From: Pseudomonas helmanticensis
Lineage (GTDB): Bacteria > Pseudomonadota > Gammaproteobacteria > Pseudomonadales > Pseudomonadaceae
DNA: 64,000 nucleotides
NCBI RefSeq assembly: GCF_900182985.1
Contig: NZ_FXUY01000001.1
Coordinates: 4,988,501-5,052,500 of the forward strand
Reading direction: 5' to 3'
Shown here: positions 1 through 64,000 of the stretch, piece after piece
How positions within the stretch are numbered: the stretch's first letter is position 1
Layout of the letters: every line of letters starts with the position of its first letter
Position numbers and translations under genes: made by a program
The notes under the pieces: model-generated
Database searches by the model: none
What the model saw: the letters and a program-made list of their open reading frames with translations, nothing else
Told to the model about the DNA's origin: nothing

Positions 1-1499
1 CCAGTGGCGCTGAAAGTCAGCTCGACGCCGGCCTCACGCGCATCTTGCTGCGTTTGCCGAAGACTGCGCTGCAACCGCGAGTGCAGATCAGTGCTGGCGG
101 CGGCCTTCATCTGCCAGCGCAGATAAATCGCGCCTTCATCAGTGCTGTCCGGCAACGCCTGGCTGAACTGCATCGGCGAGCGTTCACGACGGCCGCGCGA
201 TCGATCCTGAGCGAACGTACGCAGGCCTCGGTGGGCGCTGGTCTGGCCGCGAATCAGTCCGGCGTTGGCCAAAGGCTCATTGGCTCGCAGGAATGGATTG
301 GCGGCGGGCAGATGCCAGTGCTCGCTGAAGTTATCCACAGTGCCGATTTCGCTGAGGATCTGTGTGAGGGCTTCAGCGCCTCTATCGGACAAGCCATTTT
401 CAAGCTGCTCACTGTCGAGCCGCGCCAGTTGCAGCGCGCCGCTGACTTGCTGCTGACGTTCAAGCAGGGCCGCGTATTCTTTGCGCAGTGGCGCCCAATC
501 TTGCTGAGCGAAGAAATTCAGCCAATCCAGGATCTGCTCGCGAATGGCATTTAACGATTCCGGTGGCGCGGTGAATTCCAGCTGCAACAACGCTTGCCCG
601 TTGAAGTGATAAACCGGCGCGGCTTTCAAGCCATCTGCCAGCTTCTGCTGCTGCAAATGCGCGGGCAACCCGCCGGGTTTGGTGCTGTTCAGCCAATGAC
701 AAAGAAACGCCAAAGCCTCGACAGACGACTCAGGCAAGTAATCAAACGCAAACAGAAAATTGCCGCGTCGCTCACTGACCTGTTGATAACTTTTCACCGT
801 CAGCGGCACGGTTGCCGCCTGCGCAACGTTATCCCCAGCCGGTAAGGCTTGTGAAAACTGCTCAGCCAGCGCTTTCAATTCTTCGAAACTCTGCGGCCCA
901 ACCAGGCTCAAGGTCATCTGCCCAGTCTGATAAAACTGCTGATGGAAATCGTTGAGCGCCTGTTGAAACGCAGCCTGCTCGACTTGCAGGCTGTCCCGAT
1001 TCCCCGCATGAAACCCGCGCAACGGATGCTCTGCCGGTAATCCTTCGAACAAGGCAAATTGCTGCTGCGCCGCAGGATCTTGCGACCAGGCGATAAATTC
1101 TGCCTGCAACACTTCCCGTTCCCGCAACTGATCTTCCGGTTTCATACGTGGCTGGGCGAGCATGTCTGACAGACGCTCCAGCCCAGCGCTGAACGCTTTA
1201 GTCGGCAACTCAAAGAAATAATCAGTGGTACGTTCCCGGGTGCTGGCGTTCACCTGGCCACCGTGACCTTGCACGTAGGCCATCAGCCCTTCGCCCGCAG
1301 GAAAACGCTCGGTGCCGAGAAACAGCAGATGCTCAAGGAAATGCGCCAGCCCCGGCCACGCCAGCGGCACGTCATGACTACCGGCAGCCACGCGCAATGC
1401 GGCGGCGCTGCGCTTCAAACCGGGCACATGACGCAGGGTCACACGCAAGCCGTTGGCCAGGGTTTCAGTATGGGGGCGGGGGTGAGTCGGCGCAGGCAT
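1..1499 (-). CDS. pqqF: PqqF-like M16 zinc peptidase (3' end outside window)
   Basis: The frame opens at ATG 1497-1499 and is still open at base 1, so about 499 N-terminal residues are present and the C-terminus is missing. Near residue 53 it carries AHFLEHLLFLG, the inverted HxxEH zinc site of the insulinase/M16 family, and the rest reads as the duplicated M16 half-domains. In Pseudomonas such a protein, PqqF, sits next to the pqq genes and is thought to trim the PqqA precursor peptide during PQQ cofactor synthesis. A GGAAG ribosome site lies just upstream. The gene starts 38 bases after davA on the same strand, the order known from P. putida. The remaining pqq genes, expected beyond base 1, cannot be seen. 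Another M16 peptidase is possible but less likely given davAB next door. Confidence 0.85.
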   Translation of the reverse strand, partial: MPAPTHPRPHTETLANGLRVTLRHVPGLKRSAAALRVAAGSHDVPLAWPGLAHFLEHLLFLGTERFPAGEGLMAYVQGHGGQVNASTRERTTDYFFELPTKAFSAGLERLSDMLAQPRMKPEDQLREREVLQAEFIAWSQDPAAQQQFALFEGLPAEHPLRGFHAGNRDSLQVEQAAFQQALNDFHQQFYQTGQMTLSLVGPQSFEELKALAEQFSQALPAGDNVAQAATVPLTVKSYQQVSERRGNFLFAFDYLPESSVEALAFLCHWLNSTKPGGLPAHLQQQKLADGLKAAPVYHFNGQALLQLEFTAPPESLNAIREQILDWLNFFAQQDWAPLRKEYAALLERQQQVSGALQLARLDSEQLENGLSDRGAEALTQILSEIGTVDNFSEHWHLPAANPFLRANEPLANAGLIRGQTSAHRGLRTFAQDRSRGRRERSPMQFSQALPDSTDEGAIYLRWQMKAAASTDLHSRLQRSLRQTQQDAREAGVELTFSAT

Positions 1500-1537
1500 G
1501 GGCACTTCCAGAACAGTGAAGTGCCAATGCTAGCGGA

Positions 1538-2332
1538 TTAGCGCTGGTTCAGCGCGCCGTAAAGCTCGGGGCGACGATCGCTGAGGTAGAGATTGGCTGC
1601 GCGCGAGTCGAGCATCAACTGCCGATCAAGCTCGCCGATGATCAACGCTTCGTCGAGTCCGGCCTGGGCGATGCGACTACCATCCGGCGCGGCGAGGCTG
1701 CTTTGCCCGCAATAATGGATGTCGCCTTCGTGGCCGCAATAGTTGGCGTAGGCCACGTAGCACTGGTTTTCGAAGGCGCGCGAACGCACGGTGACATCGG
1801 CGACGAAATCGAACGGGATCATGTTCGCGGTCGGCACCAGAATCAACTCGGCGCCGGCGAGTGCCAGACGCCGGGTGTTTTCCGGAAATTCCAGGTCGTA
1901 GCAGATCAGGAAACCTAGCTTCCAGCCATTGAGTTCGACGATGGGGAAATCATCCTCACCCGGGCTGAACATCGAGCGATCCAGATCACCAAACAGATGC
2001 GTTTTACGGTAATTGCACAGGCGCTCACCGTGCGAATCGATCAACTGCACGGCGTTGTAGATCTGACCGTCAGCGGTGCGTTCCGGATACCCGTAAACAA
2101 TCGCCAGCCCGGCTGCCTTGGCGATCCGGCCGATCTGTTGCGCCCATTCTCCGTTGTAGACCTCAGCCAGCGTGCTGACCGCCTCGGCCCCGATGTTGTA
2201 GCCGGTCATGAACATCTCCGGCAGCACCAGCAAGTCCGCACCCTTGGCCTCCATCGCCAGTTGATGCAGGCGCTGCAGGTTGGCGGCGGGGTCCAGTGGC
2301 AGCGGTGGACATTGGTAAAGGGCTACACGCAT
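1538..2332 (-). CDS. davA: 5-aminopentanamidase (delta-aminovaleramidase) DavA
   Basis: This 264-residue nitrilase-superfamily amidohydrolase has the full catalytic triad: Glu39 (LLVLPEMF), Lys110 (NYRKTHLF) and Cys144 (GFLICYDLEFPE). In the aminovalerate route of lysine breakdown DavA hydrolyses 5-aminopentanamide to 5-aminovalerate and ammonia in the cytoplasm. The substrate is not readable from the fold. It is assigned because the gene lies 12 bases downstream of davB, the enzyme that makes that amide, the same order as in P. putida. An AGAGGAA ribosome site precedes the ATG. No signal peptide is seen. A different C-N hydrolase substrate is the only real alternative. Confidence 0.9.
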   Translation of the reverse strand: MRVALYQCPPLPLDPAANLQRLHQLAMEAKGADLLVLPEMFMTGYNIGAEAVSTLAEVYNGEWAQQIGRIAKAAGLAIVYGYPERTADGQIYNAVQLIDSHGERLCNYRKTHLFGDLDRSMFSPGEDDFPIVELNGWKLGFLICYDLEFPENTRRLALAGAELILVPTANMIPFDFVADVTVRSRAFENQCYVAYANYCGHEGDIHYCGQSSLAAPDGSRIAQAGLDEALIIGELDRQLMLDSRAANLYLSDRRPELYGALNQR

Positions 2333-2344
2333 CAGGGATTCCTC

Positions 2345-4027
2345 TTACTCGGGCAGGGCGATAGGGCCGATGTCTTTGAACACATCACCTGGGCCGGGGT
2401 TCGCTTTATGTGTCGAACCGCCGAAATGCTTCATGATCCCCCACACCGCGTTGAGCGAGGTTTGTACCGCGCCTTCGACCCATGCCGGCGTCCACGAAAC
2501 GTCGTCGCCAGCGATGAAAATTCCGCGTTGCTCGGCGGGCATGTCGTCCTGCATGAAGTGCGCGTACATGCGCTGGTTGTAGCGGTAGTGGCCGGGCAGT
2601 GCGCCTTTGAACGCACCGAGGAAATACGGATCGGCTTCCCAGGAAACGGTGATCGGATCGCCAATGATCCGTGCGGCAATGTCGACTTTCGGGTAGATCT
2701 TTTTCAACGCGTTCAGCGCCAGTTCAACGCGTTTTTCCACCGGGTGCGGGAGCATCTTCAAGGCGTCGCTCATCCACGAGTACGACAAGCAGATCACGCC
2801 CGGTTTGTCGTCTCCGTTGTCGAACAGATAGGTGCCACGGGTCAGGCGATCGGTGAGGGTCATGCTCATCAAATCGCGGCCGGTCTCCGGGTCCTTGTCC
2901 TTCCAGAACGGCCGGTCGACCATCACGAAAGTCTTCGAAGATTGCATGTAGCGAGTGCGATCAAGCGCCATCCACATCTTCTGCGAGAACAGGGTTTCGT
3001 CGCACTCGATCTGCGTGGTCAGCAGCCAGCTCTGGCAAGTGGTGAGCACAGCAGCGTATTCGCGGGTGTCGCCGTTGTTGTCGGTGACGGCGAAACGGCC
3101 ATCCGGCGCATGAGCGATTTTCTTCACGCCGGAGCGCGGCGCGCCACGGTGCAGGGATTTCAGACTGGTGCCTTCTGGCCAATGCACGCAGCGCTCCGGC
3201 ACATGCCGCCAGATGCCTTGCGGTACTTGCTCGACGCCGCCGACCACCAGGTGTTGGTGATCGTCGCAGTTGGTCATCACCACGCGGAAGATTTCCAGCA
3301 TCGAGTTAGGGAAATCCGAGTCCCAGCCGCCGGTACCGAAACCGACCTGACCGAATACTTCGCGGTGATGGAACGACAGTTTGGCGAAGGCTTCCGAGGT
3401 GGCGACGAAGTCATAGAACGTGCGGTCGTCCCACAGCGGCACCAAGGTGTTCCACAACTCTTTCAGGCGCGGCACATCACGGTCACGGATGGCTTGCTGG
3501 ATATCGGCGAACTGCGAGCCGGCTTCCAGTGCATCCGCCCAGGCGTCAGCCACTTCCTGGAACAGCGCAGGAAGATCCGCCAGTTTCTGTGCGTAGTGGG
3601 TTTTGCCTTCCAGGTCGATCACGGTGCTGCCGGAGGCTGGCGTCAACGGGTTCGGAAAAGGTTTGGTCGCAAGCCCGAGCTTGTCGACGTAGTGATAGAA
3701 CGCCGTGGAAGAGACCGGGAAGCGCATGCCGCCAAGTTCAGCGACGATGCCATCGGTGCCGTTGAAAGCTTGCGAGCGCAAACGACCACCAAGCTTCGAC
3801 GCCTCATAAACCACCGGTTTCAGGCCAAGCTTCATCAGCTCGTAAGCGGCCACCAGACCGGCAATGCCTGCGCCGACAATCGCCACTTCGGCGCCGTGAT
3901 TATGTTCAGGAATACTACCGAGGCCGGCCGGGTGTTCGATCCAGTCGTCAAACGCGAACGGAAAGTCCGGGCCGAAAATGGTGACTGGTTTCTTACCGTC
4001 TGCAGGATGGCGATTGTTCTTGTTCAT
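2345..4027 (-). CDS. davB: L-lysine 2-monooxygenase DavB
   Basis: This 560-residue flavin amine-oxidase family protein has the Rossmann dinucleotide motif VAIVGAGIAG at residues 48-57 and the C-terminal FAD-binding block GIFIAGDDVSWTPAW near residue 510. DavB and the related tryptophan 2-monooxygenases oxidatively decarboxylate an amino acid to its amide. With davA directly downstream, lysine to 5-aminopentanamide is the reasonable assignment. It is the first gene of a davB-davA(-pqqF) transcription unit. An Lrp/AsnC regulator is encoded 224 bases upstream on the same strand and is the obvious candidate controller. Tryptophan monooxygenase is the main alternative annotation and is argued against by the davA partner. 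Confidence 0.88.
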   Translation of the reverse strand: MNKNNRHPADGKKPVTIFGPDFPFAFDDWIEHPAGLGSIPEHNHGAEVAIVGAGIAGLVAAYELMKLGLKPVVYEASKLGGRLRSQAFNGTDGIVAELGGMRFPVSSTAFYHYVDKLGLATKPFPNPLTPASGSTVIDLEGKTHYAQKLADLPALFQEVADAWADALEAGSQFADIQQAIRDRDVPRLKELWNTLVPLWDDRTFYDFVATSEAFAKLSFHHREVFGQVGFGTGGWDSDFPNSMLEIFRVVMTNCDDHQHLVVGGVEQVPQGIWRHVPERCVHWPEGTSLKSLHRGAPRSGVKKIAHAPDGRFAVTDNNGDTREYAAVLTTCQSWLLTTQIECDETLFSQKMWMALDRTRYMQSSKTFVMVDRPFWKDKDPETGRDLMSMTLTDRLTRGTYLFDNGDDKPGVICLSYSWMSDALKMLPHPVEKRVELALNALKKIYPKVDIAARIIGDPITVSWEADPYFLGAFKGALPGHYRYNQRMYAHFMQDDMPAEQRGIFIAGDDVSWTPAWVEGAVQTSLNAVWGIMKHFGGSTHKANPGPGDVFKDIGPIALPE

Positions 4028-4190
4028 GGTTGACCTTGCTGGCGACCCGACGCGGGATGCGCGTCTGAGTATAGGAAAAGATGCCAGCCATTCTAGGGAG
4101 CGTAGAGTACGTTAATAAGACGCAAAGTGTCGTCGTTTTGCCAATAAGCTGATCAATCTGACGAATGCTGCCTGCACACCGACCAAAATG

Positions 4191-4219
4191 TGGGAGCCGG
4201 GCTTGCCCGCGAAGAGGCC
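4191..4219. repeat. REP element (single copy)
   Basis: The segment GTGGGAGCCGGGCTTGCCCGC plus GAAGAGG is a lone half of the common fluorescens-group REP palindrome. It lies in the spacer between the Lrp-type regulator and davB and may form a hairpin in the mRNA crossing this gap. Confidence 0.7.
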
Positions 4220-4251
4220 TTATCAGCCAACCGAAATGATATGGCCAACAC

Positions 4252-4713
4252 TCAAACCGGCTGCCCCCGATCAATCTTGCTACTCAAAATAATCGAGGTC
4301 GTCGTCTTCTCCACCCCATCCACGCTACCAATCTGATCCAGTAACTGATCGAGCTGCTCCGGCGAATCCGTACGCAACCACGCCACATAATCAAACTCGC
4401 CACTCACCGCACACAACTGCTGCACCTGCGCCATCGCACTCAACCGGCGCACTACCTCTTTGCCGGAACGCGGCTGCACCTTGATCCCGACGTAGGCCTG
4501 CAAGCCGCCATCGACCACGCGCTGGCCCAGACGTACGCCATAACCGGTGATGACCTTGGCCTTTTCCAGCCGCGCCAATCGAGAGGTCACGGTGGTGCGC
4601 GCAATGCCTAATTGCCGGGCAAGCATGGCCACACTTTCGCGGGCGTTGATTTGCAGTGCGGCGATTAGCTGACGGTCGATTTCATCGAGTGCGGGCGGGC
4701 GGGTGTCTGGCAA
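4252..4713 (-). CDS. Lrp/AsnC family transcriptional regulator
   Basis: This 153-residue protein has an N-terminal winged helix-turn-helix (LDEIDRQLIAALQINAR to about residue 60) and a C-terminal RAM/AsnC ligand domain (YVGIKVQPRSG to the end). That is the standard two-domain layout and length. Such regulators bind amino acids and control nearby catabolic genes. Lying directly upstream of davB on the same strand, it is a good candidate for the lysine-responsive regulator of davBA, which is inference. The chosen start is TTG at 4711-4713 with GGAG at 4721-4724, seven bases away. The nearby ATG at 4724-4726 is out of frame. Confidence 0.85.
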   Translation of the reverse strand: MPDTRPPALDEIDRQLIAALQINARESVAMLARQLGIARTTVTSRLARLEKAKVITGYGVRLGQRVVDGGLQAYVGIKVQPRSGKEVVRRLSAMAQVQQLCAVSGEFDYVAWLRTDSPEQLDQLLDQIGSVDGVEKTTTSIILSSKIDRGQPV

Positions 4714-4764
4714 GGGGCGGCTCCATGAGGGGGGGTGAATTACGCATGTTACAAGACTACCAAG

Positions 4765-4961
4765 TTGACACGACGCTGATCCTTGTCAAAGATGTGGGCA
4801 AGAGCGCGAAATCTGCTGCCTTGCAGGGCTTCAGCAGACGTAGGTACCTCAGCGATGCTGCTACGTCGGTGTAAGGTGAGACCTCTAATCCAATTTCCTG
4901 AGGATGCAGATATCAGGATTTGAATACCCATGGGGCAGCCTTAATGCTGCCCTTTTTATTT
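4765..4961 (+). ncRNA. Candidate small RNA with intrinsic terminator
   Basis: A perfect TTGACA box lies at 4765-4770. Seventeen bases on is a weak -10 (AAAGAT, 4788-4793), which would start a transcript near 4800. The predicted RNA has a TCTGCTG/CAGCAGA stem (4812-4818 with 4832-4838), an alternative GACGTAG/CTACGTC stem (4837-4843 with 4861-4867) enclosing CAGC/GCTG, two unpaired AGGAT motifs, and a terminator GGGCAGC-6-GCTGCCC followed by TTTTTATTT (4933-4960). No reading frame on this strand looks coding. It is divergent from the Lrp-type gene. I do not recognise the family. A long 5' leader is unlikely, because no plus-strand gene follows. Confidence 0.45.
4933..4960 (+). terminator. Intrinsic terminator of candidate small RNA
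   Basis: A 7-bp GC-rich stem (4933-4939 with 4946-4952) with loop CTTAAT is followed directly by TTTTTATTT. No protein gene ends upstream on this strand. Confidence 0.75.
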
Positions 4962-4982
4962 GCCTGCGTAAGGGGCGGGCAC

Positions 4983-5150
4983 TATCATCGCCACCTCAGC
5001 ACTGACCGGAACCTTGGTAGCAAGGGGTGTTGATTTCGGTGGCGCAAGTCACTCCCAGCCAGTGAGCGGGATATGCGGGTAGCCGTGAAAGAACAAGCCG
5101 ATAGAGATTCACAGAAAGCCCTGATGCGAAAGCGTCGGGGCTTTCTGCTT
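4983..5150 (+). ncRNA. Structured RNA element beside tRNA, possibly C4-type antisense RNA
   Basis: Several helices fit together. CGCCACC (4989-4995) pairs with GGTGGCG (5038-5044) and encloses CCTTG-GTAG-CAAGG (5012-5025). TCACT pairs with AGTGA (5049-5053 with 5061-5065), GTGAA with TTCAC (5085-5089 with 5108-5112), and a perfect 16-bp stem capped by a GAAA loop closes the element (5112-5147). A promoter-like pair TTGCCT-17-TATCAT (4960-4988) lies just upstream, although its start point near 4995 would cut off the first helix, so processing from a longer RNA is also possible. The layout reminds me of phage C4/P4-immunity antisense RNAs; I cannot confirm this. The adjacent tRNA is a typical integration site. 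Confidence 0.4.
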
Positions 5151-5250
5151 TCCAGTGCTTCCAAAAGTTAAAAGGCTGAAGGAGAAAAATGGTGTGAGTT
5201 GCGCGGTTTCGGATAACTGATGTTTTTTGACGTTTACCGATCGACCGCCC

Positions 5251-5280
5251 AAGAAAAAGCCGCGCATTTAGCGCGGCTTT
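5251..5280 (-). terminator. Intrinsic terminator of tRNA-Ile2
   Basis: Read on the minus strand, AAAGCCGCGC and GCGCGGCTTT form a 10-bp hairpin with a 5-base loop, followed by TTC TTG after further T residues. It begins six bases past the encoded CCA end of the tRNA. Confidence 0.8.
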
Positions 5281-5285
5281 CAATT

Positions 5286-5362
5286 TGGTGGGCCCACACG
5301 GACTTGAACCGTGGACCAAAGGATTATGAGTCCTCTGCTCTAACCAACTGAGCTATAGGCCC
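5286..5362 (-). tRNA. ileX: tRNA-Ile2 with CAU anticodon
   Basis: The minus strand folds into a full cloverleaf of 77 bases with encoded CCA (5286-5288). The acceptor arms are GGGCCTA and TGGGCCC, the D arm is GCTC/GAGC, and the anticodon loop is CTCATAA. The T arm is of the GGTTCAAGTCC type. CAU is shared by Met and Ile2 tRNAs. The body resembles the E. coli Ile2 tRNA rather than elongator or initiator Met, so C34 is expected to be changed to lysidine by TilS to read AUA. It is often mislabelled tRNA-Met. The gene is on its own transcription unit with a terminator just downstream. Confidence 0.9.
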
Positions 5363-5377
5363 TCAGTAGGTCGCGGA

Positions 5378-8300
5378 TTATAGCGACGGTTTCTCGGCTG
5401 TGCTATCCGAATAATCCGATACGGTTACACGAAGAAACGTTGCCGCGAATTCTTCCGGTGGCAGCGGCAGGCTGACGATGTAGCCCTGGATCTGTTCGCA
5501 GCCTTCGGCGGCGAGGAATTGCTGCTGTGCCTGGGTTTCCACACCCTCGGCGATGACGGTGAATTGCATGCTGCGGCCCAGTGCGATGATGGCCCGGACA
5601 ATCGCCGCATCGTGGGGGTCATCGGGCAGCCCACGGACGAAGGACTGGTCAATTTTAAGGATGTCCAGCGGCAAGCGCTTGAGGTAGCTGAGCGAGGAAT
5701 AGCCGGTGCCGAAGTCATCGATCGCGAGTTGAACGCCGAGGTGTTTGAGTTGGTGCAGCACGGCCAGCGCCTCTTCGGCCTGACTCATGATGAAATTCTC
5801 GGTAATTTCCAGTTGCAGTAAATCCGGCATCAGGCCGTTGTCGTTGAGCAATTGTTCGATGCGGCCGAGCAGGTTCGGCTGACGCAATTGTGCGCCGGCG
5901 AGGTTCACCGACAATGGGCCGAGGCTGTCATAGACCTGATTCCACTCGAACATCTGCCGGCACGCGGTCTCCAGCACCCAGTCGCCGATCTGCAGAATCA
6001 TGCCGTTCTCTTCGGCGAGCGGGATGAAGTGCTCAGGTGGTACTTCGCCGAAGGTCGGGTGCCGCCAGCGGATCAGTGCTTCAGCGCCGACCAGACGGTG
6101 GTCGTCGAGGCTGATTTTTGGCTGGTAATAGAGGTGCAACTCATCGCGCTCGATGGCTCGGCGCAGTTCGTGCTCCAGCGCCACACGCTCACTGGCTTGG
6201 GCGGTGAGGTCGCGGGTATAGCTCTCGACGCGGTTGCGGCCCTTGGCTTTGGAGCGGTACATCGCCGCGTCGGCGTTTTTCACCAGCGTAGCGACGTCGC
6301 AACCGTCACGTGGGTACAAGCTGGTGCCGATGCTCGCGCTGATGAAGAACTCATGCTCACCGGCCTGGAACGGCGCGCCGAAGCAGTTGAGCAGCTTGGT
6401 GGCGATGTTGTCGGCGTCGCTGGCCTGCTGCAGGCCGGGCAGCAGGATGATGAATTCATCGCCGCCCAGTCGCGCCACGGTATCGATGTCGCGCAGTTGC
6501 TCTTTGAGGCGCACGGCGATGCCCTTGAGCAGCAGGTCGCCGACCGGGTGGCCGAGGCTGTCGTTGATGTGTTTGAAGCGATCAAGATCGAGGAACAGCA
6601 CAGCGCCCTGACCACCGTTTTCCTGCTGATTGTTCAGTGCCATGAGCAGACGACTTTCGAACAGCGTGCGGTTCGGCAGGCCGGTCAGTGGGTCGTGGTG
6701 TGCCTGATAGTCGAGCTTGGCCTGCGCATGCTTGAGACTGGAGATGTCGGCGAACACGGCGACAAAGTGGGTAATGAATTTGTCGCGGTTACGCACGGCG
6801 CTGATGGTCAGCCAGCTCGGGTACAACTCGCCGTTCTTGCGTCGGTTGGAAATTTCGCCTTGCCAATGCCCCTCGTCGGTCAACTGATGCCACATCGCCG
6901 CGTAGAACGCGCTGTCATGCAGGCCGGAGGCGAGCAGACGCGGCGTGTGGCCGAGCGCCTCGCTTTCGCTGTAACCGGTGATTTCGGTGAAGGCCCGATT
7001 GACCGCGCTGATGTGCTGCTGGGTGTCGGTGATCAATACGCCTTCGGCGGTGCTCTCGAACACAGTTGCCGCCTGCTGCAATTTTTCCTGCATCAGATGG
7101 CGTTCGGTAATGTCCCGGGCGATGGTTAGCATGCAGTCTTCTTCGCCGATTGGCAGAGGTCGGCTGGAGACTTCGCAAAGGCGGATCAGCCCGTCGCTGC
7201 GGCGGATATGGCAGGTGAAGTCGCGTACGAAACCGTCACGATGCAGCAGATCGAGCATCTGTTTGCGTTCGTTGAGATTGACCCAGATGCCCAGATCCAG
7301 CGCCGAGCGATCCACCGACATCGCGCTGTTGAAACCGGTGATGCGGCTGAAGCCTTCGTTGACCTCCAGCAGCAGGCCATCGCTCTGGCGTGACAACAGC
7401 AAGCCATCGGGCGAGGCATGAAACGCCTTGGCGAACTTCTCTTCCGAGGTTTGCAGTTGCTGCTGGGTTTCCTTGAGCTGAGTAATGTCGCGCACCACTA
7501 CCACCAGTGCCGGAGTGGTGTCGAGGTCGAACGGCTCGGCGGAAATCAGGCCGGTAAATACTTGGCCGTTGTTGCGGCGAAAGGGCATTTCCAGGTTGCG
7601 GATGCTGCCGGCCTGCAAGCGCTGCAACAGGCCCGGACCGACCCCGGGAATGCCCCAGATATTCAGATCGGTGGCGGTCTGGCCAATGACTTCTTCGGCC
7701 TTCAGTCCGATCTGTTCCTCAAACGCTTCGTTGACCTCCAGCAAACAGCCATCGGACAGCCGCGCGATTACCAGAATGTCCGGGCATTGCTGGAATACCG
7801 AAGCAAATTTCTGCTCGGACAGGCGCAAAGCCTCTTCGGTGCGCTTGGTCTCACTGATGTCGATCATCAAGCCGCGCATCACCGGCTCATGACCGTGTTC
7901 GATCAGGCTGACAATGTCGCGCACCCACAGGCAGCGCCCATCGGCGGTGATTACCCGATAGTCGAGCGTGTGATCGCGACCCTCGCGTACGGCGTCATCA
8001 CAGATGGCCTGAGCTCGGGTCAGATCTGCCGGATGAATGATATTTCGCCAGAAACCCGGAATCAGCCAGTGCGATTGTGGATAACCGAGCAGATCTTCGG
8101 CGTGCGGGGACACATAGCTGTAGGTGAAGTCGCTCATCCGCGCTTCCCAGGCGATGGCCGACAGGCTCTCCACCAGCCCGCGATAGTGATACTCGCTGCT
8201 GCGCAACTCCTGCTCGAGGTCGATTCGCCGGGCGATTTCCGAACTCAGGCGCCGGTTGATGCGGATCACCACGGCCAGCACGATCACCAGCAGGAGCAAG

Positions 8301-9124
8301 CCGGGCAGGCCGTAAACCAATAGATCTGACCAGAATGTCCGATGATCGAGAACGTTGCCGACCCAGTGCTCCTGAATGCTGCTGATTTCGTCCGGACTCA
8401 TGTCGGCCAGGACTTTATCCAGAATGCCCACCAGCATTTTGTTGTCGCGGGGTACGGCCATCGCCAATTGATAGCGATAAGGGGTTTCGCCGCTGACGTA
8501 CAAACCGTCGAGTTTGAGCTGGCGCAGGCTCCAGACGCTGGAAGCGAGGTCGCCGACCACCGCGTCGACCTCGTCGGTGGCCAGGGCCTGCAAGGCGGAA
8601 CTGACATTGGGCATGGCCACCAGATTCAGATCCGGGTGGTGCGTGCGCAAAAGCTCATGCGGCGCGTAGTTTTCCACCACGGCGATTTTCAGACCGTAGA
8701 GGTCTTCGAGTTTGCGCGGCTGCGCGCCTCCGACGTGGGCGAGGATGACAATCGGGAAGTCGAGGTAAGGCCGGGTGAATGACAGGTAGGTCTGGCGTTC
8801 CGGGGTCGACATGATCCCTGGCAACAGATCGATCTTGCCTTGTTTGACCTGCTCCAGCACTTCTGTCCAGCTCACGGGTTCGATGGGCGTGAGTTTGATC
8901 GCGAGGCGTTGACGAATAACGTCGATATAGTCGGCTGCCAGCCCTTGGTAGCGGTTTTGGTCGTCGCGGAACTCGAACGGCGGCCACGACGCGTCCACAC
9001 CAAGGTGCAAATCCGGGTGAGCCGCCAGCCAGCTACGTTCTTCATCGGTCAGAGTCAGCGCGTCAGCCGTTGCGGTCCAGATCATCAGTGACAGCAAAAA
9101 AAGCACGGACGCCAGTCTGGGCAT
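5378..9124 (-). CDS. rmcA: RmcA-type dual GGDEF/EAL c-di-GMP enzyme with periplasmic SBP and PAS domains
   Basis: The protein has 1248 residues from ATG 9122-9124, a start that leaves a clean signal peptide; an in-frame start 96 bases further up lacks one. In order it has a signal (1-22), a bacterial extracellular solute-binding domain (about 28-255), a transmembrane helix (about 268-290), several PAS domains (about 320-800), a GGDEF domain and a C-terminal EAL domain. Both sites look intact: ARLGGDEFIILL with the inhibitory RDID five residues before it, and GAEALIRWRHP, LEITENFIM and DDFGTGYSS for the phosphodiesterase. The P. aeruginosa counterpart next to rpoD, RmcA, links redox and phenazine state to c-di-GMP and biofilm form. 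Domain order, length and position all match. Confidence 0.88.
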   Translation of the reverse strand: MPRLASVLFLLSLMIWTATADALTLTDEERSWLAAHPDLHLGVDASWPPFEFRDDQNRYQGLAADYIDVIRQRLAIKLTPIEPVSWTEVLEQVKQGKIDLLPGIMSTPERQTYLSFTRPYLDFPIVILAHVGGAQPRKLEDLYGLKIAVVENYAPHELLRTHHPDLNLVAMPNVSSALQALATDEVDAVVGDLASSVWSLRQLKLDGLYVSGETPYRYQLAMAVPRDNKMLVGILDKVLADMSPDEISSIQEHWVGNVLDHRTFWSDLLVYGLPGLLLLVIVLAVVIRINRRLSSEIARRIDLEQELRSSEYHYRGLVESLSAIAWEARMSDFTYSYVSPHAEDLLGYPQSHWLIPGFWRNIIHPADLTRAQAICDDAVREGRDHTLDYRVITADGRCLWVRDIVSLIEHGHEPVMRGLMIDISETKRTEEALRLSEQKFASVFQQCPDILVIARLSDGCLLEVNEAFEEQIGLKAEEVIGQTATDLNIWGIPGVGPGLLQRLQAGSIRNLEMPFRRNNGQVFTGLISAEPFDLDTTPALVVVVRDITQLKETQQQLQTSEEKFAKAFHASPDGLLLSRQSDGLLLEVNEGFSRITGFNSAMSVDRSALDLGIWVNLNERKQMLDLLHRDGFVRDFTCHIRRSDGLIRLCEVSSRPLPIGEEDCMLTIARDITERHLMQEKLQQAATVFESTAEGVLITDTQQHISAVNRAFTEITGYSESEALGHTPRLLASGLHDSAFYAAMWHQLTDEGHWQGEISNRRKNGELYPSWLTISAVRNRDKFITHFVAVFADISSLKHAQAKLDYQAHHDPLTGLPNRTLFESRLLMALNNQQENGGQGAVLFLDLDRFKHINDSLGHPVGDLLLKGIAVRLKEQLRDIDTVARLGGDEFIILLPGLQQASDADNIATKLLNCFGAPFQAGEHEFFISASIGTSLYPRDGCDVATLVKNADAAMYRSKAKGRNRVESYTRDLTAQASERVALEHELRRAIERDELHLYYQPKISLDDHRLVGAEALIRWRHPTFGEVPPEHFIPLAEENGMILQIGDWVLETACRQMFEWNQVYDSLGPLSVNLAGAQLRQPNLLGRIEQLLNDNGLMPDLLQLEITENFIMSQAEEALAVLHQLKHLGVQLAIDDFGTGYSSLSYLKRLPLDILKIDQSFVRGLPDDPHDAAIVRAIIALGRSMQFTVIAEGVETQAQQQFLAAEGCEQIQGYIVSLPLPPEEFAATFLRVTVSDYSDSTAEKPSL

Positions 9125-9212
9125 AACGCTCTCGTTATGGCTCGGGGATGATTGTTTCGAGTGTAGACGGGGTATGCGGGGGAGGGGTGGTGCGAGGAAC
9201 TTAATCTGCCAT

Positions 9213-9244
9213 ATAAACAAAACCCCCGGCCTGGGCCGGGGGTT
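9213..9244 (-). terminator. Intrinsic terminator after rpoD
   Basis: On the minus strand AACCCCCGGCC and GGCCGGGGGTT form an 11-bp stem with a 2-base gap, followed by TTGTTTATAT. It starts seven bases past the rpoD stop and separates rpoD from rmcA. Confidence 0.85.
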
Positions 9245-9250
9245 CTGGTA

Positions 9251-11095
<1,845 letters not shown>

Positions 11096-11162
11096 AACAC
11101 CCTATCCACTGAAGGTCTTGGCGGGCAAAAAACAAGCCGAGGATTATACCTGAGCTATGACC

Positions 11163-13127
11163 TCACGCGCCAGTTGAGGTCGGGTTTGATGCGGAAACAT
11201 TGCGACTTAGAAGGTCGCGCAGTTGATTTTTCTCTTCGAGACTCAGTTCGCCTTGACGCGCTTTCCTGAGTAACTGTTCAAGATTTCGCTCGCGTTGGCG
11301 GGCTGACAAGCTAGTAATGGTGTCGAAAAACTGTTGTTCAAGGTTATCTCCGTCAATCAACCATTCCTTTTCTGCCAGTGCCTTGAGCAAGCGACCCTGT
11401 TCAGTGCCGTGCCATCGCGCGATCAACTGAAATGAGTTTAGCTTGGGATTCTTCTGTACGGCTTCGAGCAGCGCCACAAGTAGCTGGGCGTTGGTCTGAT
11501 TTTCGTCGGCAATGTGCCCGGCATCTTCGACGCGCTCGGCCAATTGCGGGTGATGAAGCAGTGTGCGCAGGGCGGTCAGGGTCGGCGACTCGACGCCAAT
11601 CGGCGTGCGCGGGCGTTGCTGATCGCGATCACCGCCACGCTTGCCGTTCTTGTCCCAGGGCTTCTTGTCCCATTTCTTGCCGCCGGCACCGGGTTTCTTC
11701 GGCGTCCATTCCTGCTGCGGCACATACATGTCCTGTGCCTGCGGCTGATGGTAGTCGCTGTAGTCCGGCATTGCGTCGTAATTGATGCCCGGATCGTAGG
11801 CCGGCGGCGCTTCCTGCGGCGCGCTTTGCGCCAGCTGACTGACGGTTTCGCTGCTCAGGCCGGTGATTTCGCTCAGGCGCTGACGCATCAGGATGCGCAG
11901 GTTGGCACCTGGCACCTTGTCGATCAGCGGTGTGGCGAGGGTGGCCATATGGGCCTTGCCTTCGAGCGAGCGCGGATCGGCTTCCTCGGTCAATTGCTGG
12001 AAGAAATAGTCGGCCAGCGGCTGCGCGTGCTGATTGATCCGCGCCTTGAACGCGTCAGTGCCTTCTGCGCGAACCAAGGTGTCCGGGTCTTCGCCTTCTG
12101 GCAGAAACAGAAAGCGCGCACGACGGCCGTCCTGCAGGCTCGACAGCGTTGCTTCGAGTGCGCGCCAGGCGGCATTACGGCCAGCCTGGTCACCGTCGAA
12201 GCAGAACAGCACGTTCGGTACGACGCGGAACAGGCGCTTCAAATGTTCTTCGCTGGTCGCTGTGCCCAGCGTCGCGACGGCATTCTTCAGGCCTTGCTGG
12301 GCGAGAGCGATGACGTCCATGTAGCCTTCGACGACGATGATTTCGTCGAGGTTGCGGTTGTTCTTGCGTGCTTCATAAAGACCGTAGAGTTCCTGGCCTT
12401 TATGGAATACCGGGGTTTCCGGGGAGTTCAGGTACTTGGGCTTGTCGTCGCCGAGTACGCGACCACCGAAGGCGATGATGCGGCCGCGGGTGTCGCGGAT
12501 CGGGAACATCACGCGATCGCGGAAGCGGTCATAGCGTTTGCCGGTTTCGGCGTTCTCGATCAGCAGGCCGGCGTCGATCATGGCTTTTTGCTGAAGCGTA
12601 TCGCTGCTCAAGTGCTTGAACAGGTTGTCCCAGCCCGGCGGCGCGAAGCCAAGGCCGAAATCCCGGGCGATCTCACCGGTCAGGCCGCGGCCCTTGAGGT
12701 AGTCCACCGCAGCTTTGCGCGATGGATGGCTCTTGAGCGCCTGCTTGTAAAAGTCGGCAGCGGCGGTGAGCAACGGGTACAGCGGCGAATCGGTCGGCTG
12801 GCGCGGTTTGTGCGCGCGGCCGCTTTCTTCGCGGGGGATTTCCATGCCGGCGGCTTTCGCCAGATCCTCGACCGCCTGGGGGAAATCCAGGTTGTCGTGA
12901 TCCATGAGAAAGCCCAAGGCATTACCGCCGGCGCCGCAGCCGAAGCAGTAATAGAACTGTTTGTCGGGGCTGACGCTGAAGGACGGGGTTTTCTCTTTGT
13001 GAAACGGGCAACAGGCGGTGTAGTTCTTGCCGGCCTTCTTCAATTGCACGCGCGAGCTGACCACGTCGACGATGTCGGTGCGGTTCAGCAGGTCGTCAAT
13101 GAAGCTCTGGGGAATTAGCCCGGCCAT
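11163..13127 (-). CDS. dnaG: DNA primase DnaG
   Basis: Primase makes RNA primers for lagging-strand synthesis with the replicative helicase. The 654-residue form from ATG 13125-13127 begins MAGLIPQSFIDDLL, which matches the family start. The longer in-frame opening at 13286 adds 53 unrelated residues. The N-terminal CHC2 zinc finger (CCPFHKEKTPSF ... YYCFGCG), the TOPRIM acidic site (VVEGYMDVIAL, CFDGDQAGR) and a C-terminal helicase-binding region are present. A Gly/Lys-rich low-complexity linker near residues 450-490 (PGAGGKKWDKKPWDKN) joins the last two domains. Middle gene of the macromolecular-synthesis operon. Confidence 0.98.
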   Translation of the reverse strand: MAGLIPQSFIDDLLNRTDIVDVVSSRVQLKKAGKNYTACCPFHKEKTPSFSVSPDKQFYYCFGCGAGGNALGFLMDHDNLDFPQAVEDLAKAAGMEIPREESGRAHKPRQPTDSPLYPLLTAAADFYKQALKSHPSRKAAVDYLKGRGLTGEIARDFGLGFAPPGWDNLFKHLSSDTLQQKAMIDAGLLIENAETGKRYDRFRDRVMFPIRDTRGRIIAFGGRVLGDDKPKYLNSPETPVFHKGQELYGLYEARKNNRNLDEIIVVEGYMDVIALAQQGLKNAVATLGTATSEEHLKRLFRVVPNVLFCFDGDQAGRNAAWRALEATLSSLQDGRRARFLFLPEGEDPDTLVRAEGTDAFKARINQHAQPLADYFFQQLTEEADPRSLEGKAHMATLATPLIDKVPGANLRILMRQRLSEITGLSSETVSQLAQSAPQEAPPAYDPGINYDAMPDYSDYHQPQAQDMYVPQQEWTPKKPGAGGKKWDKKPWDKNGKRGGDRDQQRPRTPIGVESPTLTALRTLLHHPQLAERVEDAGHIADENQTNAQLLVALLEAVQKNPKLNSFQLIARWHGTEQGRLLKALAEKEWLIDGDNLEQQFFDTITSLSARQRERNLEQLLRKARQGELSLEEKNQLRDLLSRNVSASNPTSTGA

Positions 13128-13612
13128 GGCATTCTCGTCGTCTGCGCTGCAATAAGTCCGATGCGTAAGGCTGGCGGGCGCGGGTCGTTGTTTGAAGCGC
13201 GCAAAAGGTGCGGCTCGACCGGTGTCGTCTGCGTAATCGCTGTCGGGAAGTGTATCTGCCGAAAATCCACTGACGTTAGTACCCATCAGTTTTCGACTAT
13301 TTGAAAGTGTTGCGCTGAATCCGCTGGCGGCCGTTAAAGGGCCTCGGATAGCTCAATAAAGCGGGCACGCATGCAGGTGCCTTGGGCTGATCGTCGTAAG
13401 AGGAATCAGTGGGTGTGCTCGTCAGTAGCCTTGAAAGGCTCGTCAGAAAAGACGTGCACCGCTGGCAAAAGAGCCAGGTCTGACGTTTGAAGCAGATTTG
13501 TCTCGGTCGCGTGTGCGGCTTCGACATTGAAGCATCAAGCGTTTTACGCAAATGCCATTAGCCCGGCTCAGAGCCGGGCTTAGGCAAGAAGCTTGCTACG
13601 AACGTCTGTGTA
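13128..13612. other. rpsU-dnaG intergenic region
   Basis: These 485 bases separate rpsU from dnaG. Next to the rpsU stop lies the palindrome at 13561-13579 (GCCCGGC-5-GCCGGGC) without a good T tract. In E. coli a partial terminator at the same place lowers dnaG expression relative to rpsU, and this may do the same. The rest holds only short, unsupported open frames and presumably a dnaG-rpoD promoter that I could not place. Confidence 0.6.
13561..13579 (-). terminator. Possible attenuator between rpsU and dnaG
   Basis: A perfect GC-rich hairpin lies 34 bases past the rpsU stop. It lacks a strong T run, consistent with partial rather than full termination. This is inference from position, by analogy with the E. 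coli operon. Confidence 0.45.
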
Positions 13613-13828
13613 TTAGTACAGACGAACGGCGCGGCGCTGTTCGCGCTGAACTTTCTTGGCGTGACGCTTAACAGCGGCTGCTGCTTTGCGCTTACGCTCA
13701 GAAGTTGGCTTCTCGTAAAATTCGCGGCTACGAACTTCAGCCAGTACACCGGCTTTTTCGCAGGAGCGCTTGAAACGACGCAGAGCTACGTCGAAGGGTT
13801 CGTTCTCTTTAACTTTGACGGCTGGCAT
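13613..13828 (-). CDS. rpsU: 30S ribosomal protein S21
   Basis: At 71 residues it has the exact length and sequence character of bS21: an N-terminal [22 protein letters not shown] followed by a very basic C-terminal half ([16 protein letters not shown]). It binds the small ribosomal subunit near the anti-Shine-Dalgarno region and aids initiation. It is the first gene of the rpsU-dnaG-rpoD operon and is divergent from tsaD across 199 bases. An AAGGTAG ribosome site precedes the ATG. Confidence 0.99.
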
Positions 13829-14027
13829 CCAGAGCTACCTTCATTCATTACCGGGGTCAACATCCTCGCGGCAAAAGAGCACTTGAAGACGTCGGTTTTT
13901 AAGGGTTGCGGATGTTAACCCCTCATCGCTCGGAATGCAAAGCCTCTGATCGAAAACCGCTGGTCGGGGCATCCCGCGACGACTATTATGCGCGCCTTCG
14001 AATTCAGCCTAAACAAGGCGCAAACCC

Positions 14028-15053
14028 ATGCTAGTACTGGGATTAGAAACCTCCTGCGACGAAACCGGCGTCGCATTATATGACAGTGAACGCGGCCTGC
14101 TGGCCGACGCACTGTTCAGCCAGATCGACCTGCACCGCGCTTATGGCGGTGTGGTGCCGGAACTCGCCTCGCGTGACCACGTCAAGCGCATGCTGCCCTT
14201 GATTCGTCAGGTGTTGGCCGAGGCTGACTGTGTGCCGACCGAGATCGACGCAATCGCCTATACCGCGGGTCCTGGCCTGGTTGGTGCGTTGCTGGTCGGT
14301 GCTTCCTGCGCCCAGGCGTTGGCGTTTGCCTGGGGCATTCCGGCGCTTGGCGTGCACCACATGGAAGGGCATTTGCTCGCGCCGATGCTGGAGCCAGAAC
14401 CGCCGGAATTCCCGTTCGTCGCTTTGTTGGTCTCCGGCGGTCATACGCAGCTGGTTCAGGTCGATGGCATCGGTCAATACAGCCTGCTCGGCGAGACACT
14501 CGACGACGCTGCCGGTGAAGCATTCGACAAAACCGCGAAGATGATGGGCCTCAATTATCCGGGTGGGCCGGAAATCGCCAAGTTGGCGGAGAAGGGCGTC
14601 GCAGGACGTTTCACCTTTCCGCGTCCGATGTGCGATCGCCCTGGTCTGCAATTCAGCTTCAGTGGTCTGAAAACCTCTGCGCTCAACGCCTGGCAGCAGT
14701 GCGTCAGCGCCGGGGACGACAACGAGCAAGCCCGTTGCGACATCGCGCTGGCGTTCCAGCAGGCCGTGGTGGAGACTTTGACCATCAAGTGCAAGCGCGC
14801 CCTGAAACAGGCGGGCATGAAGCGTCTGGTGATTGCTGGCGGCGTCAGTGCCAACAAGGCCTTGCGCGTTTCGCTGGAGAAAATGCTCGGCGACATGAAG
14901 GGCGATGTGTTTTATGCCCGTCCCGAATTCTGCACCGACAACGGCGCGATGATCGCGTTTGCCGGTTGCCAGCGTTTGCAGGCCGGTCAGCAGGAAAGCC
15001 TGGCGATCAGCGTGCAGGCACGTTGGCCGATGGAGCAGTTGTCGGCGTTGTGA
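14028..15053 (+). CDS. tsaD: tRNA threonylcarbamoyladenosine transferase TsaD
   Basis: With TsaB and TsaE, TsaD transfers the threonylcarbamoyl group to A37 of ANN-decoding tRNAs, which include the Ile2 tRNA seen at 5.3 kb. The 341-residue protein shows the ASKHA nucleotide-binding fold: [19 protein letters not shown] at the start, the metal ligands HHMEGH near residues 111-115, [10 protein letters not shown] near 137, and a C-terminal [12 protein letters not shown] and [11 protein letters not shown]. Length is standard. It stands divergent to rpsU and converges with plsY 23 bases on. Confidence 0.98.
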
Positions 15054-15076
15054 TGAGCGGCGCTCATGAGCGGTAT

Positions 15077-15646
15077 TTAAAAATGCCGTTCGCGCCCGGC
15101 AAACAGGTCGCGTAGATTGCCGCGGTGACGCCAGACGATCAGCAGTGTCAGCGCGCTCATCGGCAACAGCGCCTCCGGTTCCTGCCAGGCCAGCAACGGC
15201 AGGGTCAGTGGCGTGGCGATCAGCGCAGCGAGCGAGCTGGTGCGGGTCAGGTAAAACGTCAGCAACCAGGCGCATACTGCCAGCAGCGCGGCGGGGGGAT
15301 ACAGGCCCAGCAGCATGCCGGCAGCGGTGGCGACGCCTTTGCCGCCACGGAAGCGAAAATACAGCGGGAACAGGTGACCGATCACGGCACACACGCCGAT
15401 CCACGCCTGATCCTGAAGAGAAAGGCCCACAGCCGCTGCGATCAGCACCGGCACGAGGCCTTTGCACAGATCACCCAGCAAGGTCAGGATCGCCAGTTTG
15501 CGACCGACCAGGCGCAGCATGTTGGTGGCGCCGGCATTACCCGAGCCACTCATTCGCGGATCCGGATTTCCGGTCAGGCGGCTGAGCAAAATGGCGAAGG
15601 ACAGCGAGCCGAGCAGGTAGGCGAGAGTCGCCAGTAACCAAAACAT
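15077..15646 (-). CDS. plsY: Acyl-phosphate:glycerol-3-phosphate acyltransferase PlsY
   Basis: PlsY is an inner-membrane enzyme that makes lysophosphatidate from acyl-phosphate, the first acylation of phospholipid synthesis together with PlsX. The 189 residues form about five hydrophobic helices. The glycine-rich loops typical of the family are visible: [12 protein letters not shown] near residue 34 and [13 protein letters not shown] near 97. It is divergent from folB (74 bases) and convergent with tsaD. Confidence 0.97.
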
Positions 15647-15720
15647 GCTAACTATTCCGGGCGAGGACGCCCTGATTCTAACGGCGCATTGCGCCCTTGT
15701 CGTGCAGCGGAGAAAAGTGC

Positions 15721-16077
15721 TTGGACAGAGTGTTTATCGAGGGCCTGGAAGTTGACACCGTGATCGGTGCCTACGACTGGGAGCGCGGCATCCGACAGTG
15801 CCTGCGTCTTGATCTGAGCTTCGCCTGGGACAATCGCCCGGCCGCCGCCGGTGACGATCTGACCCTGGCGCTCGATTACGCCAGTGTTTCCACGCGCATC
15901 CAGGCCTTTGCCGAGCAGGCGCAGTTTCAACTGGTCGAGACCTTCGCTGAGCGTCTGGTCGAAGTGCTGATGAGCGAGTTCAAGATTACTTGGGTTCGCT
16001 TGAAGCTGACCAAGCCTGGCGCTGTACCGGCTGCGAAGGGTGGCGTGGGTGTGGAGATCGAGCGCGGATGTCGCTGA
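15721..16077 (+). CDS. folB: Dihydroneopterin aldolase FolB
   Basis: FolB cleaves 7,8-dihydroneopterin to 6-hydroxymethyl-7,8-dihydropterin in folate synthesis. The 118-residue protein has [22 protein letters not shown] at its start (with the conserved family Glu) and a conserved C-terminal Lys ([11 protein letters not shown]). No ATG fits. TTG at 15721 is preceded by GGAGA at 15709-15713, seven bases away, and gives the family N-terminus, whereas the upstream TTG at 15697 would put that ribosome site inside the gene. The 3' end overlaps folK by 10 bases, so the two are probably translated together. Confidence 0.95.
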
Positions 16078-16583
16078 CTCAGGTCTATCTCGGGCTCGGT
16101 AGCAATATCGAGCGCGAAACCCATTTGCGCGCAGGTCTCGATGCATTGGCGAAGTTTCTTGTCGATATCCGCTGTTCGGCGGTGTTCGAGAGCGCGCCTG
16201 TGGGCATCAAGAGCGGGCCGTTCATCAACTTTGTGGTCTCGGCCTATACCGATCTGCCGTTGATGGAGCTGGATCGCCGCTTGAAATTCATCGAGGCGGA
16301 TAACGGCCGTTACGCGCCGGATCGCAAGGGTTTGCCGCTGGATATCGACGTGCTGCTGTATGGCGAGCTGGTCGGTAACTTTGACGGACTGGTACTGCCG
16401 CGTGCTGAAATTCTGAAGAATGCCTTTGTGCTGTGGCCGTTGTCGCTGATTGCGCCGGATCGCGTGCATCCGGGTGTGGGAAAAAGCTTCGCGACGTTGT
16501 GGGCAGAGGCGCAGATTGATCAGGTGCTGGCACCGGTCGGGTTTGAGTGGCGCGGCGAGCAGCTCACGCCTGAGAACCTTTAA
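16068..16583 (+). CDS. folK: 6-hydroxymethyl-7,8-dihydropterin pyrophosphokinase FolK
   Basis: FolK transfers pyrophosphate from ATP to the product of FolB, the next step of folate synthesis. The 171 residues include the family opening VYLGLGSNIERE, the substrate-binding block SAPVGIKSGPFINFVV and the metal/ATP motif RKGLPLDIDVLLYG. The ATG at 16068 lies inside the end of folB and gives the conserved start. An in-frame opening further up only reads through folB. A REP doublet follows directly. Confidence 0.97.
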   Translation: MSLTQVYLGLGSNIERETHLRAGLDALAKFLVDIRCSAVFESAPVGIKSGPFINFVVSAYTDLPLMELDRRLKFIEADNGRYAPDRKGLPLDIDVLLYGELVGNFDGLVLPRAEILKNAFVLWPLSLIAPDRVHPGVGKSFATLWAEAQIDQVLAPVGFEWRGEQLTPENL

Positions 16584-16587
16584 AAGC

Positions 16588-16664
16588 AAAAGATCGCAGC
16601 CTGCGGCAGCTCCAGAAAAAACGCGTATTTTCCATGTAGGAGCTGCCGCAGGCTGCGATCTTTT
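16588..16664. repeat. REPIN (inverted REP pair)
   Basis: Two inverted copies of AGATCGCAGCCTGCGGCAGC (left arm 16588-16613, right arm 16639-16664) flank about 25 bases. The same unit recurs at 33.4, 37.7, 47.3 and 56.2 kb. It lies between the convergent folK and cca genes, where it could act as an mRNA 3' hairpin. Confidence 0.9.
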
Positions 16665-16673
16665 GATCTTGCT

Positions 16674-17897
16674 TCAAGCGTTGTCTTTGTAAGCCTTCAA
16701 GGCCTTGAGCCGCTCACGCTTCAGCGCTTCGCCCAATTCAGGCCCTTTGAATCCCTTCTCCAGCAACGGCTGCACCGCGACCTCCCGCGCAACCTTCGCC
16801 GCCCCGCGCAAATAATCCGCCTGTGGGTAACTTCTCTGTTCCAGCCCTTTGCGGCCCCGGGCATCCATCTCGCACGCGGCAATAAACTCTTCAAACCGCT
16901 GTGGCCGGCGATAAACATCGAAACTCTGCAACAGTTCCAGCAGCGTCGATGCTTTCAACTCCAGTGCCCGGTGCCCATGGGTGTGATACTTGCCCACCAG
17001 CAAGGCTAATTCCTGACAGTCCTTCGGCGCCTTGAAGCGTTCGTTTACGGCTTTGATCAGCTTCAGTCCGGTGTGCTCATGGGCGATATGCCGTGGCCAT
17101 TCTTCTTCAGGCGTCAGGCCTTTGCCAAGGTCATGCAGCAGGCAGGCCCAGCGTACGGTCAGCGGTTGTTTGTGCAGCGCCGATTGCTCCAGCACGCTGA
17201 GGGTGTGCAGGCCGGTGTCGATTTCCGGGTGATGGGCTTCCGGTTGCGGCACACCAAACAGCGCGTCGACTTCCGGCATCAGCACTTTCAATGCGCCGCA
17301 GTCGCGCAGTACCTGGATAAATACCTGCGGCTGATCTTCCATCAGCGCCCGGGAGATTTCCTTCCAGCTGCGTTCAGCGGTCAGCGCTTGCAGTTCGCCG
17401 GATTCGCTGAGTTGACGCATCAGTTCCAGCGTCTCCGGCGCGACGGTAAATCCTAGCCCGGCATAGCGCGCGGCAAAGCGGGCAACGCGCAGAACACGGA
17501 GAGGATCTTCGGCGAACGCCGGGGAAACGTGGCGCAGGATTCGCCCTTCAAGATCGCGTTGGCCGTGGTACGGATCGGTGAGGTTTTGCTGATCGTCCTC
17601 GGCCATGGCATTGATGGTCAGGTCGCGGCGGATCAGATCTTCTTCGAGCGTCACTTCCGGGCTTGCGTGAAAGGTGAAGCCGCCGTAACCGCGCCCGCTC
17701 TTGCGTTCGGTGCGGGCGAGGGCGTACTCCTCTCCGCTTTTCGGATGAAGAAATACCGGGAAATCTGCGCCGACCGGGCGATAGCCTTTGGCGAGCATTT
17801 CCTCTGTGGAAGCGCCGACGACGACCCAATCGATATCGGTGACCGGTTTGCCCAGCAAGCGATCACGAACCGCGCCGCCAACCTTGAAAATCTGCAT
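16674..17897 (-). CDS. cca: CCA-adding tRNA nucleotidyltransferase (multifunctional, HD domain)
   Basis: Cca adds or repairs the 3' CCA of tRNAs. The 407-residue protein starts at ATG 17895-17897 behind CGGAGG. The nucleotidyltransferase head has [21 protein letters not shown] and [12 protein letters not shown]-terminal HD domain (LLHDLGKG) marks the longer enterobacterial/pseudomonad type, which also has phosphatase and phosphodiesterase activity. Upstream in-frame codons to 18017 would add 40 unrelated residues, so I reject that start. Confidence 0.97.
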
Positions 17898-17961
17898 AAA
17901 AAAACCTCCGTTAGCCCGACAGGATAACCCTTGCGTCAGACTTTCGGAGGCCAGAACCGTA

Positions 17962-19524
17962 TCAAAGATGGATGACGGCGAGGTCGAGCCGACCGTAATC
18001 CCCTTCGCTGTGTTCACTGCGTGGCGGAACGTGATGGGTTTTCATGATCTGGTCGCCTTGCAGGGTTTCCAGATGAATGTCGAAGCCCCACAAGCGATGC
18101 AGGTGTTTGAGTACTTCCTCAGTCGAATCACCGAGCGGTTTGCGGTCGTGCTGCTGGTGACGCAGTGTCAGCGAACGGTCACCACGCCGGTCGATGCTGT
18201 AGATCTGCACGTTCGGCTCACGATTGCCCAGGTTGTACTGCGCCGCCAGGGTTTCGCGGATGATCCGGTAACCGGGTTCGTCATGGATTGCCGGCACCAG
18301 CAAGTCGTCCTTCTGATCGTCATCCATGATGCTGAACAGCTTCAAGTCACGGATCACCTTGGGTGACAGGTACTGCAGGATGAAACTCTCATCCTTGAAG
18401 CTGCTCATGGCGAACTTGATGGTCGATAGCCAGTCGGTCCCGGCGATTTCCGGGAACCAGTGATAATCCTCCTCGGTAGGTTCTTCGCACATGCGCCGAA
18501 TGTCGCGGTACATGGCAAAACCCAGCGCGTAGGGATTTATGCCGCTGTAGTAAGGGCTGTCGAAGCCAGGCTGGAACACCACGCTGGTATGTGACGTCAG
18601 GAACTCCATCATGAAGCCGTCGGTCACCAGGCCCTCGTCATACAGGTCGTTCATCAGCGTGTAGTGCCAGAACGTCGCCCAGCCTTCGTTCATGACCTGA
18701 GTCTGACGCTGTGGATAAAAATACTGGGCGATCTTGCGCACGATCCGTACGATCTCGCGCTGCCAAGGCTCCAGCAGGGGGGCGTGTTTTTCGATGAAGT
18801 AGAGGATGTTTTCCTGCGGCTCGGCCGGGAAACGTGCGTTGTCCTTGTCGCTGTATTTGTCCGCGCCTTTGGGAATGGTCCGCCACAGATCGTTGATCTG
18901 CTTCTGCAGGTGTTCCTCGCGATCTTTCTGCCGGCGCCGTTCTTCTTCGGCGGAAATCGGGTAGGGGCGTTTATAGCGGTCAACGCCGTAGTTCATCAGC
19001 GCATGGCAGGAATCGAGCAAGTCCTCCACCGCGTCGATGCCATGGCGCTCCTCGCACTGCATGATGTACTGCTTGGCGAACACCAGGTAATCGATGATCG
19101 AGCTGGCATCGGTCCAGGTGCGGAACAGGTAATTGCCCTTGAAAAAGCTGTTGTGGCCATAGCACGCGTGGGCAACCACCAACGCTTGCATGCAGATGGT
19201 GTTTTCTTCCATCAGATAAGCGATGCACGGATCCGAGTTGATGACGATTTCGTACGCCAGGCCCATCTGCCCGCGACTGTAGGATTTTTCAGTGCTGAGG
19301 AAGTGCTTGCCGTAGGACCAATGGTGGTAACCCAGCGGCATACCCACCGAGGCATAGGCGTCCATCATCTGCTCGGCGGTGATCACTTCGATCTGGTTGG
19401 GATAGGTGTCCAGCGCATAGCCGGCCGCGATACGGGCGATTTCGCGGTCGTAGGTCTGGATCAGCTCGAACGTCCATTCGGAGCCGGTGGAAATGGGTTG
19501 GCGCTTCTGCTCTTTGGCGGTCAT
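17962..19524 (-). CDS. ycgB: SpoVR family protein (YcgB)
   Basis: This 520-residue member of the SpoVR family is named after a Bacillus spore-cortex gene, but its biochemical role is not settled in non-sporulating bacteria. Conserved His/Glu-rich stretches are visible ([43 protein letters not shown]). That last HxxxH/EGWATFWH block suggests a metal site (inference). It is the third gene of yeaG-yeaH-ycgB and overlaps the yeaH stop by four bases, so coupled translation is likely. In enterobacteria these genes are tied to stationary phase and nitrogen stress. Confidence 0.93.
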
Positions 19525-20792
19525 GTCACTAACCTGCGCTGGAAGAGTTCACGGAAGACCGGATAGATATCCCCGGCCGAGACCAGTTGCTGCTGGGCAA
19601 AAGTGTCAGAGAAGGCGTCGGCGATGCGTTCGTATTCGTACCACAAGGCCTGATGTTCGCGCGGGGTGATCTCCACGTAAGTGTAGTACTGCACAAACGG
19701 CATGATCTGGTTGATCAGGATGTCGCGGCAGATCGGAGAGTCGTCGTTCCAGTTGTCACCGTCGGAAGCCTGCGCCGCGTAGATGTTCCACTCGTTGCTT
19801 GGATAACGCTCGGCCATGATCTCCTGCATCAGTTTCAATGCGCTGGAAACGATGGTGCCGCCGGTTTCCCGCGAATAGAAAAACTCCTCCTCGTCGACCT
19901 CCCGTGCGCTGGTGTGGTGGCGGATGAACACCACGTCGATCTTGTCGTAGTTCCGTTTCAGGAACAGGTACAACAGGATGAAAAAGCGTTTGGCAATGTC
20001 CTTGGTCGCCTGGGTCATGGAGCCGGACACGTCCATCAGGCAGAACATCACGGCTTTCGAGCTGGGGTTCGGTTGTTTGATCAGCAGGTTGTATTTCAGG
20101 TCGAAGGTGTCGAGGAATGGTACGCGATGAATACGCGCGCTGAGTTTCTCGATTTCTGCTTCGAGTTCCTGAATATCGCCGAAGTTGTCCGGCTCTTCGC
20201 GTTTCAGCCGTTCAAGTTCTTCTTTAGCCTCACGCAGTTTTGCCCGGCTGCTGCCGGACAGGGCGATGCGTCGTGCATGGGCCGAACGCAGAGTGCGGAT
20301 GATGTTGATGCGCGAAGGATTGCCTTCGTTGCTGATCCCGGCACGTACGGTTTTAAAGGTGTCGGTGCCGCTCAGGTTGCGTTTGACCAGGTTGGGCAGT
20401 TCGAGGTCTTCGAACATGAATTCGAGGAATTCTTCCTGAGTGATCTGGAAGACGAACTCGTCCATGCCTTCGCCGGAATTACCGGCCTTGCCCGGGCCAC
20501 GTCCGCCGCCACCGCCCGGTGGTCGGGCGATGTGCTCGCCGGCAGTGAACTCCTTGTTGCCGGGATGAACCACGGTCTGCTTGCCGCCGCGGCCGTGGTG
20601 AAGCACCGGCTCGTCGATGTCGCGACCGGGGATGCTGATCTGTTCGCCGTGCTCCATATCGGTAATGGAACGGCGGCTGACCGCCTCTTCGACAGCCTTC
20701 TTGATGTGGTCACGGTAACGCCGCAGGAAACGCTGGCGGTTCACCGTGCTCTTGTTCTTGCCATTGAGACGTCGGTCGATCACATAACTCAT
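19521..20792 (-). CDS. yeaH: YeaH/YhbH family protein with von Willebrand A-like domain (DUF444)
   Basis: The 423-residue protein starts [14 protein letters not shown] at ATG 20790-20792 behind GGAGGG. The first half is highly charged and has a Gly-rich patch ([16 protein letters not shown]). The second half holds the metal-dependent adhesion site of a vWA fold, [15 protein letters not shown]. It is the partner of the YeaG kinase in many proteobacteria, function unproven. A pair of GCAGCTT-type repeats sits in the 121-base gap to yeaG. The longer in-frame start at 20837 reads into that repeat and is rejected. Confidence 0.93.
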
Positions 20793-20807
20793 AGGAAGCC
20801 CTCCGGG

Positions 20808-20913
20808 CAGCTTCAAGTTGTGAGCCTCAAGCTGCAAGTAAAAGCAGTTTCCCGGGCATCCGTGGGTTACGCGCTTTGTTCTTGCAGCTCGTAGCTAGAA
20901 GCTTGCAGCTGCT
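20808..20913. repeat. Imperfect inverted GCTTGCAGC-type repeats within yeaG-yeaH gap
   Basis: The left segment 20808-20847 and right segment 20881-20913 are built from GCAGCTT, CAAGCTGCAAG and CTTGCAGCTCGTAGC units in opposite sense. This is a separate family from the REP elements elsewhere in the window. Its place inside an operon means it would be transcribed and could form a stable mRNA hairpin. Confidence 0.6.
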
Positions 20914-22836
20914 TCACTGCGACTTCCGTACCCGCAGGTACCATTCGGAAAGAAGCCGTACCTGTTTGTCGGTGTAGCCGCGTTCGACCATTCGAGTGAC
21001 GAAGTCGTTGTGCTTTTGCTGATCCTCTTTGCTGGCCTTGGCGTTGAAACTGATGACTGGCAGCAGATCCTCGGTGTTCGAGAACATTTTCTTCTCGATG
21101 ACCACCCGCAGTTTTTCGTAGCTGAGCCAGGTCGGATTCTTGCCGTTGTTGTTGGCCCGTGCGCGCAGTACGAAGTTGACGATTTCGTTGCGGAAATCCT
21201 TCGGATTGCTGATGCCGGCCGGTTTCTCGATTTTCTCCAGTTCTTCGTTGAGGGCAACACGGTTGAGGATCTCGCCGGTTTCCGGATCGCGGTATTCCTG
21301 ATCCTGAATCCAGAAGTCCGCGTACAGCACGTAACGGTCGAAGATGTTCTGGCCGTACTCGCTGTAAGACTCGAGATAAGCTGTCTGGATCTCCTTGCCA
21401 ATGAATTCGATATAACGCGGCGCCAGGTATTCCTTCAGGTAGCGCAGATAGCGCTCGCGGGTCTCGGCCTGGAACTGTTCCTGTTCGATCTGCTGTTCCA
21501 GCACATAGAGCAGGTGCACCGGGTTGGCGGCGATTTCATGCGGATCGAAGTTGAAGACCTTGGAGAGGATCTTGAACGCGAAGCGCGTCGACAGACCGTT
21601 CATGCCCTCGTCGACACCCGCCGAATCGCGGTATTCCTGAATCGACTTGGCTTTCGGATCGGTGTCCTTGAGGTTTTCACCGTCGTAGACGCGCATCTTC
21701 GAATAGATGTTGGAGTTTTCCGGCTCCTTGAGGCGCGAAAGCACGGTGAACTGCGCAAGCATCTTCAAGGTGTCTGGTGCGCAATGCGCTTTGGCCAGAG
21801 AACTGTTGAACAGCAGTTTGTCGTAGATCTTCACTTCGTCGCTGACGCGTAGGCAATACGGCACTTTGACGATGTAGATCCGGTCGATGAACGCTTCGTT
21901 GTTCTTGTTGTTACGGAAGGTGTGCCACTCCGATTCGTTGGAGTGGGCAAGCAGGATCCCTGTGAACGGAATCGCGCCAAGCCCTTCGGTACTGTTGTAG
22001 TTGCCTTCCTGGGTGGCAGTCAGTAACGGGTGCAGCACCTTGATCGGTGCCTTGAACATTTCGACGAATTCCATCAGGCCCTGGTTGGCCCGGCACAGCG
22101 CGCCGGAATAGCTGTAGGCGTCGGCGTCGTTCTGTGGGTATTCCTCGAGTTTGCGGATGTCGACCTTACCGACGAGCGCCGAGATGTCCTGGTTGTTCTC
22201 GTCGCCCGGTTCGGTCTTGGCCACGGCGATCTGATTGAGGATCGAAGGGTACAGTTTGACCACGCGGAACTGGCTGATGTCGCCGCCGAATTCGGCCAGG
22301 CGCTTGGTCGCCCAAGGCGACATGATGGTGTTCAGGTAGCGCCGCGGGATGCCAAAGTCTTCTTCGAGGATCGCGCCATCTTCGGTGGCGTTGAACAGGC
22401 CCAAAGGCGATTCGAATACCGGCGAACCCTTGATCGCGTAGAAGGGCACTTTTTCGATCAGTTGTTTCAGCTTCTCGGCCAGCGACGATTTACCGCCGCC
22501 GACGGGGCCGAGCAGATAGAGGATCTGTTTCTTCTCTTCCAGGCCTTGGGCGGCGTGGCGGAAATACGAGACGATCTGGTCGATGCATTCTTCCATCCCG
22601 TGGAAGTCTTCGAAGGCCGGATAGCGACGGATCACCTTGTTGGAGAAGATGCGTGACAGCCTCGAGTTGGTCGAGGTGTCGAGCAGTTCCGGTTCGCCGA
22701 TGGCCAGCAATAGACGCTCGGCGGCGGAAACGTAGGCGCTACGGTCTTTCTTGCACAGCTCCAGGTACTCTTGCAGCGAGAGTTCTTCCTGGCGTGTGGA
22801 CTCGAAGCGTTGTTGGAAGTGGCTAAAGATACTCAT
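20914..22836 (-). CDS. yeaG: PrkA/YeaG serine protein kinase with AAA domain
   Basis: From ATG 22834-22836 the protein has 640 residues, the family length, and opens MSIFSHFQQRFESTRQ. An N-terminal AAA-like domain carries the Walker A loop LLGPVGGGKSSLAEKL near residue 109, and a C-terminal PrkA kinase domain follows. The E. coli homologue YeaG has protein kinase activity and is induced by nitrogen starvation and stationary phase. It heads yeaG-yeaH-ycgB. I could not find a clear sigma-54 box upstream. The in-frame extension to 23103 crosses non-conserved sequence and is rejected. Confidence 0.95.
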   Translation of the reverse strand: MSIFSHFQQRFESTRQEELSLQEYLELCKKDRSAYVSAAERLLLAIGEPELLDTSTNSRLSRIFSNKVIRRYPAFEDFHGMEECIDQIVSYFRHAAQGLEEKKQILYLLGPVGGGKSSLAEKLKQLIEKVPFYAIKGSPVFESPLGLFNATEDGAILEEDFGIPRRYLNTIMSPWATKRLAEFGGDISQFRVVKLYPSILNQIAVAKTEPGDENNQDISALVGKVDIRKLEEYPQNDADAYSYSGALCRANQGLMEFVEMFKAPIKVLHPLLTATQEGNYNSTEGLGAIPFTGILLAHSNESEWHTFRNNKNNEAFIDRIYIVKVPYCLRVSDEVKIYDKLLFNSSLAKAHCAPDTLKMLAQFTVLSRLKEPENSNIYSKMRVYDGENLKDTDPKAKSIQEYRDSAGVDEGMNGLSTRFAFKILSKVFNFDPHEIAANPVHLLYVLEQQIEQEQFQAETRERYLRYLKEYLAPRYIEFIGKEIQTAYLESYSEYGQNIFDRYVLYADFWIQDQEYRDPETGEILNRVALNEELEKIEKPAGISNPKDFRNEIVNFVLRARANNNGKNPTWLSYEKLRVVIEKKMFSNTEDLLPVISFNAKASKEDQQKHNDFVTRMVERGYTDKQVRLLSEWYLRVRKSQ

Positions 22837-23090
22837 GACGTCACCTCGCTCGATACGTGGAGCCGACGCCGGATCACTCAGTCGATGCTGGCAAACAACC
22901 GCTACGGCAGCTGTTTGTTTACCCCCCAGAACACTTTCACGATCGACAATCGCGAAAGTCACTCCCGATGACCCGTGCGCCGGTGTACCGGCTCTCCCCT
23001 GTTTTGGATGGCCTGGGCTTAAGGATAGTTGGGAATTCGGGAGGTAAAGGCGAGATACGTAATTATGTGTGGCAAGACCGTTCGTCTGCC

Positions 23091-23122
23091 CGCGCAGGCC
23101 CACGGGAGCCGGGGCCTGCGCG
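23091..23122 (-). terminator. Hairpin downstream of glpE
   Basis: CGCGCAGGCCC and GGGCCTGCGCG form an 11-bp stem 11 bases after the glpE stop. A run of seven T on the minus strand lies before rather than after the stem, so this is a weak or atypical terminator, or an RNA-stabilising hairpin at the end of the lptD-to-glpE cluster. Confidence 0.45.
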
Positions 23123-23133
23123 TTGCAAAAAAA

Positions 23134-23463
23134 TTATTCGGCGGTGCCTTGGGCGGTTTCCGCAGGATAAGTCGTACGCCACAGCTCAAAGCCGCCGTCC
23201 ATGCTGTAGACGTCGGAGAAGCCTTGGCTGATCAGGTAAGCCGCAGCACCCTGACTGGAATTGCCGTGGTAGCAGACAACCACGGTCGGTGCATCAAGGT
23301 CGGCGCCTTGGATGAAGGCGTGCAAGGAATGATTGTCCAGATGCTTCGAGCCGCTGATGTGCAGGGCGGCAAAAGTTGCCGGGTCGCGTACGTCGACGAC
23401 GACAGCACCTTGTTCACGCAGGGTCTGGGCCTGTTCCGGGGGGATTCGTTTGAATTCGCTCAT
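23134..23463 (-). CDS. glpE: Thiosulfate sulfurtransferase GlpE (rhodanese)
   Basis: This single-domain rhodanese of 109 residues has the active cysteine Cys64 in the six-residue loop CYHGNSSQG and the family motif [10 protein letters not shown] near residue 23. It moves sulfane sulfur from thiosulfate to cyanide or thiol acceptors in the cytoplasm. It follows apaH by 33 bases on the same strand and is likely the last gene of that unit. Confidence 0.95.
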
Positions 23464-23496
23464 GGCGGGTTCCTGTTGCTCGGCTGAAAGCGCAGT

Positions 23497-24378
23497 CTAA
23501 CGCGGTGCGCTGACTGGCGAAGTTTCGGGGATAAGTGGTGCGACAGTCTGGGCGAGGCCGCCGTGTTCGTCGCATTTGCATGACAGGCGTTCGCCGCTGT
23601 CGACGTTCATCAGGGTCAGGCTGCCGCCCCAGACGCAACCGGTGTCCAGCGCCGAGATACCCGGCTCATGGATGTTGCCTTCGAGTGCTGCCCAGTGACC
23701 GAAGATAATCCGCAAGCCGCGGGTTTTGCGCTCCTTGTGCTGGAACCAAGGTTTGAATCCGGGAGGGGCGGTGTCGAGGCCTTCTTTGCTCTTGAGGTCG
23801 AGTTTGCCTTCGGCGGTGCAAAAGCGCATGCGCGTGAAATAGTTGGTGATGACGCGCAAACGGGTCACGCCTTTGAGATCGTTGTCCCATTTCGCCGGAT
23901 CGTTGCCGTACATGCCGTCGAGGTAGGCAGGGAACAGATTGTCGTCACGCAGGGCGGCTTCGACTTCGGCGGCGCACTTCAGCGCGCGGCTCAGCGACCA
24001 TTGCGGTGGAATGCCGGCATGCACCATGGCGACATCGCGTGTTTCGTCGTAATGCATCAGCTTTTGCTGGCGTACCCATTCCAGCAATTCGGCGCTGTCC
24101 GGCGCCTCGAGAATCTCGCGCAGGGTGTCGGACTTCTTCAGGCGCTCGATGTTTTTCGCCGCTGCCAGCAAATGCAGATCGTGATTACCCAGTACGCAGA
24201 CCATCGATTCGCGCATGCGGTACAGAAAACGCAGGGTTTCCAGCGATTGCGGGCCACGGTTGACCAGATCGCCGACCAGCCACAGGCGATCGAGCTTGGC
24301 GTCAAACGCCACTTGCTTGAGCAGGCATTTGAGCGGTTCGAGGCAGCCTTGCAGGTCGCCGACGGCATACGTTGCCAT
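23497..24378 (-). CDS. apaH: Diadenosine tetraphosphatase ApaH
   Basis: ApaH splits Ap4A symmetrically into two ADP and can also remove Np4 caps from RNA. The 293-residue protein shows the metallophosphatase signature [25 protein letters not shown] and [10 protein letters not shown] near the N-terminus. The ATG at 24376-24378 shares one base with the apaG stop (TGATG), a coupled start. Open frame continues upstream through apaG in another frame and is not part of the gene. Confidence 0.97.
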
Positions 24379-24758
24379 CAGTGCAGAGCTCCGGGTACGG
24401 CGAGACGGAACGGCTTGATGATGGCGTCGAAATGTTTGCCGTCGGTGGCGACCATTTCGTAAGAGCCCTGCATGGTGCCGACCTTGGTGGTCATCACCGT
24501 GCCGCTGCTGTAGGTATGGCTCTGGCCTGCGTCGATCAGCGGTTGCTGGCCGACGACACCGGCGCCGCGCACTTCTTCGACATGCCCGTCGCCATCGGTG
24601 ATCACCCAATGTCGCGACATCAGGCGCGCAGGCTGCTCGCCATTGTTCTGCACGGTGATGGTGTAGGCGAAGGCGAAGCGGTCGTGCTCGGGTTGCGATT
24701 GGTCTGCCAGATAGCGGGTAACGACACTGACATCGACCTGGTAACGGGAATCGGACAT
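24378..24758 (-). CDS. apaG: ApaG (Co2+/Mg2+ efflux-associated, DUF525)
   Basis: This 126-residue beta-sandwich protein of the ApaG family contains the conserved glycine-rich segment [11 protein letters not shown] and [10 protein letters not shown]. It has been connected with divalent cation resistance, but its mechanism is unclear. It sits between rsmA and apaH in the conserved lptD-surA-pdxA-rsmA-apaG-apaH order, 113 bases after rsmA and overlapping apaH by one base. Confidence 0.96.
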
Positions 24759-24871
24759 GCAAAAGGCCTTAAACGAAGCGGAACGCGGGGCGTAGCTGAT
24801 GGGGAATCAGTCTAGGCAAGTATCGGGCAGTAAACCAGAGTGGCGTCCTGCCCGATAGCGTTCATCGCTTG

Positions 24872-25690
24872 TCAGTCGGCGGCGGGGGAGGCCGGGACTT
24901 GTATGGCGAGCTGGTCGGCCAGGCGTACGAACGCGGCCAGGTCCAGTTGCTCCGGACGCAGGCTGCCATCGACACCGGCGGCTTCGATCTCGGCATTGCT
25001 GAGCAATTGCTTGAGCGTGTTGCGCAGGGTCTTGCGGCGCTGGTTGAAGGCTTCGCGGACGACGCGCTCCAGCAGCTTGTGATCCTTGGCCGGGTGCGGC
25101 AGCACTGCGTGCGGGACCAGGCGGACGATGGCCGAGTCGACTTTCGGCGGCGGGTTGAACGCGCCCGGACCGACGTTGAACAGGTGCTCTACGCGGCAGT
25201 GGTACTGAACCATGATCGACAGGCGACCCCAGTCACCGCCGCCAGGGCCTGCGGCCAGACGCTCGACCACTTCCTTCTGCAACATGAAATGCATGTCGCG
25301 AATGATGCCGGCGTTATTCAACAGGTGAAAAATCAGCGGCGTCGAGATGTTGTACGGCAGGTTACCGACCACTCGCAGGCTGTTCGGCGCGGCATTGAGC
25401 GAGTTGAAGTCAAACTTCAGCGCGTCGCCCTGGTGCAGGTTGAAATTGCTCTTGCCGGCAAACTGCTGGTTGAGGATCGGGATCAGATCCTTGTCCAGTT
25501 CCACCACATCGAGTTGCGCGCCCGAGGACAACAGGCCGGCGGTCAGCGCGCCCTGGCCCGGGCCGATTTCCAGCAGGCGGTCTTCGGCTTTGGCATGGAT
25601 GGAGCGCAGGATGCGGTCGATGACGCCAGCATCGTGCAGGAAGTTCTGGCCAAAGCGTTTGCGCGCCTTGTGTTGATATAGCTCGGTCAT
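24872..25690 (-). CDS. rsmA: 16S rRNA dimethyladenosine transferase RsmA (KsgA)
   Basis: This enzyme dimethylates A1518 and A1519 of 16S rRNA late in 30S assembly. Loss gives kasugamycin resistance. The 272 residues carry the SAM motif [12 protein letters not shown] near residue 40 and the catalytic NLPYNISTP near 107, with the usual opening [11 protein letters not shown]. It overlaps the pdxA stop by four bases. The symbol rsmA here means the methyltransferase, not the RNA-binding regulator of the same name in pseudomonads. Confidence 0.98.
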
Positions 25691-26676
25691 AAACGGGTCT
25701 CGGCCATCTGGTAGGCGGTTTCCAGGGCGACTTGCAGGCTGCCGGTGTCGATCTTGCCGCTGCCGGCCAGATCCAGGGCGGTGCCGTGGTCGACCGAGGT
25801 GCGGATGATCGGCAGGCCCAGTGTCACGTTGACGGCAGCGCCGAAGCCTTTGTACTTGAGCACAGGCAAACCCTGGTCGTGGTACATCGCCAGCACTGCG
25901 TCGCAGTGCTCCAGATATTTGGGGGTAAACAGAGTGTCGGCAGGCAGCGGGCCACGAAGGTCCATGCCCTCGCCGCGCAGGCGCTCTAATGTGGGTTCGA
26001 TGATGTCGATTTCTTCATGGCCCAGGTGGCCGCCTTCACCGGCGTGCGGGTTAAGCCCGCAAACCAGAATGCGTGGCCGGGCGATGCCGAATTTTTTTTG
26101 CAGGTCGCTGTGCAGGATCCGCGTGACCCGCTCCAGTCGCTGCGGCGTGATCGCATCGGCGATCTCGCGCAGGGGCAAGTGAGTGGTGACGAGTGCCACA
26201 CGCAAGCCGCGTGTCGCCAGCATCATCACGACCTGGGCGGTATGGGTCAGGTCTGCGAGAAATTCAGTGTGTCCGGAGAATGCGATGCCCGACTCGTTGA
26301 TCACGCCTTTGTGCACCGGCGCAGTGATCATCCCGGCGAAGTCGCCGTTGAGGCAGCCGTTGCCGGCACGGGTCAGGGTTTCAAGGACGAAAGCAGCGTT
26401 AGCCTTGTCCAGTTGCCCGGCGACCACGGGTGCGCTGAGCGGTGTATCCCAGACATACAGGCTATTGGCGGGCGCCGGGGCGTCCGGCCAGTGATTCGGG
26501 CCGACATCCAGCAAGTTGACGACCAGCCCCAGCTGCGCGGCCCGCTCATTGAGCAGGTCGCGGCTGGTGATGGCAATCAGGGGATGTGGCTGGGCTTGCG
26601 AGGCGAGCAGCAGGCACAGGTCGGGACCGATGCCGGCTGGTTCGCCGGGTGTCAGCGCGAAACGCTTGGGTTTCAC
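25687..26676 (-). CDS. pdxA: 4-hydroxythreonine-4-phosphate dehydrogenase PdxA
   Basis: PdxA oxidises 4-phosphohydroxy-L-threonine in the DXP-dependent pyridoxal phosphate pathway. The 329-residue protein has the family opening [13 protein letters not shown], metal-binding histidines ([21 protein letters not shown]) and the C-terminal [14 protein letters not shown]. It overlaps both surA (start) and rsmA (end) by four bases, showing tight coupling in this operon. Confidence 0.98.
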
Positions 26677-27989
26677 TGCGCTGCCTGGTCTGCACCAGGG
26701 AGTTTGATCTCTACGTACGCTTCGTCACGGATCTGACGCAGCCAGGTTTGCAGCTCTTCGTCGTATTTGCGGTTACGCAGTACGGTCATGGCTTGCTGCT
26801 CGCGAGCCTGTTCGGTGCTGTCGGTGGCACGACGGCCAAGGACTTCGAGAACGTGCCAGCCGTATTGGGTCTGGAATGGCTTGGACAGCTGACCTTGTGG
26901 AGTCTTGGCCATCACTTCGCGGAATTCCGGCACCAGTGCGTTCGGATCGATCCAGTTCAGATCGCCGCCGTTGAGGGCCGAACCCGGGTCTTCGGAGTAG
27001 CTCTTCGCCAATTCGGCGAAATCTTCACCTGCCAGGATGCGGTCATACAGGGATTGAACCAGCGCCTTGGTCTTGGCTTCGTCGCGGATCGGGCTTGGCT
27101 TGACCAGAATGTGGCGCACATGCACTTCGTCGCGCATCTGCGCTTCGCCGCCACGCTTGGCCAGCAGCTTCAGGATGATGAAACCACCCGGAGTGCGTGC
27201 AGGCTGCGTGATGTCGCCGACAGCCATGCTGCTCAGCTCGCGGTCGAACGGCGGTGGCAGTTGCGCGGCTTTACGCCAGCCCATGTCGCCGCCTTCCAAA
27301 GCGTTGTCGCTACCGGATTTGGCAACGGCCAGTTGACCGAAGTCAGCGCCTTGCTTGAGTTGCTGGTAAACGTCCATGGCCTGACGGGCAGCGCTCTGAA
27401 TGGCTTCAGAGTTGGCGCTTTCCGGTGTCGGGATCAGGATGTTGGCCAGGTGCAGTTCTTCGGACAGTTGCATCTTGCCCAGGTCGGAAGCGAGGAAGTT
27501 TTTCACTTCCTGCTCGGACACCTGAATGCGCTCTGCCACACGACGCTGACGAACACGGCTGATGACCATTTCACGCTTGATCTGGTCACGAGCGTCGTCA
27601 TAAGACAGACCATCGTGAGCCAGGGCCGCGCGGAATTGATCCACGGTCATGTTGTTGCGCTGGGCAATCGTACCGACAGCCTGGTTCAGTTCTTCATCGG
27701 TGATGCGGATGCCGGAGCGTTCGCCGATCTGCAATTGCAGGTTTTCGACGATCAGGCGCTCAAGCACCTGCTGATCCAGTACGCCTGGAGGTGGCGAGCC
27801 ACCCCCACGCTTGGCGATGGTCTGTTGAACTTCGTGAACACGCTGGTCCAGTTGGCTCTGCATGACCACGTCGTTGTCGACGATCGCTACCACTTTATCG
27901 ATGGACTGTACGGCGGCGTTGGCCGCCGTACCCAGGAACAACGCGCCCAGCATCAGCGGGCGCAGACAATCAGAAAGCTTGGTCTTCAC
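26673..27989 (-). CDS. surA: Periplasmic chaperone and prolyl isomerase SurA
   Basis: SurA escorts unfolded outer-membrane proteins across the periplasm, LptD being a known client. The 438-residue protein has a signal peptide (about 1-26, ending TAANA), an N-terminal chaperone region, two parvulin PPIC domains (about 175-275 and 285-385; the second begins [13 protein letters not shown]) and a short C-terminal helix. Its start lies 20 bases inside the lptD 3' end. Confidence 0.98.
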
Positions 27990-30768
27990 GTTGACGATAA
28001 CCTTGGATGCCTTTGTCGAGGAAGCTCTCTACCTTGGCGCCGGTGAGGCCGCCGAGTCCCTTCAGAACAATTTGGAGGAAGACGCCGTGGTCGCCTTTTT
28101 CGTTTTCCGGGGCGTTCTGACTGAATTCGTCATAGCTGACCCAGTAACGGTTGATCAGGCGCAGTTTCCAGCAGCAGTTGTCATATTCGAAACCACCGAA
28201 GGCTTCCAGCGTACGGTTGCGGTTGTAGTCGTACTGCCAGCGGCTGATCGCGCTCCACTGCGGAACGATCGGCCAGATGACCGAGAAATCATGCTGCTGG
28301 ATCTTGTAGTAGTCCTTCACGTAGCCAGGTTGCCCCGGAGTGCCGTAGTCACCACCACCCACCGACCATTTACCGGTGTTCTGGTCATAACGAACCTGGT
28401 CGTTGCGATAGCGATAGCCGAGGTTGACCACCTTGTTCGGGTTGTCTTCCGGCTGGTAGTGGAACATCGCGCTGCCGGAACGTGGGCTGCGGCTGTCCGG
28501 ATCCCAGTTGTAGTCGGCCGTGGTCCGCCAATCGCGGTTCCAGCGATATTCGTATTCCAGTGCGTAAGGCGAGACATTGGCCTGAGCATCGTCGCGGGTT
28601 TTCGCATCGATACCCGGCAGCTGTACTTCACGATCCTTGAAGTACAACGCCTGGCCGACGCTGATGCGTTGACGTTCGAAACCGTCGTCTTCGATCCAGC
28701 GGCTGGTTACGCCCAGCGACAGTTTGTTCTCGTCACCGACACGGTCGGAGCCGGAGAAGCGGTTGTCGCGGAACAGCGAGGCGTAGTTGAAGGTGTATTC
28801 GCTGGTGTCGAATACTGGAATGTCTTCTTGATCAACCTCGGGTACATAGAGGTAGAACAGGCGCGGTTCCAGGGTTTGACGGTAGTTCTTGCCAAAGAAC
28901 GAGGTGTTGCGGTCGAAGTACAGGCCGCTGTCGATACTGGCAATCGGTACGCCACGGTTCTGGTTGCTGTCGAACCGGCCGTAGAGTTTCTGTTGTTCGG
29001 CAGGCATTGCCGCAATCTGCGACTTGCCGGTGCCGTCCAGATCAAGCTGGTACTGCGTGTACTGGTACTTGAGCGATGGCTTGAGGAAGCCATAAGTCCA
29101 GTTCATCGGCAGGCTGACGCCCGGCTTCAGGTTCAGACGATCGCCGTTGGCGCGTGCCAACCCGGTAACGTTGTTGTCGAGGCGCGGCTCGACAGTGCCG
29201 TCTTCGTTAGTGAAGTTGCCGTTTTCCAGGTCGCGGTCAAAGCGGACCAGTTCGGTCTCGTAATCGAAATTCAGACCTTCTGGATGATACGGCAGCTGAC
29301 CAGTGAAGGTGATCTGCGGCAGGCGGTCATACGGCGTGATGTTCGATACGGTGGCCAACTGATACGCCTGAGCGTTCAGACGGGCGGTGTAGCTGTCGCC
29401 GCGATAGGTGACCGAACCCTGCTGGTTCACGTAGTCGGCGTTCTTCACACCGATCTGATCGGTTTGCAGATCCTGGAAGTAGTACGGATCGCTGATCTTG
29501 GTGTAGTCAACCTGGGTGAGCACGCGGGAGTCGAGACCGCCCTTGTGCTGCCAGTTGTACATGTAGCGATTCTTTTCGTAGTCGGTCTGCTTGCTGCGAT
29601 CGGTATCTTCGTCGTTCAGATACGCCGCGCCGAACTGACCTTCGGTGGACTTGGTCAGGTAACGGAACTCGCCTTCCACCAACATGCCGCGCTTGCTCAT
29701 GTAACGCGGGTACAACGTGGCATCGTAGTTCGGCGCCAGGTTGAAGTAGTACGGAGTCACCAGCATGAAGCCGGTATCGCTGCCGGTACCGATGGTCGGC
29801 GGCAGGAAGCCCGACTGGCGACGGTCGTCGATCGGGAAGTAGATGTACGGCGTGTACAGGATCGGGATGTCTTTGACGCGCAGCGTCACGTTGGTCGCGG
29901 TACCGAAACCGGTCGCCGGGTTCAAGGTGATGTTGTTGCCCTTGAGCTGCCACGCGTTGCTGTTCGGTTCGCACGTGGTGTACGTGCCGTCCTTCAAGCG
30001 GATGATCGCGTTTTCGGCACGCTTGGCGTACAGCGCATTACCGCGGATGCGCGATTTGTGCATCACGTATTCGGCGTTGTCGACCTTGGCTTCACCGGTG
30101 TCGAGCTGCACATCGGCGTGGTCGCCGACGATCAGCGCGCCGTTGTCACGGATGCGCACGTCGCCATTGAGTTCGGCGCGGCTCTCGGCCTGGTACAGGC
30201 TCGCCTCGTCGGACTCGACCTGCATGCTGCCCTGACGCAAGACAACATCACCGGCCAGCGTACCGACTTGATCATCGGTGTTATAGCGCGAGGCTTTTGC
30301 GCCGATAAAGGTCGGAGCGTCGCTTTTGTTCGTCTTGTCATTCATGCCAGGACGAGTCGGCTCGATGTAGGCACCCGAGCAATAAGGACCGGTCTCGGCC
30401 AGTTGGGCGGCGGTGAGTTTCTCGCGCGGAACCCAGTCGAGGTGACTGAAGTCTTCGCTACGGGATTTCAGGCCACGGCCCTTGGCTTCGGTGACCAGTG
30501 CCGTTTTAGGGCCTGTGTCGGCAACCGAACCGTTCTCGCTCGCCGCTTCGCCGGTGGCACTGACGGCACTGCCGTCATGCACTGGACGTGGCGGCAAAGC
30601 TGCAGCGGTTGATTTGGGCGCACAGGCCCAACCACCCGAAGCCGAGACGGAGCAGTCATACTGCTCGGCGGCGACAACGAATTGACTGGCCAGAGGTTGC
30701 ATAGCCAGCAGACTGCCGGTTACCAACAACGGAAATTTTTTACGAAACGCGGGGGATTTCAATGCCAT
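27970..30768 (-). CDS. lptD: LPS-assembly protein LptD (OstA/Imp)
   Basis: LptD with LptE forms the outer-membrane gate that places lipopolysaccharide in the outer leaflet. From ATG 30766-30768 it has 932 residues: a signal peptide (about 1-33), an N-terminal Ala/Pro-rich region with two Cys ([15 protein letters not shown]), an OstA jellyroll domain around residues 165-310, and a long beta barrel. The adjacent Cys-Cys (DNCCWKL) used for the inter-domain disulfides is present near the end. It is longer than E. coli LptD because of the N-terminal insert usual in Pseudomonas. First gene of the operon to apaH, divergent from amgK. Confidence 0.97.
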
Positions 30769-30898
30769 CTTATTAGTCCGGGCTTCCTGCGTGCCATCTG
30801 CCCGCGGTGTGGGCCGCACGCCTCTCGATGGTCTGAAAAAGATGCTGGATAATAAAGCATGACCCGCTTGACGGCTAGCGCCGTCGGAGACCCTTGCA

Positions 30899-32586
<1,688 letters not shown>

Positions 32587-32587
32587 T

Positions 32588-33355
32588 ATGTTGTGGCCAG
32601 GGACTCTGATTGGAGCCGGAGCAGGTTTTGCTATCGCGAGCATTCCGGGGGCCATGCTTGGTGCATTGCTGGGGCAGGCGCTGGATCGGCGCCTGCACCT
32701 GCAGAGCTGGGGGCATTTGCGTGAAAAGCTTGGCGGTCGACCAATGCTGCGCAACGACGAATTGCTTTTTGTGTTGCTCGGGCGGCTGGCCAAGAGTGAC
32801 GGGCGGGTTACTGACGGCCATATCCATCAGGCGCGCAACGAGATGCGCGCGCTGGAGATGGGAGAGCCTGCGCAGCGGCGGGCCATCGCCGCGTTCAATC
32901 GCGGCAAGTCCGGCAGCGATAGTCTGCGCGGTTACCTGCGCCGTCTGAGTACGCAGCCGCATGCCGCCGAGGGGGTGTTGCGTGCGTGTTGGCGAATGGT
33001 CTGGGCTGACGGTCGCGCAGGCGTCAGTGAGCGTGAATTACTCGCGCAGTGGGGCAAATGGCTGGGCTGGACGACGCATCAGGTGCAGGCGCTGGCCAGT
33101 GATTACGAACCCGGCAAACGGCCGATCGTCAGTGCGGCGGTGAGTTATCAGGAGGCGATGAAACTGCTTGGCGTGTCAGCGACCAGTGAGCCGGCGCAGA
33201 TCAAACGCGCTTATCGGCGTTTGCTCAGTCGTCATCATCCGGACAAGATTGCCGGCAGCGGGGCGACGCCGGCGCAGGTGCGTGACGCGACCGAACGTAC
33301 TCGGGAGCTGCACAACGCCTACACGTTGATTCGTGAACGGCGGGATTTTCGTTAG
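32588..33355 (+). CDS. djlA: DjlA-like membrane-anchored J-domain co-chaperone
   Basis: This 255-residue protein begins with a glycine-rich hydrophobic segment (residues 4-31) suited to a membrane anchor. A TerB/DjlA-like helical middle domain follows (about 55-165), then a C-terminal J domain with the essential HPD (LSRHHPDKIAGSG). DjlA stimulates DnaK at the inner membrane and affects envelope stress signalling in E. coli. It starts two bases after murU, so co-expression with the recycling genes is expected, although a functional link is unproven. Confidence 0.88.
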   Translation: MLWPGTLIGAGAGFAIASIPGAMLGALLGQALDRRLHLQSWGHLREKLGGRPMLRNDELLFVLLGRLAKSDGRVTDGHIHQARNEMRALEMGEPAQRRAIAAFNRGKSGSDSLRGYLRRLSTQPHAAEGVLRACWRMVWADGRAGVSERELLAQWGKWLGWTTHQVQALASDYEPGKRPIVSAAVSYQEAMKLLGVSATSEPAQIKRAYRRLLSRHHPDKIAGSGATPAQVRDATERTRELHNAYTLIRERRDFR

Positions 33356-33364
33356 TTGTTGGAA

Positions 33365-33437
33365 GATCAAAAGATCGCGGCCTGCGGCAGCTCCTACATT
33401 GGTTTCCTGTAGGAGCTGCCGAAGGCTGCGATCTTTT
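33365..33437. repeat. REPIN (inverted REP pair)
   Basis: GATCGCGGCCTGCGGCAGCT (left) and its inverted partner AGCTGCCGAAGGCTGCGATC (right) flank about 10 bases. Same family as the unit at 16.6 kb. It lies between the convergent djlA and the DUF3530 gene. Confidence 0.9.
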
Positions 33438-33445
33438 TGCTTTTA

Positions 33446-34435
33446 TCAATCGGTGTTCTGCGGACTCAGCCAGCCGCGCACCCGGCGGAACAACTGTTCC
33501 TGTTCGGCCTTGTTATCCGGCAACGCCTTCAACGCCACCTGGCTGAACGCTGACGTCTTCAAGCGTTTGCTCGCCTGCATACGTTCCAGCGCCGCGTTGC
33601 GATCCAGCGTTTTGTCCATGTAGAAAATGTCTGCGGTCGGCAACTTCAGTGTCGGTGTCAGCTCCGCCAGTTGCGGCTTGGCCTTGGCCGGCATCTGCGC
33701 GTCGACCATGACGAACTTCTCCACCTGCGCGGTTTGCTTCTCGCTCAGATAACGCGCCGCCCAATAGGCGCCCGTGCCATGGCCGAGCACGACAATGCGT
33801 CGCGCACTCTGCTGTTCGGCATAGCCAATCGCGGCATCGATGCGTGCGAAGATGCGTTCGGCGTCGGCCTTGGCTTGTTCTTCGGTGGTTTCGGCAACGA
33901 CCTGATCGGCGACTTCCGCTTCCCCACCCGCTGCCTGTTCGATCGGTTGTGCGGTGGTCGAATCCTTGCTGCCGGTTTCTGCTGCTTTCGGTGCGGCGGC
34001 GGGCTCGATTACACGCGGTGCGATGGCATCGCTTTGCAGATCGGGCAGGGTGATACTCAGGCTGCTCCACTCGACATCCGGCAGTTTGCGCCGCAACGGA
34101 CCGATTGCCTGCGGCCAGTCAGCCGTCTCGCCGGCGCCGGGGATGATAATCACCGCTCCTTTGGGTTCGGCGGTGTTGGCCGGTTTCCACAGGGCCAGAA
34201 AGGTGTCGCTGCCAGCCTGCAATTGCTGTTGTTCCTGCGCCGGCACCTTACGTTCCAGTGCGGCGGCCTCTTCCTGACTACGCTCAAGCAGTGGCTGGCG
34301 TTCGGCCGGTTTTTCTTCGGCAGGTTTTTCTGCCGTGGCGGCGGGCGCCGGGTCGGCGGCTTCAACGGAAAACGCACAAGGCAGGATCAGCGACAGGCAC
34401 AATGCTGGCATTGCCAGGCGATAAACAGAGGGCAT
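33446..34435 (-). CDS. DUF3530 family secreted alpha/beta-hydrolase-like protein
   Basis: This 329-residue protein has a signal peptide (about 1-27, ending SVEAA), a Pro/Glu/Lys-rich linker (residues 28-60) and an alpha/beta-hydrolase-like core. The segment where a nucleophile elbow is expected reads VLGHGTGAYWAARYL, so the usual GxSxG serine is a glycine. The charged stretch near residues 145-190 (many Ala, Glu, Gln) looks like an inserted disordered loop. Enzyme activity is doubtful and function unknown. The gene is divergent from agtS over 73 bases, which is conserved in P. aeruginosa. Confidence 0.75.
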   Translation of the reverse strand: MPSVYRLAMPALCLSLILPCAFSVEAADPAPAATAEKPAEEKPAERQPLLERSQEEAAALERKVPAQEQQQLQAGSDTFLALWKPANTAEPKGAVIIIPGAGETADWPQAIGPLRRKLPDVEWSSLSITLPDLQSDAIAPRVIEPAAAPKAAETGSKDSTTAQPIEQAAGGEAEVADQVVAETTEEQAKADAERIFARIDAAIGYAEQQSARRIVVLGHGTGAYWAARYLSEKQTAQVEKFVMVDAQMPAKAKPQLAELTPTLKLPTADIFYMDKTLDRNAALERMQASKRLKTSAFSQVALKALPDNKAEQEQLFRRVRGWLSPQNTD

Positions 34436-34508
34436 CGGTTATTCCAGGCCAGAAAGTATCCCGGCAGCCTAATGGGTTGGTCAGAATTTGTCAGTGTATG
34501 AGACTTCA

Positions 34509-36905
34509 ATGAAGCGATTTTGCTGCCTGTGGGTTATCGGCTGTTTGTGGTTTCCCTTGATGGGCTGGGCGGCGCCTGCGCCACCGGCACACCTCGCGCA
34601 ATTGTCATCGGGTCAGCAGCAATGGCTGGCGCAGCATGCTGAATTGCGCGTCGGCCTGGTGCTGCAAGCGCCCTATGCGCAATATGACCGACGCTCGCAA
34701 CGCCTGTCCGGGGCCAACGTTGAGGTGATGAAGTTATTGGCCAAAGCGCTCAATGTCGAACTGAGCTGGCGCAATTTTCAAGACCTCGCGCAACTGGAAG
34801 CGGCCCTGAGCGCGGGTGAAATCGATATCGCCCCCGGCCTGACACAGACACCGAGCGCGTTGCGCCTGTGGCAGTTTTCCGATCCGTACATGCGCGTGCC
34901 GCAGTTGATCGTCAGCGATCAAAAGGCCAGCGGCGCCATCGATCTGGAAAAGCTCGACAGCCAGACCCGTGTTGCCGTGCGCATGCCGAGTACGACGGCA
35001 GACTATCTGCGCGGCAACTATCCACATCTGAACTTGCAAGGCGTGCCGCTGGACCGTCAGGCGTTGCAGTTGCTGTTGAGTCAGCAGGCGTCTTATGCGG
35101 TGATCGATGAAGCGCAGCTCGGGCGTTTATCGGTAGAGCCCGAGTTCGCCGAATTGCTGGTGGTCGGCGATATCGGTTTGCCGCAATTGCTGCGCATCGC
35201 AACGCGCCGCGACTGGCCCGAGCTTGCCGGCATCGTGCAGAGCGCCTTGCGCGCGATTCCGGGGAAAGACCTGGAGCGCCTGCACAATCAATGGCTGCAA
35301 CCGAAATATCCGCGACTGTCCGAGTCGCCGGGGTTTTGGCAGAACCTCAGTCTGTTGTTCGCGGTGATGCTGCTCAGTTGCGTGGCGATCGTGTTCTGGC
35401 AGCGGCGTCAGCAGCACAGTCTCGAACAGCGTCTGCTCGCCGCCCGCGAAGACATCGCCCTGCGCGCGGCAAGTGAGGAAGCCCTGCGGCTGACGCAGTT
35501 TTCCATCGATCAAAGTACCGTCGGCATTCTCTGGGTCAATTGGGACAGCCACGTGCGTTACGCCAATCGCGCGGCAGAAATCATGCTCGGTTATCCCTCG
35601 GGCGGGCTGATCGAGCGACCTTTGATCGACTTCGAGCCGGGCCTGCACATGGATCGCTGGCTCAATCTGTGGAAGCGCGCGCGGGCCAGCGAAGAAGGGC
35701 CGCTGAGTTTCGAAACCAATTGCGTGCGCGCCGATGGCAGTGTCTTGCCGGCGGATGTGTCGCTGAGTTTTCTGCGCTTTCGCGACAGCGAGTATCTGGT
35801 GGTTTATCTCAACGACGTCACTGAGCGTCGCCGTGCATTGGCCGCGTTGCAGGAAAGTGAGGCGCGCCTGCAAGGCATCGCCGCCAACGTGCCGGGGCTG
35901 GTGTTTCGTCTGGAGCGGGCGCCGGTGACCGGGCAGATCGACTTTGCCTATATCAGCGAGGGCAGTGAAAGCCTGGTCGGCTACGCGCCGGCCGTGATTG
36001 CCCACCGTGACATGGGCCTGCGCAGTCTGGTGCACCCGGACGACAAGGCCAGTTATCACCGCACCCAGGATCAGGCGCTGGACACCGACAGCGACTGGTC
36101 GTGGCAGGGCCGGATCGTCACGCGTCAGGGTGAACAACGCTGGGCCGAGATCAAGGCGATCACCCGCCAGCTGGAGGATGGCGCTTACGTGTGGGATGGC
36201 ATCGTCTGGGACATCACCGAGAGCAAGCGCATCGAGCTGGAACTGGCCGATTCTCGCGAACAACTGCGCGAACTGTCGGCGCACCTTGAGAGCGTGCGCG
36301 AAGAGGAAAAGGCGCGGATCGCCCGCGAAGTGCACGATGAACTGGGGCAGATGCTCACCGTGCTGAAACTGGAGACGTCGATGTGCGAATTGGCCTATGC
36401 GCAACTCGACCCAGGCCTGAATGAGCGGCTGAACAGCATGAAGCGCCTGATCGCCCAGTTGTTTCAGTTGGTGCGGGATGTGGCGACGGCGTTGCGTCCG
36501 CCGATTCTCGATGCCGGGATTGCTTCGGCGATCGAGTGGCAGGCGCGACGGTTCGAGTCGCGTACGCAGATTCCGTGTCTGGTGCAGGTGCCGGACAACC
36601 TGCCGCCGCTCAGCGATGCCAAGGCGATCGGGCTGTTCCGGATATTGCAGGAAGCGCTGACCAACGTGATGCGTCATGCTCAGGCGCATACTGTTGAGCT
36701 GACACTGGAGCTTGCGGGCGACGAATTGTGCCTGACGGTTGCCGATGATGGCGTAGGATTTGTCGCCGCGACGGGGCGGCCGACTTCGTTCGGGCTGGTC
36801 GGCATGCGTGAGCGGGTGTTGATCATGGGCGGGCGGTTGGTGCTGGAGAGTGAGCCGGGGGAGGGCACTAGTCTGGTGGTGCGCGTGCCGGTGAGTGAGG
36901 CCTGA
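34509..36905 (+). CDS. agtS: Sensor histidine kinase with periplasmic solute-binding domain (AgtS-like)
   Basis: The 798-residue protein has a signal peptide (1-22, MKRFCCLWVIGCLWF...), a periplasmic solute-binding domain of the SBP_bac_3 type (about 35-255), one transmembrane helix (about 280-300), two PAS domains (about 330-455 and 460-575), and a HisKA_3 dimerisation region with phospho-acceptor His (IAREVHDELGQ). It ends in an HATPase domain (NVMRHAQAHTVE, ADDGVGF). It pairs with the LuxR-type regulator downstream. In P. aeruginosa the gene in this position, AgtS, controls 4-aminobutyrate and 5-aminovalerate uptake. The ligand here is inferred from that synteny. The 21-base in-frame extension upstream would disrupt the signal peptide. 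Confidence 0.78.
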   Translation: MKRFCCLWVIGCLWFPLMGWAAPAPPAHLAQLSSGQQQWLAQHAELRVGLVLQAPYAQYDRRSQRLSGANVEVMKLLAKALNVELSWRNFQDLAQLEAALSAGEIDIAPGLTQTPSALRLWQFSDPYMRVPQLIVSDQKASGAIDLEKLDSQTRVAVRMPSTTADYLRGNYPHLNLQGVPLDRQALQLLLSQQASYAVIDEAQLGRLSVEPEFAELLVVGDIGLPQLLRIATRRDWPELAGIVQSALRAIPGKDLERLHNQWLQPKYPRLSESPGFWQNLSLLFAVMLLSCVAIVFWQRRQQHSLEQRLLAAREDIALRAASEEALRLTQFSIDQSTVGILWVNWDSHVRYANRAAEIMLGYPSGGLIERPLIDFEPGLHMDRWLNLWKRARASEEGPLSFETNCVRADGSVLPADVSLSFLRFRDSEYLVVYLNDVTERRRALAALQESEARLQGIAANVPGLVFRLERAPVTGQIDFAYISEGSESLVGYAPAVIAHRDMGLRSLVHPDDKASYHRTQDQALDTDSDWSWQGRIVTRQGEQRWAEIKAITRQLEDGAYVWDGIVWDITESKRIELELADSREQLRELSAHLESVREEEKARIAREVHDELGQMLTVLKLETSMCELAYAQLDPGLNERLNSMKRLIAQLFQLVRDVATALRPPILDAGIASAIEWQARRFESRTQIPCLVQVPDNLPPLSDAKAIGLFRILQEALTNVMRHAQAHTVELTLELAGDELCLTVADDGVGFVAATGRPTSFGLVGMRERVLIMGGRLVLESEPGEGTSLVVRVPVSEA

Positions 36906-36930
36906 AAGTCTGTGGTGTTTGAGCTGACGC

Positions 36931-36958
36931 TATCGCGAGCAGGCTCACTCCTACAGGG
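36931..36958. repeat. REP element between agtS and agtR
   Basis: The stretch TATCGCGAGCAGGCTCACTC plus CTACAGGG is a single half of the second REP family, also seen at 52.1 and 55.4 kb. It fills most of the 85-base spacer of this two-component pair. Confidence 0.75.
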
Positions 36959-36990
36959 ATTAGTGTTTGCTTGAAGTCTGGAGAAAAAAT

Positions 36991-37620
36991 TTGATCCGTG
37001 TACTGGTAGCCGAAGACCACACCATCGTCCGTGAGGGCATCAAGCAATTGATCGGTCTGGCCAAGGATCTGCAGGTGGTGGGCGAGGCGAGCAACGGCGA
37101 GCAACTGCTGGAGACGCTTCGCCATGTTCCGTGCGAAGTGGTGCTGCTCGATATCTCCATGCCCGGCGTCAACGGCCTCGAAGCGATCCCGCGTATTCGC
37201 GCACTGAACAATCCGCCGGCGATTCTGGTGCTGTCGATGCACGATGAAGCGCAGATGGCCGCCCGCGCGCTGAAGGTCGGTGCGGCCGGGTATGCGACCA
37301 AGGACAGCGATCCGGCGCTGTTGCTCACGGCGATCCGCAAGGTCGCGGCGGGTGGGCGTTATATCGACCCGGATCTGGCCGATCGCATGGTCTTCGAAGT
37401 CGGCCTGACCGATGCCAGGCCATTGCACTCACTGCTTTCCGAGCGCGAATTCTCGGTGTTCGAGCGCCTGGCCCAAGGCGCCAACGTCAACGACATCGCC
37501 CAGCAACTGGCGCTGAGCAGCAAAACCATCAGTACCCACAAGGCGCGGCTGATGCAGAAGCTCAACATCACCTCCCTCGCTGAACTCGTCAAATACGCGA
37601 TGGAACACAAACTCCTCTAA
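36991..37620 (+). CDS. agtR: LuxR/NarL-type response regulator (AgtR-like)
   Basis: A receiver domain (IRVLVAEDHTIVREG, phospho-Asp in EVVLLDISMPGV, conserved Lys in GYATKDSD) is joined to a LuxR-type helix-turn-helix (LSEREFSVFERLAQG, LSSKTISTHKARLMQKL). The chosen start is TTG at 36991 with GGAGA at 36980-36984; no ATG is available and the 209-residue product then begins MIRVLVAED, the family N-terminus. It is the partner of agtS and the likely activator of the agtABCD genes 319 bases downstream. The P. aeruginosa orthologue has also been linked to peptidoglycan sensing (recalled literature), which is notable beside amgK-murU. Confidence 0.8.
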   Translation: MIRVLVAEDHTIVREGIKQLIGLAKDLQVVGEASNGEQLLETLRHVPCEVVLLDISMPGVNGLEAIPRIRALNNPPAILVLSMHDEAQMAARALKVGAAGYATKDSDPALLLTAIRKVAAGGRYIDPDLADRMVFEVGLTDARPLHSLLSEREFSVFERLAQGANVNDIAQQLALSSKTISTHKARLMQKLNITSLAELVKYAMEHKLL

Positions 37621-37939
37621 ACCCGTCCCCTGTAGGAGCTGCCGCAGGCTGCGATCTTTTGATCTTGCTGTTTATAAAGTCAAAAGATCGCAGCCTTCGG
37701 CAGCTCCTACAGTAGAGCGCGTGGGCATATCTGTTAGCGACACACTTTTTCGCCCTCGCTTGCGGCTCGCAGCTTGTCACTCGCCATTGCCGTATCCGTT
37801 AGCGCCATCCTTGTAGGGCAATCCCTACCCCCAACCTTCCATCCGGCTGAGGCGATTCTCTCCTGCGCCCCGATTTGCGTGCCTGTCAGCAACCACTAGG
37901 CTTAATCCACAAGCAGTCATCAACAACAAAGGTGTGGGT
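37621..37939. promoter_or_regulatory. agtR-agtA intergenic region with REPIN and candidate operator
   Basis: After the REPIN (37631-37711) comes a palindrome GTAGGG-4-CCCTAC at 37813-37828, about 112 bases before agtA. Its position and short symmetric arms suit a LuxR-type regulator site, so it is a candidate AgtR box. This is inference only. I could not identify confident -35/-10 or sigma-54 boxes. Confidence 0.4.
37631..37711. repeat. REPIN (inverted REP pair)
   Basis: GTAGGAGCTGCCGCAGGCTG plus CGATCTTTTGATC (left) and its inverted copy (right, 37678-37711) flank a short spacer. Same family as at 16.6, 33.4 and 56.2 kb. It follows the agtR stop directly. Confidence 0.9.
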
Positions 37940-39064
37940 ATGAGCCAGGTCGATTCAAACGCAGGGGCCAGTGATGTGCTGGTCAGCTTTCGTGGAGTGC
38001 AGAAGAGCTACGACGGCGAGAACCTGATCGTCAAAGACCTTAACCTGGACATTCGCAAAGGCGAATTTCTCACCCTGCTCGGGCCGTCCGGTTCCGGCAA
38101 AACCACCAGCCTGATGATGCTCGCCGGTTTCGAAACGCCGACTGCCGGTGAAATCCTGCTGGCCGGGCGTTCGATCAACAACGTGCCGCCGCACAAGCGT
38201 GACATCGGCATGGTGTTCCAGAATTACGCGCTGTTCCCGCACATGACCGTGGCTGAAAACCTCGCCTTCCCGCTGACCGTGCGCGGTCTGAACAAAAGCG
38301 ACGTCAGCGACCGCGTGAAGAAAGTCCTCAGCATGGTTCAGCTCGACGCGTTCGCCTCGCGCTATCCGGCGCAGTTGTCCGGTGGCCAGCAGCAACGGGT
38401 GGCACTGGCCCGCGCGCTGGTGTTCGAGCCGCAACTGGTGCTGATGGATGAACCCCTCGGCGCCCTCGACAAACAACTGCGTGAACACATGCAGATGGAA
38501 ATCAAACACCTGCACCAGCGCCTCGGCGTGACCGTGGTCTACGTGACACACGACCAAGGTGAAGCGCTGACCATGTCCGACCGCGTCGCGGTTTTCCATC
38601 AAGGCGAAATTCAGCAGATCGCCCCGCCGCGCACACTTTACGAAGAACCGAAAAACACCTTCGTCGCCAACTTCATCGGCGAGAACAACCGCCTCAACGG
38701 TCGCTTGCTCAGCCAGACCGGCGAGCGTTGCGTGGTCGAATTGGGTCGTGGCGAAAAGGTCGAGGCACTGGCGGTCAACGTCGGCCAGACCGGCGAGCCG
38801 GTGACCCTGTCGATTCGTCCGGAGCGCGTCAGTCTCAACGGTTCCAGCGATCAATGCGTTAACCGCTTCTCAGGGAGGGTGGCGGAATTCATCTATCTGG
38901 GCGACCACGTCCGGGTGCGCCTGGAAGTCTGCGGCAAGACCGACTTCTTCGTGAAACAACCGATTGCCGAGCTCGATCCCGCGCTCGCTGTCGGTGACGT
39001 GGTACCGCTTGGCTGGCAGGTCGAGCACGTTCGCGCGCTTGATCCACTTTTAGAGGCGCATTAA
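37940..39064 (+). CDS. agtA: ABC transporter ATP-binding protein, polyamine/aminovalerate type (AgtA-like)
   Basis: The 374-residue ATPase has Walker A GPSGSGKTTS, the ABC signature LSGGQQQRVALARAL, Walker B VLMDEPLGALD and the switch His (VVYVTHDQGEAL). A C-terminal TOBE-like domain (about 270-374) follows. It resembles PotA of spermidine/putrescine importers. It heads a four-gene importer behind agtS-agtR. The P. aeruginosa counterpart takes up 4-aminobutyrate and 5-aminovalerate. A GTG six bases upstream is in frame, but ATG 37940 fits the AAAGGTG ribosome site. Confidence 0.82.
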   Translation: MSQVDSNAGASDVLVSFRGVQKSYDGENLIVKDLNLDIRKGEFLTLLGPSGSGKTTSLMMLAGFETPTAGEILLAGRSINNVPPHKRDIGMVFQNYALFPHMTVAENLAFPLTVRGLNKSDVSDRVKKVLSMVQLDAFASRYPAQLSGGQQQRVALARALVFEPQLVLMDEPLGALDKQLREHMQMEIKHLHQRLGVTVVYVTHDQGEALTMSDRVAVFHQGEIQQIAPPRTLYEEPKNTFVANFIGENNRLNGRLLSQTGERCVVELGRGEKVEALAVNVGQTGEPVTLSIRPERVSLNGSSDQCVNRFSGRVAEFIYLGDHVRVRLEVCGKTDFFVKQPIAELDPALAVGDVVPLGWQVEHVRALDPLLEAH

Positions 39065-39112
39065 TCGCCCCGGCAATACCAACACCAACCCTGCACGTGG
39101 AGAGAACAATAA

Positions 39113-40156
39113 ATGTTGAGATCCCTGAAGTTCACCGCCCTGACCCTGGGCCTGATGGGTGCGGCAAGCGCGATGGCCGCAGGCCCCGATTTGACCGTGG
39201 TGTCGTTTGGCGGGGCGAACAAGGCGGCGCAAGTCAAAGCCTTCTATGCACCGTGGGAAGCGGCGGGCAACGGCAAGATCGTCGCCGGCGAATACAACGG
39301 CGAAATGGCCAAGGTCAAAGCCATGGTCGACACCAAGAGCGTGTCGTGGGATCTGGTCGAAGTTGAATCGCCAGAGCTGTCCCGTGGTTGCGACGAAGAC
39401 ATGTTCGAGCAACTCGACCCGGCGCTGTTCGGCAAATCCGAAGACTACGTCAAAGGCGCGATTCAGCCGTGCGGCGTGGGCTTCTTCGTTTGGTCGACCG
39501 TGCTGGCCTACAACGCCGACAAGCTGAAAACCGCGCCAACCAGTTGGGCTGATTTCTGGGACACCAAGAAATTCCCGGGCAAGCGTGGCCTGCGCAAAGG
39601 CGCCAAGTACACCCTTGAGTTCGCTTTGATGGCGGATGGCGTGGCGCCGAAAGACGTCTACAAAGTGCTGGCCGGCAAGGACGGTCAGGATCGCGCGTTC
39701 AAGAAACTCGATGAGCTGAAACCGAGCATCCAGTGGTGGGAAGCTGGCGCGCAGCCGCCGCAATACCTCGCTTCCGGTGACGTGGTGATGAGCTCGGCTT
39801 ATAACGGCCGCATCGCTGCCGTGCAAAAAGAATCCAACCTGAAAGTGGTGTGGAACGGCGGCATCTACGACTTCGATGCCTGGGCGATTCCGAAAGGTCT
39901 CGACGCCAAGCGTGCCGAAGCGGCGAAGAAATTCATCGCCTACTCGGTACAGCCGCAGCAGCAGAAGACCTACTCGGAAAACATCGCCTACGGCCCGGCC
40001 AATACCCAGGCTGTGCCGCTGCTGGCCAAGGATGTCCTGAAAGACATGCCGACCACCCCGGAAAACATCGCCAACCAGGTGCAGATCGACGTCAGCTTCT
40101 GGGCTGACAACGGCGAGCAACTGGAGCAGCGCTTCAACTCCTGGGCCGCGAAATAA
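39113..40156 (+). CDS. agtB: Periplasmic substrate-binding protein of the importer (AgtB-like, PotD family)
   Basis: This 347-residue periplasmic binding protein has a signal peptide cleaved around AMAA (residues 21-23), then LTVVSFGGANKAAQVKAFY, the opening of the PotD/spermidine-binding fold. It should capture the substrate and deliver it to the AgtC/AgtD channel. It starts 48 bases after agtA with GGAGAG before the ATG. A 200-base gap with a transcribed hairpin repeat separates it from agtC, a common arrangement for making binding protein in excess. Confidence 0.82.
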   Translation: MLRSLKFTALTLGLMGAASAMAAGPDLTVVSFGGANKAAQVKAFYAPWEAAGNGKIVAGEYNGEMAKVKAMVDTKSVSWDLVEVESPELSRGCDEDMFEQLDPALFGKSEDYVKGAIQPCGVGFFVWSTVLAYNADKLKTAPTSWADFWDTKKFPGKRGLRKGAKYTLEFALMADGVAPKDVYKVLAGKDGQDRAFKKLDELKPSIQWWEAGAQPPQYLASGDVVMSSAYNGRIAAVQKESNLKVVWNGGIYDFDAWAIPKGLDAKRAEAAKKFIAYSVQPQQQKTYSENIAYGPANTQAVPLLAKDVLKDMPTTPENIANQVQIDVSFWADNGEQLEQRFNSWAAK

Positions 40157-40187
40157 CCCGAGCATACGGGCCGACGGCTTTCCGGAT

Positions 40188-40293
40188 GATCATTCCCACG
40201 CTCTGCGTGGGAATGCCGCCCGGGACGCTCCGCGTCCCCGTGTGACGCAGAGCGTCACTGGATTCATTCCCACGCAGAGCGTGGGAACGATCA
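40188..40293. repeat. Composite palindromic repeat between agtB and agtC
   Basis: Three nested palindromes recur: CATTCCCACGCTCTGCGTGG and its inverted copy at the right edge, plus GGGACGC-TCC-GCGTCCC and GACGC-AGA-GCGTC in the middle. Repeats of this composition are widespread in fluorescens-group genomes. In the mRNA they would fold into a strong multi-stem structure protecting agtB from 3' decay. Confidence 0.8.
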
Positions 40294-40356
40294 GTAGCAA
40301 AAGTTCGAGGTGGTATTCGCCACCTCTGTAACGATCAAAGATTTGCGGAGTACGTC

Positions 40357-41604
40357 ATGGCCATCGCCGTTCCCCTGAACGAGGGCAACAGCCCCACCTT
40401 GAAGCAGAAGCTCAAACGCGCCGAGCGGGTCAACCGCTGGAAAGCTCAAGCGCTGATCGCGCCGTTGGTGCTGTTTCTGCTGCTGGTGTTTCTGGTGCCG
40501 ATCGTGGCGCTGCTCTACAAAAGCGTCGGCAACCCCGAAGTGGTCGGCGGCATGCCGCGCACCGTGGCGGCCATCGCCAGTTGGGACGGTCGCGGCCTGC
40601 CCGCTGAACCGGTCTACAAAGCCGCCGGCGAAGACCTCGCTGAAGCGCGTAAAAACCAGACGCTGGGCGATCTGTCCAAGCGCTTGAACATGGAGTTGGC
40701 CGGCTATCGCAGCCTGCTGACCAAAACCGCCCGGGCGCTGCCCTTCGCCAGCGAACCGGCCTCTTATAAAGAAGCCCTGGAAGGTCTCGACGAACGTTGG
40801 GGCGACCCGGCCTACTGGCAAGCGGTCAAACGCAACACCAGCAGCATCACCCCGTATTACCTGCTGGCAGCGGTCGATCACCGTATCGACGACCTCGGCG
40901 AAGTCGCCTCGGCCACTCCGGATCAGGCGATCTACCTCGACATCTTCGCCCGCACGTTCTGGATGGGCCTGATCATCACCGTGATCTGCCTGCTACTCGC
41001 TTATCCACTGGCGTACCTGCTGGCGAACCTGCCCTCGCGCCAGAGCAATCTGCTGATGATTCTGGTGCTGTTGCCGTTCTGGACCTCGATTCTGGTGCGC
41101 GTCGCCGCGTGGATCGTGCTCCTGCAATCGGGCGGTCTGATCAACAGTGGCCTGATGGCCATGGGCATCATCGATAAACCGCTGGAACTGGTGTTCAACC
41201 GCACCGGTGTGTACATCTCGATGGTGCACATCCTGCTGCCGTTCATGATCCTGCCGATCTACAGCGTGATGAAAGGCATCTCGCCAACCTACATGCGCGC
41301 GGCAATTTCCCTTGGCTGCCATCCGTTCGCCAGTTTCTGGCGGGTGTACTTCCCGCAGACCTATGCCGGCGTCGGCGCCGGGTGCCTGTTGGTGTTCATT
41401 CTCGCCATCGGCTACTACATCACCCCGGCACTGCTCGGCAGCCCGAACGATCAAATGGTCAGCTACTTCGTTGCCTTCTACACCAACACCAGCATCAACT
41501 GGGGCATGGCCACCGCACTGGGCGGGCTGTTGCTGCTGGCGACCGTGGTGCTTTATCTGATTTACAGCTGGCTGGTCGGCGCCAGTCGCCTGCGCCTGAG
41601 CTAA
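40357..41604 (+). CDS. agtC: ABC transporter permease, PotB-like with large periplasmic insert (AgtC-like)
   Basis: An inner-membrane permease of 415 residues. The first transmembrane helix (about 28-50) is followed by a hydrophilic insert of roughly 140 residues (50-190, including Pro- and Lys/Glu-rich parts). Five more helices and the permease loop (RAAISLGCHPFASFWRVYFPQ) that contacts the ATPase come after. PotB proteins of about 285 residues lack the insert, so the extra domain is a feature of this subgroup and may help dock the binding protein (inference). It is translated 12 bases before agtD. Confidence 0.82.
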   Translation: MAIAVPLNEGNSPTLKQKLKRAERVNRWKAQALIAPLVLFLLLVFLVPIVALLYKSVGNPEVVGGMPRTVAAIASWDGRGLPAEPVYKAAGEDLAEARKNQTLGDLSKRLNMELAGYRSLLTKTARALPFASEPASYKEALEGLDERWGDPAYWQAVKRNTSSITPYYLLAAVDHRIDDLGEVASATPDQAIYLDIFARTFWMGLIITVICLLLAYPLAYLLANLPSRQSNLLMILVLLPFWTSILVRVAAWIVLLQSGGLINSGLMAMGIIDKPLELVFNRTGVYISMVHILLPFMILPIYSVMKGISPTYMRAAISLGCHPFASFWRVYFPQTYAGVGAGCLLVFILAIGYYITPALLGSPNDQMVSYFVAFYTNTSINWGMATALGGLLLLATVVLYLIYSWLVGASRLRLS

Positions 41605-41616
41605 GGGGAATTCGAG

Positions 41617-42441
41617 ATGCTGAGTCCTTATATGTCACCCATCGAACGGGTGTGGTTCTACGGCTTGCGGATCCTCTGCGGCTTGATCCTGCTGTTTCTG
41701 ATTCTGCCGGTGCTGGTGATTATCCCGCTGTCGTTCAACTCGGGCAGTTTCCTCGTATACCCGCTACAAGGTTTTTCGCTGCACTGGTACCAGGACTTTT
41801 TTGCCTCGGCGGAATGGATGCGTGCACTGAAGAACAGCATCATCGTTGCCCCGGCGGCGACGGTGCTGGCGATGGTCTTCGGTACGCTGGCGGCGATTGG
41901 TCTGACGCGCGGTGACTTTCCCGGTAAAGCGCTGGTGATGGCACTGGTCATTTCGCCAATGGTGGTGCCGGTGGTGATCATCGGTGTGGCGAGTTATCTG
42001 TTCTTCGCCCCGTTGGGCTTGGGCAACAGCTTCTTCTCGTTGATTGTGGTGCACGCGGTGTTGGGTGTGCCGTTTGTGATCATCACGGTGTCGGCAACGT
42101 TGCAGGGCTTTAACCACAACCTGGTGCGGGCTGCCGCGAGTCTCGGTGCTTCACCGCTGACGGCGTTCCGTCGGGTGACCTTGCCGCTGATTGCGCCGGG
42201 GGTGATTTCCGGGGCGCTGTTCGCGTTTGCGACTTCGTTTGATGAAGTGGTGGTGACGCTGTTTCTCGCAGGTCCCGAGCAGGCGACCTTGCCCCGGCAG
42301 ATGTTCAGCGGGATTCGCGAAAACCTCAGTCCGACGATTGCCGCTGCTGCGACATTACTGATTGCCTTCTCCGTGATCCTGCTGCTGACCCTGGAATGGC
42401 TGCGTGGCCGCAGCGAAAAACTGCGCACCGCTCAGATTTAA
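41617..42441 (+). CDS. agtD: ABC transporter permease, PotC-like (AgtD-like)
   Basis: The second permease has 274 residues with six hydrophobic helices and the coupling loop RAAASLGASPLTAFRRVTLPL near residue 170. It pairs with AgtC to form the channel. AAGGGGA precedes the ATG. It is the last gene of the importer. Repeats and the Fe-alcohol dehydrogenase follow, and I see no clear terminator between. Confidence 0.82.
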   Translation: MLSPYMSPIERVWFYGLRILCGLILLFLILPVLVIIPLSFNSGSFLVYPLQGFSLHWYQDFFASAEWMRALKNSIIVAPAATVLAMVFGTLAAIGLTRGDFPGKALVMALVISPMVVPVVIIGVASYLFFAPLGLGNSFFSLIVVHAVLGVPFVIITVSATLQGFNHNLVRAAASLGASPLTAFRRVTLPLIAPGVISGALFAFATSFDEVVVTLFLAGPEQATLPRQMFSGIRENLSPTIAAAATLLIAFSVILLLTLEWLRGRSEKLRTAQI

Positions 42442-42460
42442 GGTCCAGATCAAGAGCTTA

Positions 42461-42623
42461 CCCCCTCACCCCAGCCCTCTCCCCCATGGGGGCGAGGGGG
42501 AAAGGGAGCAGATCTTTATGGTTTTCAAAACCTGAGTTCGACTCGATAATTCAGGTCGGCGTATTGCGAGAGTACAACTCGGTCAGTCCCCTCTCCCTCT
42601 GGGAGAGGGCTAGGGTGAGGGGC
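42461..42623. repeat. Inverted CCCTCACCCCAGCCCTCTCC-type repeat pair
   Basis: The left arm 42461-42485 and right arm 42590-42623 are imperfect inverted copies of a CCCTCACCC(C/T)AGCCCTCTCCC unit, each with its own small palindrome. They fill most of the 288-base gap between agtD and the alcohol dehydrogenase. The family is common in pseudomonad intergenic DNA. Confidence 0.75.
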
Positions 42624-42729
42624 TCTTGCTCTTGCGCTCGATGAGTCATTCACCACCTGAATAGCAGACAACCCCAAATCCCCAGCTAATCTTGTGCCCA
42701 GCTCCCACATCTATAAGAGGCTGCGCACG

Positions 42730-43878
42730 ATGAGTCTGTCCCAGTTCAAAATCGCTCACAAACTGATCACCGGCGCCGGCGCCATCGAACAACTGGCCGC
42801 CGAACTCACGCGCCTCGACATCGACAACCCGCTGATTGTCACCGACGCCGCGCTGGTCAAATCTGGCACGGTCGAGCTGGCGCTGGTGCAACTCGGTGGG
42901 CGTGACTACGAGATTTTCGACCGCGTGCTGCCCGACCCGGAAATCGCCATCGTCGAGGACTGCATGCGCGTTTACCGCGAGGGAGGGCATGACGGTTTGA
43001 TCGGCCTCGGTGGCGGCAGCGCCATCGACATCGCCAAAAGTGTTGCCGCCTATGCCGGTTACCACGGCGCGCTGGAAGACCTGTTCGGCGTCGACCAGGT
43101 GCCGCGCAAAGGCCCGCCGCTGATCGCCATCCCGACCACCGCCGGCACCGGTTCCGAAGTCACCAACGTGGCAATCCTCTCGGACAAAGTCGCACAACTG
43201 AAGAAAGGCATCGTCAGCGACTTTCTATTACCGGACGTCGCGCTGGTCAGCCCGCAGATGACCCTGACCTGCCCACGCAGCGTTACCGCCGCCAGTGGTG
43301 TTGACGCGTTGGTGCACGCCATCGAATCCTATCTGTCGGTGAACGCCTCGCCGATCACCGACTCCCTGGCCATTGGCGCGATAAAACTTATCGCCAAAGC
43401 CCTGCCCAAGGCTTATGCCAATGGCGCCAACCTGCAAGCCCGCGAAGACATGGCCACCGCCAGTTTGATGGCCGGCATGGCGTTTGGTAATGCCGGGGTC
43501 GGCGCGGTGCATGCGCTGGCGTATCCGCTGGGCGGGCGTTTCAACATCGCCCATGGCGTGAGCAATGCCCTGTTGCTGCCCTATGTCATGACCTGGAACA
43601 AGATGGCCTGTGTCGAACGCATGCAGGATATTGCCGAAGCCATGGGCGTAAAGACCGCTCATCTGAGCGCAGCCGAGGCGGCGGACAAAGCCGTGCAGGC
43701 GATGACCGATTTGTGCGCAACGGTGGAAATCCCGGCCGGTTTGCGCAGTTTCGGTGTGCCGGAAGAGGCGATCCCAGCGATGGCGGTGGAAGCCGCGGGG
43801 ATCGAGCGCTTGATGCGCAATAACCCGCGCAAACTCAGCGCCGTCGATATCGAGAAGATCTACCGAGCGGCGTACTGA
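42730..43878 (+). CDS. Iron-containing alcohol dehydrogenase
   Basis: This 382-residue group III (Fe-type) alcohol dehydrogenase contains the NAD-binding GLGGGSAIDIAKSVAA near residue 97 and the metal-binding His-rich stretch (DALVHAIESYLS and GAVHALAYPLGG). It would reduce an aldehyde or oxidise an alcohol with NAD. The substrate is not readable. Lying behind the agt importer it might act on a semialdehyde from aminovalerate or GABA breakdown, a guess from context only. Starting at ATG 42730 gives MSLSQFKIAHKL; the 36-base extension upstream is not conserved-looking. Confidence 0.88.
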   Translation: MSLSQFKIAHKLITGAGAIEQLAAELTRLDIDNPLIVTDAALVKSGTVELALVQLGGRDYEIFDRVLPDPEIAIVEDCMRVYREGGHDGLIGLGGGSAIDIAKSVAAYAGYHGALEDLFGVDQVPRKGPPLIAIPTTAGTGSEVTNVAILSDKVAQLKKGIVSDFLLPDVALVSPQMTLTCPRSVTAASGVDALVHAIESYLSVNASPITDSLAIGAIKLIAKALPKAYANGANLQAREDMATASLMAGMAFGNAGVGAVHALAYPLGGRFNIAHGVSNALLLPYVMTWNKMACVERMQDIAEAMGVKTAHLSAAEAADKAVQAMTDLCATVEIPAGLRSFGVPEEAIPAMAVEAAGIERLMRNNPRKLSAVDIEKIYRAAY

Positions 43879-43957
43879 TCATCGCGGTCACGGTGCGCGC
43901 GCTCAAGCATGAGGCTACAATGCGCGCCATCGTGATTTAGCTCAGAAAAGGTGCGTC

Positions 43958-44632
43958 ATGCAGCCCTTCGTAATTGCTCCGTCGATTCTCTCCGCCGACT
44001 TCGCCCGCCTCGGCGAGGAAGTGGACAACGTTCTCGCCGCTGGCGCCGACTTCGTTCACTTCGACGTCATGGACAACCACTACGTGCCGAACCTGACCAT
44101 CGGTCCGATGGTTTGTGCGGCATTGCGCAAGTACGGCGTCACCGCGCCGATCGACGCGCACCTGATGGTCAGCCCGGTAGACCGTATCGTCGGCGATTTC
44201 ATCGAAGCCGGCGCGACCTACATCACCTTCCACCCGGAAGCCACGCTGCACGTCGATCGTTCGCTGCAACTGATACGTGAAGGCGGCTGCAAATCCGGTC
44301 TGGTGTTCAACCCGGCGACCCCGCTGGACGTGCTCAAATACGTGATCGACAAAGTCGATATGGTCTTGCTGATGAGCGTCAACCCAGGCTTCGGCGGGCA
44401 GAAGTTCATTCCCGGCACCCTCGACAAACTGCGCGAAGCGCGGGCGATCATCGATGTCTCGGGCCGTGACATCCGTCTGGAAATCGACGGCGGCGTCAAC
44501 GTCAACAACATCCGCGAAATCGCTGCGGCTGGCGCTGACACTTTTGTCGCCGGCTCGGCAATCTTCAATGCGCCGAACTATCAGGAAGTCATCGACAAGA
44601 TGCGTTCCGAACTGGCGCTGGCTCGCCCATGA
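43958..44632 (+). CDS. rpe: Ribulose-phosphate 3-epimerase
   Basis: Rpe interconverts ribulose-5-phosphate and xylulose-5-phosphate in the pentose phosphate pathway. The 224-residue TIM barrel has [14 protein letters not shown] at the start, the metal ligands [13 protein letters not shown] and [14 protein letters not shown], and the C-terminal phosphate site ([14 protein letters not shown]). It overlaps gph by four bases and leads the rpe-gph-trpE unit, an order shared by many proteobacteria. Confidence 0.98.
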
Positions 44633-45447
44633 GCGGGTTTGAGCAGCTGTTCCCGGGAAAACTGCCTCGGCTGGTGATGTTCGATCTGGATGGCACGCTG
44701 ATCGACTCGGTTCCGGACCTGGCAGCAGCGGTGGACAACATGCTGCTCTCCCTCGGCCGCAAGCCTGCCGGCATCGAATCGGTGCGCGAGTGGGTGGGCA
44801 ACGGCGCGCCGGTATTGGTGCGCCGCGCTTTGGCCGGTAGCATCGATCATTCGGCGGTGGATGACGTCGAGGCCGAACATGCGCTGGAAGTGTTCATGGA
44901 GGCTTACGCCGCCAGCCACGAGCTGACCGTGGTCTATCCCGGCGTGCGCGACACCCTCAAGTGGCTGCAAAAGCAGGGTGTGGTCATGGCGCTGATCACC
45001 AACAAGCCGGAGCGCTTCGTCGCGCCGCTGCTGGATCAGATGAAAATCGGTCGCTATTTCAAGTGGATCATCGGTGGCGATACCTTGCCGCAGAAAAAAC
45101 CTGACCCGGCGGCGCTGTTCTTCGTGATGAAAATGGCCAATATCCCTGCCTCGCAATCGTTGTTCGTCGGCGACTCGCGCAGCGACGTGCTGGCGGCGAA
45201 AGCGGCGGGGGTCAAATGCGTGGCGCTGAGTTATGGCTACAACCATGGCCGGCCAATTGCCGAGGAATCGCCGGCATTGGTGATCGACGATCTGCGCAAA
45301 CTAATTCCCGGTTGCCTCGTCACGGCCGCTGAGATAACGTTGCCCGACGCTTCTCAATCCCATTCTGGAAACGCCATCGTGGTGGTCACTCGCAAACTCT
45401 GGATGAAAGTCATCAAGGCCCTGGCCCGCTGGCGTTGGCGCGCCTGA
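44629..45447 (+). CDS. gph: Phosphoglycolate phosphatase with C-terminal Trp-leader tail
   Basis: A HAD-family phosphatase of 272 residues: [15 protein letters not shown] (nucleophile Asp), [20 protein letters not shown] and [12 protein letters not shown]. It removes phosphate from 2-phosphoglycolate. The enzyme fold ends near residue 228. The last 41 residues are a low-homology tail finishing [12 protein letters not shown], with three Trp codons in the final 17. That tail aligns with the separate 28-codon frame before trpG (49384-49470), so the gph stop codon appears to double as the end of the trpE leader peptide. trpE follows 71 bases on. Confidence 0.93.
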
Positions 45448-45518
45448 CTTGTTCCTCGCCGGCCTGCCGGCACGTTTGCCTACCTGACTGATTTGCCCCT
45501 CACACCACGAGGCACCTT
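45403..45518 (+). promoter_or_regulatory. Predicted trpE leader and attenuator region
   Basis: The Trp codons at 45430-45432 and 45436-45438 close the gph frame. GCTGGCG (45428-45434) can pair with CGCCGGC (45457-45463), while GCCGG (45458-45462) can instead pair with CCGGC (45467-45471), so the two helices are mutually exclusive. Ribosome position on the Trp codons could choose between them. No U-tract terminator is visible, and the final output might be on translation, because CCTC before trpE can pair with the GAGG ribosome site. The mechanism is inference. Confidence 0.55.
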
Positions 45519-46997
45519 ATGATCCGCGAAGAATTCCTGCGCTTGGCCGCTGACGGCTACAACCGCATCCCGCTGGCCTGCGAAACCCTGGCCGACTTCG
45601 ACACGCCGCTGTCGATCTACCTGAAACTGGCCGACCAGCCCAACTCCTACCTGCTCGAATCGGTGCAGGGCGGCGAGAAATGGGGCCGTTATTCGATCAT
45701 CGGCCTGCCATGCCGCACGGTCATGCGCGTTCACGACCATCACGTCAGCATCACCGTCGATGGCGTCGAAACCGAAAGCCACGACGTCGAAGACCCGCTG
45801 GCCTTCGTCGAAACCTTCAAGGCACGCTACAACGTGCCGACCATCGCTGGCCTGCCGCGTTTCAACGGCGGCCTGGTCGGTTACTTCGGTTACGACTGCG
45901 TGCGTTATGTCGAGAAGCGCCTGGGCAAGTGCCCGAACCCGGATCCTTTGGGTGTGCCGGATATTTTGCTGATGGTTTCCGATGCCGTCGTGGTGTTCGA
46001 CAACCTCGCTGGCAAGATGCACGCGATCGTGCTGGCCGACCCTGCGCAGGCCGATGCCTTCGAACAAGGTCAGGCGCAATTGCAGGCGTTGCTGGAGAAA
46101 CTGCGTCAGCCGATCACCCCGCGCCGTGGCCTGGATTTCAGCAAGCAGCAGTCGGCTGATCCGGTGTTCCGTTCGAGTTTCACTCAGGACGACTACGAAA
46201 AAGCCGTCGATACCATCAAGGAATACATCCTTGCCGGTGACTGCATGCAGGTTGTGCCGTCGCAGCGCATGTCGATCGACTTCAAGGCTGCGCCGATCGA
46301 TCTGTATCGCGCACTGCGTTGCTTCAACCCGACGCCATACATGTACTTCTTCAACTTCGGCGACTTCCACGTCGTCGGCAGTTCGCCGGAAGTGCTGGTG
46401 CGGGTCGAAGACAACCTGATCACCGTGCGCCCCATTGCCGGTACACGCCCACGTGGCGCGACCGAAGAAGCCGATGTGGCGCTGGAAGAAGATCTGCTGT
46501 CGGATGAAAAGGAGATCGCCGAGCACTTGATGCTGATCGACCTGGGTCGTAACGACACCGGTCGCGTATCGGAAATCGGTTCGGTGAAACTCACCGAGAA
46601 GATGGTCATCGAGCGTTATTCCAACGTGATGCACATCGTCTCCAACGTCACCGGCCAGTTGAAGGCCGGGCTGACGGCGATGGACGCGCTGCGGGCGATT
46701 CTGCCGGCGGGCACTTTGTCCGGCGCGCCGAAGATTCGTGCGATGGAAATCATCGACGAACTTGAACCGGTCAAGCGTGGTGTGTATGGCGGCGCGGTCG
46801 GTTACTTCGCCTGGAACGGCAACATGGACACTGCGATTGCGATTCGCACGGCGGTGATCAAGAACGGTGAACTGCACGTGCAGGCCGGTGGCGGCATTGT
46901 CGCCGACTCGGTACCGGCGCTGGAATGGGAAGAAACCCTGAACAAACGCCGCGCGATGTTCCGCGCCGTTGCCCTGGCCGAACAAACCCCGGACTGA
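45519..46997 (+). CDS. trpE: Anthranilate synthase component I TrpE
   Basis: TrpE converts chorismate to anthranilate with ammonia supplied by TrpG. The 492 residues include the tryptophan feedback site LLES at 45-48 and the chorismate-binding C-terminal half ([56 protein letters not shown]). GAGG precedes the ATG. trpE is split from trpGDC by estA, as in other pseudomonads. A strong terminator lies 230 bases downstream. Confidence 0.98.
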
Positions 46998-47061
46998 TCG
47001 CAGATCCCTAGTGGGAGAGGCCATGTGTGGTAAGGGGATTTATCTGTGGTGTGGGATTCAT

Positions 47062-47195
47062 TGTGGCGAGGGGATTTATCCCCGCTCGGCTGCGCAGCAG
47101 TCGTAAAACCATTACATGCGGTTTGCCTGATACACCGCGGTGTTTGGTTTAGGGGCTGCTTCGCACCCCAACGGGGATAAATCCCCTCGCCACAG
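47062..47195. repeat. REPIN of the GTGGCGAGGGGATTTATCCC family
   Basis: The left arm TGTGGCGAGGGGATTTATCC (47062 onward) and right arm GGGGATAAATCCCCTCGCCA (47173-47192) are inverted copies flanking about 80 bases. This is the first major REP family of fluorescens-group genomes and the only pair of its kind in the window. Confidence 0.88.
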
Positions 47196-47226
47196 GTTAA
47201 TGTCTCTCACCCCAGAAATGATCCAT

Positions 47227-47259
47227 AAAAAGCGGCGCCTGTGAGGGCGCCGCTTTTTT
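47227..47259 (+). terminator. Intrinsic terminator after trpE
   Basis: AAGCGGCGCC (47230-47239) and GGCGCCGCTT (47246-47255) form a 10-bp stem with loop TGTGAG, followed by a T run. A preceding AAAA makes it partly bidirectional, so it may also serve estA. Confidence 0.85.
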
Positions 47260-47279
47260 ATGACCTGCAACAACCCTCC

Positions 47280-47312
47280 GTAGGAGCTGCCGCAGGCTGC
47301 GATCCTTTGATC
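47280..47312. repeat. REP element (single copy)
   Basis: GTAGGAGCTGCCGCAGGCTG plus CGATCCTTTGATC, one half of the same REP family as at 16.6 kb, without an inverted partner. It lies just past the estA stop. Confidence 0.85.
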
Positions 47313-47318
47313 TACCGC

Positions 47319-49226
47319 TTAAAAATCCAGCACCACCCCAACATTCAAACCCTGCTGGGTAAAGTCATCATCCTTGCGGAACGTATACCCGCCACGCAGC
47401 GCCAGATCAGCGGTGAGCTTGTGGCTGACGCCCAGACTCAACCGGTTCAAATGGCTCTGCGGCGTGTAACCCTCAAGTTTGAAGTCGTTCGCCGGCAAGG
47501 TATTGAGTGCGATGTTGACCTTTTGCACGTCATCCTCGTACTCACGCTCGTGAGCGTACTCACCATACACCTGGGTTTGCGGAGTGAAGTTGTACTTGCC
47601 CTGCAAGCCGAGGCCGAGGCGTTTCGAATCGCGGGTCTGGTCGTCAAAGGTCAGGGCCGTGGCGCGGTTGCTTTTCTCCGAGTAACCGTCGACATCGACG
47701 CTGGCGTAGTCGGCGCTGATGAACGGCGACAGGTGCCACTCGCTGCCCGGCTGGGCAATGTCATAACCGATACGCGTGCTGAACGCCCACAGGCTGCCGT
47801 CGGTATCGCCTTTTTCTGCACCTTCGCTGACGCCCAGATCAAACTTGCGCTTGAGGTTGTCGTACTCGAGTTTGCCGCCGGTCAACGCCATGTCAGCCCA
47901 CCAGCGATTCTGCTGGAACTGGGCGAACGCGGTGGCCATGTAGCTGTTGAGTTTGTAGTCGGAATCGTTATGACCAGCCTCGAGGTTCTGCCGGTAGAAA
48001 CCGCCCGCCACACCGACACGCCACGCCTCGTTGAGACGATAGCTGCCGCCGACGTTGAGGTTGTAACCGCTGCCATCGGCGCTGGCGCCGCTGCTTTGGC
48101 TATCGACGTCGACATGCTGACCACCCGCTGAAACGATCGCGCGCCATTGGCCAACCGCTTGCCAGTTTTCCCAATCGGCTTGCCATTGGCTGCGCAGTTC
48201 ATCCTGATGCGCGCGGACGGTGGCGTGGGCCATTTCCGGCAGCAATGTCAGTTCCCATGGCGCCGCCAGCAGGGAATAGGCGTAGTCGGAGATCAGTTTC
48301 TGGCCGGCTTCGGTCGGGTGCACGCCGTCGTTGTAGATCAGCTTGCTCGGATCCGGGGTCGCACTGTTGATGCCGTAACGGGCGTTTTCCGGGCAACTGC
48401 TGCCGCTGAAGCAGGTCGCGGTCAGATTCTGATCGGTGGCCAAGCCAAAGCGCCCGGGATTGGCGAACACTTCCGACAGCAGTACCGGAATGTTCAACGG
48501 AATGATTTCGGCGTTGATGCCTTGCAGGCGTGTCACCAACTGGCTATTGAATTGCGCGGCGAGCTGGCTGCTGAACGACTGCAGCGGTGTGCCATTGATC
48601 GCCGGAGTCAGGCCGACGTCAGGCAGCAACCAGACCATCACGTATTTGGCGCCGGCGGTTTGCAGCGCTTGCACACTGTCGGCCAGGCGATCGGCGCCGG
48701 CATTGGCTTGCGGCAGGCTGAGAATGCGACCCTGGAGGAAGTCGTTACCGCCGCCGGAAATGTAATACAGCGCATTCGGGTCGGCACGGAAGCCGTTCGA
48801 TGGCAGGTAACCGGCGCGGGTGCGTTCGCCTGTGGCGGATTGTGTAGTGATCGAATCGAGGATCTGATCGGTTCGATAACCGCCAACCGCCCAGTTATTG
48901 CCGTCGGGCTGACCGTTTTCGGCGCGCACTGCCGAACTCGATGAAGCTGTCTGATCCGGGGTGAAGCCCAGTCGTCCACCGAGTAATTGCGTGGAGTTCA
49001 GCGAACGTACTTCGCCGCTGCCATCCAGGTAAACCGGGCCGGTGCGGTTGGTGTAACGCTGGGTGGCACCGGCCGGGCCGCCGGTGTCCCTGAAGGTGCC
49101 GGCATCGTTGAGGCTGTCGCCAAACACCACGAAATTCGAGTAAGGATTGGGTGCGGCATTGGCCTGGGCACAGGCCAGTGCGAGGAGGCAGCCGGCCAGC
49201 GGTACAAACAACGTCTGTTTGATCAT
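47319..49226 (-). CDS. estA: EstA/EstP autotransporter GDSL esterase
   Basis: An outer-membrane esterase of 635 residues. The signal peptide ends near AQANA (residue 24). The GDSL lipase passenger has nucleophile Ser38 in [18 protein letters not shown], and the Asp/His pair [11 protein letters not shown]-terminal autotransporter barrel (about 370-635) ends in Phe (VGVVLDF), as outer-membrane proteins do. Homologues face the outside and affect rhamnolipid production and motility in P. aeruginosa. It stands alone between trpE and trpG in the opposite direction to the trp genes. ATG 49224-49226 is preferred over an in-frame TTG six bases up. Confidence 0.93.
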
Positions 49227-49634
49227 GAGCAAGTCCGTTTATTTATTGTTGTAGGTGAACGAAACGACAGTACCAAAAACTTCCGGCCTTTTGCCATCGG
49301 TCGCGAATCCTCCCCTGGATTTATCCCCCAAAGCCCCGGCCATATTGCACGCTCCGCCCAGCTAAGTTACTGTGCCGGAACGTATGAACGAGACCTTCCC
49401 CGTGTTGATCACCAGCAAACTTCTGGATCAAGTCATCAAGGCACACGCCCGCTGGCGTTGGCGCGCCTGAATCTTTTCTGCCGGCCCCGCCGGATCTGTA
49501 TCGCTTTGCCTTCCTTGCCTGTTTGAAATGCCGCTGTGCCGACGCGTCTACCTGCGTCCGACATCGTGCAGCGCCCTGCGGGCAAGTCATCTGAAGGCTG
49601 TCTCCAAGTCAGAATTCAAGAGGTTCGAAACGCC
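49227..49634. promoter_or_regulatory. estA-trpG intergenic region containing the trpG leader
   Basis: These 408 bases hold a promoter-like TTGCAC-17-TACTGT (49345-49373), the 28-codon leader (49384-49470) and an attenuator-like hairpin set after it. The promoter would start only a few bases before the leader ATG, so it may not be the true one. The last 140 bases before trpG hold a small GCCC-TGC-GGGC hairpin and nothing else I recognise. Confidence 0.5.
49384..49470 (+). CDS. trpL: Predicted trp leader peptide upstream of trpGDC
   Basis: A 28-codon frame opens at ATG 49384 behind GGAA and ends VIKAHARWRWRA, with Trp codons at 49453-49455 and 49459-49461 just before TGA. It aligns with the Gph tail ([12 protein letters not shown]) over about 22 residues, and 24 bases at the 3' end are identical in DNA. 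After it, CTGGCG (49452-49457) can pair with CGCCGG (49488-49493), and CCGGC (49481-49485) competes for the same GCCGG. It would sense tryptophanyl-tRNA supply through ribosome stalling, by the known principle of trp attenuation. A leader for trpGDC is plausible, but expression is unproven. Confidence 0.75.
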   Translation: MNETFPVLITSKLLDQVIKAHARWRWRA

Positions 49635-50228
49635 ATGTTGCTGATGATCGACAACTACGACTCCTTTACTTACAACGTTGTGCAATACCTCGGCGAGTTG
49701 GGTGCCGAAGTCAAAGTAGTGCGCAACGACGAATTGACCATCGCCGAAATCGAAGCACTCAAGCCTGAGCGCATCGTGGTATCGCCAGGCCCTTGCACGC
49801 CGACCGAAGCCGGCATCTCCATCGAAGCCATCAAGCACTTCGCCGGCAAACTGCCGATCCTCGGCGTCTGCCTTGGCCACCAGTCCATCGGTCAGGCCTT
49901 TGGCGGTGACGTCGTGCGTGCGCGTCAGGTAATGCACGGTAAGACTAGTCCGGTATTTCACGAGGACAAGGGTGTTTTCGCCGGTCTGAATCATCCGCTG
50001 ACGGTTACCCGCTATCACTCGCTGATCGTCAAGCACGATACTTTGCCCGATTGCCTGGAACTGACCGCGTGGACTCAGCACGATGACGGTTCGGTCGACG
50101 AAATCATGGGCCTGCGTCACAAGACCCTGAACATTGAGGGCGTACAGTTCCACCCCGAGTCGATCCTGACCGAGCAGGGTCATGAACTGTTTGCCAACTT
50201 CCTCAAACAAACCGGCGGCACGCGCTAA
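49635..50228 (+). CDS. trpG: Anthranilate synthase glutamine amidotransferase TrpG
   Basis: TrpG releases ammonia from glutamine for TrpE, and in many bacteria also for PabB. The 197-residue class I amidotransferase has the triad Cys79 ([11 protein letters not shown]), His173 and Glu175 (VQFHPESIL). The ATG at 49635 gives the family start [14 protein letters not shown]; the 99-base in-frame extension is leader RNA. First gene of trpGDC, nine bases before trpD. Confidence 0.98.
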
Positions 50229-50237
50229 GGACTTCCC

Positions 50238-51287
50238 GTGAATATCAAGACAGCCCTGAGCCGTATCGTCGATCACCTCGACCTCAGCACCGATGAAATG
50301 CGCGATGTGATGCGTGAAATCATGACCGGCCAATGCACCGACGCGCAGATCGGCGCGTTCATGATGGCCATGCGCATGAAGAGCGAGAGCATCGACGAGA
50401 TCGTCGGCGCCGTGTCGGTCATGCGTGAACTGGCCGATCAGGTTGAACTGAAAACGCTCGACGGCGTGGTCGATGTGGTCGGCACCGGCGGTGACGGTGC
50501 GAACATCTTCAACGTGTCGACGGCTTCTTCCTTTGTTGTCGCGGCGGCTGGCTGCACGGTGGCCAAGCACGGTAACCGCGCGGTCTCGGGCAAGAGCGGC
50601 AGTGCCGACTTGCTCGAAGCTGCCGGCATCTACCTGAACCTGACGCCGGTTCAGGTCGCACGTTGCATCGACAACGTCGGCATCGGTTTCATGTTCGCCC
50701 AGACCCACCACAAAGCCATGAAATACGCCGCCGGCCCGCGCCGCGATCTCGGCCTGCGTACGCTGTTCAACATGCTCGGCCCGCTTACGAATCCGGCCGG
50801 TGTGAAACATCAGGTGGTGGGCGTGTTCACCCAGGCACTGTGCCGGCCATTGGCCGAAGTGTTGCAGCGTCTGGGCAGCAAGCATGTGCTGGTGGTGCAT
50901 TCGAAGGATGGCCTGGACGAGTTCAGTCTCGCCGCGCCGACGTTTGTCGCCGAGCTGAAGAACAACGAAATCACTGAGTATTGGGTCGAGCCGGAAGACC
51001 TCGGCATGAAGAGCCAGAGCCTGCACGGTCTGTCGGTCGAAGGCCCGGAGGCGTCGCTGGCGCTGATCCGCGATGCACTGGGCAGGCGCAAGACCGAGAA
51101 CGGCCAGAAAGCGGCCGAAATGATTGTGCTCAACGCCGGCGCCGCGCTGTATGCCGCCGACGTGGCCAGCAGTTTGAAACAGGGCGTGGAGCTAGCGCAC
51201 GACGCTCTGCACACCGGTCTCGCTCGGGAAAAGCTCGAGGAGTTGGGTGCCTTTACCGCGGTATTCAGAGTGGAGAATGAGGGATGA
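50238..51287 (+). CDS. trpD: Anthranilate phosphoribosyltransferase TrpD
   Basis: TrpD joins anthranilate to PRPP, the second committed step of tryptophan synthesis. The 349 residues carry the PRPP motif [19 protein letters not shown] near residue 79 and [19 protein letters not shown] near 112. It overlaps trpC by four bases. Confidence 0.98.
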
Positions 51288-52120
51288 GTGTACCGACGGT
51301 TCTGGAAAACATTCTGGCGCGCAAAGTTCAGGAAGTTGCCGAGCGTAGCGCCCGCGTCAGCCTGAGCGAGCTGGAAAGTCTGGCCAAGGCGGCCGATGCA
51401 CCTCGCGGTTTTGCCAATGCGTTGCTGACGCAGGCGAAGAAAAAACAGCCTGCGGTGATTGCCGAAATCAAAAAGGCTTCGCCGAGCAAAGGCGTGATTC
51501 GCGAGAGCTTCATTCCCGCCGACATCGCCAAAAGCTACGAGAAGGGCGGGGCGACCTGTCTGTCCGTACTGACCGATATCGATTATTTCCAGGGCGCCGA
51601 TGCTTATCTGCAGCAGGCCCGTGCTGCGTGCAGTCTGCCGGTGATCCGCAAGGACTTCATGATCGATCCGTACCAGATCGTCGAAGCCCGCGCGCTTGGC
51701 GCCGACTGCGTGCTGCTGATCGTCTCCGCGCTGGATGACGTGAAAATGGCCGAGCTGGCCGCCGTCGCCAAAAGCGTCGGCCTCGATGTGCTGGTGGAAG
51801 TGCACGACGGCGATGAGCTGGAGCGCGCGTTGAAAACCCTCGACACGCCGCTGGTCGGGGTTAACAACCGCAACCTGCACACCTTTGAAGTCAGCCTGGA
51901 AACTACCCTCGACCTGCTGCCGCGCATTCCGCGCGATCGCCTGGTGATTACCGAGAGCGGCATCCTCAATCGTGCCGATGTCGAACTGATGGAAATCAGC
52001 GACGTGTATTCGTTCCTGGTCGGCGAAGCGTTCATGCGTGCGGAAAATCCGGGCACTGAACTGCAGCGCTTGTTCTTCCCGGAGCGTGGCGTGCCGATCA
52101 GCGGTTCGACCCTCGACTGA
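51284..52120 (+). CDS. trpC: Indole-3-glycerol phosphate synthase TrpC
   Basis: TrpC closes the indole ring from CdRP. This 278-residue barrel is the monofunctional form without fused TrpF, as usual in Pseudomonas. Conserved parts are [15 protein letters not shown] near residue 60 (with catalytic Lys/Glu), [25 protein letters not shown] and ITESGI. trpA, trpB and trpF lie elsewhere. A REPIN follows. Confidence 0.98.
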
Positions 52121-52130
52121 CCGAGTCGAC

Positions 52131-52203
52131 CTCATTCGCGAGCAGGCTCGCTCCTACAGGGGAACGCGTTCCAATTGTAGGAGTGAGCCTGCTCGCAATG
52201 AGG
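52131..52203. repeat. REPIN of the CGCGAGCAGGCTCGCTCCTA family
   Basis: CATTCGCGAGCAGGCTCGCT (left) and AGTGAGCCTGCTCGCAATGA (right) are inverted copies. Single members of the same family lie at 36.9 and 55.4 kb. It sits between trpC and the lipoate-ligase-like gene. Confidence 0.88.
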
Positions 52204-52245
52204 TACTAGAAATCCCTAAAGATTCCAAATCTGCCGGAGCCCTCA

Positions 52246-52947
52246 ATGTCGCTGCCCACCCCCCTGACCATCGAAGCCGGCCTGCAAGCCGAACAGGATT
52301 TGCTGGCCTCGGTCTGCGGCGGCGACTCAGAATTCGGCCTTCTATTCTGGCAACCCAGCGATCGCGCCTTGGTCATGCCACGCCGCCTCAACCGCTTACC
52401 CGCTTTCGATCACGCCTGCGAAGTCTCCGCCGCTGCCGGCTGGCCTGTTCTGCTGCGTGAAACCGGCGGCGAGCCCGTCCCGCAATCCGCCGCCACGATC
52501 AATATCGCTTTGGTCTACGCGCCACCGCGCAGCGAAGGCGATCTGAACCGCATCGAAACAGGCTATCGCCGTCTCTGCGATCCGATCTGCCAGTTGCTCG
52601 ATGAGCTGGGCGGCACGGCATCATTGGGCGAAATTGATGGCGCATTCTGCGATGGTCGTTTCAACGTCAATCTCGACGGCCGCAAAATGGTTGGCACCGC
52701 ACAACGCTGGCGCCAGAGTCAGGGCGGACAGCGTCCGGTCGGTCTGGTCCACGGAGCGATGCTGATGGATAACGAGCGCGAGTCGATGGTCGCAGCGGTC
52801 AATCGCTTCAACGAAGCGTGCGGCCTGGAGCAGCGGGTGAGGGCGCAGAGCCACATTGCCCTGCATGAGAAATTCGACGCGCCAGATGCCTTGGCGCGTC
52901 TTGATGAACTGTTTCGTCTGATGCTGGCGCAGATGTACAGCGCCTGA
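52246..52947 (+). CDS. Lipoate-protein ligase family (BPL/LPL domain) protein
   Basis: This 233-residue protein has a biotin/lipoate ligase fold: LLRETGGEPVPQSAATINIAL (the nucleotide/acyl loop, near residue 65) and DGRFNVNLDGRKMVGTAQRW with the conserved Lys (near 135-155). LplA-type enzymes attach lipoate or octanoate to E2 and H proteins. Pseudomonads already carry LipB/LipA, so this would be a second ligase, octanoyltransferase or amidotransferase of unknown target. No linked lipoate genes are seen. Convergent with vfr, only 9 bases apart. Confidence 0.75.
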   Translation: MSLPTPLTIEAGLQAEQDLLASVCGGDSEFGLLFWQPSDRALVMPRRLNRLPAFDHACEVSAAAGWPVLLRETGGEPVPQSAATINIALVYAPPRSEGDLNRIETGYRRLCDPICQLLDELGGTASLGEIDGAFCDGRFNVNLDGRKMVGTAQRWRQSQGGQRPVGLVHGAMLMDNERESMVAAVNRFNEACGLEQRVRAQSHIALHEKFDAPDALARLDELFRLMLAQMYSA

Positions 52948-52956
52948 GTTTCGGCT

Positions 52957-53601
52957 TTAGCGGGTACCGAAGACCACCATGGTCTTGCCCTTCACATTCA
53001 CCAGGTTGCGTTCTTCAAGATCCTTGAGCACGCGACCAACCATCTCCCGCGAACAACCGACAATCCGGCCGATCTCCTGACGCGTCACCTTGATCTGCAT
53101 GCCGTCCGGGTGGGTCATCGCATCTGGCTGCTTGCACAGTTCCAGCAGGCAACGCGCGACTCGACCGGTGACGTCGAAGAACGCCAGGTCGCCGACCTTG
53201 CGCGTGGTATTGCGCAGGCGTTGTGCGATTTGTCCGCTGAGCACGTAAAGAATGTCCGGATCCTGCTGCGACAGTTCGCGGAACTTGGCGTAGCTGATTT
53301 CTGCCGTTTCGCATTCGACCTTGGCCCGCACCCAGGCACTGCGCTCCTGCTCCAGGCCTGCTTGCTCGAACAGGCCCAGTTCGCCAAAGAAATCCCCGGC
53401 ATTGAGGTACGCAATGATCATCTCGCGGCCGTCGTCATCCTCGATGAGGATGGTCACCGAACCCTTGATGATGAAGTACAGCGTGTCCGAGCGGTCGCCG
53501 GCACAGATGATGTTGCTCTTGGCCGCATGACGGCGGCGCTGACAATGCATCAACAGCTTGTCGAGGTTCTTGATTTTGGGTGTGGGGGTAATAGCAACCA
53601 T
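52957..53601 (-). CDS. vfr: CRP-family global regulator Vfr
   Basis: A 214-residue cyclic-AMP receptor protein: a cNMP-binding beta roll (about 20-115, with [14 protein letters not shown] near 75 contacting the phosphate) and a C-terminal winged helix ([21 protein letters not shown]). In P. aeruginosa Vfr with cAMP controls virulence, quorum sensing and twitching. In fluorescens-group strains its targets are less known. From ATG 53599-53601 it starts [12 protein letters not shown]. The position between the trp genes and osmC/speD matches PAO1. Confidence 0.94.
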
Positions 53602-53837
53602 GGTTGTATCCCGAAAAGACTGCACGGTAATGTTTGATTTTTTTATGAGGCGCTGAAGGCGGTCGCTACACAGCTGACATGGGCGCCAGCGAATTGGCGC
53701 CAGCTTAACAGACACTTCGTCGCAAATTCGAGAAATTACCTACGTTGCAGAGGCATCGGTCCTAGGAACGACGCTCGCTGCCAGAGCAAAGCCCTGTGCT
53801 AAGCTGGCGACCCTTTTTTTACAGTGGAGTCTTGGCG

Positions 53838-54260
53838 ATGAAGGCACGCATCCAATGGGCTGGCGAAGCCATGTTCCTCGGCGAATCCGGCAGCGGTCAT
53901 GTCGTGGTAATGGACGGTCCGCCGGACGCCGGTGGTCGTAATCTGGGTGTTCGTCCGATGGAAATGCTCCTGCTGGGTGTCGGCGGTTGCAGCAACTTCG
54001 ACGTGGTCAGCATCCTGAAGAAGTCGCGTCAGGCCGTTGAAAGCTGCGAAGCCTTCCTCGAAGCCGAGCGCGCGACCGAAGATCCCAAGGTATTCACCAA
54101 GATTCACATGCATTTTGTGGTCAAGGGCCGTGGCCTGAAAGAAGCTCAGGTCAAACGCGCCATCGAACTGTCCGCGGAGAAATATTGCTCGGCCTCGATC
54201 ATGCTCGGCGCGGCTGGCGTGGCAATCACCCACGATTACGAAATCGTCGAACTCGGTTGA
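53838..54260 (+). CDS. OsmC family peroxide-reducing protein
   Basis: This 140-residue OsmC-fold protein has both redox cysteines, Cys51 (LLGVGGCSNFDVV) and Cys117 (SAEKYCSASIML). The family dimerises and reduces organic or fatty-acid hydroperoxides. It resembles YhfA. The ATG at 53838 gives MKARIQWAGEAMF. It is divergent from vfr by 236 bases, which includes a GGCGCCA/TTGGCGCC hairpin. Confidence 0.9.
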   Translation: MKARIQWAGEAMFLGESGSGHVVVMDGPPDAGGRNLGVRPMEMLLLGVGGCSNFDVVSILKKSRQAVESCEAFLEAERATEDPKVFTKIHMHFVVKGRGLKEAQVKRAIELSAEKYCSASIMLGAAGVAITHDYEIVELG

Positions 54261-54497
54261 ACCGACATTCAACTATCATAAAAGCAGTGCAGACTCTGGC
54301 GATCCCCCGCTGACGTCTGCATAATGCGCCACTTTTTTCAGGGCAGTGATCGGTCAGTCGACGGGTCATCCGCCTGAACAGATAACCAAAATCGCCATCG
54401 CGAAGAGGTGTTAACCGTCCTACGCAGGTGCGTTGTTCGCATTTGACGGGCATGCTTGATCACGCGGCCGGGCCGCATACATAGAGAGTTTTTAACG

Positions 54498-55292
54498 GTG
54501 AAAAGCAAACTCAAGCTCCACGGGTTCAATAACCTGACAAAGACCTTGAGCTTCAACATCTATGACATCTGCTACGCGGAAACCCCGCAAGACCAGCAGG
54601 CTTACGTCGAGTACATCAATCAAGAGTACAACGCGAAACGCCTGACGCAGATTCTCACAGAAGTTGTCGAGATCATTGGTGCCAACATCCTGAACATTGC
54701 CAGTCAGGACTACGAGCCTCAGGGTGCCAGCGTCACGATTCTGATTTCTGAAGAGCCGGTGACCCCGACTGAAAGTCAGATCGAAGAATCCCCGGGTCCA
54801 TTGCCCGAAATCATCCTTGCCCACCTCGACAAGAGTCACATCACGGTGCACACCTATCCGGAGATCCATCCGGACGCTGGTATTGCGACTTTCCGTGTGG
54901 ACATCGACGTGTCGACCTGTGGCGTAATTTCACCGTTGAAAGCGCTCAACTTCCTCATTCATCAGTTCGATTCGGACATTGTGACTGTGGATTACCGTGT
55001 GCGCGGCTTCACCCGTGACGTTGAAGGCAACAAGCACTTCATCGATCACGAGATCAACTCGATCCAGAACTATCTCTCCGAAGACACTCGCGACGCGTAT
55101 CAGATGACCGACGTGAACGTGTACCAGGAAAACCTGTTCCACACCAAAATGCTGCTGAAGAACTTCGAACTGGATAACTACCTGTTCGGCGACGCCACCA
55201 GCAACCTGTCCGCCGAGCAGCGTGCTCAGGTGACTGATCGGGTGAAACACGAAATGCTTGAAATCTTCTACGCGCGCAACATGCCGACCTAA
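54498..55292 (+). CDS. speD: S-adenosylmethionine decarboxylase proenzyme SpeD
   Basis: SpeD supplies the aminopropyl donor for spermidine. The 264-residue class 1A proenzyme cleaves itself at Lys112-Ser113 ([15 protein letters not shown]), and Ser113 becomes the pyruvoyl cofactor. The start is GTG at 54498 (KSKLKLHGF follows) with AGAGAG upstream. A strong terminator follows directly. The 237-base region before it holds no gene. Confidence 0.97.
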
Positions 55293-55305
55293 GATTTCCG
55301 GGCAC

Positions 55306-55345
55306 AAAAAAAGGCGACTGTCTCAGGGCAGTCGCCTTTTTTATT
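55306..55345 (+). terminator. Intrinsic terminator after speD
   Basis: AAAAAAGGCGACTG (55307-55320) and CAGTCGCCTTTTTT (55329-55342) form a 14-bp stem with an 8-base loop and a T run. The flanking A run makes it usable in both directions. Confidence 0.92.
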
Positions 55346-55360
55346 ACTGAAACAAAGCCC

Positions 55361-55390
55361 CCTGTAGGAGCGAGCCTGTTCGCGATGAGG
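55361..55390. repeat. REP element (single copy)
   Basis: CCTGTAGGAGCGAGCCTGTT plus CGCGATGAGG, one half of the family seen as a pair at 52.1 kb, between the convergent speD and coq7. Confidence 0.8.
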
Positions 55391-55411
55391 CCCTCAGCAC
55401 CAGCACAGACC

Positions 55412-56059
55412 TCAAATCCGATAAGTACTCTTGGTCATCACCTTCGCCAGAATACTCATCCCGAACTTCACCGGCGCCGGAAAGCGGAAACCCCCAGCCT
55501 CCAGCGCACTCTCCGCATGATGTTCTTCATCAATGCGCATCTGCTCGAGAATCGCCCGGGACTTTTCGTCCTCGGCCGGCAATTGTTCCAGATGTTCATT
55601 CAAATGTTTGCACACCTGATGCTCGGTCGCCGCGACGAACCCGAGGCTGACCTTGTCGCTGATCAACCCGGCAACTGCGCCGATGCCGAACGACATGCCA
55701 TAAAACAGCGGATTCAAAACACTGGTATGGCTGCCTAACTGGTGAATGCGCTGTTCGCACCAGACCAGATGATCGATCTCTTCTTCGGCAGCGTGCTCCA
55801 TGGCCTCGCGTACCTGCGGCAGCTTGGCGGTCAGCGCCTGGCCTTGATACAGCGCTTGGGCGCAGACTTCACCCGTGTGGTTGATGCGCATCAGGCCGGC
55901 GACGTGACGGGTGTCTTCGTCGCTCATCTGCGTGTCCGGCTGCAGGATTGCTGGCGACGGACGGTACGGCTGGCCACTGAAGGGCAGCAAGGTACGCATC
56001 GCGGCATCGGCTTGCAGCAGAAGACGGTCAATCGGCGAGTAGTGACGTTGGGTAGTCAT
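55412..56059 (-). CDS. coq7: 3-demethoxyubiquinol 3-hydroxylase Coq7
   Basis: Coq7 carries out the last ring hydroxylation of ubiquinone synthesis. The 215-residue di-iron protein has the ligand sets [36 protein letters not shown] and [12 protein letters not shown], each supplying Glu and His. Pseudomonas uses Coq7 in place of UbiF. It converges with speD and sits next to hinT as in PAO1. Confidence 0.95.
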
Positions 56060-56170
56060 GCTGACCTCCGGGAAGAATCTCGGCGGCCAGTTTAACCGAA
56101 TCGGCCGGGGAAGGTTTGCGCTGGGTCATTTGCCACGCTTTATGTGCTGGATGTACGGGGTGTGCTTTAT

Positions 56171-56255
56171 GTAGGAGCTGCCGAAGGCTGCGATCTTTTG
56201 ATCTTGTTATTGCTAACTCGAAGATCAAAAGATCGCAGCCTTCGGCAGCTCCTAC
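56171..56255. repeat. REPIN (inverted REP pair)
   Basis: GTAGGAGCTGCCGAAGGCTG (left) and its inverted copy CAGCCTTCGGCAGCTCCTAC (right, 56236-56255) flank a short A/T-rich spacer. Same family as at 16.6, 33.4 and 37.7 kb. Located between coq7 and hinT. Confidence 0.9.
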
Positions 56256-56287
56256 AGGTGACAAACCGCAGGCCTGGTCGGTGAATC

Positions 56288-56626
56288 TTAACCCGGTGGC
56301 CAGTTCATCTGGCGCTGACCGAGGACGTGCATATGAATGTGATAGACGGTCTGCCCGCCCTTTTCATTGCAGTTCATCACGACCCGGAAGCCTTCCTCGC
56401 AACCTAGCTCCAGCGCCAGGCGCTGCGCGGTGAACAGGATATGCCCGGCCAATGCCTTGTCGTCTTCGGTCAGGTCATTGAGGGTGCGTACCGGTTTTTT
56501 CGGGATCACCAGGAAATGAACCGGTGCCTGAGGGGCGATATCGTGGAAGGCCAGAACCTGGTCGTCCTCGTAAATGATCTTGGCCGGGATTTCCCGGTTG
56601 ATGATCTTGGTGAACAGAGTATCCAC
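56288..56626 (-). CDS. HIT family purine nucleoside phosphoramidase HinT
   Basis: The 112-residue histidine-triad protein has HIHMHVLG with His96, His98 and His100. It hydrolyses adenosine phosphoramidates. The start is GTG at 56624-56626 behind GGAGA and gives DTLFTKIINREIPAK, the family opening. The longer in-frame ATG at 56668 adds 14 residues with no family match. Confidence 0.92.
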   Translation of the reverse strand: MDTLFTKIINREIPAKIIYEDDQVLAFHDIAPQAPVHFLVIPKKPVRTLNDLTEDDKALAGHILFTAQRLALELGCEEGFRVVMNCNEKGGQTVYHIHMHVLGQRQMNWPPG

Positions 56627-56706
56627 TGCTGTTTTCTCCGTTGTATGGGCTGGCCTGAGTGTACTCATGGGAAATCAACCCGCCCAGTGTTTTGCCGCAG
56701 GACCGT

Positions 56707-57495
56707 TCAGCGCGGGCAGTAAGCCTTGTTGACCATGCCGACGATGGTGCGATTGAGCCAGCGCGAGCCGAGTCGTGGCAGGAAGGCGAACCAGCGGTTG
56801 CGTCGTCCCGGAATGATGATCGCGCGGTTCTTGGCGAGGGCGCGCACGGTGTACAGCGCGACTTCCTCGGGGCTCATCAACAACTTGCTGTCTTTGAGTT
56901 TGTCGCTGTTCAGTTGCGCCGTGCGGAAAAATGCCGTGCGGGTCGGGCCGGGGCAGAGCACCGAAACCTTCACCGCACTTTGCTTGAGTTCAACCCGCAG
57001 CGCCTCGGAAAAGTGCAGCACGTAAGCCTTGCTGGCGTAATACGTGCTCATCCATGGCCCGGGATTGAACGCCGCCACCGAGGCGACATTGAGAATCTGC
57101 CCGCCGCCCTGCAGCGCCATGCTGTTGCCGATTGCATGGCACAGACGGGTGAGGGCGAGGATATTCACCTCGATCAGATCCTGTTCGGTCATCCAGTCCT
57201 GGGCAAGGAACGGCCCGCAGGTGCCGATGCCGGCGCAGTTCACCAGTAAATCGATCTGCCGGTCGCCTTCTTCCAGCTCAAGCAGAAAACCGGACAAGCG
57301 CAAAGGTTCGCCCAGGTCGCAGGCGCGAAACAGCACCTCGACGCCGAAACGTTGGGTCAACTCTATCGCGATACTTTCCAGCTGATCACGCTGTCGTGCC
57401 ACCAGAATCAGGCTGCGGCCACGGCGGGCCAGCGCTTCGGCCATGGCCAGGCCGATGCCGCTGGAAGCGCCAGTGATCAGAGCGTAACGGGTCAT
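56707..57495 (-). CDS. Short-chain dehydrogenase/reductase
   Basis: A 262-residue classical SDR: NAD(P) motif TGASSGIG at 8-15, NCAGI near 86, catalytic Ser139 and Tyr152-x3-Lys156 (YYASKAYVL). The substrate is unknown. The C-terminal 60 residues are basic and hydrophobic, which may associate with membrane. ATG 57493-57495 follows GGAGA. It lies 80 bases before hinT and 61 after the DUF805 gene, all on the minus strand. Confidence 0.88.
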   Translation of the reverse strand: MTRYALITGASSGIGLAMAEALARRGRSLILVARQRDQLESIAIELTQRFGVEVLFRACDLGEPLRLSGFLLELEEGDRQIDLLVNCAGIGTCGPFLAQDWMTEQDLIEVNILALTRLCHAIGNSMALQGGGQILNVASVAAFNPGPWMSTYYASKAYVLHFSEALRVELKQSAVKVSVLCPGPTRTAFFRTAQLNSDKLKDSKLLMSPEEVALYTVRALAKNRAIIIPGRRNRWFAFLPRLGSRWLNRTIVGMVNKAYCPR

Positions 57496-57556
57496 GCAAT
57501 TCTCCATCGCAACAGCTCCGCGCCGACGACGCGGGTGTCACGGCGGGGAGCGCTGT

Positions 57557-58507
57557 TCATTCTTTCGCAGAGTCTACAGGGGCCTGCGCCGCTTCGGCTG
57601 CATCGTCGGCGGAATTCGCTGCGGGTTCGACTTCCACGTCGATCTCGTCAGTGGTCACCGAGCCGCTTTCGTAGCTGCTTTCCAGGTTGCTTTCGTATTC
57701 CTGCTGGATGGCCGAGATTCCGCCAAGAATGCCGCCGACAAAAAACAGCGCGATAAACACGATCCACAGCGAACACAGGACTTTGACCGCCGTGCTGTTC
57801 GGTGGCGGTGGCGGGCCATAGCGGTTGGCGACGCTATTGCCCGGAACGATCATGACCACAAACGGGAAGAAGCTGCCCACGAAAGGTACCAGGGTCAGCA
57901 ACCAGAGCCAGCCGGACCAGCCAATATCGTGCAGGCGTTGGACACTGAACATGATGCTGGCGATGAGCAGTGCCAAGAACAGAAAGACCGCGAAGATGCC
58001 GCCGATGATCAGGCCGCTGGTGGAGTCGGCACCGACGAGTCCCAGCGCGATCAATGCAAAGATGCCGATAATCGGCAGCGTCACCAGCGTCAGCACCATC
58101 GACCAGGCCAGGTAGCGCAGACGACCGATCCGGCCTTCCACACTAAACGGTTTGAGCGTGGCAAACGCTGGCAGGCTTTCGCCGACGTTCGCGCGAGGTG
58201 GCGCGTACGGCGAACTCGGTTCCATCACGGCCGCGGTGTGTTCGTGCACATCCGACAGATTCAGTTCGATGGGGGTTTCGCTTTCGATGCGGGCATTGAT
58301 GCCGGTTTTGTTCAGCGCTTGCAGATAGGTCTGCGCATCGCTGTGGGAGAGATCACGCTTGATTGCGACGACACTGCCATTGAAGAGCCGTTCGATGGCG
58401 GCTACTTCGCTTTTGAACAGGTCGGCCAGATTGAGTTTGGCAGTGGTGATGTCGACACCGGGCTGTAGAGCACCGTCGAAAACGATCTTGTAACGGGTGT
58501 CACTCAT
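57557..58507 (-). CDS. DUF805 membrane protein with N-terminal soluble domain
   Basis: The 316-residue protein has an N-terminal soluble part (1-75, YKIVFDGALQPGVDI...), a Pro/Ser linker, and a DUF805 core (VEGRIGRLRYLAWSMVL) with four to five transmembrane helices (about 135-255). An acidic Ser/Glu/Ala-rich C-terminal tail follows (280-316). The family is widespread and of unknown function. The N-terminal domain is not part of plain DUF805 proteins of about 120 residues, so this is a two-domain variant. Confidence 0.75.
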   Translation of the reverse strand: MSDTRYKIVFDGALQPGVDITTAKLNLADLFKSEVAAIERLFNGSVVAIKRDLSHSDAQTYLQALNKTGINARIESETPIELNLSDVHEHTAAVMEPSSPYAPPRANVGESLPAFATLKPFSVEGRIGRLRYLAWSMVLTLVTLPIIGIFALIALGLVGADSTSGLIIGGIFAVFLFLALLIASIMFSVQRLHDIGWSGWLWLLTLVPFVGSFFPFVVMIVPGNSVANRYGPPPPPNSTAVKVLCSLWIVFIALFFVGGILGGISAIQQEYESNLESSYESGSVTTDEIDVEVEPAANSADDAAEAAQAPVDSAKE

Positions 58508-58584
58508 GGCCGAGGCATCCTTGTCGCGAATAGATTGAAAGGTCGTCAGTGTAAGGCCTGTCCGCTAGCGACTGGCCTGATTTT

Positions 58585-59553
58585 TTACCGTGGCCAGCGT
58601 TGTGGCAACTGCGCTGCGCTTTGCTGGGCCTGCCGGTATTCCGCATCAAGGCGAGCGATCAACTGATCGACGCTGGGCAGATCGTCAATCTGCCCGACGC
58701 CCTGGCCGGCCGACCACACAGTCTTCCAGGCTTTGGCTTCGTCGCTGATCGGTTTGAGCTTGTCGCCGAAGTTCACCTCGCCCTTGCCTTGCAGGGCGGC
58801 CATGTCGAAACCGGCCGCCTGCAGACTCTGGCGCATGAAACTGGCTGGGACGCCCGACACCGCTGGAGTATGGATGATGTCCGCAGCCTTGGCTGTCAGC
58901 AGCATCTCCTTGTAGGCGTCAGGCGCATGGCTTTCTGTGGTGCCGATAAATCGCGTACCGAAGTAGGCCAAATCCGCGCCGAGCAACTGCGCGGCGAGAA
59001 TCTCATGGCCGTGGTTCAAACATCCTGCAAGCAACAGTGTCTTGTCGAAGAACTGGCGAATCTCGGCGATCAGTGCAAACGGACTCCATGTGCCGGCGTG
59101 GCCACCGGCGCCGGCCGCAACAGCGATCAATCCATCGACACCGGCCTCGGCGGCTTTCTCGGCATGTCGCCGGGTGGTGACGTCGTGGAAGACCAGGCCG
59201 CCATAGCTGTGCACGGCGTCGACCAACTCCTTCACCGCGCCGAGGCTGGTAATGACGATGGGGACTTTGTGCTCGACGCAGATATTCAGATCCGCCTGCA
59301 AGCGCGGGTTGCTGTTATGAACGATCAGGTTCACCGCGTAGGGTGCAGGGTTGTCCAGAGTCGCCAGTCCCGCTTCGATCTGTTCCAGCCAGGCCTTGAA
59401 GCCGCTGCTTTCACGCTGGTTAAGCGCCGGAAAACTGCCGACCACACCGTTGCGGCAACAGGCGAGCACCAACTCGGGGTTGGAAATCAGGAACATCGGC
59501 GCGGCAACGACAGGCAAACGCAGACGTTGTTCGAGCAGAGCGGGCAGCGACAT
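58585..59553 (-). CDS. Nitronate monooxygenase/2-nitropropane dioxygenase family flavoprotein
   Basis: This 322-residue FMN-binding TIM barrel starts MSLPALLEQRLRLPVVAAPMFL at ATG 59551-59553. The phosphate-binding stretch GVDGLIAVAAGAGGHAG and GADLAYFGTRFIGTTES are typical of the family, which includes nitronate monooxygenases and NADH:quinone reductases. Actual substrate is uncertain. It lies 33 bases downstream of hemJ on the same strand. Confidence 0.85.
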   Translation of the reverse strand: MSLPALLEQRLRLPVVAAPMFLISNPELVLACCRNGVVGSFPALNQRESSGFKAWLEQIEAGLATLDNPAPYAVNLIVHNSNPRLQADLNICVEHKVPIVITSLGAVKELVDAVHSYGGLVFHDVTTRRHAEKAAEAGVDGLIAVAAGAGGHAGTWSPFALIAEIRQFFDKTLLLAGCLNHGHEILAAQLLGADLAYFGTRFIGTTESHAPDAYKEMLLTAKAADIIHTPAVSGVPASFMRQSLQAAGFDMAALQGKGEVNFGDKLKPISDEAKAWKTVWSAGQGVGQIDDLPSVDQLIARLDAEYRQAQQSAAQLPQRWPR

Positions 59554-59586
59554 GATGAACACCCCAGTGATCTGTAGTTATTGAAG

Positions 59587-60015
59587 TTAGAACGGCTTGA
59601 CCACGACCAGAATTACGATAGCCAGCAATATCAGAACCGGCACTTCATTGAACCAGCGATAAAAGACATGGCTGCGGGTGTTCTCGCCACGGGCGAAACG
59701 TTTTACCTGCGCGCCGCACATATGGTGGTAGCCGATCAATAGAACCACGAGGGTCAGTTTGGCGTGAATCCAGCCACCCATGCTGAAGATGCCCGGGTTG
59801 AGGTAGATCAGCCAGCCGCCAAAGATCAGTGTGGCGATCATTGCCGGGCCCATGATGCCGCGATACAACTTGCGCTCCATGATGCTGAAGCGTTCTTTGC
59901 TGATCGTGTCTTCGCTTTGCGCGTGATAAACGAACAGTCGCGGCAGATAGAACAGTCCGGCAAACCAGCAAACGATGCTGACAATGTGAAAAGCTTTGAT
60001 CCATAGATAGAGCAT
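59587..60015 (-). CDS. hemJ: Protoporphyrinogen oxidase HemJ
   Basis: HemJ oxidises protoporphyrinogen IX in heme synthesis in bacteria that lack HemG or HemY. The 142-residue membrane protein has about four helices and the conserved His10 (KAFHIVS) and Lys86 (WIHAKLTLV) important in studied members. Divergent from argC over 134 bases, as in P. aeruginosa. Confidence 0.88.
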   Translation of the reverse strand: MLYLWIKAFHIVSIVCWFAGLFYLPRLFVYHAQSEDTISKERFSIMERKLYRGIMGPAMIATLIFGGWLIYLNPGIFSMGGWIHAKLTLVVLLIGYHHMCGAQVKRFARGENTRSHVFYRWFNEVPVLILLAIVILVVVKPF

Positions 60016-60149
60016 TTTTAGTTATTCCAGGTTCACGGTAAGCCGGATAGTAGAGGCTTGAGCGTCCGCACGTCACCTTGACGGTTGTCGCAGGGGCGCG
60101 CGGCCCCTATTATCGACGGCTTTCCAGTGGGTTCGTTGAGGGCAGGTTT

Positions 60150-61184
60150 ATGGTCAAGGTCGGTATCGTCGGCGGCACGGGTTACACCGGTGTCGAACTG
60201 CTGCGTCTGTTGGCACAGCATCCGCAGGCAGAAGTGGTGGTGATCACTTCCCGATCCGAGGCTGGCCTGCCTGTGGCTGACATGTACCCGAACCTGCGCG
60301 GTCACTACGACGGCCTGGCTTTCAGCGTGCCGGACATCAAGACCCTGGGCGCTTGCGACGTGGTGTTTTTCGCGACTCCGCACGGTGTTGCTCATGCCTT
60401 GGCTGGCGAACTGCTCGCTGCCGGCACCAAGGTGATCGATTTGTCGGCGGACTTCCGTCTGCAGGACGCTGAGGAATGGGCCAAGTGGTACGGTCAGCCG
60501 CACGGCGCGCCAGAGTTGCTGGACGAAGCGGTTTATGGCCTGCCGGAAGTCAATCGCGAGCAGATCAAAAAAGCTCGCCTGATCGCCGTGCCGGGCTGCT
60601 ATCCAACCGCTACGCAGTTGGGGTTCCTGCCGCTGCTGGAAGCCGGTCTGGCGGATACTTCGCGTCTGATCGCCGACTGCAAATCCGGCGTCAGCGGTGC
60701 CGGTCGTGGCGCCTCTGTAGGTTCGTTGTACTCCGAGACGTCGGAAAGCATGAAGGCTTACGCGGTGAAAGGTCACCGTCACCTGCCGGAAATTCGCCAG
60801 GGCCTGCGTCGCGCAGCGGGTAAGGACGTTGGCCTTACTTTCGTTCCGCACCTGACGCCGATGATCCGTGGCATTCACTCCACGCTCTACGCGACTGTGG
60901 TTGATCGCTCGGTGGATCTGCAGGCGCTGTTTGAAAAGCGTTATGCCAACGAGCCGTTCGTCGATGTGATGCCGGCTGGCAGCCATCCGGAAACCCGTAG
61001 TGTGCGCGGCGCCAACGTTTGCCGGATCGCGGTGCATCGTCCGCAGGATGGCGACTTGGTGGTGGTGCTGTCGGTGATCGACAATCTGGTCAAAGGCGCT
61101 TCGGGCCAGGCGGTACAGAACATGAACATCCTGTTCGGGCTGGACGAGCGTTTCGGTCTGTCGCACGCCGGTATGCTGCCGTAA
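60150..61184 (+). CDS. argC: N-acetyl-gamma-glutamyl-phosphate reductase ArgC
   Basis: ArgC makes N-acetylglutamate semialdehyde with NADPH in arginine synthesis. The 344-residue protein has [18 protein letters not shown] at its N-terminus and the catalytic Cys150 in [15 protein letters not shown] 60150 matches the family start; the open frame upstream to 60078 is 5' untranslated. Single-gene unit with its own terminator. Confidence 0.98.
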
Positions 61185-61202
61185 CACTTTAATCTGTACA
61201 GC

Positions 61203-61230
61203 AAAAAGGCCCGTCATTCGGGCCTTTTTG
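61203..61230 (+). terminator. Intrinsic terminator after argC
   Basis: AAAAAGGCCCG and CGGGCCTTTTT form an 11-bp stem with loop TCATT, 18 bases past the argC stop. Confidence 0.92.
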
Positions 61231-61275
61231 CATTCTCGACCATGGGTCGGGTTTATTGATATACCGTAACAATAG

Positions 61276-61305
61276 TTGACCGATTTTCTAGGACAAGCGG
61301 ATAAT
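61276..61305 (+). promoter_or_regulatory. Sigma-70-like promoter of erpA
   Basis: TTGACC (61276-61281), an 18-base spacer and GATAAT (61300-61305) match the housekeeping consensus at five of six positions each. The start point near 61312 leaves a 41-base leader before erpA. No IscR-type site could be confirmed. Confidence 0.6.
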
Positions 61306-61352
61306 GCGCGTCATCACGCATTATGGCGGCGTAACGCCGGGAGATAGTCAGC

Positions 61353-61703
61353 ATGAGCGTCGAATCCTTCACCCCCACGGCTTTGCAATTCACCCAAGGT
61401 GCTGCGCACAAGGTGAAGAGCCTGGTCGATGAAGAGGGGAATGATCGCTTGAAGCTGCGCGTATTCGTTACGGGCGGCGGTTGTTCAGGGTTTCAATACG
61501 GTTTCACCTTCGATGAAGATGTGGCCGAGGACGACACCATCGTCGAACGCGAAGGCGTAAGTCTGGTGGTTGATCCGATGAGCTTCCAGTACCTGGCCGG
61601 TGCTGAAGTGGATTACCAGGAAGGTCTGGAAGGCTCGCGCTTCGTGATCAAGAACCCGAACGCCACCACGACTTGTGGTTGTGGGTCTTCGTTCTCGATC
61701 TGA
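61353..61703 (+). CDS. erpA: Iron-sulfur cluster insertion protein ErpA
   Basis: This A-type carrier hands 4Fe-4S or 2Fe-2S clusters to apoproteins, for example IspG and IspH. The 116-residue protein has the three ligand cysteines Cys44 ([12 protein letters not shown]), Cys108 and Cys110 ([11 protein letters not shown]). It is flanked by its own promoter and a shared terminator, so it is transcribed alone. Confidence 0.96.
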
Positions 61704-61724
61704 TCGTTTTTCGTTCCAGATAAC

Positions 61725-61760
61725 AAAACGCCGCAGAGCCTTACGGTTCTGCGGCGTTTT
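61725..61760. terminator. Bidirectional terminator between erpA and anmK
   Basis: AAAACGCCGCAGAGCC and GGTTCTGCGGCGTTTT form a 16-bp stem (one G-U pair) with loop TTAC. A and T runs on both sides let it stop erpA (plus) and anmK (minus). Confidence 0.92.
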
Positions 61761-61776
61761 GCTGTGTGCGATTTAG

Positions 61777-62871
<1,095 letters not shown>

Positions 62872-64000
62872 TTAGCGCTTGCTCGAAGCCAGCATCGTGG
62901 CCTTCTCTTGATCCATACGCGCCATCAACGGCTGACTCTGAGCAAGGAAGCGAGCGCGCTCGGCTTTGGCGATCGGATCGGCCATTGGCAGCTTCTGACC
63001 CAGTGGATCGACGTGAACGCCGTTGACCTGGAATTCATAGTGCAAGTGCGGGCCGGTGGACAGGCCGGTAGTGCCGATATAGCCAATCACTTGACCTTGC
63101 TTGACGGTGCCGCCGGTTTTCACGCCTTTGGCGAAGCCCTGCATGTGGCCATACAGCGTACGGTAAGTGTTGCCGTGCTGAATGATCACGGTGTTGCCGT
63201 AGCCACCACGACGGCCAGCCAGCAGCACTTTGCCGTCACCGGCCGCCTTGATTGGCGTACCGCGAGGTGCGGCGTAATCGACGCCTTTGTGGGCGCGGAT
63301 CTTGTTGAGGATAGGGTGCTTGCGGCCCATGGAGAACTTCGAACTGATGCGGGCGAAGTCCACCGGGGTGCGGATGAACGCCTTGCGCATGCTGTTGCCG
63401 TCTGCCGTGTAATAGCTGCTGTTGCCCTGTTTGTTGGTGTAACGCACGGCGGTGTAAGTCTTGCCGCGGTTAGTGAAGCGGGCCGACAGGATCGGGCCGG
63501 TACCGACGGCTTTACCGTTGACTACTTTCTGTTCGTAGATCACATCGAATTCGTCGCCAGGGCGGATGTCCTGGGCGAAGTCGACGTCGTAACCAAACAC
63601 GCTGGCCATGTCCATGGTCATGCTGTGAGACAGCCCGGCGCGGGCGGCGGACTGTGACAAGGAGCTGTTGATGACGCCGTGAACGTAAGCGGTGCGAACG
63701 GTCGGTTTTGCGGTGACGCGGTTGAACGCGTATCCCTTGTCATTCTTGGTCAGGGTGATGGTTTCAACGTCACTGACCTTGCTGTGCAGGCTGGTCAACT
63801 GGCCTTCAGGGTTCAGTTCGAACTCGAGTTTCTGGCCATGCTTGAGCTGGCTGAACTGTTTGGCCTGTTTGTCGCTGGCCAATACTTCATGCACGGCGGC
63901 GGCCGGCAAACCGACCTTTTCGAACAGTGTAGACAGCGTATCGCCCTTGGCGACGACGACTTCGCGATGGCCGGGAGACTTTGGTTTTTCAGCTGTTGGC
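62872..64000 (-). CDS. M23 family murein endopeptidase, MepM-like (5' end outside window)
   Basis: The C-terminal 375 or so residues of a LysM/M23 peptidase. An OapA/LysM-like segment (VVVAKGDTLSTLFEKVGL) lies near the window edge. The LytM zinc site follows: HKGVDYAAPRGTPI, YGHMQGFA and GPHLHYEFQVNG, so it should be active. MepM-like enzymes cut peptide cross-links and allow wall growth. The open frame continues unbroken to base 64000, so the start is outside. Partner of anmK, whose ATG follows three bases after this stop. The best P. aeruginosa match by position is the gene between anmK and tyrS. Confidence 0.9.
   Translation of the reverse strand, partial: PTAEKPKSPGHREVVVAKGDTLSTLFEKVGLPAAAVHEVLASDKQAKQFSQLKHGQKLEFELNPEGQLTSLHSKVSDVETITLTKNDKGYAFNRVTAKPTVRTAYVHGVINSSLSQSAARAGLSHSMTMDMASVFGYDVDFAQDIRPGDEFDVIYEQKVVNGKAVGTGPILSARFTNRGKTYTAVRYTNKQGNSSYYTADGNSMRKAFIRTPVDFARISSKFSMGRKHPILNKIRAHKGVDYAAPRGTPIKAAGDGKVLLAGRRGGYGNTVIIQHGNTYRTLYGHMQGFAKGVKTGGTVKQGQVIGYIGTTGLSTGPHLHYEFQVNGVHVDPLGQKLPMADPIAKAERARFLAQSQPLMARMDQEKATMLASSKR

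Follow-up and report, generated by a model that had tools for sequence, protein, structure and literature searches.

Why does the gene for a phosphoglycolate phosphatase (gph) end in Trp codons directly ahead of trpE, and does this end serve the enzyme or the operon that follows? We pursued this question in a 64,000-nucleotide stretch of a Pseudomonas helmanticensis contig (NZ_FXUY01000001.1, positions 4,988,501 to 5,052,500), here called the window, in which the following features lie.

44629..45447, + strand: gph, phosphoglycolate phosphatase; an open frame with four Pfam HAD matches and a best PDB match
45379..45447, + strand: trpE leader peptide of 22 codons with a GTG start, in frame with gph; GTG in 148/148 leaders, low third-position change
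45430..45438, + strand: the two Trp codons, in TGG-CGT-TGG; TGG in 148/148 and 147/148 leaders
45519..46997, + strand: trpE, anthranilate synthase component I (Pfam PF00425 and PF04715)
49635..50228, + strand: trpG, anthranilate synthase component II (Pfam PF00117)

The end of gph and the leader inside it

The open frame of gph (44629-45447) encodes 272 amino acids. Four Pfam HAD matches above cut-off reach no further than residues 191-225 of the product, and the top PDB sequence match (2hsz) extends to residue 225; PF13419 (E 2.4e-35) covers residues 16-199 and leaves the tail outside. By these matches, Gph was assigned as a phosphoglycolate phosphatase (HAD) with predicted activity. Its HAD part reaches to about codon 225, and the tail beyond overprints the putative trpE promoter and the trpE leader, both of which the final 41 or so codons of gph cross in frame. 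The ATG of trpE lies at 45519, separated from the gph stop by 71 nt. The initial annotation had described a Gph tail past the HAD fold, with Trp codons by the stop and trpE 71 nt on, and the open frame, the Pfam matches and 2hsz all bear out this description.

The same junction was read in other genomes. The genus sample comprised 119 genomes, of which G079 was left out before the counts (no gph match); the other 118 had gph at E <= 1e-60, and all 118 loci were read. A family search matched 145 of 148 genomes, and 31 loci were chosen from it to reach 18 other genera, with two of the 31 (L249 and L250) belonging to the window's own genus. One family locus, L196, was the sole one of the 149 loci in which no leader was found before trpE; it was excluded, leaving 30 further loci in the counts. 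At the order level, 95 genomes had a trpE match and 20 loci were fetched, which enter no count; in several of these, among them L215 and L216, a Trp-rich frame precedes trpE, and in others it does not.

Across this sample, a short frame whose Trp codons cluster close to the stop was found just 5′ of trpE in 148/149 loci, and a frame ending RWR[WC] preceded trpE in 118/118 genus loci and 30/31 family loci. The Trp codons of the Gph tail occupy 45430-45432 and 45436-45438. Because TGG is kept at the first position in 148/148 leaders and at the second in 147/148, this ending is not a matter of chance. The distance from the leader stop to trpE is 64-75 nt in 137/148 leaders.

Where the leader begins was less well anticipated. 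It had been proposed that an internal ATG at 45406-45408 might allow the leader to be made separately. The ATG in question, that of MKVIK, is actually at 45403-45405, and as a leader start it was rejected, given that its codon is ATG in 140/148 leaders and lacks ATG in 8/148, whereas a GTG stands 20-34 codons before the leader stop in 148/148. The idea of a separately initiated leader thus survives in that the leader appears to have its own start in the gph frame, but the conserved start is GTG 45379 and not an ATG.

Upstream of this GTG, and still within gph, lies a promoter-like pair.

45312..45317, + strand: TTGCCT, -35 hexamer of a putative internal trpE promoter; TTGC in 106/106 fused loci
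45335..45340, + strand: TAACGT, -10 hexamer, separated from the -35 by 17 nt; TANNGT with this spacing in 106/106 fused loci

In all 106 loci in which gph and the leader form one frame, TTGC-- stands at spacing 17 from TANNGT inside the gph frame. The free leaders of split loci likewise have a GTG start and a promoter-like TTGNNN-17-TANNNT ahead of them. Such a pair was present in 41/42 split loci, three of the 41 being weak matches at spacing 18; the -35 is TTGATT or TTGCTT in 27/41 and otherwise a variant, and the -10 is TAGTGT or a variant. On a tree of 93 fused loci, no change was placed at the TTG of the -35 or at the T, A and final GT of the -10; for comparison, the spacer sites show about 7-9 changes on average and up to 21. 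The argument for the promoter is one of conservation, because our method of picking promoters gives spacing 17 an advantage of half a point and a generic promoter scan found no site in 44400-49700. This conservation points to a putative, sigma-70-like promoter of trpE's own at 45312-45340.

Two loci vary in the region 5′ of the leader. In L126 (genome G113), a run of 7-nt repeats (GCGGCTT) 5′ of the leader reaches into the -35 region and gives several possible TTGCGG boxes; possible changes in the length of this run might tune the promoter. In L212 (genome G134), a group II intron (Rfam RF00029, above the gathering score; 518-604, - strand) lies between gph and the trpE leader, and no promoter-like pair was found before the leader.

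Fused and split forms and the origin of the join

In 100/118 genus loci and 6/30 further loci, gph and the leader share one uninterrupted frame that begins at the start of gph and closes at the stop of the leader. The 18 non-fused genus loci comprise 15 split loci (L115-L129), two frameshifted ones (L130 and L132) and one tandem duplication (L133), and 24/30 further loci have a leader that is not fused. The best 80 named relatives listed share at least 89% identity, and every one of them is fused, but they are not independent. In a tree of concatenated Gph core and TrpE, read for topology without support values, the fused genomes form one clade, and the sister group and deeper branches are split. 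Inside the fused clade, the frames of L249, L130 and L132 are shifted, and L133 carries the tandem duplication. L208 (g13), from a divergent genome, is split yet nested in the fused clade, a placement that may be an artefact. The leader is intact in all three frameshifted genomes, and therefore the fusion is not required. As for L133 (G051), the gph-leader-trpE junction occurs in tandem there, with a truncated trpE running into a second gph copy and two leaders; this duplication may be an artefact, because assembly contamination is 9%.

The tail had been expected to go with the trpE neighbourhood, and leader and trpE do follow gph in the 118 genus loci, in L133 behind the duplicated piece. In most sampled loci of other genera the leader is free, and it looks older than its join to gph. 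The comparison among genomes shows the free form in relatives, a single fused clade, a conserved promoter-like sequence, the GTG, the Trp codons and the covarying helices described below.

The gph stop of split loci indicates how the join may have come about. In eight split loci it is a TGA within the -35 (seven TTGATT, one TTGATC), and in five others it is the TAG of the -10. In the window, a Cys codon, TGC (45313-45315), occupies the place that the TGA stop has in some split relatives, and this -35 codon is TGC in 106/106 fused loci. A single A-to-C change could therefore lose the stop yet keep the -35. Moreover, TTGCTT alone accounts for 11/41 split loci, so the -35 after such a change is a variant that split loci also use. 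The join thus looks like the loss of one gph stop codon inside the trpE promoter. The initial annotation had supposed that a former free trpL was joined to gph by loss of its own stop or start; the joining of a leader that is free in relatives and in the gph frame here is upheld, but what was lost appears to be the gph stop in the -35 and not a stop or start of trpL.

We propose the following course of events. The ancestor would have had an old Trp-codon leader between gph and trpE, with its promoter, GTG, hairpin and long-range pairing, and the gph stop would have been a TGA inside a -35 of TTGATT. A change to TTGC would have preserved the promoter, put a Cys codon in place of the stop and let the gph frame run on across the promoter into the leader. 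We infer that the free form is ancestral and that the fused form arose by this one change. An overprint of an older leader and promoter, formed by the 3′ end of gph, is, as a whole, the best explanation of the locus, and we consider it probable.

Substitution patterns are consistent with this overprint. The 93 loci used for these counts are the fused ones with a spacer length of 38. Changes per site at the three codon positions were 5.1/3.4/17.4 in the last 60 gph core codons, 9.3/7.2/9.0 in the promoter-leader spacer and 0.7/0.3/2.4 in the leader. With 2.4 changes at third positions, compared with 17.4 for the gph core, even the silent sites of the leader are conserved, and the spacer, by its counts over the three positions, is without protein constraint. 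These data bear on the alternative that the tail has a function in the Gph enzyme itself. The conservation of the last residues in fused loci would agree with it, but Gph ends at 225-239 aa in split genomes, the spacer is without the protein constraint just mentioned, and frameshifted tails exist in L130, L132 and L249; we regard a functional tail as very improbable.

Whether the fusion itself is under selection is a separate matter. From the -10 to the GTG, the spacer of fused loci measures 32, 35, 38, 41 or 44, a single class modulo 3, versus 16/15/10 for the three classes in 41 split loci. No in-frame spacer stop occurs in 93/93 gap-free fused loci, whereas three simulations averaged about 18-21 stops and reached zero in 0, 1 and 0 of 200 runs; the observed zero is partly built in, because the 93 loci were chosen as fused, and the simulated null is about fourfold too high, because the same simulations overpredicted frame +1 stops (19.5-22.9 versus 5 observed). 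When 110 loci were taken as the fused clade, with L208 left out, the frame was kept in 106/110; three had lost it by frameshift, L133 was the duplication, and frame loss by substitution was not visible among the 110. Length changes in the clade were in frame in five cases versus three frameshifts, each of the latter in one genome. Taken from these comparisons, there is moderate evidence that the spacer frame stays open more than expected.

One possible reading is a neutral fusion, in which the gph stop was lost once, the tail is harmless and only the promoter and leader are selected. The nearly equal spread of spacer changes over the codon positions and the renewed loss of the frame in three genomes (L130, L132 and L249) fit such a history, which is harder to reconcile with the frame kept in 106/110 loci, the five in-frame versus three frameshift length changes and the fewer spacer stops than simulated. 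We find neutral fusion quite conceivable and lean slightly against it. A contrasting reading makes the translation of gph the actual Trp sensor of trpE, with the fusion kept for this. The absence of in-frame stops and the single length class modulo 3 speak for it, whereas the choice of the 93 loci as fused, the inflated null and the three clade genomes that lost the frame by frameshift speak against it. Further evidence on this gph-coupled sensing came from the folding of the leader RNA.

RNA pairing around the leader and possible control of trpE

Five elements of the leader RNA are considered here.

45373..45384, + strand: leader initiation region GCCATCGTGGTG, complementary to the trpE Shine-Dalgarno (SD) region (permutation tests)
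45392..45397, + strand: box A, GCAAAC, covarying with box B
45458..45471, + strand: hairpin GCCGG-CCTG-CCGGC, 10 nt after the leader stop (position, and strength versus shuffles)
45474..45479, + strand: box B, GUUUGC, covarying with box A
45503..45513, + strand: CACCACGAGGC, with the trpE Shine-Dalgarno GAGG at 45509-45512 (pairing and permutation tests)

The best hairpin begins 9-10 nt past the leader stop in 135/148 loci, and the hairpin score was reached by 85% of 140 distinct sequences versus 8.7% of shuffles. Boxes A and B covary (z -8.0, 0/300 permutations), also among 47 divergent loci (z -5.5, 0/1000). On alignment A1, which holds 43 of 65 representatives, the A:B pairing beat all 500 shuffles in cells paired (78.7% vs 74.7%), cells changed on both sides (17 vs 8.4) and covariation (0.184 vs 0.128), and two of the five measures failed against the shuffles (pairs changed on both sides, 122/500; further pair types, 129/500). 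Versions of the pairing slid along A1 were lower on cells paired and on covariation. RNAalifold on A1, where the aligner misregisters the hairpin, returned neither long-range helix; on a second alignment of 65 loci it returned both A:B and the hairpin.

The second long-range helix joins the leader start region to the SD region of trpE. It covaries at z -7.6 (0/300 permutations) and, among the 47 divergent loci, at z -3.7 (0/1000); its mean energy is -17.0, compared with -11.1 when the partner is shuffled and -11.6 when the 24 nt ahead of gph are used. Covariation and energy therefore both indicate that the downstream SD pairs with the leader region, as in a translational attenuator. Together, the two covarying helices are hinting at control of trpE translation.

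Other pairings were tried. In the 47 divergent loci, the leader start with the post-hairpin stretch, box A with the SD, and the Trp codons with the SD or with the hairpin were not significant. The post-hairpin stretch and the downstream region gave z -3.8 (0/300) with 126 distinct sequences and z -0.1 with the 47 divergent loci; this candidate was set aside as shared ancestry because its signal vanishes in the latter. Between the Trp-codon stretch and the downstream region there is a weak signal (z -2.1, 4/300; z -2.0, 18/1000) that is unexplained.

These results have to be weighed against classical transcription attenuation, in which the post-stop or Trp-codon hairpin would be an intrinsic terminator that competes with an antiterminator. 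The Trp codons adjoin the leader stop, the hairpin is conserved, attenuation of both trpE and trpGDC has reportedly been published for P. putida, and the Trp-codon hairpin of the trpG leader scores as terminator-like, all in agreement with this account. However, no terminator-like site with a U-tract was found at the trpE hairpin (45458), where ACGTTTGCC comes next, and the Trp-codon stretch, tried as an antiterminator, does not covary with the hairpin (z -0.7; z 0.1 with 47 loci). We regard transcription attenuation by these elements as possible but doubtful.

Folding with modelled ribosomes gave a mixed picture. Over 63 loci, the hairpin had a probability of 0.87 with a ribosome on the Trp codons, 0.53 with none and 0.37 with a ribosome at the stop. 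Over 39 loci, the pairing of the SD with the leader start was 0.55 without a ribosome and 0.56 once a single ribosome had stalled on the first Trp codon, and it fell to 0.44 with a stalled and one queued ribosome and to 0.06 with a stalled and two queued ribosomes; it was 0.09 with one initiating at GTG and 0.12 with one stalled and one initiating. Release of the trpE SD on stalling was not seen in these 39 loci, since its unpaired probability was 0.22-0.27 in all modelled ribosome states. A simple release of the SD on stalling thus finds no support in the folding, which keeps the SD locally paired throughout.

We suggest that the leader would be made mainly from the internal promoter and GTG and that, during Trp shortage, ribosomes held at the Trp codons would raise trpE output. 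Part of this control would be exerted at trpE translation, because the leader start region pairs with the trpE SD region. On gph-trpE read-through RNA, gph ribosomes would also meet the Trp codons, and those queued behind a stalled one could help keep the leader start from masking trpE. For the reading in which gph translation is the working sensor, the fall in SD-start pairing from 0.55 to 0.06 is favourable, as two queued ribosomes would, because of their spacing, include gph ribosomes. However, the leader has its own putative promoter and a GTG, and a ribosome initiating at GTG, alone (0.09) or with a stalled one (0.12), has nearly the same modelled effect without any gph ribosome, which weakens the gph-coupled reading. 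It is possible that gph ribosomes report tryptophan; that the fusion is kept as a working sensor is, we think, unlikely. The most elaborate version would be a translational Trp switch in which the leader ribosome-binding region masks that of trpE, queued gph ribosomes hold the mask open, and one base change in the -35 created the arrangement, a combination that strikes us as distinctly unlikely. If gph-coupled switching were true, translation of an enzyme gene would double as a sensor of the next operon.

The trpG leader, wider meaning and known systems

The trp genes of the window fall into two units, and trpG is preceded by a leader of its own.

49402..49470, + strand: second leader, before trpG, VLITSKLLDQVIKAHARWRWRA; GTG start at 49402 or in-frame ATG at 49384, stop at 49468-49470

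Between trpE and trpG, a convergent frame occupies 47319-49232 on the minus strand; a matching frame is named estA in a relative in an excerpt of PMC6722718. A GC-rich inverted repeat with an A-run and a T-run (47227-47259), which lies between trpE and this frame, resembles a two-way terminator and is absent from the terminator scan output. Rfam trp leader families gave no match in 44400-50000 up to E 1; the sole match there was to GcvB, at 47091-47261 and weak (23.9 versus 42 bits, below the gathering score), over a stretch with GGGGATAAATCCCC, which is more likely a repeat element than GcvB.

The initial annotation had noticed the ending of the Gph tail in a free-standing frame before trpG, and the second leader, ahead of the trpG ATG at 49635, confirms it. 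By eye, the likeness to the Gph tail extends over all 22 codons of this leader, from its GTG on, and not over its ending alone. Where trpG lies apart from trpE, the second leader was found in 28/28 and 20/20 loci and in 69/69 named loci; where trpG follows 7-117 nt behind trpE, it was found in 0/60 loci and in 0/7 named loci, some genomes occurring twice in these lists and the named loci being close relatives. Because it occurs only where trpG stands apart, a leader goes with each separate anthranilate synthase unit. When the two trpE helices were transferred to the trpG leader, they showed no covariation (z +1.8 and +0.5; 39 distinct sequences) and were rejected there. It is possible that the mechanism of the trpG leader is different from that of trpE. 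In the window, a hairpin formed from the Trp codons of the trpG leader (49454-49477), followed by TGAATCTTTT, is terminator-like in the scan, and a stalled ribosome would cover it. In L271, the trpG leader has three Trp codons (RWRWRWRA).

The gph-trpE junction suggests how the 3′ coding end of an unrelated upstream enzyme gene can take in a regulatory leader, promoter included, with no visible loss, and it supplies a likely single step for this. It is also a warning that a conserved protein tail can be regulatory sequence. The fused, split and re-split relatives constitute a natural test set, and the covarying pairing between the leader and the trpE ribosome-binding region makes the mechanism of Pseudomonas trpE attenuation directly testable.

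Among known systems, the E. coli trpL attenuator places a short leader, with its Trp codons side by side, ahead of the first trp gene. The leader described here is likewise short and carries neighbouring Trp codons before a trp gene; unlike trpL, it is in frame with the upstream gene, starts with GTG and has no detected U-tract terminator at the trpE hairpin. The erm/cat kind of translational attenuator has a leader sequence that pairs with the next gene's Shine-Dalgarno region, as the leader here appears to do. However, the pairing arm here is the leader's own initiation region, which lies about 46-57 nt 5′ of the first Trp codon and would therefore be out of reach of a single stalled ribosome. 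A close precedent is attenuation of trpE and trpGDC in P. putida, which Olekhnovich and Gussin reportedly described in 2001: the genus and the two operons are the same, and the control is, by the title, attenuation. We found no published account of a gph-trpE leader overlap in the open literature searched, the 2001 P. putida study being known by its title. The leader also resembles peTrpL of Sinorhizobium meliloti, which is likewise a trp attenuator leader peptide; what sets peTrpL apart is a role, described in the abstract of PMC7298713, in the regulation of a multidrug resistance operon. Finally, an excerpt of a P. aeruginosa 3′ end study describes early 3′ ends at trpGDC in azithromycin-treated biofilms, by a potential GTG uORF (PMC8297930), and such a uORF, as that excerpt presents it, fits the GTG start of the leader.
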